From assembly GCA_947165485.1 (NCBI GenBank), contig CAMVAP010000030.1:1-37521 (forward strand): a stretch of DNA of 37,521 nucleotides. Direction: 5' to 3'. Positions 1 through 37,521 of this stretch are shown in pieces. Below the pieces are notes generated by a model that was not told where the DNA came from, made no database searches, and was given only the letters and a program-made list of their open reading frames with translations. The first letter of the stretch is position 1; each line of letters begins with the position of its first letter. Both the position numbers and the translations under genes were made by a program. The stretch is from an uncultured Prevotellaceae bacterium. Its GTDB lineage: Bacteria; Bacteroidota; Bacteroidia; Bacteroidales; Muribaculaceae.

Positions 1-7
1 CATTTTA

Positions 8-49
8 GTCCTGATTTTATCTGACATTTTTGTCAAACTATTTCAGGAC
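8..49. repeat. two-tier hairpin at window edge
   Basis: GTCCTGA (8-14) pairs perfectly with TCAGGAC (43-49), and inside it TGACA (22-26) pairs with TGTCA (31-35) around a 4-base loop. It lies in the gene-free stretch 1-271. It could be a terminator for a gene outside the window or one unit of the repeat cluster that follows; there is no clear U-run. Confidence 0.4.
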
Positions 50-55
50 GATACA

Positions 56-194
56 CCCCTTGATGTAATTTTTTTCAAACAACAGGAACAACAAAAAACA
101 ACCAGGACAACTTTCTTATTTTTCACATCTAGAGAGTTGTCCCCCTTGATGTGATTGTGCACTTCGACAGATTTTTTCAGACAACTGGGACTAC
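56..194. repeat. imperfect direct repeats with internal hairpin
   Basis: CCCCTTGATGTAATT (56-70) recurs as CCCCTTGATGTGATT (142-156). Each is followed by a related tract of T-run, TTCA, ACAAC and GG.AC (71-92 and 172-194). Between the copies GGACAACT (105-112) pairs with AGTTGTCC (135-142). No convincing coding frame covers this stretch. It looks like degenerate intergenic repeats. Confidence 0.45.
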
Positions 195-200
195 GATAAT

Positions 201-248
201 AACAACTGAGAAAACATTTATTTGCAAATGGATGTTGTCTCAGTTGTT
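201..248. terminator. hairpin downstream of the metallophosphoesterase gene
   Basis: AACAACTGAGA (201-211) pairs perfectly with TCTCAGTTGTT (238-248). An ACAT/ATGT pairing and the self-complementary ATTTGCAAAT extend the fold inward. It lies just beyond the stop codon of the minus-strand gene ending at 272, where a terminator is expected. The outer arm AACAACTGA is the same as the outer arm of the palindrome at 20203-20279. Confidence 0.5.
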
Positions 249-271
249 TATTAGTTGTTATGGTTGTTTGA

Positions 272-2095
272 TTAACGATAGGTGATGCGGTAGATGGTGC
301 CCTCGATGAGGGAGCAGTAGATATTTCCATCGTCATCGACCTCAAAGCCGTTGACCTCGCTGGTGCCCAGGCGATAGGTGAACTCCAATTCATAAGTGGC
401 AGCATTGACGACGGCCAGCATGCCACGGCGGGAACCGCAGTAGATGTGGCCGTCATGCTCTAGGATTATGCAGGGCGCATGCTCGTAGCCGAAACCCAAA
501 TCTACCTCCCACAGAAATTGATATTTGTCTCCCGTGCTCATAGCGACGAGGGTGCCGTCCATCGTCTTGGCGTATGCCACCTTACCGTCGGCGCTATAGC
601 CCAGGCTCTCACGTACCTTGTTCTCATTCTTCTCGCGCCACACCTGAGTGCCATCACGGCGGTCAAGGGCGGTAGTGACACGGTCGGGGGCAACGATGAT
701 CACGCGGTCGGGGGTTACCACTGGCACGACATTGCCAGGGCTGTAGAGGTTGGCGTTCTTGCCGTTGTTCCATTGCCAGTTCAATTTTCCCGTGCGTCGG
801 TCGAGCGAACGCAGATAGGTGTCCCAAGCACCGAAGATGACATCGTTGCCGTTCACCACGGGCGCTGCCTGACAATAGTTGTTGATGCAGTCATATTGCC
901 ACAACAAGCGATGCCGCTTCACGTCCCACGCCTGGAATGTCTTGTAGCCTCCCTGATATAAAACACCGCCCTCTACAATGCCGTCGGCAACGTAGGGTCC
1001 AGCGGCTTGATATTGCCAGCGGGCTTTGCCAGTCTTCTTGTCGAGCCAGATGAGCCGATTGTCGCTGGTGGGCAGCACTACGTATTTGTCGCTCACTGCC
1101 GGACGCGAGAAGAGCATGGCATCGGTCTTGTATTGCCAGCGCAGGGCGCCCGTCCTTTTATCCACTGCCTTGCAGTATCCCAGCGAATTGCCAAAGTAGA
1201 TGTTCTTGTCATCAACACCCAGCCGGGTGAAGATCGAGGCATTGTCGGCCACGATGCGCTCAACGGTGAAGTCAGGCGGCACAGAATAATGCTCCTGGGG
1301 CAGTTGGGGCATGTAGTAATCGGTGTTGATGCGATAGGAGAACATCACCTCGGGGTCGCTGCCTATCACCTTATTATATACATATATCCATTGCCGGTCC
1401 AGGTCGATGGTCATCAACGTGTAGCCATAGTTGCCACCGCCCATGTCGAGAGCCCGCACCATCACGCCATTGATGCCGTCAGTCTCGTAGAGGCGCCAGC
1501 GGTGATAGTGTCCGCACTGGTGGGTGACGACAGGGTACTTCTTGAGGACATCGACGTATGCCCGATAATTGTCCAGGTCATCGAGGATGGGATAATGATT
1601 GACGCTGAGCACCTTCATGCCAGGCCCCGCCATGACGTTGAGTGTGCTATCGAGCCACAACAGGTCTTCCTGCTTGATGTGTCCGTCGCCCATCTTCATG
1701 AACGGGCCACAGTTCATCCCCACAATCACCAGGTCATCGACCGTGAAGACAAAACGGTCACTGCCCCACAGGTCGTTGAACGTCTTGCAGGCACTCTGGC
1801 TCCAGTTGTTCTCGTGATTGCCGGGAATGACATAGAGGGGATGGAAGATGCCGTCGAGGAGGCCCTTGACGTTACGCAGTTGCTCGTCACTACCCTCGTT
1901 GGTAAGGTCGCCTGTCATCAACACAGCATCGACATCGGTCGCATTAATCTCGGCTACCGCTTCACGCAACTTACCCTCATTGGCATTGCCGGGCGTCACA
2001 TGCACATCACTCAGGATAGCCAGCTTGACTACCCCACCCTGCATGGCGATGGTCACGGCCACCACAGCGAACAAGACAGAAATAAAACGATTCAT
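272..2095 (-). CDS. secreted metallophosphoesterase with PQQ-like beta-propeller
   Basis: Predicted exported enzyme of 607 residues. The start is placed at the ATG at 2095 because it opens directly into a signal peptide (residues 1-20); a longer frame adds 11 unlikely residues. Residues 25-260 carry the calcineurin-like phosphoesterase metal ligands: SDVH (D30, H32), TGD (61-63), GNHE (92-95), NH (166-167) and GHYH (195-198). Residues from about 290 to the end hold at least five WD-free propeller repeats of the type D.+TG...WQY, as in PQQ-binding-like/BamB-type blades. The family cleaves phosphomonoesters or diesters; the substrate here cannot be read from sequence. It stands alone, divergent from the permease gene at 2173, and is followed by a hairpin at 201-248. 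The propeller may bind a cell-surface partner or substrate (inference). Confidence 0.85.
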   Translation of the reverse strand: MNRFISVLFAVVAVTIAMQGGVVKLAILSDVHVTPGNANEGKLREAVAEINATDVDAVLMTGDLTNEGSDEQLRNVKGLLDGIFHPLYVIPGNHENNWSQSACKTFNDLWGSDRFVFTVDDLVIVGMNCGPFMKMGDGHIKQEDLLWLDSTLNVMAGPGMKVLSVNHYPILDDLDNYRAYVDVLKKYPVVTHQCGHYHRWRLYETDGINGVMVRALDMGGGNYGYTLMTIDLDRQWIYVYNKVIGSDPEVMFSYRINTDYYMPQLPQEHYSVPPDFTVERIVADNASIFTRLGVDDKNIYFGNSLGYCKAVDKRTGALRWQYKTDAMLFSRPAVSDKYVVLPTSDNRLIWLDKKTGKARWQYQAAGPYVADGIVEGGVLYQGGYKTFQAWDVKRHRLLWQYDCINNYCQAAPVVNGNDVIFGAWDTYLRSLDRRTGKLNWQWNNGKNANLYSPGNVVPVVTPDRVIIVAPDRVTTALDRRDGTQVWREKNENKVRESLGYSADGKVAYAKTMDGTLVAMSTGDKYQFLWEVDLGFGYEHAPCIILEHDGHIYCGSRRGMLAVVNAATYELEFTYRLGTSEVNGFEVDDDGNIYCSLIEGTIYRITYR

Positions 2096-2156
2096 GATCA
2101 TTACTTGAATTTCATTTTGTGTCAACAAAAGTAATAGAAATAAATGAAAAATGCAC

Positions 2157-2164
2157 TACCTTTG
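2157..2164 (+). promoter_or_regulatory. Bacteroidales -7 box for the LolC/E-type permease
   Basis: TACCTTTG fits the Bacteroidota -7 consensus TAnnTTTG and ends 8 bases before the ATG at 2173, so the predicted mRNA has only a few leader bases. No TTG lies at the normal 19-21 base spacing. Confidence 0.6.
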
Positions 2165-2172
2165 CGGCAGAA

Positions 2173-3426
2173 ATGAATCACGAACTCTACATCGCGCGGC
2201 GCATGAAGCTAGACAACGAGCGGCAGCAAGGCTCACCGAGCCTCACGGTCGCCCTCGTTGGCATCGTGCTCGCTATTGTTGTGATGATCCTCTCAATCGC
2301 CATTGTCATGGGATTCAAGGGAGAAATCACGGGCAAGATCATGCACCTTGACGCACACCTGCGCGTCTCCAATGCGGTGCTGGGCATCGATGATAATTAC
2401 GCTACCGTCAACGGTCGCGAGGTGCGCGAGGCCATTGATGCCGACGGCAAATTCTTGCCACTGGTCGAGAGCATCAGCCTGATTGCCGACAAAAGCGCTA
2501 TCCTCAAGACCGACCAGGACTTCATGGGCATCATCATGCGCGGTGTGGACGACGGGTATGACTGGCGGTATCTGCAGAGCAGCATGGTGGAGGGCACTAT
2601 ACCAGTCGTGAGCGACACGGCGACGACCCACCAGATCGCCATCTCCAAGACCGTGGCCGACCGCTTGCAAATCCATGCAGGAGACCGAGTGCCCACCTAT
2701 TTCATTGACGAGAGAATCAAGGTGAGGAACCTCACCGTCAGCGGCGTGTTCGAGACCGACCTGGAAGCGTTTGACAACGCCTATATCGTTGGCGGAATCA
2801 ATGTGGTGCAGGGCGTGAACGGCTGGAACGGCGACACAGGAACCCAAGTGGCCATCAACATGAAGAGCACCGATGATCTGGACAACGATGCCTACTACCT
2901 CTACTCTATGCTGGCCGAGAACACCGTGCAGCACGAGAGCAAGAACCTGTTTATGGTCACCAGCACCCACCAGAACAATTTGCCCTTCTTTGCCTGGCTA
3001 CAGATGCTTGACATGAATGTTGTCGTGATCCTGACGCTGATGATGATTGTGGCGGCGTTCACGCTCATCTCGGCCATGCTGATGATTGTGCTGGAGCGCA
3101 TCCGCGTCATCGGCAACTTCAAGGCCCTGGGAGCGACCAACGGCTCCATCCGCCGCATCTTCATTTTCTTGACGGGCAAGCTCATCCTCAAAGCGCTCCT
3201 CATCGGCAACATCATCGGCATCGGGCTGGCCTTGTTGCAGCGGTATGGCCACATCGTGCGCTTGGATCCCGCCTCCTACTACATGCCCTACGTTCCCATC
3301 CAGCTGAGTATTCCCGCCCTGCTGCTGCTCAACGCGGGAATCATCCTTGTATCCTACCTCACCCTGCTAGGCGCCAGCCACATTATCTCGACCATCAAGC
3401 CCACGGCCACCATGCGCTTTGAGTAA
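2173..3426 (+). CDS. LolC/LolE-type ABC transporter permease (FtsX/MacB family)
   Basis: Inner-membrane permease of about 417 residues. The start is the ATG at 2173, right after a TAnnTTTG promoter; the frame is open further upstream but those residues are not like the family. A short cytoplasmic N-terminus is followed by TM1 (about 23-48), a large periplasmic MacB-like domain (about 50-285), then three TM segments near 283-315, 330-360 and 378-405. The cytoplasmic loop after TM2, with ERIRVIGNFKALGATNGSIR, is the typical coupling helix that contacts the ATPase. The family releases lipoproteins from the inner membrane to LolA, or acts in other tripartite systems. No ATPase gene is adjacent, so its partner must lie elsewhere. 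A hairpin at 3453-3477 follows the stop. Confidence 0.85.
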   Translation: MNHELYIARRMKLDNERQQGSPSLTVALVGIVLAIVVMILSIAIVMGFKGEITGKIMHLDAHLRVSNAVLGIDDNYATVNGREVREAIDADGKFLPLVESISLIADKSAILKTDQDFMGIIMRGVDDGYDWRYLQSSMVEGTIPVVSDTATTHQIAISKTVADRLQIHAGDRVPTYFIDERIKVRNLTVSGVFETDLEAFDNAYIVGGINVVQGVNGWNGDTGTQVAINMKSTDDLDNDAYYLYSMLAENTVQHESKNLFMVTSTHQNNLPFFAWLQMLDMNVVVILTLMMIVAAFTLISAMLMIVLERIRVIGNFKALGATNGSIRRIFIFLTGKLILKALLIGNIIGIGLALLQRYGHIVRLDPASYYMPYVPIQLSIPALLLLNAGIILVSYLTLLGASHIISTIKPTATMRFE

Positions 3427-3452
3427 CCATTATTCTCATCAAAAAAATCAAA

Positions 3453-3477
3453 ACTTGTTATCAACTGATAAACAAGT
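3453..3477 (+). terminator. possible terminator after the permease gene
   Basis: ACTTGTT (3453-3459) pairs with AACAAGT (3471-3477), with ATCA/TGAT inside. The T-rich tract only comes about 20 bases later, so this is a weak terminator call. Confidence 0.4.
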
Positions 3478-3525
3478 ACTTACAAAAATAGGGTCATTTT
3501 TTTTGAAAAAAAGTTGATTTTTTTC

Positions 3526-3555
3526 TTGGTGGTAACAAAAAAAGCAGTACCTTTG
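3526..3555 (+). promoter_or_regulatory. promoter of tRNA-Gln
   Basis: A -33 TTG (3526-3528) and a -7 box TACCTTTG (3548-3555) are separated by 19 bases, matching the Bacteroidota consensus. The tRNA starts 17 bases downstream. Confidence 0.75.
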
Positions 3556-3572
3556 CAGTCGCAATTAGGAAT

Positions 3573-3643
3573 TGTCCTGTGGTGTAATGGTAGCACATCG
3601 GATTCTGGTTCCGCTTGCGAGGGTTCGAATCCTTCCAGGACAA
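3573..3643 (+). tRNA. tRNA-Gln (anticodon CTG)
   Basis: The acceptor stem TGTCCTG (3573-3579) pairs with CAGGACA (3636-3642). The D-arm starts GTG and ends CAC. The anticodon loop TTCTGGT gives CTG, which reads CAG glutamine codons. The T-arm is GAGGG-TTCGAAT-CCTTC with one G-U pair. The 27-43 anticodon-stem pair is mismatched, a minor oddity. No CCA is encoded. It is flanked by its own promoter (3526-3555) and a strong terminator (3650-3679). Confidence 0.93.
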
Positions 3644-3649
3644 CAAGTG

Positions 3650-3679
3650 AAAAGTGACCCTTCAACAAGGTCACTTTTT
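3650..3679 (+). terminator. intrinsic terminator after tRNA-Gln
   Basis: AAAAGTGACC (3650-3659) pairs with GGTCACTTTT (3669-3678) around a 9-base loop, with a T-run in the 3' arm. It is a textbook Rho-independent terminator. Confidence 0.85.
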
Positions 3680-3727
3680 GTGTAAACAAATATTTTAATT
3701 ACAAATTTAAACTGTTATTATTGAATT

Positions 3728-4309
3728 ATGGCAACAAAGATCAGATTGCAGCGCCACGGTCACAAGGACTATGCGTTCTATCCCATTGTTATTGCCGATA
3801 GCAGGGCACCACGAGATGGTAGATTTATTGAGAGGATTGGTTCTTATAACCCCAACACTAATCCTGCTACCATCAGTTTGAATTTTGAGCGTGCACTCTA
3901 TTGGATCAACGTAGGTGCAATTCCCACCGACACTGTACGTAACATTCTCTCTCGCGAGGGCGTGATGCTGATGAAGCACCTCCAGGGTGGCGTCAAGAAG
4001 GGCGCTTTCACCGAGGAAGAGGCTCAGAAGCGTTTCGAGGCCTGGAAGGCCGAGAAGCAGGCTAAGCTCGACGCTATCCGTAACAAGGAGCGCGACGACA
4101 AGAAGGCCGATTACAAGAAGACCATCGCTGAGGAGGCCAAGAAGAACGAGGCAAAGGCTGAGGCTGTAGCCAAGAAGAAAGCCGAGATCGCTGCCGCTAA
4201 GGCTGCTGCCGAGGCTGAGGCTGCAAAGGCCGCTCAGGAGGCTGAGGCCGCTGAGGCTCCCGCCGAGGAAGCACCCGCTGCTGAAGAGGCTCCCGCCGCT
4301 GAGGCATAA
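3728..4309 (+). CDS. rpsP: 30S ribosomal protein S16 with long C-terminal extension
   Basis: Small-subunit ribosomal protein of 193 residues. Residues 1-85 form the S16 fold, starting [13 protein letters not shown] and containing the conserved FERALYWI and [11 protein letters not shown] segments; E. coli S16 is only about 82 residues. Residues 90-193 are an extra tail rich in Lys, Glu and Ala: first a charged, probably helical part with [11 protein letters not shown] sequence, then an Ala/Glu-only end with [18 protein letters not shown]. From memory, extended S16 tails are common in Bacteroidota, so this is probably lineage-typical rather than unique. The gene follows the tRNA terminator. I see no clear TAnnTTTG box in the gap between them. 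Confidence 0.95.
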
Positions 4310-4328
4310 AAAGAACCCCGTTCTTTTT
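4308..4328 (+). terminator. terminator overlapping the rpsP stop
   Basis: AAAAAGAAC (4308-4316) pairs with GTTCTTTTT (4320-4328) around a CCC loop. The 5' arm begins within the stop codon of rpsP. Confidence 0.75.
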
Positions 4329-4336
4329 AAAACCAC

Positions 4337-4369
4337 ACAAGCTCCCAACCATCACGGTCGGGAGCTTGT
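4337..4369. terminator. bidirectional terminator between rpsP and the glycan operon
   Basis: ACAAGCTCCC (4337-4346) pairs with GGGAGCTTGT (4360-4369). An ACC/GGT pairing further inside extends the stem. It lies between converging genes and can serve both strands. Confidence 0.65.
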
Positions 4370-4393
4370 ATCATATTATCAAGTCAGTACTTA

Positions 4394-7225
4394 TCACAAA
4401 GCCTTAAGGCTTTCGTACCATTCACACACCCGATTGATGGCAGGAGTGTCGATGCCATTCAATCTAGCCGTATCTCTGATATAGAATGTACCGCACTCAA
4501 AATCTTCGGTGAAATAGCGACTCTTTAAATCAGGGATAAAACCGTCGCCAGCCTGCATCATTGGTGATTGAATCGTTTTGAAAGCAGGTATTGAACGTAT
4601 CTTTTGCGTCAAGGAAGATGCGTCAACCGACTCATAATAATCCAATATCGAAGGTACACTATTTTGATCAATTGACAGATGCCTCAATAGTAATTGAAGT
4701 TCTGAATCCATATCAATCAGCAACTGTGATGCCTCATCGGTCCACTCAGCATAAAACAACGGGGCTCTGTCATAGACAACCATAGGATTCCAATCTTTCC
4801 ACATGGTGTACATTCTTGCAGGATGAAGCAAGGGATTGCTATTTGATAAACTAACCTCATAGAAATTGTCTAGCAATTTAACCGGTGTATTTAATAGTTG
4901 CTCAAATATCATCCGAATCGCATTTCCATTTCCATTTTCGACACACACACTCAGCGATTTCTTTGATCCCAATAAATCGGCTTCTTTACCATATTCCACG
5001 ATGCGGGATATAAATGGAACCCTCTGAAAACCAAAGATTGTCTGTTTGCCAATCACTTCATGAGCATGGAAGAAGAAACCTGTATTAGAAACTATGCTTC
5101 CAACAATAGTTCGCTCGTTCAAATACGGTTTAATTCTCTCTAACATGGATTTGATGTGTGGTCCGGGTAAACAGATAAAGATAACATCAGATTCAGGAAT
5201 AACATCTGCTGGATCAGACGAAACGCGATTCAATTCACCAACAAGCACATCTGCTCCATTAGACTCCGCAACATTTATCTTGAGTGAAGAAGACCAACTC
5301 TCGGGATGACCAGTCAGCACATTGACACGATGTCGTCCTTGTGCAGCTATATATCCAGCCATGACATGACCCAAATTGCCTCCGCCACAAATGCAAATAT
5401 TCAAGCCGGAAAGAGCCCTTAAGGCTTCGACAAGGCGATTGTTGTCCTTCTCGTCGCGGATGGCGATTCTGATATAGTTCTTACCTTCAAGCCCAGTCTT
5501 GGTATCACAATCTTTAATGAGAATATTGTATTTATTAAGAAGTATTTCGGTCAGTTGGCGAGAAGTGAAATGCTCTTTCACCTGGCATAAGAAGAAATTG
5601 GCCTGTGTGGGAATCACTCGAAGGTATGAAATCGTTGACAGTGCCTCGGCAAAACGGTTTCGCTCGGTGACAAATTTACGGCACGCATCCTTGTAGAACG
5701 ACTCGTACTTGTTAAAGATTTGCATGTAGAACTCAGCAAAGGAATTGATGTTCCAGATGGCGACATCCTTCTTTATCTTATCCAGCAAATCGGTATCGGC
5801 TCCAGCCAATATGCCCAGGCGAAGACCTGGAACGCCATAAGACTTGCTGATGCTCTTCATCACCAACAGTTCAGGGTATTTCTCCAAAAGCTCGTCATTC
5901 AACAACGAGTTGGCAGGTCCCTCGTCGGTAAAGTCCACAAATGACTCATCAACAATTAACCTTATACCACGACGAGCGCACCACTCAGCCAATGCCAGAA
6001 CATCGTTCTTGGGGATATAATTACCCGAAGGATTATCTGGGTTAATCAACAACAGTGATTTAATGTCTCTGGTCTCATAAAAACGCATCAAATCTTGTGC
6101 CGTATAACGCAAGTCCTTGTTTTCAGGATAAAAGGCTTCAATTGCATCGTGAGGCAAGCGATGGGGATATTCTTCAAAAGTGGGATACACAACACCCACC
6201 TTTCCTTGCTCCACATACCGTTCCATCAAACTCTTAATCAGTTCAGCGGCTCCATTGCCCACCACGACATAGTTGCTACTGATGCCAAAGTACTTGCCAG
6301 CCAACAGTGAATTAACAGCCATGCCACTGGGATACTGAGTTAACAACTCATCAAAGTTGGCTCGCATCTCGGCACGCATACGCTTGGGCGGGAAGTAAGG
6401 ATTCACAAGATAGCAGAAATCCAGCAATTGGGGGAAGCGCCAATAGCCACCATACCTGACATGGTATTTATTGAGTTTTTCTCTCTCGTGAGAGAATATG
6501 GCTTCGGCAATATCTTTGTCCTGCACATCATCAATTTCATACCAAGGCTTGTCCCCAATGGGCAATGCCTTGAGATTGGCTTGATCCAGCAAAGTGATCA
6601 CCCGCAAGACCTGTTCATAATACTCATTGTTACCCATCACCTTGCAATAAGCATCAAGGAAAGGCACATACACCCGAGTAGAGAAATCCTTACTGAACTT
6701 GTAAACGTTCACTGTTTTGTAATAGAAATCGACCTCGGCATAGTTGAAAGCCTTCTTGGGCACAAAATTGACTATGTTGTTTTCTTTATTGATACGCACC
6801 ATCGTACCGTCCATCCATGTCTCATACTTCGCGACAAGTGCCAAGTTGGGATACGGGTCATCGAGAATCATCTGGAACAAGCTGTCATCGAGAATCAAGT
6901 CACTCTCAATAAGCAACGTGTCATCTTCCATCATCTTATCCTTGACCAGGGCCAGCGAATAGATATTATTAGTCTTGTCATAGACTGGATTCTCGGCATA
7001 CTCAATTCTCAATCTGTCGTCATAACGGTTCCCGATGTAATCCATCAATTCCTTGCCTTTATACCCAACAACCATAACAAGACGTGAAAGATTGAGTTGG
7101 CACAGCTGCTCCAGCATCCTATCAATAAGACGGACACCATTCACTGGCAACATACACTTGGTATTATCCCGAGTATATTTGCCTAATCTACGGCCCATTC
7201 CAGCAGCCAAAATAATCGCTTGCAT
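4394..7225 (-). CDS. tri-domain fusion: LicC/PntC-like nucleotidyltransferase, CobD/HisC-like PLP enzyme, opine-dehydrogenase-like
   Basis: A 943-residue fusion. Residues 1-245: nucleotidyltransferase with LAAGMGRRL (6-14), K23, TNNIYSL (85-91), acidic ESD (107-109) and WYEIDDVQD (228-236), the LicC/PntC pattern that makes CDP-choline or CDP-phosphonate. Residues 255-605: fold-type I PLP enzyme with GNGAAELI (323-330), NPDNPSG (395-401), VDESF (425-429), Schiff-base Lys461 in SISKSYGVPGLRLG, and R586; this resembles CobD threonine-phosphate decarboxylase and HisC. Residues 608-943: Rossmann motif GGGNLG (614-619) and NPLLHP with His801, as in octopine/opine dehydrogenases. It is the last gene of the operon, 41 bases after licD. 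Its base composition is visibly AT-richer than galE. Likely role (inference): making and CMP-activating an amino-alcohol phosphate that LicD transfers to a glycan. Confidence 0.85.
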   Translation of the reverse strand: MQAIILAAGMGRRLGKYTRDNTKCMLPVNGVRLIDRMLEQLCQLNLSRLVMVVGYKGKELMDYIGNRYDDRLRIEYAENPVYDKTNNIYSLALVKDKMMEDDTLLIESDLILDDSLFQMILDDPYPNLALVAKYETWMDGTMVRINKENNIVNFVPKKAFNYAEVDFYYKTVNVYKFSKDFSTRVYVPFLDAYCKVMGNNEYYEQVLRVITLLDQANLKALPIGDKPWYEIDDVQDKDIAEAIFSHEREKLNKYHVRYGGYWRFPQLLDFCYLVNPYFPPKRMRAEMRANFDELLTQYPSGMAVNSLLAGKYFGISSNYVVVGNGAAELIKSLMERYVEQGKVGVVYPTFEEYPHRLPHDAIEAFYPENKDLRYTAQDLMRFYETRDIKSLLLINPDNPSGNYIPKNDVLALAEWCARRGIRLIVDESFVDFTDEGPANSLLNDELLEKYPELLVMKSISKSYGVPGLRLGILAGADTDLLDKIKKDVAIWNINSFAEFYMQIFNKYESFYKDACRKFVTERNRFAEALSTISYLRVIPTQANFFLCQVKEHFTSRQLTEILLNKYNILIKDCDTKTGLEGKNYIRIAIRDEKDNNRLVEALRALSGLNICICGGGNLGHVMAGYIAAQGRHRVNVLTGHPESWSSSLKINVAESNGADVLVGELNRVSSDPADVIPESDVIFICLPGPHIKSMLERIKPYLNERTIVGSIVSNTGFFFHAHEVIGKQTIFGFQRVPFISRIVEYGKEADLLGSKKSLSVCVENGNGNAIRMIFEQLLNTPVKLLDNFYEVSLSNSNPLLHPARMYTMWKDWNPMVVYDRAPLFYAEWTDEASQLLIDMDSELQLLLRHLSIDQNSVPSILDYYESVDASSLTQKIRSIPAFKTIQSPMMQAGDGFIPDLKSRYFTEDFECGTFYIRDTARLNGIDTPAINRVCEWYESLKAL

Positions 7226-7266
7226 ATTCTTATATCAGTTTTTTAAACATTATCAATTATTGAAAT

Positions 7267-8070
7267 TTAATCATAGAATTGAAGACGCTCCACGTGGTGA
7301 TACACGTGGTCAAGGTCATCGGGAAGTCGCATGTAGTCACCAAACATGGTTTGCAACATGTGATGACTATTACCGGGGACAGGGAGCTGCACTCCTTCAA
7401 AAATGTGGGTCTTGAGCGGGAAAACATCATTGATGTCATAAATGTTATGGAAAGGAATACCGTAATCACACATCAATGCATCGGTGCCGCTCAAGCGACT
7501 AAGCATGCGCAACAATGGGAAAGAGACATGACGATTGAACCATGTCAACGCCCTGATCTTGCCCATGGCACCACTGCCCCCATTGCGAAAAAAGTTGTAA
7601 GCCAGGCTTTGAAGGCGCAGGCGCTGAGTCCACGGCAAGAGCTTGTCCAAAGGAAAGATGTCAATAAAGATGCCGCGTTCCTTGAACACCTTGTCAAAGT
7701 TCCCTTCATCAAGGAAAGAGCGTCGATCACGCAATTTAGTGATGAAAAGGAAATAGTTCTTGTCGGTATCGTTAGTTTGCAAAGCGATGTGCTCTGGCAA
7801 CTCGTCGGGCAAGACCTCCAGCAGCCGCTTGTAGTCTTTACGCATCATCGCCACATCCAAATCGTCGTCCCAAGGAATAAATCCGTCGTGTCGAAAAGCG
7901 CCCAGCAACGTACCACCATACAGGAAGTATGGGATATCATGCTTCTTGCAAATTCGATCCAGTTCTTGTACCATCTCCAGCATTACCATTTGCTGGCGGC
8001 GCAAGGGTGACCCCTCAGGGTTAAATCGAGCCTTGAGTTCAGCAGCGTTAAATGTCGGTTTCTCTTGCAA
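7267..8070 (-). CDS. licD: LicD-family phosphotransferase
   Basis: Protein of 267 residues of the LicD family, which transfers phosphocholine or a similar phospho-group from a CDP donor onto cell-surface sugars. The diagnostic nucleotidyltransferase-fold core is at residues 52-80: GGTLLGAFRHDGFIPWDDD followed by LD, with the metal-binding acids D68, D69, D70 and D72. Further family blocks are IFIDIFPLD and the late YGIPFHNIYDINDVFPL. It lies 17 bases after the small membrane protein gene and 41 before the fusion carrying a LicC-like domain, the expected donor-making partner. No choline-uptake (licB) or choline-kinase (licA) homologue is visible nearby, so the transferred group is probably not imported choline. 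Confidence 0.88.
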   Translation of the reverse strand: MQEKPTFNAAELKARFNPEGSPLRRQQMVMLEMVQELDRICKKHDIPYFLYGGTLLGAFRHDGFIPWDDDLDVAMMRKDYKRLLEVLPDELPEHIALQTNDTDKNYFLFITKLRDRRSFLDEGNFDKVFKERGIFIDIFPLDKLLPWTQRLRLQSLAYNFFRNGGSGAMGKIRALTWFNRHVSFPLLRMLSRLSGTDALMCDYGIPFHNIYDINDVFPLKTHIFEGVQLPVPGNSHHMLQTMFGDYMRLPDDLDHVYHHVERLQFYD

Positions 8071-8087
8071 TGCTATAGCGCTGAAAG

Positions 8088-8600
8088 TTAAGATGCGGCC
8101 TTCTTTTCGGTCAGTTTTAACAGGAGGCCGAAACCACAGGCAAGTACGATTGACATGATCAACTGTGATTGCCAGTTAGCCATCAAATTTGCTGAATTGA
8201 AAGCGATACCGCTCACGCATAAGCACTTGAGCAGGCGGAAAACGACTTTTGACACAATGATGCTGACAAGCATTCCAGCGATTGCGTTCTTACCTAACTT
8301 CGTCAGCCAATAGAACAGCTTGACGTTAAGCAGCAACTCAACTACCATAAGAGCGCAAATGATGGGCGTGGGCATACCAGATAGAATCATTGATGAGATG
8401 GGCAACACGGCTGCCAAGAGGTAGCTGTTTTGATGGTTCCCAACGATAAGCATTCCAGCGAAAAGCGCAATCCTCATTGGCTCAAAATAGTGATATGACA
8501 AGCCAAACAGGTGCATGATGGCCGGAGTAATACAGAACAGGGCGATGATCACAGCATCGACGATGAGTGTATTTACACTTACTAGAGATTTAGTTTGCAT
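8088..8600 (-). CDS. small polytopic membrane protein of unknown function
   Basis: 170 residues, almost entirely hydrophobic, with about five predicted TM segments (near 10-32, 42-58, 62-92, 105-125 and 142-162) and a short charged C-terminus. Size and layout recall substrate-binding S components of ECF transporters, but I see no family motif that settles it. It sits inside the glycan operon, 26 bases after galE and 17 before licD, so a role in uptake or handling of a precursor for the LicD group is possible. I do not recognise the family with certainty. Confidence 0.7.
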   Translation of the reverse strand: MQTKSLVSVNTLIVDAVIIALFCITPAIMHLFGLSYHYFEPMRIALFAGMLIVGNHQNSYLLAAVLPISSMILSGMPTPIICALMVVELLLNVKLFYWLTKLGKNAIAGMLVSIIVSKVVFRLLKCLCVSGIAFNSANLMANWQSQLIMSIVLACGFGLLLKLTEKKAAS

Positions 8601-8626
8601 AATTCTATTATAATTGTTTTACTTGG

Positions 8627-9673
8627 TTACATGATGCCGCGTTCGCGGAGGCGTTTTTGCCAGTTCCAGGCGCTGAGCATGGTGTCGTCGAGGGAGATCT
8701 CGGCGTGCCAGCCCAGGACCTCGTTGGCGCGTTTGGGATCGGCCCAAATCTGGACGATGTCACCGGGACGACGCGGTGCAATCTTGTGAGGCACCTTGAC
8801 GCCAGTGGCACGCTCAAACGAGTGCAGCAACTCCAGCACAGAAGTTCCGTTGCCGGTGCCGATGTTAAAGATCTCGAGTGCCTCGTCGCTCTTGTCCTCA
8901 AGCATGCGCTCCAGAGCCTTGACGTGGGCCTTGGCCAAGTCAACGACGTTGATGAAGTCGCGGATGCAGGAGCCGTCACGCGTGGGATAGTCGTCGCCAA
9001 AGATGCTCAACTCCTTGCGCACGCCGATGGCGGTCTGGGTCAGATAGGGCACCAGGTTCTGGGGCACACCGTTGGGCAGTTCACCGATTTCGGCACTGGG
9101 ATGTGCGCCGATGGGGTTGAAGTAGCGCAACAGGATAGCCTTGATGGGGCTGCCGCTGCGGATGACATCGTGGATGATGTCCTCACAGATCTGCTTGGTG
9201 GCTCCGTAGGGCGAGGTGGCCTTCTTGGTGGGCGCATCCTCGGTAATGGGATTCTTGTCGGGCTCGCCATAGACGGTGCATGACGATGAGAACACAAATC
9301 CCTTCACGCCAAACTCGGGCATGAGCTCCAGCAGGTTGAGCAGGATGTTGATGTTGTTGCGGTAGTACATGATGGGCTTCTCGATGCTCTCGCCCACGGC
9401 CTTGCTAGCTGCAAAGTTGATGATGCCGTTGATGCCAGGGTTGTCCTCAAACAAACGGCGCACCACAGCACGGTCGGTGCAATCACCCTCCACAAACACG
9501 GGGCGCACCCCGGTGATGCGCTCGATGCCGTCCAGCACCTCGATATTACTGTTGCTCAAGTTATCGATAATTACCACCTCGTAGCCAGCCTGTTGCAGTT
9601 CTACGGTGGTGTGGGAACCGATGAAGCCGGTTCCGCCGGTCACTAAAATTTTACCTTTCATTGTTTGATTCAT
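8627..9673 (-). CDS. galE: UDP-glucose 4-epimerase
   Basis: Interconverts UDP-glucose and UDP-galactose (or the N-acetyl forms) with bound NAD. 348 residues, normal length for GalE. The N-terminal Rossmann motif is GGTGFIGSHT; the catalytic Ser/Tyr pair is seen as SSSCTVYG and SPYGATKQ (YxxxK); the C-terminal part has the RRPGDIVQIWADP block typical of GalE. The first ATG (9673) overlaps the stop codon of the flippase gene by one base (TAATG), which suggests translational coupling; a second ATG at 9661 is also possible. It supplies galactose-type sugars for the glycan made by this operon (inference). Confidence 0.95.
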   Translation of the reverse strand: MNQTMKGKILVTGGTGFIGSHTTVELQQAGYEVVIIDNLSNSNIEVLDGIERITGVRPVFVEGDCTDRAVVRRLFEDNPGINGIINFAASKAVGESIEKPIMYYRNNINILLNLLELMPEFGVKGFVFSSSCTVYGEPDKNPITEDAPTKKATSPYGATKQICEDIIHDVIRSGSPIKAILLRYFNPIGAHPSAEIGELPNGVPQNLVPYLTQTAIGVRKELSIFGDDYPTRDGSCIRDFINVVDLAKAHVKALERMLEDKSDEALEIFNIGTGNGTSVLELLHSFERATGVKVPHKIAPRRPGDIVQIWADPKRANEVLGWHAEISLDDTMLSAWNWQKRLRERGIM

Positions 9674-11142
9674 TATATTGTTGATGTTTTAGATTTCTTG
9701 GAACGGATAAACTCGATACACTCCTCGAGGATTCGGGCGTGCAGCAGCTTCATCGTGATGACATAGAGCGCGGCTGCAAGGACAACACGTGCCATCAGCA
9801 GGAAGTACATGTTGCCGATAAAGCGGGTCACCAGATAGGTCACCGCCATCACCACAAGGGCAATGAGCATGAACGGCAACAGATCGCGCAGCATGGTCAT
9901 GAAACGATAGCCGATGAGGCGTGAGGTAAACAGTTGCCATGCCAATAGCCACAGGATATTGATGCAAGCAAACGCAATCACCATGGCCATGATGCCCAAC
10001 TTGTGGCACGCCAGTACCGCGACGAGCATGATGGCGATCTGGGCAATGGTGAGCCACATGTAGGTGCCTGACTTGCCCTGGCTCAAGAACAAATTCTGAT
10101 AAACCGTGTACAGTGGAATGAAGGCACCACTGATGCACAGCACCTGCAACAACGGGATGCTGTTGACCCACTTGTCGCCAATGGCAATGAGTATCACCTG
10201 TGGAGCCACCAGCGCCAAACCAAACATGGCAGGGAAAGCCAGGAACGCCGTGAACCGCAACAACTTGCCGAACACGCGCCGCTGTCGCTCATTGTCATCG
10301 GTCACTCGTGTGAGAACAGGCTGGGCCACTTGTGCCACGGTATTGGTAACCAGTTGATTGGCCATCGTGTTCCACTTGTTGGCCTGTGTAAAGTTACCAA
10401 CGGCCTGAGCAGGGAACAGTCGGCCAAAGATGACCGTCAACACATTGTTGTTGATGGTCGTGAGCACTGCCGTAATCAGCACCTTGTAACTGAACGAGAA
10501 CATTTGTTTCACGGGGGTGAAATCCACCTTGAATGTGGGGCACCAGCGGGTGAAATAAAAACGCCCGATGCAGATGACCACATTATATAATATCTGCTGT
10601 GTTGCAAGGCTCCAATAAGAAAAGCCCATGAAAGCCATCGTCACGCCCACAGTGCCCGACACCACCAGCGCCGACAATGAGGTGATAGCCTTCTCCTTCA
10701 TCTTGAGGCTCCTCACGAGCATGGCATTGGGGGAAATACCCACTGCGGCAAAGATGATCGCCAGGAACACATATCGTGACAACGACTCCAGACAGGGCTG
10801 ATGGAAAAACGCCGCGATCAAGGGAGCGCACAGGAACAGAACGAGATACAACAGCAGGCTCATTGCCGTATTGAACCAGAACACCGCGTTGTAATCATTA
10901 TGCTTGATGTCCTTGATGTTGACCAGCGCCACACCAAAGCCGCTTTCCTGCAAATTGTTGGCCAGCAGAGTGAATATGGCCAACATGCCCACAATGCCAT
11001 ATTCGCCAGGCGACAGCAAGCGGGCCAGAAAGATGCCGATAATCAGATTGAGCAACTGCATACCGCCGCTGCTCAAGAAGCCCCAAAACAACCCCTGGGC
11101 TGTTTTCTCCTTCAAGTTCCGGTTATCGACGCCCTCGTTCAT
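9673..11142 (-). CDS. Wzx-like oligosaccharide flippase
   Basis: Polytopic membrane protein of 489 residues in the polysaccharide-transport (MOP/MVF) superfamily, which flips lipid-linked sugars across the inner membrane. The start is put at 11142 because that ATG overlaps the upstream stop in an ATGA arrangement, and the N-terminus then reads NLKEKTAQGLFWGFLSSGG, typical of RfbX/Wzx proteins. Other family signs are LLSPGEYGIVGM near residue 45 and about 12-14 hydrophobic segments. No Wzy-type polymerase or Wzz is present in the operon, so the exported unit may be short or polymerised elsewhere. Confidence 0.9.
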   Translation of the reverse strand: MNEGVDNRNLKEKTAQGLFWGFLSSGGMQLLNLIIGIFLARLLSPGEYGIVGMLAIFTLLANNLQESGFGVALVNIKDIKHNDYNAVFWFNTAMSLLLYLVLFLCAPLIAAFFHQPCLESLSRYVFLAIIFAAVGISPNAMLVRSLKMKEKAITSLSALVVSGTVGVTMAFMGFSYWSLATQQILYNVVICIGRFYFTRWCPTFKVDFTPVKQMFSFSYKVLITAVLTTINNNVLTVIFGRLFPAQAVGNFTQANKWNTMANQLVTNTVAQVAQPVLTRVTDDNERQRRVFGKLLRFTAFLAFPAMFGLALVAPQVILIAIGDKWVNSIPLLQVLCISGAFIPLYTVYQNLFLSQGKSGTYMWLTIAQIAIMLVAVLACHKLGIMAMVIAFACINILWLLAWQLFTSRLIGYRFMTMLRDLLPFMLIALVVMAVTYLVTRFIGNMYFLLMARVVLAAALYVITMKLLHARILEECIEFIRSKKSKTSTI

Positions 11143-11657
11143 CTTTTGTCCAGAATCATATCGATCCACTCTCGCACGCAAGCATCACCACCACAACGAG
11201 TCAACACGAGAATGCGAGGAATGGATTTCACCTTGTCGCAAGCATCGGCAGGACATGCCGCCCAGCCAACCGCCGACAACAGGTCATAACAGTTCACATC
11301 GTCGCCGATGTAGGCCACCTGCTGCATCGAGATACCCATTTCTTGACAGATCTCACGGGCCGCAGCCAGCTTGCCCCCATCACGGGCGCCCTGCTTGAGG
11401 TAGTCCAGTCCCAACTTGCGGGCACGGTTCTCGTTGATGGCCACATTCTCGCTGGTAACAATACCCACCTTCACGCCTGTGCGTTGCAGCATCTGCAAGC
11501 CCATGCCATCGCGGGTATTGAATTTCTTGAACTCGGTGCCGTCGGTACCATAATACATGCCACCGTCGGTCAAGGTGCCGTCAACATCGGTCAAGAACAA
11601 CCTGATGTCACTGGGATAAGGAACGAGACAAGGATTATCGTTATGCATATCTGTCAT
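11139..11657 (-). CDS. KdsC-like HAD phosphatase
   Basis: HAD-superfamily phosphatase of about 172 residues, the size of KdsC (KDO-8-phosphate phosphatase) and of the phosphatase domain attached to some NeuA proteins. Motif I is DVDGTLTDGG, followed by FNTRDGMGLQML, the SEN motif II segment, and YIGDDVNCYDLLSAVG with the motif IV acids. The ATG at 11657 is chosen; a GTG at 11666 overlapping the upstream stop as GTGA is an alternative. No kdsA, kdsB, neuB or neuA gene is nearby, so it either completes a pathway encoded elsewhere or dephosphorylates another sugar phosphate for this glycan. Confidence 0.85.
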   Translation of the reverse strand: MTDMHNDNPCLVPYPSDIRLFLTDVDGTLTDGGMYYGTDGTEFKKFNTRDGMGLQMLQRTGVKVGIVTSENVAINENRARKLGLDYLKQGARDGGKLAAAREICQEMGISMQQVAYIGDDVNCYDLLSAVGWAACPADACDKVKSIPRILVLTRCGGDACVREWIDMILDKR

Positions 11658-11662
11658 GATTG

Positions 11663-12610
11663 TCACTTCAAGTATTTCTCAATGTTATAACGCGGACGGT
11701 GCTTGCCCTCTGTGTAGATGCGCCCGATATAGGCTGCGATGATACTGAGGCAGATGAGCACACATCCACCCACAAACCAGATGGACAGCATCAACGAGGC
11801 CCATCCCTGCACACCGCGACCCTGACACAAAGCCACAATCACATAGATGAGGATTCCCAAGCTGATGAGCAAGAAGATCAAGCCCAAGTCAAAAATCAGG
11901 CGCAATGGCTTGACACTGAACGAGGTCACGCCGTCGATAGCAAATGAGAGCATCTTACTCAGCGGGTATTTGCTCTCGCCCGCCTGCCGCTCCAAGCGGT
12001 CATAATAGACCGAATCGGTCTTATATCCCAGCAGCGGCACCAGGCCACGCAGGAACAGATTGCGCTCCTCATACTGGCACAGAGCATTTACCGCACGCCG
12101 GCTCATCAAGCGGAAATCGGCATGGTTATATACCGACTTGACCCCCATACTGGTCATGAATCTATAGAACATCTGGGCCGTTGTGCGCTTGAAGAAAGTA
12201 TCGGTCGAGCGCTTGCGGCGCACACCATAGACGATGTCACAGCCATCATCAAACTTCTGCATCATCTCGGGGATGACATGGATGTCATCTTGCAGGTCGG
12301 CATCAATCGAGACGGTCACATCAGCATCGGCACGAGCAGTATCGAGTCCGGCCATGAGCGCATTCTGATGTCCGACGTTGCCGGCCAGTTTGAGCCCGCG
12401 CACGTGGTCATCACCGGCGCAGTACTCCTCGATGATCTGCCAAGTGCGGTCACGTGAGCCATCGTTGACATAGAGTATGTAACTGCCTTGCCCCACCAGG
12501 CTCTTGTCAATCATGTCGTCAAGCAACGCACGCAATTGCCGGTTGGTCTGAGGCAAAACCTCCTCCTCGTTGAAACATGGCACAACTATCGCTAAGATTG
12601 AAGATTCCAT
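11663..12610 (-). CDS. GT2-family glycosyltransferase, polyprenyl-phosphate sugar type
   Basis: Membrane-anchored glycosyltransferase of 315 residues. The catalytic GT-A domain (1-230) shows VVPCFNEEEVLP, YVNDGSRDRTW and DADLQDD; the Q in ADLQD marks the DPM1/GtrB subgroup that puts a sugar on a polyprenyl phosphate. Two TM segments follow (about 240-265 and 275-300). It is the first gene of the seven-gene operon, 35 bases from a clear promoter, and it overlaps or abuts the KdsC-like gene. As the only glycosyltransferase here, it probably supplies a lipid-linked sugar donor used on the outer side of the membrane. Confidence 0.9.
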   Translation of the reverse strand: MESSILAIVVPCFNEEEVLPQTNRQLRALLDDMIDKSLVGQGSYILYVNDGSRDRTWQIIEEYCAGDDHVRGLKLAGNVGHQNALMAGLDTARADADVTVSIDADLQDDIHVIPEMMQKFDDGCDIVYGVRRKRSTDTFFKRTTAQMFYRFMTSMGVKSVYNHADFRLMSRRAVNALCQYEERNLFLRGLVPLLGYKTDSVYYDRLERQAGESKYPLSKMLSFAIDGVTSFSVKPLRLIFDLGLIFLLISLGILIYVIVALCQGRGVQGWASLMLSIWFVGGCVLICLSIIAAYIGRIYTEGKHRPRYNIEKYLK

Positions 12611-12644
12611 ATATCGTGATTATTCTTTAGTATAGACCAATCGG

Positions 12645-12675
12645 CAAAGTTAATAGAAAAAATCGTATAACGCAA
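12645..12675 (-). promoter_or_regulatory. promoter of the glycan operon
   Basis: On the minus strand a -33 TTG (12675-12673) is followed after 20 bases by the -7 box TAACTTTG (12652-12645), the Bacteroidota consensus. It lies 35 bases upstream of the glycosyltransferase start and is the only good promoter found for the seven genes. Confidence 0.75.
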
Positions 12676-12779
12676 CACAATTGCCTCAAGTGCTATCATT
12701 TTTCTTTATTTCAAGATGTATATTGGTCACTCTAAATCTTTTTTATATGGATTGGCATGAAGAAGTATGAATTTTTTTG

Positions 12780-12787
12780 TAATTTTG
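12780..12787 (+). promoter_or_regulatory. -7 box of yicC
   Basis: TAATTTTG matches TAnnTTTG, 26 bases before the yicC ATG. The nearest TTG (12752-12754) is 25 bases away, longer than the usual spacer. Confidence 0.55.
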
Positions 12788-12813
12788 CAGATGATAAAGA
12801 AAACTAATTGACG

Positions 12814-13695
12814 ATGATACTATCCATGACTGGATTTGGCAAGGCCGTGAAGGTGTATAACAACAAGAAAATCACCGCCGAAGTCAAGTCACTGAACAGC
12901 AAGCAACTGGATTTTGGGGTACGCACACCCCAAAGCCACCGAGAGATTGAGATGGAACTGCGCAACAACGTGTCCACGGCACTGTTGCGCGGTAAGATTG
13001 ATTTGTTTGTGTACTGCGAGCCCATCGAGGGGGCGGCATCGGGCACCATCAATATTCCGATGCTGCAACAATACAAAGCCCAGATCGAGCAGATGGCTAT
13101 TGAACTCAATTTGCCGCAGCCCGAGGACTGGTACGCCACATTGTTGCGCATGCCCGACGCACTCAAGACCGAGGCCAAGGCCACCGAGGCCGACGAGGAC
13201 GAACTGAATGTCGTTCGTGAGGTTGTAGCCCAAGCCACCGAGCAGTTGATAGACTTCCGCCGTCAAGAGGGGACTCGACTGGCCGCCTTCTTTGAGGAGA
13301 AGATCGCCGCCATCCAGGCATTGCTTGATGAAGTGCCGCGATATGAGGAGCCCCGCACCCAAAAGATCAAAGGCCGCATCCTTGACGCACTGACCAAAAT
13401 CAAGGAAATGGACTACGATAAAAACCGCTTTGAGCAGGAACTCATCTATTATATTGAGAAGCTCGACATTACCGAGGAGAAAATCAGGCTACAGAACCAC
13501 CTGAACTATTTCCTGGAGACCATGCACGGCGACCAACCCGGCCAGGGCAAGAAACTGGGCTTCATCAGTCAAGAAATCGGGCGTGAGGTGAACACGATGG
13601 GCTCCAAGGCCAATCAAGCCGACCTGCAGAACCTGGTGGTGCGCATGAAGGATCACTTGGAACAGATCAAGGAGCAAGTGCTGAATGTGCTTTAA
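12814..13695 (+). CDS. yicC: YicC/YloC-family endoribonuclease
   Basis: 293 residues, normal for YicC. The start is the ATG at 12814, giving the family-typical MILSMTGFGKA; the frame also opens at a TTG at 12808 but that only adds two residues. The N-terminal YicC domain spans about 1-155 and the C-terminal DUF1732 domain about 205-293, with the signature GKKLGFISQEIGREVNTMGSK near residues 248-268. The family is described as an endoribonuclease in E. coli. It is followed at a distance of 72 bases by gmk, a common pairing in bacteria, and the two are probably co-transcribed from the box at 12780. Confidence 0.93.
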   Translation: MILSMTGFGKAVKVYNNKKITAEVKSLNSKQLDFGVRTPQSHREIEMELRNNVSTALLRGKIDLFVYCEPIEGAASGTINIPMLQQYKAQIEQMAIELNLPQPEDWYATLLRMPDALKTEAKATEADEDELNVVREVVAQATEQLIDFRRQEGTRLAAFFEEKIAAIQALLDEVPRYEEPRTQKIKGRILDALTKIKEMDYDKNRFEQELIYYIEKLDITEEKIRLQNHLNYFLETMHGDQPGQGKKLGFISQEIGREVNTMGSKANQADLQNLVVRMKDHLEQIKEQVLNVL

Positions 13696-13725
13696 CACGC
13701 AGTGTTGCCACGACAAAGCCGTGGC
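13694..13725 (+). repeat. double hairpin between yicC and gmk
   Basis: AACAC/GTGTT (13694-13706) is followed at once by GCCACG/CGTGGC (13707-13725). The second hairpin uses the same GCCACG and CGTGGC words, followed by CCCAC, as the hairpin at 16919-16937. No U-run follows. Confidence 0.5.
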
Positions 13726-13767
13726 CCACATGACACGGGCTCACAAACCGAAAAAAGAATAAAATAA

Positions 13768-14340
13768 ATGGAACAAGGCAAATTGATTATTATATCGGCC
13801 CCGTCGGGTTCAGGCAAATCGACCATTATCGGGCGCATCATGCAGGACGAGTCATTGCGACTGGCCTTCTCGGTCTCGGCCACTACCCGTCCCCGCCGGG
13901 GGCAGGAAGTGCCTGGCGTGGACTACTACTACAAGACCATTGACGAGTTCAAGCAGATGATTGCCAATGACGAGCTGGTAGAATATCAGGAGGTGTATGA
14001 GGGTCGTTACTACGGCACTCCCAAGAGCGAGGTGGAGCGTATCACTGGCATGGGCAAGAATGTGGTGCTCGACCTCGATGTGCTGGGTGGAGTGAACGTC
14101 AAGAAGATGTACGGCGAGCGTGCCATCAGCATCTTTATCCAGCCGCCCAGCGTGGAGGTGCTTCGCCAGCGTCTCATCAACCGTGGCACTGACAGCATGG
14201 AGGATATCAAGGCCCGGGTCGATAAGGCCGAATTTGAAATTTCAATCGGTCCACAATTTGACCACACCGTCATCAACGACGACCTGGAAACCGCCGTCAA
14301 CGAGGTTCACAACCTCATCGCCGCCTTCATCAGCGCTTGA
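13768..14340 (+). CDS. gmk: guanylate kinase
   Basis: Phosphorylates GMP to GDP with ATP in purine nucleotide synthesis. 190 residues. The P-loop SAPSGSGKST is at residues 10-19; the GMP-binding segment TTRPRRGQEVPGVDYYY and the EYQEVYEGRYYGTP block are present; the lid carries the Arg-rich RQRLINRGTD segment. All the usual catalytic features are intact. It lies downstream of yicC and is followed by a hairpin at 14376-14411. Confidence 0.97.
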   Translation: MEQGKLIIISAPSGSGKSTIIGRIMQDESLRLAFSVSATTRPRRGQEVPGVDYYYKTIDEFKQMIANDELVEYQEVYEGRYYGTPKSEVERITGMGKNVVLDLDVLGGVNVKKMYGERAISIFIQPPSVEVLRQRLINRGTDSMEDIKARVDKAEFEISIGPQFDHTVINDDLETAVNEVHNLIAAFISA

Positions 14341-14375
14341 CCCCAGGGGAAAATAATCAATCATTACAACACTAT

Positions 14376-14415
14376 AATTCTTGATTTGCAGAATCATGTA
14401 AGTCAAGAATTTTTG
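14376..14415 (+). terminator. terminator after gmk
   Basis: AATTCTTGA (14376-14384) pairs with TCAAGAATT (14403-14411), followed by TTTTG. The 18-base loop is long, but the position after gmk and before the nadD promoter fits termination. Confidence 0.6.
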
Positions 14416-14427
14416 TATTAAAAATAA

Positions 14428-14458
14428 TTGCGGTTTTGGAGTAAAAACGCTAATTTTG
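14428..14458 (+). promoter_or_regulatory. promoter of nadD
   Basis: TTG (14428-14430), a 20-base spacer and TAATTTTG (14451-14458) match the Bacteroidota consensus. The ATG follows 31 bases later. Confidence 0.75.
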
Positions 14459-14489
14459 CAGGTTAGACAATTAATAATAATCAACCTAG

Positions 14490-15077
14490 ATGAAGATTGG
14501 GATATTTGGAGGGTCTTTTGACCCGATTCATAGCGGGCACGCAATCATTGCCCAGCACATCATCGGTAGCGGTGTTGTGGACAGGTTGTGGTTGATGGTG
14601 TCTCCAGTGAATCCGTTAAAAGCGGACAAGGAGCGGCACGTGACCGATGCCGACCGCCTGCGCATGGTGGAGATGGTGGCACGGCCCATGGAGGGCGTGG
14701 AAACCTCGGCATTTGAGTTCACCCTGCCCCGCCCATCTTATACTATCGACACGCTCAATGCCCTGCAAGCCAAGTTCCCCGACGATGAATTCTATCTGGT
14801 CATCGGTGGTGATAACTGGGAGCTGTTCGGCAACTGGCGCAACAGCGAGGAAATCCTAGCCAACTATCATGTGCTCGTTTATCCTCGCCTGGGCTATGAG
14901 GTGAACATCCCCGATGAGTTAAAATCCCGCGTCACACTGGTTGACGCGCCCATCATCGAACTGTCATCGACCCAAATACGCCAACGGCTCGCCACGGGTC
15001 AAAGCGTGCGCTACTATGTCCCGGACCAAGTGCTCCACTATATCGAAGACCGCAACCTGTACAAAGTGAATAGCTAA
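14490..15077 (+). CDS. nadD: nicotinate-nucleotide adenylyltransferase
   Basis: Adenylates nicotinic acid mononucleotide to deamido-NAD in NAD synthesis. 195 residues, family-normal. The nucleotidyltransferase motif GGSFDPIHSGH (7-17) has the HxGH pair H14/H17; DEFYLVIGGDNW marks the NadD substrate loop; the C-terminal motif SSTQIRQRL (ISSTxIR type) closes the ATP site. It has its own promoter (14428-14458) and lies 10 bases before the DUF5063 gene, probably in one transcript. Confidence 0.95.
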   Translation: MKIGIFGGSFDPIHSGHAIIAQHIIGSGVVDRLWLMVSPVNPLKADKERHVTDADRLRMVEMVARPMEGVETSAFEFTLPRPSYTIDTLNALQAKFPDDEFYLVIGGDNWELFGNWRNSEEILANYHVLVYPRLGYEVNIPDELKSRVTLVDAPIIELSSTQIRQRLATGQSVRYYVPDQVLHYIEDRNLYKVNS

Positions 15078-15087
15078 ATGGATCATC

Positions 15088-15588
15088 ATGGATAAATTAA
15101 CACCTAACGAACTTGCGTTTATTGCCCTGGCCAATGAATATTGCCATGCGCTCGAACACGCCAACGAGTGTGAATCACGCGACCAATTTGTGGCACAGAT
15201 GTTGAAATTGCTGCCACGCTTGTATATTACCGTCAACGACATTGATGATGACACCTATAGCGAGGAATTCATCGACTCGGCACTGGAGGAGGACGTGTAT
15301 GACCTGGTGCGTGACCGTGTGGCACAAATCATGGCCGAAGAGGACATCTATCTGGAAGTGTTCCTGGAGGACATGAAGTATAGCGACACGCCCATCTCGG
15401 CCTCGGTATCGGAGAACCTGGCAGACCTGTATCAGGAATTCTTCAACCTCATTCACTCGATACAAGATGCCCTCACCGAGACGCAGCACGAGATGTTGTG
15501 CCAGTGCAAAATCAACTTTATCAACTACTGGGGGCAGACCCTGTGTAACGTACTCAGGGCGCTCAACGCCATCTACTACGGAATATAA
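15088..15588 (+). CDS. DUF5063-family protein
   Basis: Cytosolic, all-helical and acidic protein of 166 residues matching my recollection of DUF5063, a family found mainly in Bacteroidota and without a known function. No signal peptide, TM segment or catalytic motif is visible. The start ATG at 15088 is 10 bases after nadD, which suggests co-transcription; the M18 aminopeptidase gene follows 21 bases downstream. The family call is from recognition of the pattern and is moderately sure. Confidence 0.75.
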   Translation: MDKLTPNELAFIALANEYCHALEHANECESRDQFVAQMLKLLPRLYITVNDIDDDTYSEEFIDSALEEDVYDLVRDRVAQIMAEEDIYLEVFLEDMKYSDTPISASVSENLADLYQEFFNLIHSIQDALTETQHEMLCQCKINFINYWGQTLCNVLRALNAIYYGI

Positions 15589-15609
15589 ACTATTATAACT
15601 AAATACATT

Positions 15610-16908
15610 ATGACCAAGAAGAATGACTACGTGAGCTCACTGCTTGAGTTCCTCGACAACAGTCCCTGCAACTTTCTGGCTGTGGACACCGTGAAGAAAA
15701 TCTTGACCGCCAATGGTTTCAAAGAGAAGAAAATTGATGACAAAATGACCGCCAAGTCTGGCGAGAAATTCTTCTTTACCAAGAACGACAGTGCCGTCTT
15801 TGCCGTTCAAGTCGGCAAGAAGAATCCTGCCGAAACTGGCTTTAAGATTATCGCCGCACACAGCGACTCCCCTTGTTTCCGCATCAAGCCCGCCAGCGAG
15901 ATACCGAGCGAGGGAGGCATCCTGCGCCTGAACACCGAAGTCTATGGCGGCCCGATCCTCTACACCTGGTTTGACCGCCCCTTGTCACTGGCAGGCCGAG
16001 TGTTGCTCAAGGGTCAAGACGCCTTGCATCCCGTCACCAAACTCATCAAGATTGACCGTCCCCTGATGTGCATTTCCCACCTAGCCATCCACTTCAACCG
16101 TGCTGTCAATGAGGGCAACAAGCTATCCAAGCAGAAGGACATGCTGCCCATCCTGGCCAAGATCAATAAGGACTTTGAATGGCAGAACACGCTGCTCAAC
16201 CTTGTGTCCGATGAGTTGCAGGTCGAGGCAAGCGATATCATCGATTTTGACCTGATGCTTTACGACGTGAGCAAGGCAAGTCTGTTTGGCTTGAATAACG
16301 AATTCATCTCGGCAGGTCGCCTTGACGACTTGAGCATGGTACATGCCGCCATCACCGCCATCACCGAGGCCGAAGACAAGGACGCGACGCTCGTGGCAGC
16401 CATCTTTGACAACGAGGAGACCGGCAGTGGCACCAAACAGGGAGCCCACTCGCCAGTGCTCGGCAACATGTTGCTGCGGCTTATCATGGCGTTGGGCGGT
16501 GATTTTGAGGACTTTGGCCGCGCCATTCACCGTTCATTCATGGTATCGGCAGACAATGCCCATGCATTCCATCCTAATTATCCCGAGAAATATGACCCGA
16601 CCAATCATCCCTCATTGGGCGGTGGTCCGTGCATCAAGGTTAATGCCAACTGCAAGTATATGAGCGACGCCCACTCGGCAGCCATCTTCAAGAGCCTGTG
16701 CGAGAACGCTGGAGCACCATTCCAGTACTTTGTGAACCACAGCGACGTGGCCGGTGGTTCAACGCTGGGTAACATCCTGACCGGTCAGCTCGACATCGAG
16801 GGCGTTGACGTGGGCAATCCCGTGCTGGCGATGCACTCGGTGCGCGAGACAGGATCGTGTGACGATCATGTGAACATGATTAAGGTGATGAAGCAGTTCT
16901 TTAAATAA
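15610..16908 (+). CDS. M18-family aminopeptidase (aspartyl aminopeptidase type)
   Basis: Di-zinc aminopeptidase of 432 residues that removes acidic N-terminal residues in this family. Metal and catalytic motifs are AAHSDSPCFRIKP, SAGRLDDLSM, FDNEETGSGTKQGAHSP and SADNAHAFHPNYPEKYD; the C-terminal VNHSDVAGGSTLGNI block carries the last ligand region and is typical of M18. Length is normal (about 430). No signal peptide, so it acts in the cytoplasm. It follows the DUF5063 gene closely and is followed by a strong GC hairpin at 16919-16937. Confidence 0.93.
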   Translation: MTKKNDYVSSLLEFLDNSPCNFLAVDTVKKILTANGFKEKKIDDKMTAKSGEKFFFTKNDSAVFAVQVGKKNPAETGFKIIAAHSDSPCFRIKPASEIPSEGGILRLNTEVYGGPILYTWFDRPLSLAGRVLLKGQDALHPVTKLIKIDRPLMCISHLAIHFNRAVNEGNKLSKQKDMLPILAKINKDFEWQNTLLNLVSDELQVEASDIIDFDLMLYDVSKASLFGLNNEFISAGRLDDLSMVHAAITAITEAEDKDATLVAAIFDNEETGSGTKQGAHSPVLGNMLLRLIMALGGDFEDFGRAIHRSFMVSADNAHAFHPNYPEKYDPTNHPSLGGGPCIKVNANCKYMSDAHSAAIFKSLCENAGAPFQYFVNHSDVAGGSTLGNILTGQLDIEGVDVGNPVLAMHSVRETGSCDDHVNMIKVMKQFFK

Positions 16909-16918
16909 GATAATGATA

Positions 16919-16937
16919 GCCGTGGCAGAGCCACGGC
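16919..16937 (+). repeat. GC-rich hairpin between M18 peptidase and ABC-F genes
   Basis: GCCGTGGC (16919-16926) pairs perfectly with GCCACGGC (16930-16937) around an AGA loop and is followed by CCCAC. It shares words with the hairpin at 13707-13725. There is no U-run, so it may be a small interspersed palindrome or an mRNA-stabilising structure rather than a terminator. Confidence 0.55.
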
Positions 16938-16962
16938 CCACTGAACAGGATAAACGTAGTTT

Positions 16963-18831
16963 ATGGTAAGTTACTTGCAAGTTGAGGGCTTGAGCAAGGC
17001 ATTTGGCGTTGATGTGCTCTTTGAGGATCTCACCTTCGGTGTCGCCGAGGGTGAGAAGATCGGACTCATTGCCAAGAACGGTACAGGCAAGTCCACCCTA
17101 CTCGACATCCTTGCCGGCATTGCCTCGCAGGACAGCGGCACTGTTATTTATCGTAACAACTTGCGGGTAGGTTACCTGCCGCAGTTGCCCGACCTGGGAG
17201 GAGCGCAGACGGTGCTCGATGCCTGCCTGCATGGAGACGACCCGCGGTCAGTTGCCATCCGAGCCTATGAGGAAGCCTTGCGCACAGGCGACAGCGATGC
17301 CATGACAGTGGCGATCCAAGCCATGGATGCCAATGTGGCATGGGACTACGAGGAACGATTCAAGCAAATCCTCACTCAACTCAAAATCACCGACTACAAT
17401 CAGCCTGTCAAGGAATTGAGTGGCGGCCAAGTGAAGCGTGTGGCCCTCGCCCGCTTGCTTATAGACGACCCGCAGATGCTCATCCTGGATGAGCCCACCA
17501 ACCACCTTGACATTGACATGATCGAGTGGCTAGAGAACTACCTGCAACGCAGCCGCGTGACCCTGTTGATGGTGACCCACGACCGCTACTTCCTGGACAA
17601 CATCTGTAACCGTATCCTGGAAATGGACCAGCACAGCATTTTCTCCTACAATGGCAACTACAATTACTATCTGGAGAAAAGAGCTGAACGCATCGAGGCG
17701 CAGAACGCCCAGGTGGAACGAGCCCGCAACCTGCTACGCACCGAGCTGGACTGGATGCGCCGCCAGCCACAGGCGCGTGCCCACAAGGCGCAGTACCGCA
17801 TTGACGCCTTCTATGACTTGCAGGAACGCGCCTCACAACGACGTGACGACGGTGAGGTGGAGCTCAATGTCAAGAGTGCCTACATCGGCAAGAAAATCTT
17901 CACGGCCCACCACGTCAACAAGCGTTATGGCGACAAGGTGATACTCGACGACTTCAACTACACGTTTGCCCGCTACGAGAAACTGGGTATCGTGGGTGAC
18001 AACGGTGTGGGCAAGACCACGTTTATCAAACTGCTACTCGACATTGTCAAGCCCGACAGTGGTTACTTTGAAATCGGTGAGACAGTCAAGTTTGCTCATT
18101 ATAGCCAGGAGGGCATGCACTTTGACGAGGGCAAACGGGTAATCGATGCCGTGCGAGATGTGGCCGAGTACATCTACTTTGACGAGAAGCACCACTACAC
18201 CGCTATGGCGTGGCTCAACCATTTCCTGTTCACACCACAGGATCAGCAGAAGTTTATCGCCAAGTTGAGTGGCGGCGAGCGACGACGCCTGTATCTGGCC
18301 ATGGTGTTGATGACCAAGCCCAATTTCCTCATCCTGGACGAGCCGACTAATGATCTGGACATCTCCACGCTTGAAATCCTTGAGGAATACCTGACCCAGT
18401 TCAACGGGTGTGTCATCATCGTGAGTCATGACCGTTTCTTTATGGATCGCACTGTGGATCACACGTTTGTCTTTACTGGCAATGGTCACGTCAAGGATTT
18501 CCCCGGTAACTACAGTGAGTACCGTGCATGGAAACAGCGCCACGAGCAGGAAGCCGCTCAACTGGCTAAGGAACGTGAGGTCGCCAAACCCAAGGAGAAC
18601 ACGTGGGCCAACCGCAGTGAACAAAAGAAGTTGACCTACAAGGAGCAGCGAGAGTTGGAACAGCTCAACGCCGACATGGAAGCGCTCAACAAGGAGAAAG
18701 CCGAATTGGATGCCTTGTTTGCCAGTGGCGAGACACTGGATGATGTTGCAGCCAAGGCCGCCCGCTATCAGGAGGTCAAAAGTCTGCTCGACGAGAAGGA
18801 GATGCGCTGGCTGGAGCTCTCAGAGAGTTAG
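16963..18831 (+). CDS. ABC-F family ATPase, Uup-like
   Basis: Soluble protein of 622 residues with two ATP-binding cassettes and no TM segments, so not a transporter. NBD1 has Walker A KNGTGKST, signature LSGGQVKRVALARLL and Walker B LILDEPTNHLD; NBD2 has GDNGVGKTT, LSGGERRRLYLAMVL and LILDEPTNDLD. The segment between the two domains is the P-site-tRNA-interaction linker. The C-terminal 80 residues form a coiled coil (LTYKEQRELEQLNADMEALN and following) as in Uup. The family acts on ribosomes; Uup itself is tied to genome stability and ribosome function. A resistance-type ABC-F is less likely given the housekeeping context. Confidence 0.92.
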   Translation: MVSYLQVEGLSKAFGVDVLFEDLTFGVAEGEKIGLIAKNGTGKSTLLDILAGIASQDSGTVIYRNNLRVGYLPQLPDLGGAQTVLDACLHGDDPRSVAIRAYEEALRTGDSDAMTVAIQAMDANVAWDYEERFKQILTQLKITDYNQPVKELSGGQVKRVALARLLIDDPQMLILDEPTNHLDIDMIEWLENYLQRSRVTLLMVTHDRYFLDNICNRILEMDQHSIFSYNGNYNYYLEKRAERIEAQNAQVERARNLLRTELDWMRRQPQARAHKAQYRIDAFYDLQERASQRRDDGEVELNVKSAYIGKKIFTAHHVNKRYGDKVILDDFNYTFARYEKLGIVGDNGVGKTTFIKLLLDIVKPDSGYFEIGETVKFAHYSQEGMHFDEGKRVIDAVRDVAEYIYFDEKHHYTAMAWLNHFLFTPQDQQKFIAKLSGGERRRLYLAMVLMTKPNFLILDEPTNDLDISTLEILEEYLTQFNGCVIIVSHDRFFMDRTVDHTFVFTGNGHVKDFPGNYSEYRAWKQRHEQEAAQLAKEREVAKPKENTWANRSEQKKLTYKEQRELEQLNADMEALNKEKAELDALFASGETLDDVAAKAARYQEVKSLLDEKEMRWLELSES

Positions 18832-18833
18832 CT

Positions 18834-18878
18834 TTTAGGCGTTAGGGAGTGACCTAAAGCCTATTGCCTATAGCCTAA
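18834..18878. repeat. TTAGGCT-type heptamers arranged as an inverted repeat
   Basis: TTAGGCG and TTAGGGA (18835-18848) face four reverse-oriented heptamers GACCTAA, AGCCTAT, TGCCTAT and AGCCTAA (18851-18878). TAGGC/GCCTA and TTAGG/CCTAA can form a stem (18836-18863) with one mismatch. The same heptamer is repeated head to tail at 27487-27532. Confidence 0.6.
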
Positions 18879-18886
18879 TTAATAAA

Positions 18887-20224
18887 ATGTACGGTCTGGT
18901 CGATTGCAATAACTTCTTTGTGTCCTGTGAGCGTGTGTTTGATCCACGGCTTAACGGGAAGATGGTCGTTGTGCTCTCTAACAACGACGGTTGCGTCATT
19001 GCCCGCAGCAACGAGGCCAAGGCCGCCGGCATCCCTATGGGGTGCCCTGCTTTCAAGATCAAGGAGCACACCGATCCTCGGCAGGTCATTCAGCTATCGG
19101 CCCGCCACATCCTCTACCGTGACCTGTCCAACCGAGTGATGAACATCCTGAGTGATGAAGCCGAGAACGTGCAACAATACTCGGTCGATGAGGCATTTTT
19201 TGTTTTGCCCAACGAGGATGTGGAGACGAGCCATCGTGCGATGGCCAACGTCGTGAAGCGGGTTAAGCAATATGTGGGCATTCCTGTGAGCGTGGGATTT
19301 GCTCCCACCCGCACGCTGGCCAAGATAGCTAACCACATCGCCAAGAAGGATCGCCGCATCACCGATGGCGTGTATTGGCTCGTGCGCCCCGAAGCCATCG
19401 ACATCATCCTGCGCCGCACAGCCATCGAGGACGTGTGGGGCATCGGTCGTCGTCTCACAGCTAAACTCAAAGCCAGGGGCATCATGACGGCAGCCGATTT
19501 TGTGAAAATGCCCCCGTCTCTAGTTAGGTCACAATATTCGCTAACGCTGGAACGCACACAGCGCGAGCTCATGGGTCACGATTGCCAGATTGCCAATCCC
19601 GTTGACATTGCCCACAAGACCATCATGACATCACGCACATTTGGAAAAATCCTCACCAACCGTGACGAAATTGCCGATGCCATCGTGTCGTTTGCCGAAC
19701 GGACAGCCCGGCAACTGCGTGACGAAGGCAGCGTGGCAGGCTCAATCATGACCTATGTGCGGGGCGATCACTTCCGCGAGGATCTGCCCTTCTATTCCAA
19801 TTCCTGCCAATTGACCCTCGACACGCCGTCGAGCGACACAATGACCATCGTCAGGCAGGCACTCAACGCATTTGACAACATCTGGCGTGACGGCTTCGGC
19901 TACCGCAAGGCAGGAGTGATGGCCCTTGACATCCAGCATGGCGGTGGCATCCAGCTCAACGTGTTTGACCCAGAGGACCATGGCAAGCTGCGCCGCTTGA
20001 TGACCAGCATCGACGGCATTAACAACATGTATGGCCGTCGATCAATAAAACTCGCCCCCGGCTTGCAACGAGGCGAGTGGGCACCCAACCAGAACCACTT
20101 CAAGCCCCTGAGCAAGACCCTTCACTTCTATACAGGTATCATCCATCCTTATCCTGTCAAGGAAGAGCCAAAGCCCACCGATGAAGATGAAGATAGTTGT
20201 AAAACAACTGAATACTCTGAATAA
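18887..20224 (+). CDS. umuC: Y-family DNA polymerase, UmuC type
   Basis: Translesion polymerase subunit of 445 residues. The palm starts MYGLVDCNNFFVSCERVFDP with metal ligand D6, and YSVDEAF carries the paired acids. The SNNDGCVIARSNEAKAAGIPMG block is diagnostic of UmuC rather than DinB. A helix-hairpin-helix element reads VWGIGRRLTAKLKARGI. The C-terminal DUF4113-like part (NNMYGRRSIKLAPG) is also typical of UmuC. No umuD lies next to it. The last residues (TTEYSE) and stop are encoded by the left arm of the palindrome at 20203-20279, so the natural C-terminus may have been changed by that element. Confidence 0.92.
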   Translation: MYGLVDCNNFFVSCERVFDPRLNGKMVVVLSNNDGCVIARSNEAKAAGIPMGCPAFKIKEHTDPRQVIQLSARHILYRDLSNRVMNILSDEAENVQQYSVDEAFFVLPNEDVETSHRAMANVVKRVKQYVGIPVSVGFAPTRTLAKIANHIAKKDRRITDGVYWLVRPEAIDIILRRTAIEDVWGIGRRLTAKLKARGIMTAADFVKMPPSLVRSQYSLTLERTQRELMGHDCQIANPVDIAHKTIMTSRTFGKILTNRDEIADAIVSFAERTARQLRDEGSVAGSIMTYVRGDHFREDLPFYSNSCQLTLDTPSSDTMTIVRQALNAFDNIWRDGFGYRKAGVMALDIQHGGGIQLNVFDPEDHGKLRRLMTSIDGINNMYGRRSIKLAPGLQRGEWAPNQNHFKPLSKTLHFYTGIIHPYPVKEEPKPTDEDEDSCKTTEYSE

Positions 20225-20279
20225 TCTGATAATTGTCACAAGTGGTGACCGCTCAGAAGATTCAGAGTATTCAGTTGTT
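20203..20279. repeat. long palindrome between converging umuC and SIMPL genes (copy 1)
   Basis: AACAACTGAATACTCTGAAT (20203-20222) pairs perfectly over 20 bases with the arm at 20260-20279; after two mismatches another five pairs follow (TCTGA/TCAGA), and GTCAC/GTGAC close near the tip. The left arm overlaps the end of umuC. The right arm is nearly identical to that of copy 2 at 22548-22620. Position between converging genes suits a two-way terminator. Confidence 0.8.
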
Positions 20280-20304
20280 GGCTATACCTTACAAAGGACG
20301 GTGT

Positions 20305-21006
20305 TTAGTTCTTGAGGGAGTAGGTGACGGTGGTGACGACGCGCACTTTCTTGATCCAGGGGGTGTACTCGTCGCGGTTCTCGATGGAGAACTGGCCCTG
20401 GTCGGCACTGACGATCTTGTTGAGTTTGCTGTGGGAGTTCTTGGCAAACTGCTCGGCGGTGGTCTGTGCGTTCTCGATGGCTTCTTGCATCATCTTGGGC
20501 TTCATTTCCTTGAAAGCGACAAACTCATACTGAACTTGATTGTCATAGCTGTCACCTGTAATGGCTACACCTTCTTTCAGCAAGTCGCCCTGCTTGGCAA
20601 TGAGCTTGCGCACCTGGTCCACGTTCTTGCTAGTCACCGTGACAACCGACGTGACGATGTAGCGGTAGGCCTTGTTGACCTCATACTCACGCGCCGTGAG
20701 GTCAGACACTTGAGGGGCACCCAAGCTGATCTCGTCCTCCTTGACGCCTCCCTTGATAAGGAACGCCTTGATTTTTCCTTGTGTGGCGGCAATGCGGTCA
20801 TATAGGCCCGGCAAGTCGTTGCCGACTTCCTTGGAAACGATGGGCCACGTCACCTTGTCCGCAGGTACTTCCTGCTCGGCGAGGCCCTTGACACTGACCT
20901 TGCGGTCCTTGCTTGCAAAGTCATCGATACCGGCCTTGATAAACCAGCCCAGGCAGAACACGCTCAGCGCGATGAGGGCCGACGAAATAATCATTTTCTC
21001 TTTCAT
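20305..21006 (-). CDS. SIMPL-domain (DUF541) protein
   Basis: 233 residues with an N-terminal membrane anchor or signal segment (about 4-25, [20 protein letters not shown]) and a periplasmic SIMPL/DUF541 domain. The start is the ATG at 21006, which gives a proper positive N-terminus before the hydrophobic stretch; the frame is open 20 residues further but without a sensible start. The family-typical opening [18 protein letters not shown] is at about 35-52. The function of SIMPL proteins is poorly defined; some are linked to oxidative stress or signalling. Monocistronic, ending near the palindrome at 20203-20279. Confidence 0.85.
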
Positions 21007-21249
21007 AATAGTATAATGTATTAAGATAAAAACTTGTTGCATCAATAACTGCAAAAAGCAGGCCATATTGTGTGAATGCTGAAGAAAAATTCACATCCAG
21101 CGAAAAAATATCACCAACTCAATGATAATCATATTTTTGGGAAAAATCAATTATTTTTTGGATAATTGAAGAATTGTAAGTTTTTTGCAATCGTAAAATC
21201 AATTAAAATCATCTTCCTATGTAGCATAATCAATTGAAGACATTATAAT

Positions 21250-21421
21250 AAAAAAGCGTAAGCTTTATTCTTGCTTTCTAGAAATCGGCAAATTTGAAGA
21301 AGCAATCAAGAGTAAAAGTGAGACGCTCACGCTATAGGCGTGGGCTTTTACTCGGATATGATTGCATGGTGTTTGCCGATACCTTAGAAAGCGTAGACGA
21401 AGTATCAGTCCGCGTTTTTTT
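21250..21421 (+). ncRNA. candidate rod-like structured RNA
   Basis: This lies in the 548-base gap 21007-21554. Nested perfect stems are GCTTTCTA (21273-21280) with TAGAAAGC (21385-21392); ATCGGCAAA (21284-21292) with TTTGCCGAT (21372-21380); GCAATC (21302-21307) with GATTGC (21360-21365); GAGTAAAAG (21310-21318) with CTTTTACTC (21345-21353); and CTCACGC (21326-21332) with GCGTGGG (21338-21344, one G-U). Outer A-run GCG (to 21258) faces CGCG T-run (21411-21421), which would act as a terminator. Small internal loops separate the stems, giving a rod with a possible central bubble, as in 6S RNA. A MITE-like palindrome is the alternative. Transcription could run either way because both ends have A/T runs. 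Confidence 0.6.
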
Positions 21422-21474
21422 ATTGTCTATGCCCGCCACCCAAGGACTGACAACCAAATGGACGAAATGGATGA

Positions 21475-21504
21475 TTGCCAGATGAGGGCAGCTTCCTACA
21501 TTTG
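21475..21504 (+). promoter_or_regulatory. promoter of the first small lipoprotein gene
   Basis: TTG (21475-21477), a 19-base spacer and TACATTTG (21497-21504) match the Bacteroidota consensus. The ATG follows at 21555, leaving a leader of about 45 bases. Confidence 0.75.
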
Positions 21505-21554
21505 CAAGTGGGAAATACAACCACAATTATATCAACATTTTAAAACTTAACAAC

Positions 21555-21962
21555 ATGAAAAAGAGTTTATCATTATTTTTAGTTGTGATAACGATGTGTA
21601 TCGCTTCAACATCTTGCACAACAGCAAAACTTAACACTGAAAAATTGCGGACAATGTATGAGAAGCGAATCAATAAGACTTCTATATTAAACAAGTTGTT
21701 CTTCAATGATCACAAAAAGAAAAAGATCATCTATGAGAACATCGAAATTTTCATGAATGAGGACGACGTTAAAAGGGAATTTGATGTCATAGCTTTTGGA
21801 CGTTACACGCCCATTCAATCTCCATTTGGCCTCCTTCGTCCAGAAAGTCGGAGCCTTGAACACAACTTATTCTACAAAGCGGCAAAAATGGCTTATGACA
21901 ATAAGTGTAACGCTGTCATCATTGACAGTAAGAATGATTTTAGAATCATTAGATATAAGTAA
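21555..21962 (+). CDS. small predicted lipoprotein, unknown function
   Basis: 135 residues. A signal peptide with hydrophobic core FLVVITMCIA ends in a lipobox-like STSC, so the mature protein would begin at Cys21 and be anchored in a membrane. The mature part is rich in Lys, Asn and Ile and matches no family I recognise. The end (NKCNAVIIDSKNDFRIIRYK) resembles the C-terminal strands of small YbjQ-like or heavy-metal-type domains only loosely. The gene is AT-richer than the housekeeping genes around it. It has its own promoter (21475-21504) and is followed by a two-tier hairpin. Confidence 0.75.
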   Translation: MKKSLSLFLVVITMCIASTSCTTAKLNTEKLRTMYEKRINKTSILNKLFFNDHKKKKIIYENIEIFMNEDDVKREFDVIAFGRYTPIQSPFGLLRPESRSLEHNLFYKAAKMAYDNKCNAVIIDSKNDFRIIRYK

Positions 21963-22004
21963 CTCAAGTTTCTAAAGTTGCCAAACCACTTTAAAAACTT
22001 GAGT
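21962..22004 (+). terminator. two-tier hairpin between the lipoprotein genes
   Basis: ACTCAAGTTT (21962-21971) pairs perfectly with AAACTTGAGT (21995-22004), and TAAAGT/ACTTTA (21973-21978 with 21988-21993) pair inside. The 5' base is the last base of the stop codon. No U-run follows, so it may be an attenuator or an mRNA 3' end. Confidence 0.5.
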
Positions 22005-22039
22005 ACACTATTAATTAAATCATACAATTTTACTCAACA

Positions 22040-22516
22040 ATGAAAAAGTATTATTATTTATTAGTTGCCATGATAATGGCAGTTATGACCGCTGGGCTGA
22101 CAGCCTGCGGCGATGACAGTGACGAACCCGACGGCGGTGATATCGTCGGTACTTGGTCAAGCGATCTTGCACAAGAAATGATTAACGCCATGGAAGATAT
22201 TTATTCTAGTGGTGAGGATATTATCCAATTTAGAAAAGATGGAACATTCGTAGAAGTATCGGTCTTACATTTTACTAAAGAATGGGCTGATTTCTATGCC
22301 AATGACGAAGACTTCAAAAACCCAGAGATTGAAATTGACCACGGAACCTATACTATCTCGGGAGATAAATTAACGCTTGATTTTGATGATGGCGAGAAAG
22401 ATGTATGCACCTTTAAAATAAAAGGAAAATCAATGACTGTAACGACTTCTTATGGGCTGATTATTTCCGCCACATTTACCAAAGTATCCGATAGCGTTAT
22501 CAATAAATACCTTTAA
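22040..22516 (+). CDS. lipocalin-like lipoprotein, probably surface exposed
   Basis: 158 residues. The signal peptide ends in lipobox LTAC with Cys23, followed by GDDSDEPDGG; an acidic stretch right after the Cys is a known surface-export signal of Bacteroidota lipoproteins. The mature part starts with IVGTWS and then shows alternating strands (IIQFRKDGTFVEV, GTYTISGDKLTLDF, TFKIKGKSMTV), the layout of lipocalin-like/META-type small beta-barrels. Ligand unknown. Gene composition is AT-rich. It ends just before palindrome copy 2. Confidence 0.82.
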   Translation: MKKYYYLLVAMIMAVMTAGLTACGDDSDEPDGGDIVGTWSSDLAQEMINAMEDIYSSGEDIIQFRKDGTFVEVSVLHFTKEWADFYANDEDFKNPEIEIDHGTYTISGDKLTLDFDDGEKDVCTFKIKGKSMTVTTSYGLIISATFTKVSDSVINKYL

Positions 22517-22547
22517 AATTAAGATAACGCATCATCTTTTTGATAAG

Positions 22548-22620
22548 CTGAATACTCTGAGTCTTCTGATTCGTCAAAATGTAGTGACAATTTTCAGATG
22601 ATTCAGAGTATTCAGTTGTT
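22548..22620. repeat. long palindrome between converging lipoprotein and toxin genes (copy 2)
   Basis: CTGAATACTCTGA (22549-22561) pairs with TCAGAGTATTCAG (22603-22615), and after two imperfect positions TTCTGA pairs with TCAGAT-type bases further in; GTCA/TGAC lie near the tip. ATTCAGAGTATTCAGTTGTT (22601-22620) is identical to the right arm of copy 1 (20260-20279). Again it lies between converging genes. Confidence 0.8.
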
Positions 22621-22645
22621 TGTTAAAAATAAAAAGATAATGTGG

Positions 22646-22918
22646 TTACTTGTCTTGGTAATGCCCTTTGGCGGTTAGGATGAGAACCTTGACGACATCA
22701 TCGTAAATATCATAGATGAGTCGGTCTTTCTTGGTGATATGTCTTGAATAAGTTATATCATTTCCCTTTAGTAAGGGTTCTGGATGACCTGTTCCTTCTC
22801 GTGGATGAATTTGCATCTCGCCCAACATCTTGGCAATTTTTTTGAAAGCCATCGGGTTCGATTTTTTGTATTCTGCCAGTTCTTTCTTTGCCGTTCTTGA
22901 AAAATCAATGCTATACAT
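22646..22918 (-). CDS. yoeB: Txe/YoeB-family toxin
   Basis: RelE-superfamily mRNA interferase of 90 residues that cleaves mRNA in the ribosomal A site when freed from its antitoxin. The family pattern P.EGTGHPEPL is at about 40-49, SRHITKKDRLIYDI at 58-71 supplies the catalytic Arg, and the C-terminal GHY supplies the catalytic His. All residues needed for activity appear intact. It is the second gene of a pair, 9 bases after the antitoxin gene, and ends near palindrome copy 2. Confidence 0.92.
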   Translation of the reverse strand: MYSIDFSRTAKKELAEYKKSNPMAFKKIAKMLGEMQIHPREGTGHPEPLLKGNDITYSRHITKKDRLIYDIYDDVVKVLILTAKGHYQDK

Positions 22919-22927
22919 CTTATTGAT

Positions 22928-23182
22928 TTACAGTGATGTCAGGAAATCATTCAATTCTTCTGCATTGTTGACTACTGTGGTTTCTCCAGCCTTAAATTCT
23001 TCTCGGGCTTGTGCTATGAGTTTCTTGGTATCCTCGTCGAGGCGATTCTCAACAGGAACACGATTCAGCATAAACAATTCTTTTCCTCGGCATATCAAGA
23101 TAGAAACGCCTTGGGCCGCTAAGTCAAGAAAATGCTTCTGATTTTGGCGAAATTCAGTTGTTGTCAGTTCAATAGTATCCAT
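22928..23182 (-). CDS. yefM: YefM/Phd-family antitoxin
   Basis: Antitoxin of 84 residues that neutralises the YoeB-like toxin and represses the operon. The N-terminal Phd/YefM DNA-binding fold reads TTEFRQNQKHFLDLAAQGVSILICRG; the C-terminal acidic helix (EEFKAGETTVVNNAEELNDF) would bind the toxin. The start is placed at the ATG at 23182, just downstream of a promoter; a longer frame adds six residues that would overlap the operator. Antitoxin-first order with a 9-base gap is typical of this type II pair. Confidence 0.9.
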   Translation of the reverse strand: MDTIELTTTEFRQNQKHFLDLAAQGVSILICRGKELFMLNRVPVENRLDEDTKKLIAQAREEFKAGETTVVNNAEELNDFLTSL

Positions 23183-23203
23183 TTTGTACGATATTTGCAA
23201 TTA

Positions 23204-23240
23204 TTTTGTACAAAATTAGTACAATATTCTGAAACCGCAA
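23204..23240 (-). promoter_or_regulatory. yefM-yoeB promoter with TGTACA operator
   Basis: On the minus strand a -33 TTG (23240-23238), 19-base spacer and -7 box TAATTTTG (23218-23211). TTGTAC (23206-23211) and GTACAA (23219-23224) are perfect inverted half-sites that flank the -7 box, and TTTTGTACAAAA (23204-23215) is itself a 12-base palindrome. A further TTTTGTAC lies at 23182-23189. TGTACA is the operator core known for E. coli YefM-YoeB. Confidence 0.75.
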
Positions 23241-23304
23241 ATAATTTCCATATTTAAAAGTCGAAAACCTTCATTGTTTTCGATTTGAGAACGAAGCCAT
23301 TTAG

Positions 23305-24867
23305 TTAGTGCATGGTCTCGGCGAGAGCCTCGGCGCAGCGTTCGCCGTCGATAGCACTGGAGACGATACCTCCCGCATAGCCTGCGCCCTCGCCACAGGG
23401 ATAGAGCCCCTGGAGGTTGACGTGATGCAGCAACGTGATGTCACGAGGGATGCGCACTGGCGATGAAGTGCGTGTCTCAACCCCAATGACGGTGGCATCG
23501 TTGGTGAGGAAACCTCGCGCATTCTGGCCAAAGATTTTAAAGCCCTTGCGCAACCTGTTAGCGACAAATGGCGGCATCCACTGGTCGAGCCTTGATGGCT
23601 GCACACCAGGCAGATAGGACGACGGTGGGATATTGCGTGAAGACTTACCATCGACAAAGTCCTTCATGCGCTGCGCTCCAGCAATGAGCGTATTACCAGC
23701 CTCGATAAAGGCCCGTCGCTCCATGTCACGCTGGAAATGCATCATCGACAATACGCCATATTTTTTATACCGTTCAGGCAGATCCTCGGGATGCAGTTCC
23801 ACGACCATTCCCGAGTTGGCCCAATGCGAGCCGCGGTTGCTGGGCGACATGCCATTGACCACCAGTCCATCGACCTCGCTCACAGCAGGCACCACAAATC
23901 CACCAGGACACATACAGAAAGAATATACGCCACGATGATCGACCTGGGTAACAAAGTTGTACTCGGCAGCGGGTAAATACTCACCTCGTCCCAACACGCT
24001 GTGGTACTGAATCTGGTCGATTATGCGTTGGGGGTGCTCCAGTCGCACACCCACAGCGATACCTTTGGCCTCCAGGTCAATGTCGCTATCATACAGCATC
24101 TGATAGACATCGCGGGCCGAGTGTCCAGTGGCCAAGATGACAGGTCCCTCAAAGGTTTCGCCTGTTGCCGTTTCAACCCCTTTAACACAGCCCTCGTCCA
24201 ACAGTAGCCGTGTCACTCGGGTCTCAAAATGCACCTCACCGCCGCATCTCAAGATAGTCTCGCGCATCGTCTTTATCACACCAGGCAACTTGTCGCTGCC
24301 GATGTGGGGATGGGCATCGACAAGGATGTCCTCACGGGCACCATGCTGGACAAAGATGCCCAAGATGCGTTCCACCGAACCACGCTTCTTGCTGCGGGTG
24401 TAGAGTTTGCCATCACTATAAGCACCTGCCCCACCCTCGCCATAGCAATAGTTGCTCTCGGGGTCCACCACGCCTTCACGTTGAATGCGCGAAGCGTCCA
24501 ATCGACGATTCATCACATCCTTGCCGCGCTCCACAACGATGGGCTTGATTCCCAACTCAATGAGCCGCAAAGCGGCAAACAACCCACCAGGGCCCATGCC
24601 AACGACAACGGCCTGCCGCTTACCATCCACAGGCTTATACTCAATGGGCGGTACCAGGTAATCTTGCGTCATGGGCTCATTGATATACACCCTCACCTTG
24701 AGGTTGACCACCACATTGCGCTGACGGGCATCAATAGAGCGTTTCAAGATTCTGATGCCTTGAATGCTCTGGGCCGGTATGTCATTGTGTTGGGCCAGAT
24801 GTCGTGCTATGTCACCCATGCTAGCTGCCGTGCGTGGACTCACGCGAAGTTGCAATTCTTGAATCAT
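23305..24867 (-). CDS. COG2509-type FAD-dependent dehydrogenase
   Basis: Predicted flavoprotein of 520 residues, uncharacterised family. The start is the ATG at 24867 (MIQELQLRVSP), matching the usual N-terminus of the family; an upstream frame extension of 10 residues overlaps the promoter. Residues 1-85 form an N-terminal ferredoxin-like region, then the FAD motif VVGMGPGGLFAALRLIELG at about 95-113 with VVERG. YCYGEGGAGAYSDGKL and the CMCPGGFVVPA segment are strongly conserved in this family; the C-terminal PCGEGAGYAGGIVSSAIDG is the second FAD block. Substrate and electron partner unknown. Its neighbours give no clue. Confidence 0.85.
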   Translation of the reverse strand: MIQELQLRVSPRTAASMGDIARHLAQHNDIPAQSIQGIRILKRSIDARQRNVVVNLKVRVYINEPMTQDYLVPPIEYKPVDGKRQAVVVGMGPGGLFAALRLIELGIKPIVVERGKDVMNRRLDASRIQREGVVDPESNYCYGEGGAGAYSDGKLYTRSKKRGSVERILGIFVQHGAREDILVDAHPHIGSDKLPGVIKTMRETILRCGGEVHFETRVTRLLLDEGCVKGVETATGETFEGPVILATGHSARDVYQMLYDSDIDLEAKGIAVGVRLEHPQRIIDQIQYHSVLGRGEYLPAAEYNFVTQVDHRGVYSFCMCPGGFVVPAVSEVDGLVVNGMSPSNRGSHWANSGMVVELHPEDLPERYKKYGVLSMMHFQRDMERRAFIEAGNTLIAGAQRMKDFVDGKSSRNIPPSSYLPGVQPSRLDQWMPPFVANRLRKGFKIFGQNARGFLTNDATVIGVETRTSSPVRIPRDITLLHHVNLQGLYPCGEGAGYAGGIVSSAIDGERCAEALAETMH

Positions 24868-24896
24868 AATAAGAAATATGTGTTTTTTTTGTGGCA

Positions 24897-24904
24897 CAAA
24901 GTTA
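24897..24904 (-). promoter_or_regulatory. -7 box of the COG2509 flavoprotein gene
   Basis: TAACTTTG on the minus strand, 30 bases upstream of the start at 24867. No TTG at the proper -33 distance. Confidence 0.5.
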
Positions 24905-24927
24905 CAGCATTTTTGATAAGTTTTAGC

Positions 24928-24935
24928 TATTTTTG
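24928..24935 (+). promoter_or_regulatory. -7 box of the HAD hydrolase gene
   Basis: TATTTTTG, 33 bases before the ATG at 24968. No TTG at the standard spacing, so the call is moderate. It is divergent from the flavoprotein box. Confidence 0.5.
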
Positions 24936-24967
24936 CGCCTTAATTTATATCAAGAAACAGAATCAAC

Positions 24968-25627
24968 ATGAGAGAAAAGACTAATACACCGTGTGGTGTG
25001 CTGTTTGACCTTGACGGGGTGTTGCTCGACAGCGAGGGGCAGTACAGCATCTTCTGGGCATCGATGGATGAACAATATCCAACCCACGTGCCCGATTTCG
25101 CACGATTCATCAAGGGCTTCCACCTGAACCGCATCCTGGGCTACTTTGATAGCGAAGAAGTGCGTCATCGTGTGGTGGAGCAACTGATGGAATTTGAACG
25201 CACTATGAAGTATGTTTTTTTTCCTGGTGCACTAGATTTAGTCAACCAATTACACGATGCGGGCATTCCCATGGCCATTGTCACATCGAGTGACCGCAAG
25301 AAAATGCAGTCATTATACAGCCAGTATCCCGAGTTCCCCGCACTATTTGACAAGATTGTCACCGGTGATATGGTAACCCATGCCAAGCCCGACCCTGATT
25401 GTTTCTTGCTGGGGGCACGGTTGATAGGTGTTGACATTGAGGATTGCATCGTGCTGGAAGATTCACGCAACGGCCTTATTGCCGGTCGCGCATCAGGAGC
25501 CCGGGTGATTGGCATCACCACTACCCTGCCCCGCGAGCAAGTGAGTGAATTGAGCGACTTGACCATCGATGCCGTGAGCCAATTGAGTGTCGAGCAGATG
25601 CTCAGCACGCGCCAAACTGTGAAATAA
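24968..25627 (+). CDS. HAD-family phosphatase (phosphoglucomutase/phosphoglycolate type)
   Basis: 219 residues. HAD motif I DLDGVLLDSEG (about 13-23) with nucleophile and acid Asp; a helical cap follows; motif II is VTSSDRKK; motif III is the Lys in HAKPDPDCF; motif IV is VLEDSRNGLIAG. This is the subfamily I layout of beta-phosphoglucomutase, phosphoglycolate phosphatase and many sugar-phosphate phosphatases. The exact substrate cannot be told. Stands alone, 59 bases before the Fur-family gene, which has its own promoter. Confidence 0.88.
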   Translation: MREKTNTPCGVLFDLDGVLLDSEGQYSIFWASMDEQYPTHVPDFARFIKGFHLNRILGYFDSEEVRHRVVEQLMEFERTMKYVFFPGALDLVNQLHDAGIPMAIVTSSDRKKMQSLYSQYPEFPALFDKIVTGDMVTHAKPDPDCFLLGARLIGVDIEDCIVLEDSRNGLIAGRASGARVIGITTTLPREQVSELSDLTIDAVSQLSVEQMLSTRQTVK

Positions 25628-25647
25628 TTTCAAAAGCGCTTTTTTCT

Positions 25648-25678
25648 TTGCTTGATTGCAAAAATGATTGTACCTTTG
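25648..25678 (+). promoter_or_regulatory. promoter of the Fur-family gene
   Basis: TTG (25648-25650), a 20-base spacer and TACCTTTG (25671-25678). The ATG is only 8 bases after the box, so the mRNA would be almost leaderless. Confidence 0.75.
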
Positions 25679-25686
25679 TCACACCG

Positions 25687-26190
25687 ATGAGAACCGATCC
25701 AAATATCGAGGATATTGCCGATAGCAACAACCCGGTTGTCCGCAAGTTCAGCGACTACCTGGATGCCCATGGTATGCGCAAGACCACCGAGCGCTATGCC
25801 ATCCTGAACCGCATCATGGGCATCAATGGTCACTTCACCATCGAGGAGTTGCAGCAGATCATCGAGGAAGACGGTTTCCGTGTGAGCCGCTCAACCGTTT
25901 ACAATACCGTCGAACTGTTGATGGACGCCAAGATGTTGCGCCGCCACGTGTTTGAAGGGATGCAGGCACAGTATGAGCGCATCACGTTGCCCCACACCCA
26001 CTTGATATGTACCACATGTGGCAAGGTCAAGGAGGTAAAGGACCCTAATTTTGCGGCATCGATGAATGCCCGGCGCTTCAACGCGTTTAACACCGACCAT
26101 TACAGCCTGTATGTGTATGGCACGTGCAGCACGTGTGCCCGCAAGGCAAAGCGCCTCAAGAATGAGAACAACAGTAAACACAAGAAATAA
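25687..26190 (+). CDS. Fur-family metalloregulator
   Basis: Metal- or peroxide-responsive repressor of 167 residues. The start at 25687 follows a promoter that overlaps any longer frame. The winged-helix DNA-binding domain (15-90) contains GMRKTTERYAIL and SRSTVYNTVELL; the dimerisation domain has HTHLICTTCGKVKEV. Two CxxC pairs (C108/C111 and C147/C150) form the structural zinc site. The sequence fits Fur, Zur or PerR equally; which metal it senses cannot be decided. Its own gene has a near-leaderless mRNA; no Fur box is evident in the promoter. Confidence 0.9.
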   Translation: MRTDPNIEDIADSNNPVVRKFSDYLDAHGMRKTTERYAILNRIMGINGHFTIEELQQIIEEDGFRVSRSTVYNTVELLMDAKMLRRHVFEGMQAQYERITLPHTHLICTTCGKVKEVKDPNFAASMNARRFNAFNTDHYSLYVYGTCSTCARKAKRLKNENNSKHKK

Positions 26191-26239
26191 CTTTATTTAC
26201 AAAAAACCTATTTAACACTTTTAAAACCGTTAATTAATC

Positions 26240-27484
26240 ATGGCTAAAGTAAAACCGTTCCGTGGCGTGAGACCGCCCAAGCAGTATGTAGAGAAAGTAG
26301 CATCCAAGCCCTATGACGTGCTCTCCAGTGAGGAGGCTCGTGCCGAGGCTGGCGACAACGAGATGTCACTGTATCACATCATTAAGCCCGAAATCGACTT
26401 TGAACCCGGCACAGGCGAACATGAGCCCAAGGTATATGACAAGGCCGTCGAGAACTTCAAGAAGTTCCAGGACAAGGGTTGGCTGGTACAAGACGATCAG
26501 GAGTGCTACTACATCTATGCTCAGACAATGGATGGCCGCACCCAATACGGATTTGTTGTGGGTGCCAGCGTTGAAGATTACCTCACTGGCCGCATCAAGA
26601 AGCATGAGCTCACCCGTCGCGAGAAGGAGGCTGACCGCATGCATCACATTGAGATCAACAATGCCAACATCGAGCCGGTATTCCTGGCATTCCCCGATAA
26701 CAGCATCCTGGAGGACATCATTGACCGCACCGCACAGACCACGCCCGAGTATGACTTTGTGAGCGAGGACGGCATCGGCCACACCCTGTGGGTAATCAAG
26801 GACAAGGAAACCATCGATACCATCACCAAGGAGTTTGGCGAGATTCCCTACCTGTACATTGCTGACGGTCACCACCGCACTGCCGCCGCTGCCCACGTGG
26901 GCGAGGAAAAGGCCAAGGCTGATCCCAACCACAACGGCACCGAGGAGTACAACTTCCTGCTGGCAGTATGCTTCCCCCAGTCACACCTCAAGGTGATGGA
27001 CTACAACCGCGTGGTTGTTGACCTGAATGGCAACACCGAGGAGCAGTTCCTTGAGAAGCTGGGTGAGAAATTCATCGTCGAGGAGAAGGGCACCGAGATT
27101 TATAAGCCCGCCAAGCTGCACAACTTCTCCCTCTACCTGGGTGGCAAGTGGTACTCGCTGACCGCCAAGGAAGGGACCTATGATGACAACGATCCCATCG
27201 GCGTGCTCGACGTGACCATCAGTAGCGATTACATCTTGCGCGACATCCTGGGCATCACCGATTTGCGCACCGACAAACGCATCGACTTCGTTGGTGGTAT
27301 CCGTGGCCTGGGCGAGTTGAAGAATCGTGTTGACAGCGGCGAGATGAAGATGGCGCTGGCCCTCTATCCCGTGACCATGAAGCAGATCATCGACATTGCC
27401 GACAGCGGCAAGATCATGCCTCCCAAGGCCACATGGTTTGAGCCCAAGCTGCGCTCGGGTCTGATCATCCACAAGTTGGATTGA
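26240..27484 (+). CDS. DUF1015-family protein with ParB-like DGHHR motif
   Basis: 414 residues, cytosolic, DUF1015 (COG4198). Conserved family segments are PYDVLSSEEA (24-33), YYIYAQ (90-95), KKHELTRREKEADRM (120-134) and ADGHHRTAAAA (208-218). The DGHHR signature is shared with ParB/sulfiredoxin-fold nucleotide-binding enzymes, including archaeal free-serine kinase SerK, so a phosphotransfer role on a small metabolite is possible (inference). From memory, in many Bacteroidota this gene follows serC and serA; here it does not. It is followed by heptamer repeats and a terminator. Confidence 0.85.
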   Translation: MAKVKPFRGVRPPKQYVEKVASKPYDVLSSEEARAEAGDNEMSLYHIIKPEIDFEPGTGEHEPKVYDKAVENFKKFQDKGWLVQDDQECYYIYAQTMDGRTQYGFVVGASVEDYLTGRIKKHELTRREKEADRMHHIEINNANIEPVFLAFPDNSILEDIIDRTAQTTPEYDFVSEDGIGHTLWVIKDKETIDTITKEFGEIPYLYIADGHHRTAAAAHVGEEKAKADPNHNGTEEYNFLLAVCFPQSHLKVMDYNRVVVDLNGNTEEQFLEKLGEKFIVEEKGTEIYKPAKLHNFSLYLGGKWYSLTAKEGTYDDNDPIGVLDVTISSDYILRDILGITDLRTDKRIDFVGGIRGLGELKNRVDSGEMKMALALYPVTMKQIIDIADSGKIMPPKATWFEPKLRSGLIIHKLD

Positions 27485-27486
27485 TA

Positions 27487-27532
27487 TTAGGCTTTAGGCT
27501 TTAGGTTATAGACTTTAGGCTTTAGGCTTTAG
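27487..27532. repeat. tandem TTAGGCT heptamers
   Basis: Six and a half units in a row: TTAGGCT, TTAGGCT, TTAGGTT, ATAGACT, TTAGGCT, TTAGGCT, TTAG. They begin 2 bases after the DUF1015 stop codon. The same unit occurs at 18834-18878 in inverted layout. The rest of the gap (27533-27746) holds a terminator and the dnaN promoter. Confidence 0.8.
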
Positions 27533-27605
27533 TGGTGAGTGACAGCTCATTTTGTGGAGCAGCCCAATCCTGATGCAAGCCTATTGCGAAGTGTGTAATA
27601 CTCTT

Positions 27606-27640
27606 AAAAAGCGTTATCGAGGCAATCGATGGCGCTTTTT
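27606..27640 (+). terminator. intrinsic terminator upstream of dnaN
   Basis: AAAAAGCG (27606-27613) pairs with CGCTTTTT (27633-27640), with ATCGA/TCGAT inside, followed by a longer T-tract. It ends the DUF1015 transcript. Confidence 0.8.
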
Positions 27641-27685
27641 TTCGTTTTTTTATCAACAAACACATCTTTATTAAGAAAAAATCAC

Positions 27686-27693
27686 TATATTTG
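27686..27693 (+). promoter_or_regulatory. -7 box of dnaN
   Basis: TATATTTG matches TAnnTTTG; the ATG is 53 bases downstream. No clear TTG at -33. Confidence 0.6.
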
Positions 27694-27746
27694 TAGGTTA
27701 AAAGAGAGAACAAAAGATTAATCACAATATAAAGAGACATAACTAT

Positions 27747-28865
27747 ATGAAATTCAACGTCCAAAGTAAATTATTGCTTTCTCGCTTGAACGCAGTGAGC
27801 AAAGTGGTGAGCAGCAAGAATGCCTATGCCATTCTCGACAATTTCCTGTTTGAGCTTCAAAGCGACCGCCTTGTCGTGACTGGTAGCGACATGGAGACGC
27901 GCCTGACCACCAACATCGAAGTTCAGAACATCGAAGGAACCGGAAAGTTTGCCCTTGATGTCAAGCGCACCATCAATTCCTTGAAAGAGCTGCCCGACAC
28001 TGCTCTGACCTTTGAGATCAACGATGAGACCCTGGCTGTCAAGGTAACCTACATCAACGGTTATTATGACGCGATGGCACTCAACGGAGACGAGTTTCCC
28101 GAGAAGGCAGCCAATGCCAATGACATCCAGCAGTTCAACTTGCCAGCCAAGAGTATCGCAGCGGGCATCGGCCACACGCTGTTTGCCGTGGGCAATGATG
28201 ATATGCACCCCCAGTTCATGGGTATCTTCTGGGACATCAAGCCCGACATGATTGTCTATGTTGCCAGCGATTCCCACAAGCTCGTACGCTATCGTCAGAC
28301 CAATGTCACCCCCAACTTTGAGCGTTCGTTCATCCTTCCTGCCAAGCCCGCCTCAATTCTGGCGAGCATTATCGACCGCAATAGCGAAGATCCCATCAGC
28401 ATCACCATCGACGAGAGCAGTGCAACCTTTGAGAACAGCGACTTCCAGCTGTCATGCCGCTTTATCAATGGCCGATACCCCAATTATAATTCAGTTATCC
28501 CCGAGGACAACCCCTACACGATGGCCGTTGACCGCATGACGTTGCTCAATGCCGTTCGCCGCGTAGCCGTGTTTGCCAACGTGGGCGGGCTTGTACGCCT
28601 TGACCTGCGTCCCACCGAGGTCGTTCTCACATCCCAAGATGTTGACCACTCCACCGCTGCCGAGGAGACCATCAAGTGTGAATACAACGGAGAACCCATG
28701 AATATCGGCTTCAAGAGCGCCGATGTGATCGATGTAGTCAACAACATCGACTGTGATGGTGTATTCCTCAAGTTGCTCGATCCCGCACGTGCAGGCGTAT
28801 TCATCCCCAGTGAGCAGAAGGCCGGCGAGGACCTCATCGTGCTCCAGATGCCCATGATGATTTAA
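27747..28865 (+). CDS. dnaN: DNA polymerase III beta subunit (sliding clamp)
   Basis: Ring-forming clamp that tethers the replicative polymerase to DNA. 372 residues, normal length, with three clamp domains (about 1-120, 128-245, 250-372). Recognisable blocks are the N-terminal LLSRLNAVSKVVSSKNAYAIL, FVASDSHKL-type VASDSHKLVRYR in domain 2, FINGRYPNYNSVIPEDNP in domain 3 and the terminal LQMPMMI, corresponding to the usual LxMPMRL end. It starts a run of closely spaced plus-strand genes; the oriC/dnaA region is not in this window. Confidence 0.97.
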   Translation: MKFNVQSKLLLSRLNAVSKVVSSKNAYAILDNFLFELQSDRLVVTGSDMETRLTTNIEVQNIEGTGKFALDVKRTINSLKELPDTALTFEINDETLAVKVTYINGYYDAMALNGDEFPEKAANANDIQQFNLPAKSIAAGIGHTLFAVGNDDMHPQFMGIFWDIKPDMIVYVASDSHKLVRYRQTNVTPNFERSFILPAKPASILASIIDRNSEDPISITIDESSATFENSDFQLSCRFINGRYPNYNSVIPEDNPYTMAVDRMTLLNAVRRVAVFANVGGLVRLDLRPTEVVLTSQDVDHSTAAEETIKCEYNGEPMNIGFKSADVIDVVNNIDCDGVFLKLLDPARAGVFIPSEQKAGEDLIVLQMPMMI

Positions 28866-28894
28866 TTCGCCAAGTAACGGAATCACTAGAACAC

Positions 28895-29680
28895 ATGAAA
28901 CTGAATCTTAAACGTCCGCTCGTGGTCTTTGATCTGGAATCTACTGGACTGAATATCACCGAGGACCGCATCATTGAGCTTTCCTACGTCAAGGTTTATC
29001 CCGACGGTCGTGAAGAAGGTCCCAAGACCTACCGCTTCAACCCCGAGAAGATAATCCCCCAGCAGGCTATCGATGTGCACCACATCACCAATGATGAGCT
29101 GGTGAACGAGCCCACCTTTAAGGAACGAGCCCACGACATTGCGCGAGTGTTTGAGGGTTGTGACATTGCGGGATTCAACAGCAACCACTTTGACATTCCC
29201 CTGCTGGCACAGGAGATGAGCAAAGCCGGCGTTAGCTTCGATCCCAGCCAGCACAAGTTTATCGACGTGCAGACCATCTACCACAAGCGCGAGAAACGTG
29301 ATCTAGAAGCCGCTTGCCAGTTCTATTGCGGCCACTCGATGGAGAACCATCACTCGGCTGCCGATGATGCCAAGACCACGCTTGAAGTGCTCAAGGCTCA
29401 GCTCGACCACTATGCCAACGATGATGAGCCACTTGTTAACGATGTGGATTTCCTATCCCAGTACTCGACCCACAACCGCAATGTGGATCTTGCGGGACGC
29501 ATCATCTACAACGAGCAGCGGGAACCGGTTTTCAACTTTGGCAAGCACAAGGGGAAACTTGTCAAGGACGTGTTCACCAAGCTCGACCTGGGCTACTATG
29601 ACTGGATGATGAAGAGTGACTTTGCCGAGAACACCAAGCAGGTCATCACCAGGTTGTATATCCAGTTTAAGAAGCAATAA
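28895..29680 (+). CDS. DnaQ-like 3'-5' exonuclease with ExoX-type tail
   Basis: 261 residues. The exonuclease domain (about 8-175) has all DEDDh residues: D13 and E15 in FDLESTG, the Asp in SNHFDIP, and His/Asp in HHSAADDA. Residues 200-261 form a separate small domain (FNFGKHKGKLVKDV and YDWMMKSDF), known from ExoX-like and other exonucleases. It could proofread for PolC-type replicase or trim DNA/RNA ends. It lies 29 bases after dnaN, so it is probably co-transcribed with the clamp gene, which supports a replication or repair role. Confidence 0.9.
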   Translation: MKLNLKRPLVVFDLESTGLNITEDRIIELSYVKVYPDGREEGPKTYRFNPEKIIPQQAIDVHHITNDELVNEPTFKERAHDIARVFEGCDIAGFNSNHFDIPLLAQEMSKAGVSFDPSQHKFIDVQTIYHKREKRDLEAACQFYCGHSMENHHSAADDAKTTLEVLKAQLDHYANDDEPLVNDVDFLSQYSTHNRNVDLAGRIIYNEQREPVFNFGKHKGKLVKDVFTKLDLGYYDWMMKSDFAENTKQVITRLYIQFKKQ

Positions 29681-29717
29681 TAATTCCATCACCATTTATC
29701 ACTAGCAGATACTCACC

Positions 29718-30926
29718 ATGTTGAAAGGCAAGCACATCATCCTAGGCATCACAGGCGGTATTGCTGCCTATAAGTGCGCCACGCTCACGCGGTTGCTCAT
29801 CAAGGCCGGAGCCGAGGTACAGGTTATCATGACCCCCAATGCCAAGCAGTTCATCCAGCCGTTGACATTGTCAACACTGAGTGGCAAGCCTGTTATCAGC
29901 GAGTTCTTTACCGCCAACACAGGCCAGTGGAACAGCCATGTCGATCTGGGACTGTGGGCCGATGCGCTCATCATTGCCCCAGCCACCGCTTCGACCATTG
30001 GCAAAATGGCTCATGGCGTTGCCGACAACATGCTGGTGACCACCTATCTGTCGGCCAAGGCACCCGTGTTTGTGGCTCCAGCGATGGACCTTGACATGAT
30101 GCGCCATCCCAGCACAGTGCGCAATCTCGACTTGCTGCGCAGTTACGGCAATCACATCATTGAACCCACAGCGGGTGAGCTGGCCAGTCACCTCATCGGC
30201 AAGGGACGCATGGAGGAACCCGAGAACATTGTCAAGGTGCTGGACGACTTTTTTTCTCAAGGTGAGGATCTGAAAGGCAAACAGGTACTTATCACTGCCG
30301 GCCCCACGGTAGAGCGGATCGATCCCGTGCGCTACATCAGTAATTTCTCATCAGGCAAGATGGGATTTGCTCTAGCCGAGGAATGTGCGAGCCGTGGAGC
30401 ACAGGTAACGCTGGTTTCCGGGCTTGTTGCGCTCAAGACCGGCCACCCATCCATTCACCGCATCGACGTGACTACAGCCCTGGAGATGCATGATGCTGTC
30501 ATGCAGGCCTTGCCGCAGAGTGACGCAGTGATATTGTGTGCCGCTGTCGCCGACTACCGTGTGGAAAACGTCGCCGACAAAAAAATCAAGCGTGAAAAAG
30601 ATACGGCACCCGTCATCCGTCTCACCCCCAATCCCGACATTGCCCGTGCCGTGGGGCAAGCCAAGCGCCCCAACCAAGTGACTGTGGGGTTTGCACTGGA
30701 AACCGACAACGAGAATGTGAATGCGCAAGGCAAACTGGAGCGTAAGAACTTGAATTTCATCGTTATGAACTCATTGCGTGACAAGAATGCCGGTTTCCAA
30801 GTCGATACCAACAAGGTGACCATCTTTACCGATAAGGGTGAAACCCTTGAAGGAGAATGCAAGTCCAAGCGTGAAGTCGCCCATGACATTATTGATGTTT
30901 TACACAAGTATCTGTTGCAAAAATGA
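29718..30926 (+). CDS. coaBC: bifunctional phosphopantothenoylcysteine decarboxylase/phosphopantothenate-cysteine ligase
   Basis: Two-domain coenzyme A enzyme of 402 residues. The flavin CoaC half (1-185) has ITGGIAAYK (11-19) and the active-site His74 in NSHVDL. The CoaB half (190-402) has ITAGPTVERIDPVRYISN and the VADYR and FALETDN segments. In the CoaC half the expected PAMN is PAMD (121-124), and the clamp segment TAGELASHLIGKGRM (151-165) has no Cys, with Ser157 where E. coli has Cys158. Part of this may be normal for Bacteroidota. It is followed by an ATGA overlap with the DUF4835 gene. Confidence 0.95.
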   Translation: MLKGKHIILGITGGIAAYKCATLTRLLIKAGAEVQVIMTPNAKQFIQPLTLSTLSGKPVISEFFTANTGQWNSHVDLGLWADALIIAPATASTIGKMAHGVADNMLVTTYLSAKAPVFVAPAMDLDMMRHPSTVRNLDLLRSYGNHIIEPTAGELASHLIGKGRMEEPENIVKVLDDFFSQGEDLKGKQVLITAGPTVERIDPVRYISNFSSGKMGFALAEECASRGAQVTLVSGLVALKTGHPSIHRIDVTTALEMHDAVMQALPQSDAVILCAAVADYRVENVADKKIKREKDTAPVIRLTPNPDIARAVGQAKRPNQVTVGFALETDNENVNAQGKLERKNLNFIVMNSLRDKNAGFQVDTNKVTIFTDKGETLEGECKSKREVAHDIIDVLHKYLLQK

Positions 30927-31843
30927 AGAAGACACTATTGCTGTTGATGGTGGCACTGCTATGTGCCTTTCATGTTGTTGCCGATGACGAAGCAACCGAG
31001 CTGAATTGCGAAGTTGAAGTCAACGCCGATAAGATTTCCAATGGAAGCAGGGACGTGTTTAACGAGTTAAAGCAATCGGTCACCGACTACATGAACACCA
31101 CCAAGTGGACCAATGCCACCTTTGGCACCAATGAGAAGATCTACTGTAAACTCTTGTTCACCATTAGCTCCTGGGACGATGGTTCAGGGGTTATGGAGGG
31201 AGATTTACAGATTCAATCCCAACGTCCCGTCTTCAACAGTTCCTACACTACCGCCCTGATCAACTTCAAGGACCCCAAGGTGCATATCACCTTCATGCCC
31301 GGACAGACCCTGGAGTTCTCTGAGCTGGAGATGAAAGACAACCTGACGGCTATCCTCAACTTTTGGGCCTATATGATCATTGCTCTCGACTTTGACTCCT
31401 TTGAGTTGAACGGTGGAGATCCCTATTATGATCGCGCAGCACAGGTCGTTCGCTTGGCTCAGAATTCTGGCGAGAGCGGTTGGAAAGCCTTTGAGGACAA
31501 CAACAACCGTAGCGCGGTTCTCAGCGCATTTACCGACAAGCAGACTGCTCCCATCCGTCAGATGCTCTATGACTATCACCGCATGGGACTGGACCAGATG
31601 GTTGTCACCGTTGACAAGGGTCGTGCCACCATTACCCACACCCTGGAGAACCTGGCCAAGATCTATGATGTTGCCCCCATGTCGGTGTGCCTCACCATGT
31701 TCAAGGATGCCAAACTCGACGAGTTGGTCAACATCTACAGCAAGGCAAACACCACCGAGAAAGAAAACGTCTATGAAATGCTCTATCAGGTATATCCGAG
31801 TGAGACTAACCGTCTAGAGAAAATTAAGCAAACCAGTAATTAA
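30923..31843 (+). CDS. DUF4835/PorD-family exported protein
   Basis: 306 residues with a signal peptide (1-20, LLLLMVALLCAFHVVA). The mature part starts with ELNCEVEVNADKI, the typical opening of DUF4835, and contains FWAYMIIALDFDSF, which marks the family. PorD of Porphyromonas is a member linked to type IX secretion and cell-envelope function. It overlaps coaBC by 4 bases (ATGA), an order (coaBC, DUF4835, recN) that I recall as conserved in Bacteroidota. No other type IX secretion gene is in the window. Confidence 0.85.
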   Translation: MKKTLLLLMVALLCAFHVVADDEATELNCEVEVNADKISNGSRDVFNELKQSVTDYMNTTKWTNATFGTNEKIYCKLLFTISSWDDGSGVMEGDLQIQSQRPVFNSSYTTALINFKDPKVHITFMPGQTLEFSELEMKDNLTAILNFWAYMIIALDFDSFELNGGDPYYDRAAQVVRLAQNSGESGWKAFEDNNNRSAVLSAFTDKQTAPIRQMLYDYHRMGLDQMVVTVDKGRATITHTLENLAKIYDVAPMSVCLTMFKDAKLDELVNIYSKANTTEKENVYEMLYQVYPSETNRLEKIKQTSN

Positions 31844-31871
31844 CAGGATTGCCCCGCACTTCACGTGAGAA

Positions 31872-33542
31872 ATGATTAAGCATCTGCACATTTCTAACTA
31901 TGCACTCATCGACAAGCTCGACATCGGGTTTGCCGATGGTTTAACAATTATAACAGGTGAGACAGGAGCCGGCAAGTCCATTATCTTGGGAGCCTTGTCG
32001 CTGATACTGGGAGAGCGGGCCGACACAAAGGCCATCCGTGACACCCAGAGCAAGACCATCGTTGAGGCGACGTTTGACATCGACGGTTACCAGCTGGAGC
32101 GCTTCTTTGTTGATAACGATATCGACTGGGACGAGCATGAGTGCCTACTGAGGCGCGAGCTGTCACCCAGCGGGCGGTCGCGTGCATTTATCAATGACAC
32201 GCCCGTAGCCCTTACCGTATTGCGCGACTTGAGCACCCGCCTGCTCGACATCCATTCCCAGCACAGCAACATGCTGTTGTCACATCCAGCATTCCAGCTC
32301 TCTATACTGGATAGCATTGCCAACAATAACCCATTGCTGGTTCGATACCATGCAGCCTTCAACGAGTACAGGGAAGCGGTCAGACAACTCGACATGACAC
32401 GTCAGGCCATCGAGCAGATGCGGCAAAACGAGGATTATATCCGTTTCCAGCTCGATCAACTCCAAGCCCTTCAACTCAAGCCCAATGAGGATGAGGAACT
32501 TGAAGCACTCCAGAGCAAACTCAGCAACATTACCGAGATCAAAGAGGCTCTATGGACTGTTGAGCACGAACTGGATGGCGAGGAGAACAGCATACTGGAG
32601 CGCCTCACGACTGTGACTCAACGGCTGGAAGAGACCGAGAGGAACCTTGATGACGTTGAGGGGATGGCCGCCAGGGTGCGCACCGCACTGATCGACCTCA
32701 AGGACATATCGCATAGCGTTAATTCTATCGTGGACACGCTCAATGACGATCCGGCCCAACTGGCTCGTGTGGACGAGCGTCTTAACGACATCTACAGCCT
32801 GCAACGCAAGCACAACGCCCAGGATGTCAACCAGTTGATTGAAATCCAGCACAATTATGAGCGTCAACTGGGCGAAATCGAGCACAATGATGAAATTGTC
32901 GAGCAACTGAACACGCGAGTAGCCGCTACACAAGCCATAGCACAAGATCTGGCATCCCAATTGTCGGTTAAGCGACATGAAGCAGCCAAGCGTTTTGGCA
33001 AGGAACTCTTGTCACTGGCCACGCCGTTGGGCATGAAGAATATAGCATTTGACGTTGCATTTGACTCTATCGAGCTATCGTCGAGTGGCACCGATTCAGT
33101 CGAGTTTATGATGGCATTCAACAAGAATCAACGTCCCATGCCCGTCAAGGAAACAGCCTCGGGTGGTGAGATTTCACGTGTGATGCTGTGCATCAAGACT
33201 ATAATCGCCCGTCACATGAAGTTGCCCAGCATCATCTTTGACGAGGTGGATACAGGCGTCAGCGGTGACGTAGCCAACATGATAGGCGAAATGATGGCCG
33301 ACATCTCCCACAGTATCCAAGTGATCGCCATCACCCACCTGCCCCAAGTGGCAGCCAACGGCGAGCATCACCTGCGCGTGTACAAGACCGACACCGAGAC
33401 CGAGACCCTCACCCAAGTCAAGGCGCTGAACGAGGAAGAGCACATCCTCGAGATCGCGCGTATGTTAAGCGGCAAGGACTTGAACCAAGCCGCAATCGAT
33501 AACGCTAAATCACTCATCAAACACCAACAACATCATGATTGA
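31872..33542 (+). CDS. recN: DNA repair protein RecN
   Basis: SMC-like ATPase of 556 residues that acts in double-strand break repair. The N-terminal head has Walker A TGETGAGKSIILGAL (about 29-43); a long coiled coil covers about 155-375; the C-terminal head has the signature ETASGGEISRVMLCIK, Walker B IIFDEVDTGVSG and the final ITHLPQVAA. It overlaps rlmB by 8 bases. No separate promoter is seen, so it is likely expressed with dnaN-coaBC. Confidence 0.96.
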   Translation: MIKHLHISNYALIDKLDIGFADGLTIITGETGAGKSIILGALSLILGERADTKAIRDTQSKTIVEATFDIDGYQLERFFVDNDIDWDEHECLLRRELSPSGRSRAFINDTPVALTVLRDLSTRLLDIHSQHSNMLLSHPAFQLSILDSIANNNPLLVRYHAAFNEYREAVRQLDMTRQAIEQMRQNEDYIRFQLDQLQALQLKPNEDEELEALQSKLSNITEIKEALWTVEHELDGEENSILERLTTVTQRLEETERNLDDVEGMAARVRTALIDLKDISHSVNSIVDTLNDDPAQLARVDERLNDIYSLQRKHNAQDVNQLIEIQHNYERQLGEIEHNDEIVEQLNTRVAATQAIAQDLASQLSVKRHEAAKRFGKELLSLATPLGMKNIAFDVAFDSIELSSSGTDSVEFMMAFNKNQRPMPVKETASGGEISRVMLCIKTIIARHMKLPSIIFDEVDTGVSGDVANMIGEMMADISHSIQVIAITHLPQVAANGEHHLRVYKTDTETETLTQVKALNEEEHILEIARMLSGKDLNQAAIDNAKSLIKHQQHHD

Positions 33543-34293
33543 CAAGACCCAATACATCTATGGCATCCATGCCGTGCTTGAAGCCCTGGAAGCGTGCAAG
33601 GACATTGATAAGATTTTCTTGAGCAAAACCATGAGCGACGAAACCGCCAAGGAAATCTCTGATCGCGCGAGGGCATTGCGAGTGCCTGTGCAACGAGTAC
33701 CTGTGCAGAAGATCGACCGTATCACCCGCCGCAACCATCAAGGTGTGCTAGCCATGATGGCCGCTGTTACCTATTACCGCGTTGAGGACCTGGTGCCGCA
33801 GCTGTTTGACGCTGGCGAGAACCCGTTCTTGGTCGTTCTTGACGGCGTGACCGACGTGCGCAACTTTGGTGCCGTAGCCCGCACCTGCGAGTGCGCCGGC
33901 GTGAGTGCAATCGTGATACCCGACCGCGAGAGCGTGAGTGTCAATGCCGATGCTGTCAAGACCTCGGCAGGCGCGCTCAATCACCTGCCCGTGTGCCGTG
34001 AGCACAACCTGGTAAATGCGGTGAAACTGCTACGCAACAGCGGTTTTAAAATCGTGGGTACCAGCGACAAGCAACAAACGCCCTACACCGCAGCCGATTA
34101 CACCGGTCCTGTTGCCATCGTCCTGGGTGCCGAGGATAAAGGCATTTCCCCTGAAATCATGAAATTGTGTGACACCCAAGTGCTCATTCCCGAGTTTGGC
34201 CACATCAATTCATTGAATGTGTCGGTGGCTGGCGGCATCATGATCTATGAAGTCGTGCGTCAACGCCTCAACGACAACCAGAAAGTGGATTAA
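33535..34293 (+). CDS. rlmB: 23S rRNA 2'-O-methyltransferase (RlmB/TrmH family)
   Basis: SPOUT-fold methyltransferase of 252 residues. The N-terminal substrate-binding domain starts YIYGIHAVLEALEA, typical of RlmB. SPOUT motifs are VRNFGAVART (motif 1), LGAEDKGIS (motif 2) and SLNVSVAGGIMIYE (motif 3), with the catalytic Arg and the knot residues present. RlmB methylates G2251 in 23S rRNA; a different position or tRNA target cannot be excluded. It overlaps the end of recN by 8 bases. Confidence 0.9.
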   Translation: MIDKTQYIYGIHAVLEALEACKDIDKIFLSKTMSDETAKEISDRARALRVPVQRVPVQKIDRITRRNHQGVLAMMAAVTYYRVEDLVPQLFDAGENPFLVVLDGVTDVRNFGAVARTCECAGVSAIVIPDRESVSVNADAVKTSAGALNHLPVCREHNLVNAVKLLRNSGFKIVGTSDKQQTPYTAADYTGPVAIVLGAEDKGISPEIMKLCDTQVLIPEFGHINSLNVSVAGGIMIYEVVRQRLNDNQKVD

Positions 34294-34305
34294 ACCGCTA
34301 TTTAC

Positions 34306-34336
34306 TTGTGTGCACCACCTTTTTTCGCTATCTTTG
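34306..34336 (+). promoter_or_regulatory. promoter of nusB
   Basis: TTG (34306-34308), 20-base spacer and TATCTTTG (34329-34336) match the Bacteroidota consensus; the nusB ATG lies 21 bases downstream. Confidence 0.75.
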
Positions 34337-34356
34337 CAAGTTCAAAAAATCACACT

Positions 34357-35289
34357 ATGATCAATCGAGTATTAATTAGAACAAAAGTCGTACAGAATCT
34401 GTACTCCTATATGCTGACGCGTCCCGAGTGCACCCTTGCCAAAGCGCTCAAGGATTTAGCGACATGTCTTGATAAGACCTACGAGCTGTATCACTACCTG
34501 ATGCGGTTGCCTGTTGAGTTGACCCACATCCAGGAGATGCGCATCGATGAGGCCCGCAACAAGTACATGCCCACCCAGGAGGAGCTCAATCCCAACATGA
34601 AGTTTGTCAACAACCGTCTTGTGGCAGCGCTAGCCAACAACGAACAGTTGCAGGAGTTTGCTCAGGAACACACGGTAACGTGGAACGATGACCCGATCTT
34701 TGAGCGCTTGATGCTCGACAAGGTCATCAAGAGCGACCTGTATAATGATTACATGGCCGATGATGAGGACAGCATGACAGCCGATAGCCTGCTGTGGCAA
34801 CAGCTTATCAAGCAGGTCATCTTGCCCGACGAGAACATGGCCGATGCCATTGAACAGCGTTCCCTGTTCTGGACCGAGGACGACATGGACCTGATGGGCC
34901 AGTTTGTCTGCAAGACATTCCGTCGCCTGGCCGAGGGTGATGAAGATGCTATCATGCCCATGTTTAAGGACGAGGAGGACAACGACTTCGGTAAAGAACT
35001 GTTCACAGCGACAGTGACTTTAATGCCCGAGAGCAACGCCCTCATTGATGACTTGATTCTGGACAGCCGATGGGACAAGGACCGCATCGTGCTCATGGAC
35101 CGCATCATCATGTGTGCCGCAATTGCCGAGTTGCGCACATTTGACAAGATTCCCACCGCTGTAACGCTCAACGAGTACATTGAGCTGGCCAAGAACTTCA
35201 GCACAGCCGCTAGCGGTAAGTTTGTCAACGGCATTCTCAATAACGCCGTGAAGCGCCTACGCAAGGACGGGCTTGTCCTCAAGCCTTAA
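34357..35289 (+). CDS. nusB: transcription antitermination protein NusB
   Basis: 310 residues. The start at 34357 (MINRVLIRTKVVQ) follows the promoter; the frame is open 17 residues further upstream but runs across the promoter itself. The NusB fold is in the C-terminal third (about 200-305): WDKDRIVLMDRIIMCAAIAEL and FVNGILNNAVKRL. The N-terminal 190 residues are a long helical extension that E. coli NusB (139 residues) lacks; this long form is usual for Bacteroidota as far as I recall. NusB binds boxA RNA with S10 in rRNA antitermination. First of a five-gene set nusB-yajC-ybbR-coaE-DUF5606. Confidence 0.92.
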   Translation: MINRVLIRTKVVQNLYSYMLTRPECTLAKALKDLATCLDKTYELYHYLMRLPVELTHIQEMRIDEARNKYMPTQEELNPNMKFVNNRLVAALANNEQLQEFAQEHTVTWNDDPIFERLMLDKVIKSDLYNDYMADDEDSMTADSLLWQQLIKQVILPDENMADAIEQRSLFWTEDDMDLMGQFVCKTFRRLAEGDEDAIMPMFKDEEDNDFGKELFTATVTLMPESNALIDDLILDSRWDKDRIVLMDRIIMCAAIAELRTFDKIPTAVTLNEYIELAKNFSTAASGKFVNGILNNAVKRLRKDGLVLKP

Positions 35290-35354
35290 GGGACAAGTTT
35301 TCCTCACTTAAAAAATCACATTATTATATTAATATATAACCAACAAAAGTCATT

Positions 35355-35672
35355 ATGCTTAACTCAATCTTATTGCAAGCCGCAGGCTCAGCCGCTGGTT
35401 CAGGCTGGAGCAGCATGATCATGATTATAGCCCTGATTGCTATTTTCTATTTCTTTATTATGTATCCCCAGCAGAAGAAGCAGAAGAAGATCAACTCCTT
35501 CCGTGAAAGCCTGCAGAAAGGTGATAAAGTAATGACCGCTGGAGGCATCTATGGCCGCATCCGCGAAATTAAGGACAATTACGTCATGCTGGAAATCGAC
35601 AACAACGTAACCATCAGGATTGATAAGAATTCCATCTATCAGTCGATGCAGGACGTTGCCGAGACCAAGTAA
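35355..35672 (+). CDS. yajC: Sec translocase accessory subunit YajC
   Basis: 105 residues. One TM segment (about 20-39, SSMIMIIALIAIFYFFIMYP) is followed by the family signature QQKKQKKINSFRESLQKGDKV and the small KOW-like domain GGIYGRIREI. YajC associates with SecDF and SecYEG. It lies 65 bases after nusB and 62 before the YbbR-like gene. Confidence 0.95.
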   Translation: MLNSILLQAAGSAAGSGWSSMIMIIALIAIFYFFIMYPQQKKQKKINSFRESLQKGDKVMTAGGIYGRIREIKDNYVMLEIDNNVTIRIDKNSIYQSMQDVAETK

Positions 35673-35734
35673 TTTAACACCGACCACATCAACCATCACC
35701 TCAACCCGATGCAGTGTGAGCATCGGTCAAAGAC

Positions 35735-36694
35735 ATGAAGATTTGGGACCAGATAAAAGCCAAATTTCAGGAGTCACCTCGCATGAGGTCGATTCTCCTG
35801 TATTTGTCGTTTGTCGTTATCTCGGCGGTTTTCTGGGGTTTCTTGACATTTAACAGTGACGTACAACTTGACATAGAAGTGCCTGTCGAGATGAGTTTGC
35901 CCAGCAATGTGCACATGCTCGGCAAGGTACCCGACACGTTGTCAGTCACTGTCAAGGATCGCGGTTACCGTTTTTTCTCCTATCTCTTCCACAAGACGCC
36001 CAAGCTCACCTTGCGATTCTCGGATTACAGCGACGGCAACAGCACATTCAAGATAGATCAGAGCCACTTGAGGAAAGCGCTCACAACAGTACTCAATAAA
36101 CATGCCACCATCGTGAGCGTCCTTCCCGAAGCGATCAACATCAGGTTCACCGACTTGCCTGGTAAGAAAGTGCCCGTCAAAGCCGATATTCTGGTGGAGC
36201 CGCGCGATGACTATGCCTTGTATGGAGCCCTCATCCAGAGTCACGACTCGGTGCTCGTGTTCAGCGATGCCAAGACCCTGAACGAGATCAATGAGGTTTA
36301 CACCCATCACGTTGAGGAAAGGGAACTGACCGACACCTTGCGGCGCAAGGTGGGTATCGCTCCCATTAATGGTGCCGTGATAGAGCCCCGCACTATTGAC
36401 ATCATGGTGCCCATCGAGAAACTCGTTTCTCAAACAAGGACCATCAAAATCGCTGTGCGCAATGCCCCTCGTGATGTCAAGATGCTTCTCTTCCCGAGCG
36501 ATGTCCAAGTGAGCTATCGTTCCCCTCAGAGCCGTATCAGCGACAAGGCCGACATTACCGCTGTTGTCGATTACAACGCGATCACCTTTGACGGTTCCAA
36601 CAAGGTTAAAGTCATGATTGGAGAAATGCCCGCAGCCTATCAGGACGTGCATTTCTCACACGATAGCGTGGAGTATATCATCGAGAAGCACTAG
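35735..36694 (+). CDS. YbbR-like domain protein
   Basis: 319 residues. A single TM anchor near the N-terminus (about 18-37, SILLYLSFVVISAVFWGFLT) is followed by an extracytoplasmic region with repeated YbbR-like beta units, each with a PDTLSVTVKDRG or LPGKKVPVKADI type strand pattern. In Gram-positives the relative CdaR regulates a diadenylate cyclase; there is no cyclase gene here. The position between yajC and coaE is the usual one in Bacteroidota. The true function is unknown. Confidence 0.82.
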   Translation: MKIWDQIKAKFQESPRMRSILLYLSFVVISAVFWGFLTFNSDVQLDIEVPVEMSLPSNVHMLGKVPDTLSVTVKDRGYRFFSYLFHKTPKLTLRFSDYSDGNSTFKIDQSHLRKALTTVLNKHATIVSVLPEAINIRFTDLPGKKVPVKADILVEPRDDYALYGALIQSHDSVLVFSDAKTLNEINEVYTHHVEERELTDTLRRKVGIAPINGAVIEPRTIDIMVPIEKLVSQTRTIKIAVRNAPRDVKMLLFPSDVQVSYRSPQSRISDKADITAVVDYNAITFDGSNKVKVMIGEMPAAYQDVHFSHDSVEYIIEKH

Positions 36695-36701
36695 GCACCG
36701 C

Positions 36702-37298
36702 ATGAAACTCATCGCTATCACAGGAGGAATTGGCAGCGGCAAGAGCGTGGTGGCGCGCATTGTCAAGGTCATGGGCTTTCAAGTCTATGACTGTGATACA
36801 CGTGCCAGGAGCCTCATGACCGATAGCGAGGACGTGCGTCGGTTGCTGACCGACGCTTTTGGCAGCGAGACTTACCATCCTGATGGCACGTTGAATCGTC
36901 AACACTTGAGCAAGGTTGCCTTTGGTAACGCGCAGGCCTTGAACCGTCTCAACGCAATTGTGCATCCGGCTACAGCCAGTGACCTGATGCGATGGGCTGA
37001 CGGCAGGAAGACCCAAGGCGACAAGGTGGCATTTGTCGAGACGGCGCTACTGCGCACATCAGGACTTGACAAGATGGTGGATGAGGTGTGGCACGTTACA
37101 GCACCACAAGACGTGCGCATCGACCGTGTCCAGGCCCGCAGTGGCCTCACGGCACAACAAGTGCTGGATCGCATGGCATCTCAACGTGACGAGGAACTCA
37201 TTGCTCCTGGAGAGCAGGCCATTGTCAATGACAATACTACGGCCCTGCTGCCACAAGTCATGCAACTTCTTTCCACAACCCAGACTAAGGTCTATTAA
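36702..37298 (+). CDS. coaE: dephospho-CoA kinase
   Basis: Last step of coenzyme A synthesis: phosphorylates the ribose 3'-OH of dephospho-CoA. 198 residues. The start is the ATG at 36702 (MKLIAITGGIGSGKS) with P-loop at residues 8-15; the frame is open 28 residues upstream but overlaps the YbbR-like gene. YDCDTRARSLM gives the conserved Asp, and the C-terminal part has the usual ALLRTSGLDKMVDEVWHV and RVQARSGL segments. It lies 7 bases after the YbbR-like gene. Confidence 0.95.
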   Translation: MKLIAITGGIGSGKSVVARIVKVMGFQVYDCDTRARSLMTDSEDVRRLLTDAFGSETYHPDGTLNRQHLSKVAFGNAQALNRLNAIVHPATASDLMRWADGRKTQGDKVAFVETALLRTSGLDKMVDEVWHVTAPQDVRIDRVQARSGLTAQQVLDRMASQRDEELIAPGEQAIVNDNTTALLPQVMQLLSTTQTKVY

Positions 37299-37345
37299 CA
37301 ATCTAACAAGATCAAAACTCACTACTAAAAATTTATAAACCAATT

Positions 37346-37521
37346 ATGCTGAAGAAAATTTTATCAATCTCGGGGCGTCCCGGACTTTACAAACTCGTTT
37401 CATACGGAAATAATAAACTTATTGTCGAGGGCCTCACCGACGGTCGCCGTTTCCCCGTCCACTCACGCGAGCGCGTGATGTCGCTGGGTGACATTTCCAT
37501 TTTCACGACCAGCGAGGACAT
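37346..37521 (+). CDS. DUF5606 protein, cut by the window end
   Basis: Only the first 58 residues are visible, MLKKILSISGRPGLYKLVS and then GLTDGRRFPVHSRERVMSL. This matches the start of DUF5606, a small Bacteroidota family of unknown function often placed after coaE. The remainder is outside the window. It is not broken within what can be seen. Confidence 0.8.
   Translation, partial: MLKKILSISGRPGLYKLVSYGNNKLIVEGLTDGRRFPVHSRERVMSLGDISIFTTSED

What the first reader, a model, noticed from the sequence alone, without database searches (positions are those of the whole stretch)
4394..7225. Three-enzyme fusion that may build an unusual CDP-activated amino compound
Seen: one 943-residue frame with intact motifs for a LicC/PntC-like nucleotidyltransferase, a CobD/HisC-like PLP enzyme (Lys461) and an opine-dehydrogenase-like Rossmann domain (GGGNLG, His801). 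Known: LicC/PntC make CDP-choline or CDP-phosphonates; CobD-like enzymes decarboxylate O-phospho-amino acids; opine dehydrogenases couple an amine to a keto acid. Inference: phosphoserine or a similar compound is decarboxylated, N-carboxyalkylated and CMP-activated in one protein. I recall 2-(1-carboxyethylamino)ethyl phosphate as an O-antigen component in Proteus, which would be the kind of product predicted. The three-part order is not one I know as described.
Basis: partly seen in the sequence, partly recalled or inferred. Interest (0 to 1): 0.78.

Follow-up and report, generated by a model that had tools for sequence, protein, structure and literature searches.

The report
CDP-opine-ethanolamine maker for surface glycans
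A gut bacterium carries three enzymes fused into one protein that together probably turn phosphoserine and a keto acid into an activated, opine-decorated ethanolamine, which a neighbouring enzyme then hooks onto a surface or protein-bound sugar chain; unfused versions occur in many rumen and gut Bacteroidales.

Summary
The 943-residue frame is real (minus strand, 7225 to 4394). It joins a LicC/PntC-type nucleotidyltransferase, a PLP enzyme closest to SMUL_1544 and CobD decarboxylases, and an octopine-dehydrogenase domain; catalytic residues are conserved. The triple fusion was seen in one genus of the genomes sampled. Unfused, the same trio is widespread: of the 80 best of 443 opine-dehydrogenase loci, 71 have the two-domain partner directly upstream, 39 overlapping by exactly 4 nt; LicD is near in 59, and in 14 the opine dehydrogenase is fused to LicD. 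Elsewhere an ornithine-cyclodeaminase-type enzyme takes the same place (rarely both occur); one such gene sits on a CMP-aminoethylphosphonate operon, pointing to a two-carbon amine. metG lies in 31 of the 80 loci, as at the known Bacteroidota O-glycosylation locus, though not in the window's own family. Best reading: phosphoserine to CDP-ethanolamine, N-carboxyalkylated by a keto acid (probably pyruvate), then moved by LicD onto a glycan. Families and context are shown; substrates, order, product and acceptor are inferred. New variant of a known kind.

The parts
4394..7225 (-). Three-domain fusion gene, 943 aa
6476..7225 (-). Domain 1, residues 1 to about 250: LicC/PntC-type nucleotidyltransferase (R13, K23, D109, E230)
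   Evidence: Pfam NTP_transf_3; LicC 1jyk and PntC-AEPT 6pd1 by sequence; PntC-AEPT 6pd2 is the top Foldseek hit of the two-domain model
5411..6466 (-). Domain 2, residues 254-605: CobD/SMUL_1544-type PLP enzyme, PLP lysine K461
4397..5410 (-). Domain 3, residues 606-943: octopine-dehydrogenase-type reductase (GGGNLG, H801, R903, D908)
7267..8070 (-). LicD, putative transferase of the CDP-activated group, 41 nt upstream of the fusion gene
   Evidence: Pfam LicD 6.9e-43; spacing
8088..8600 (-). 170-aa protein with hydrophobic stretches (by eye), no Pfam or NCBIfam match
8627..9673 (-). GalE-type sugar epimerase
   Evidence: TIGR01179 402.8 bits, cut-off 262.3
9673..11181 (-). Wzx flippase; best family O-glycosylation flippase NF058658 (660 bits, below its 720 cut-off)
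11139..11666 (-). HAD phosphatase, KdsC/KDN-9-phosphatase-like
   Evidence: TIGR01670 125.1 bits, cut-off 106.95; NF058599 161.7, cut-off 180
11663..12610 (-). GT2 glycosyltransferase, PgfS/ArnC-like, first gene of the operon
12808..14340 (+). YicC-like gene and guanylate kinase, divergent boundary of the operon; markers for one or both are found in 15 of 80 loci of the unfused trio
   Evidence: for guanylate kinase; for neighbourhoods; the name YicC is recalled

Best explanation
The protein is a one-chain donor factory for a decorated glycan. The PLP domain decarboxylates O-phospho-L-serine (free, or after CMP attachment) to the ethanolamine-phosphate level; the N-terminal domain couples it to CTP giving CDP-ethanolamine; the C-terminal opine-dehydrogenase domain condenses the free amine with an alpha-keto acid, most likely pyruvate, and reduces the imine with NAD(P)H to CDP-[N-(1-carboxyalkyl)ethanolamine]. 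The adjacent LicD transfers the phospho-group to a lipid-linked glycan that the Wzx of the same operon flips. Shown here: domain families, catalytic residues, operon, recurrent coupling to LicD. Inferred: phosphoserine, pyruvate, step order, product, acceptor. In many Prevotella loci the unfused trio lies with metG and an O-glycosylation-type wzx, so a protein O-glycan is the favoured acceptor there; in the window the acceptor is less certain.
Against: No biochemistry. The PLP domain misses the curated CobD cut-off (203.5 against 290.55 bits), though the genome's own B12-operon CobD-like protein misses it too (239.2). By fold SMUL_1544 and CobD are tied. Octopine DH Gln118 aligns with Asn714 here and is Ser in 33 of 56 rows, and its Cys148 aligns with Ser, so substrate details may differ. 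OCD and opine DH stand together in three loci (L085; L207, L208), so they are not simple replacements. Seven of 28 family loci have neither. Three of the 80 loci have no recognisable core (L101, L107, L116), two show only the PLP part (L085, at a contig edge; L131) and one is cut by the contig edge (L092). LicD is often on the opposite strand (L073-L080), and 17 of 80 loci have no CDP-type transferase marker within 4 genes. The TagB/F-like label rests on weak Pfam scores (22.2 and 26.4 bits, cut-off 22.1; two proteins checked). In two of six opine genomes of the order sample the core is on another contig. The phosphonate link rests on one locus; OCD at 1e-40 was in 4 of 295 order genomes and, with another OCD as query, in none of 345 class genomes. 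No metG match in the 28 loci of the window's family. The 80 loci were picked by similarity to the query, so they are not an even sample.
Confidence: 0.6

Rival explanations
1. Same pathway but from O-phospho-L-threonine: the PLP domain makes 1-amino-2-propanol phosphate, as true CobD does, and the product is a CDP-N-carboxyalkyl-aminopropanol.
Against: SMUL_1544 is the better sequence match (157.1 against 115.8 bits; its serine-phosphate substrate is recalled); the OCD partner family is shared with an aminoethylphosphonate operon (one locus); the genome has its own CobD-like gene beside CbiB.
Confidence: 0.13
2. The PLP domain is an aminotransferase rather than a decarboxylase, for example making serinol phosphate (as reported for Cj1437), so the product is a CDP-serinol-type opine.
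For: HisC-type aminotransferases share the fold and are close (TIGR01141 150.8 bits); the solved two-domain relative PntC-AEPT carries a transaminase.
Against: The best sequence family is CobD (203.5 bits) and the best solved relative is titled a decarboxylase.
Confidence: 0.12
3. The front two domains make CDP-ethanolamine for LicD, and the opine-dehydrogenase domain acts on something else, such as a free amino acid, an amino sugar or a keto acid, and is fused only for co-expression.
Against: Opine DH is fused to the core in one lineage and to LicD in others; an OCD-type reductase, whose annotated relatives reduce C=N bonds, occupies the neighbouring slot in other loci.
Confidence: 0.15

Closest known systems
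PntC-AEPT (Tde1415, PDB 6pd1/6pd2)
   Same: One chain with an N-terminal LicC-type cytidylyltransferase and a C-terminal PLP enzyme, for an aminoethyl phosphorus compound, in clusters with LicD-like or glycosyltransferase genes (PMC6697681 passages)
   Different: Its PLP half is an AEP transaminase, it belongs to phosphonate clusters with PEP mutase, and it has no opine-dehydrogenase domain; no PEP mutase above cut-off in this genome
FrbH of FR-900098 biosynthesis
   Same: Cytidylyltransferase acting on an amino-phosphonic acid (passage of PMC6697681); recalled to be fused to a PLP decarboxylase in the same order
   Different: Acts on L-2-amino-4-phosphonobutyrate for a natural product; opine DH and LicD not recalled there. 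Not compared by sequence here
SMUL_1544 and CobD (O-phospho-amino-acid decarboxylases)
   Same: PLP domain fold and lysine, best solved relatives
   Different: Stand-alone enzymes of cobamide pathways (SMUL_1544 in a norcobamide cluster, passages of PMC7755780); here fused to a nucleotidyltransferase in a glycan operon while the genome keeps a separate CobD-like gene
Octopine dehydrogenase / N-(1-D-carboxylethyl)-L-norvaline dehydrogenase
   Same: Fold, GGGNxG loop, catalytic His, Asp and keto-acid Arg conserved
   Different: Those use amino acids as amine (recalled); here the amine is predicted to be ethanolamine phosphate or CDP-ethanolamine
Cj1436 of Campylobacter capsule
   Same: Makes ethanolamine phosphate from serine phosphate for a surface glycan (PMC12409886 passage)
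   Different: There ethanolamine phosphate is put on as an amide of glucuronic acid and the phosphate removed. Not compared by sequence here
Bacteroidota protein O-glycosylation locus (metG-wzx) and its phosphate-linked decorations
   Same: metG and an O-glycosylation-type Wzx in the same locus as the unfused trio in 22 of 80 loci (examples); P. gingivalis carries phosphoglycerol and P. intermedia phospho-C6H12O5 on a HexNAc (passages)
   Different: No ethanolamine or opine group in the passages found (term searches); the window's own operon lacks metG
Opine-type groups in O-antigens (N-(1-carboxyethyl)lysine, alanopine)
   Same: Amine plus 1-carboxyethyl on surface glycans (PMC10609480 passages)
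   Different: Linked as amides, not through a CDP-activated phosphodiester (by the structures listed there)

Membership tests
LicC/PntC-type nucleotidyltransferase (NTP_transf_3, PF12804) | Profile match over the curated cut-off | tested here: met
   40.9 bits, cut-off 27
LicC/PntC-type nucleotidyltransferase (NTP_transf_3, PF12804) | GXG(T/S)R...PK loop | tested here: inconclusive
   GMGRR...TK: the two glycines, R13 and K23 are invariant in 65 sequences, but T/S is R12 and P is T22; consensus from a PMC6697681 passage
LicC/PntC-type nucleotidyltransferase (NTP_transf_3, PF12804) | Uses CTP and an alkyl phosph(on)ate | not testable with these tools
   needs enzyme assay
CobD, threonine-phosphate decarboxylase (TIGR01140) | Curated equivalog cut-off | tested here: not met
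   203.5 against 290.55 bits; not filed as CobD
SMUL_1544-like O-phosphoserine decarboxylase | Fold and PLP lysine | tested here: met
SMUL_1544-like O-phosphoserine decarboxylase | Decarboxylates phosphoserine | not testable with these tools
   needs assay; the substrate of SMUL_1544 itself is recalled
Octopine_DH (PF02317) family | Profile over cut-off and catalytic His, Asp, Arg | tested here: met
   104.2 bits, cut-off 30; H801, R903, D908 in 56 of 56 rows; roles of OcDH His212, Arg324, Asp329 recalled
Octopine_DH (PF02317) family | Reductive condensation of an amine with a keto acid | not testable with these tools
   needs assay
PntC-AEPT fusion | PLP half is an AEP transaminase (TIGR03301, cut-off 360.8) | tested here: not met
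   TIGR03301 is not among the best 25 of 92 families, the 25th having 45.4 bits; the PntC-AEPT-like protein of L161 scores 380.3
PntC-AEPT fusion | PEP mutase in the genome | tested here: not met
   the only PF13714 hit is below cut-off and is PanB; genome about 92% complete, so a missing piece is possible
FrbH | Sequence relationship | not tested
   no FrbH sequence was at hand
[quoted passage not shown]
   no metG in the window, so the window operon is not filed there; of 80 related opine-DH loci 31 hold metG and 22 of these also the WzxOg marker, order not tested except by reading (metG directly before Wzx in L145)

The most novel reading that the evidence does not exclude
A modular, undescribed toolkit in gut and rumen Bacteroidales builds CDP-ethanolamine straight from phosphoserine and then N-carboxyalkylates it with one of two unrelated reductases (opine DH or OCD/mu-crystallin type, sometimes both), for transfer by LicD, a TagB/F-like or a CDP-alcohol transferase onto the general protein O-glycan, giving a zwitterionic opine phosphodiester decoration (predicted +195.03 Da with pyruvate) that has escaped glycoproteomics.
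Probability: 0.35. Interest if true: 0.82.

Novelty: new variant of a known kind. Interest (0 to 1): 0.66.

Why it matters
If true, it supplies an enzymatic route to opine-type amine phosphates in surface glycans, through a donor (CDP-N-carboxyalkyl-ethanolamine) that no paper listed by my ten searches of open-licence papers appeared to describe (several of these lists were capped, and titles and abstracts were what I saw except for the passages cited). It would put a new charged decoration on glycans of gut and rumen bacteria, probably on general protein O-glycans in Prevotella, and it gives an exact mass to look for. It also shows two unrelated reductase families taking the same place beside one core enzyme.

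Tried and rejected
B12 role: rejected, since a separate CobD-like gene lies beside CbiB. Phosphonate role in this genome: disfavoured, since the only PEP-mutase-family hit is PanB. Strict either/or of opine DH and OCD: held in 13 of 13 readable loci of the genus sample but broken by L207 and L208 in the family and L085, so dropped as a rule. Proteus O14 N-carboxyethyl-ethanolamine phosphate: no held paper found; the O14 passages of PMC5560731 and the term search of PMC8027243 say nothing of it. First structure model: nucleotidyltransferase part poor (most ten-residue blocks of 1-250 under 70), replaced by a core-only model (mean 88.3). In one search the list was filled by the PLP domain, so the NTase fold was not tested there; one search supports it through 6pd2, with whole-chain TM-score only 0.37 and rmsd near 22, so the two domains are not arranged alike. 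P. intermedia's phospho-C6H12O5 does not match the predicted nitrogen-containing group. Plasmid hits of opine DH lie in other surroundings (3 of 33 records read); the 5 phage hits match the PLP part only. OCD in the class sample: none of 345, which by the tool's own note shows little.
Full report
WHAT IS THERE. The reported interval holds one 943-codon frame on the minus strand, 7225 to 4394. Pfam gives, from the N terminus, a MobA-like NTP transferase, a class I/II PLP domain, a Rossmann domain of the ApbA/F420 type and the octopine-dehydrogenase helical domain, each over its gathering score. NCBIfam's best match for the PLP part is CobD (203.5 bits, below its 290.55 cut-off), then HisC.

ACTIVE SITES. 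Against solved chains the first third aligns with LicC (1jyk) and PntC-AEPT (6pd1), with R13 and K23 on the catalytic loop, although the loop deviates from the GXG(T/S)R...PK consensus at two places (role of the loop lysine from passages of PMC6697681). The PLP third aligns best with 6oux, then 3ftb and CobD 1lc5, with K461 on the PLP lysine (that this lysine binds PLP in CobD is recalled). The last third aligns with octopine dehydrogenase nearly end to end, with H801, R903 and D908 on His212, Arg324 and Asp329 (the roles of these three are recalled). They are invariant in 56 of 56 opine rows of an 86-row alignment; R13, K23, D109, E230, K461 and R586 are invariant in 65 core sequences. Gln118 of octopine dehydrogenase aligns with Asn714 and is Ser in 33 of 56 rows, so the amine or keto acid may differ from octopine dehydrogenase's own.

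OPERON. Upstream on the same strand lie LicD (41 nt away), a 170-aa protein without family, a GalE-type epimerase, a Wzx whose best family is the O-glycosylation flippase NF058658 (660 bits, cut-off 720), a KdsC/KDN-9-phosphatase-like HAD protein and a PgfS/ArnC-like GT2. The genome keeps a CobD-like gene beside CbiB, and its one PEP-mutase-family hit is PanB, so neither a B12 nor a phosphonate role fits the fusion.

RELATIVES IN THE GENUS. In 25 same-genus genomes (window included) of a 41-genome sample, 14 have the core. Thirteen have readable context (G013 is cut by its contig end): 4 carry the three-domain fusion, 2 the two-domain core followed by a separate opine-DH gene, 7 the two-domain core beside an ornithine-cyclodeaminase/mu-crystallin (OCD) gene (Pfam checked on three of the seven). 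LicD accompanies all 6 opine loci. A TagB/F-like (Glyphos_transf) gene accompanies 5 of the 7 OCD loci, on weak Pfam scores (22.2 and 26.4 bits, cut-off 22.1, two checked). G018 has the same GT2-Wzx-GalE-LicD-core order as the window, without the opine domain and with an OCD gene, on the opposite strand, next to the core.

RELATIVES IN FAMILY AND ORDER. Of 149 family genomes 32 have the core. I read 28 loci of 27 of them; G000, G005, G012 and G163 had been seen in other calls, G1068 was not read. OCD only 11, opine only 8, both 2, neither 7; of the 7 without a reductase 6 have LicD. Of 295 order genomes, 9 have an opine-DH match at 1e-30, of which 3 are a distant 28%-identity kind; the 6 close ones all lie among the 11 genomes with a full core (5 more hits at 1e-60 cover the PLP part only). 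The two are adjacent in 4 of the 6 (G000, G042, G066, G290) and on different contigs in 2 (G317, G218). In G066 a CDP-alcohol phosphatidyltransferase gene follows directly. In the phylum sample 2 of 345 genomes have the core at 1e-80, one of them the window's own; the other, at 30% identity, overlaps a LicD-like gene by 4 nt.

THE UNFUSED TRIO. A scan of the species-genome collection with an opine-DH alignment confirmed 443 loci; the best 80 by similarity were kept, titled mostly Prevotella, Prevotellaceae, Muribaculaceae and other Bacteroidales, with single Erysipelotrichaceae and Fibrobacter MAGs. In these 80 the core is immediately upstream on the same strand in 71, overlapping by exactly 4 nt in 39; elsewhere in the locus in 3; only its PLP part in 2 (L085, at a contig edge, and L131); one is cut by the contig edge (L092) and 3 have none (L101, L107, L116). 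A LicD marker is within 4 genes in 59 of 80, often on the opposite strand (L073-L080); a LicD or TagB/F-like marker in 63, none in 17. In 14 of 80 the opine DH is itself fused to LicD (by marker; Pfam checked on the homologue P0239); L147 further carries a glycosyltransferase-like end (by eye). None of the 80 was labelled a three-domain fusion. A tree of 98 rows puts the 11 three-domain rows used into one clade among separate opine DHs, its exact neighbours being poorly supported, and LicD fusions in more than one place; so the triple fusion most simply arose once. The opine third also has lower GC3 (0.385 against 0.53-0.54). Opine DH is thus fused to the activating enzyme in one lineage and to the transferase in others, which ties it to the CDP-donor pathway.

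WHICH AMINE. In G253 an OCD gene 54% identical to the core's OCD partner overlaps by 4 nt an operon of PEP mutase, phosphonopyruvate decarboxylase and NTase-AEP transaminase, each over its NCBIfam cut-off. That pathway makes CMP-2-aminoethylphosphonate (by established knowledge of PntC), so the same reductase family serves a 2-aminoethyl group, which argues for phosphoserine to ethanolamine phosphate in the core rather than phosphothreonine. This rests on one locus. No other locus held showed the PEP-mutase motif. Serine-phosphate decarboxylation for a surface glycan is known for Cj1436 (PMC12409886 passage). The OCD proteins match families annotated as reducing C=N bonds, all below their cut-offs, so they could do the opine-DH step; but three loci carry both (L085, L207, L208), so they may add different groups or stereoisomers. 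I leave this open.

WHERE THE GROUP GOES. In 31 of the 80 loci a methionyl-tRNA synthetase gene (family checked in L107, over cut-off) lies in the locus, within two genes of core or opine DH in 26, and 22 of the 31 also hold the O-glycosylation-type Wzx marker. Five such Wzx (L102, L108, L110, L137, L145) and the one of L029 all have NF058658 as best family, 577-707 bits, none over 720. A review describes the Bacteroidota O-glycosylation locus as starting with metG followed by wzx (PMC12871550 passages). Phosphate-linked groups on these glycans are known: phosphoglycerol in P. gingivalis (PMC8729774 passages) and phospho-C6H12O5 in P. intermedia (PMC10897501 abstract and passages). Loci L102, L137 and L145 run from metG through core and opine DH to gmk- and yicC-like genes; the window operon also abuts such a pair but has no metG, and no metG was found in the 28 family loci. 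So the O-glycan is the favoured acceptor in Prevotella and a fair guess, no more, for the window.

VERDICT. Observation confirmed; interpretation partly supported and extended. Best reading: CDP-[N-(1-carboxyalkyl)ethanolamine] synthase feeding LicD, confidence 0.6; that the core makes some CDP-amino-alcohol donor I hold near 0.85. I saw no description of this trio in what the paper searches listed; they cover only open-licence papers and several lists were capped.

Noticed in passing
L161:4614-9838: PEP mutase, phosphonopyruvate decarboxylase, NTase-AEP transaminase and an OCD/mu-crystallin gene in one operon: a possible N-substituted aminoethylphosphonate donor pathway.
   Followed up: partly
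L207, L208, L085: Core (in L085 its visible PLP part) followed by both OCD and opine-DH genes; whether they act in sequence or make different products is unexplained.
   Followed up: no
L165:3714-7140: Serratia plasmid: Y4yA-type PLP enzyme, cysteine-synthase-like gene and octopine DH in a siderophore cluster, where an SbnB (OCD family) would be expected from memory: possibly a second place where the two reductase families swap.
   Followed up: no
L025:4413-5615; L034:9189-10394; also L033, L078, L084, L195: A distant family of about 400-aa octopine-DH proteins (25-28% identity), in L025, L078, L084 and L195 a few genes away from the core, in L034 and L033 without it; role unknown.
   Followed up: no
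L147:8001-10769: 922-aa protein joining opine DH, LicD and a glycosyltransferase-like C-terminal part (last part judged by eye).
   Followed up: partly
window 8088-8600: 170-aa protein with hydrophobic stretches between GalE and LicD genes, no family match.
   Followed up: no
window 4394-5410: GC3 of the opine-DH third is 0.385 against 0.53-0.54 in the other two thirds, hinting at a separate origin of that part.
   Followed up: partly
L163, L164: Burkholderia and Paraburkholderia plasmids carry a 32-34% identical octopine-DH gene beside a methyltransferase, a phytanoyl-CoA dioxygenase and a second octopine-DH gene: another opine pathway without LicC or LicD in the listed features.
   Followed up: no
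L162:0-3447: Contig end with an OCD gene and two LicD genes; the core, if present, would lie beyond the contig edge.
   Followed up: no
window 3573-3644: tRNA-Gln (ctg) between a LolC/E-like permease gene and the region of the fusion gene.
   Followed up: no
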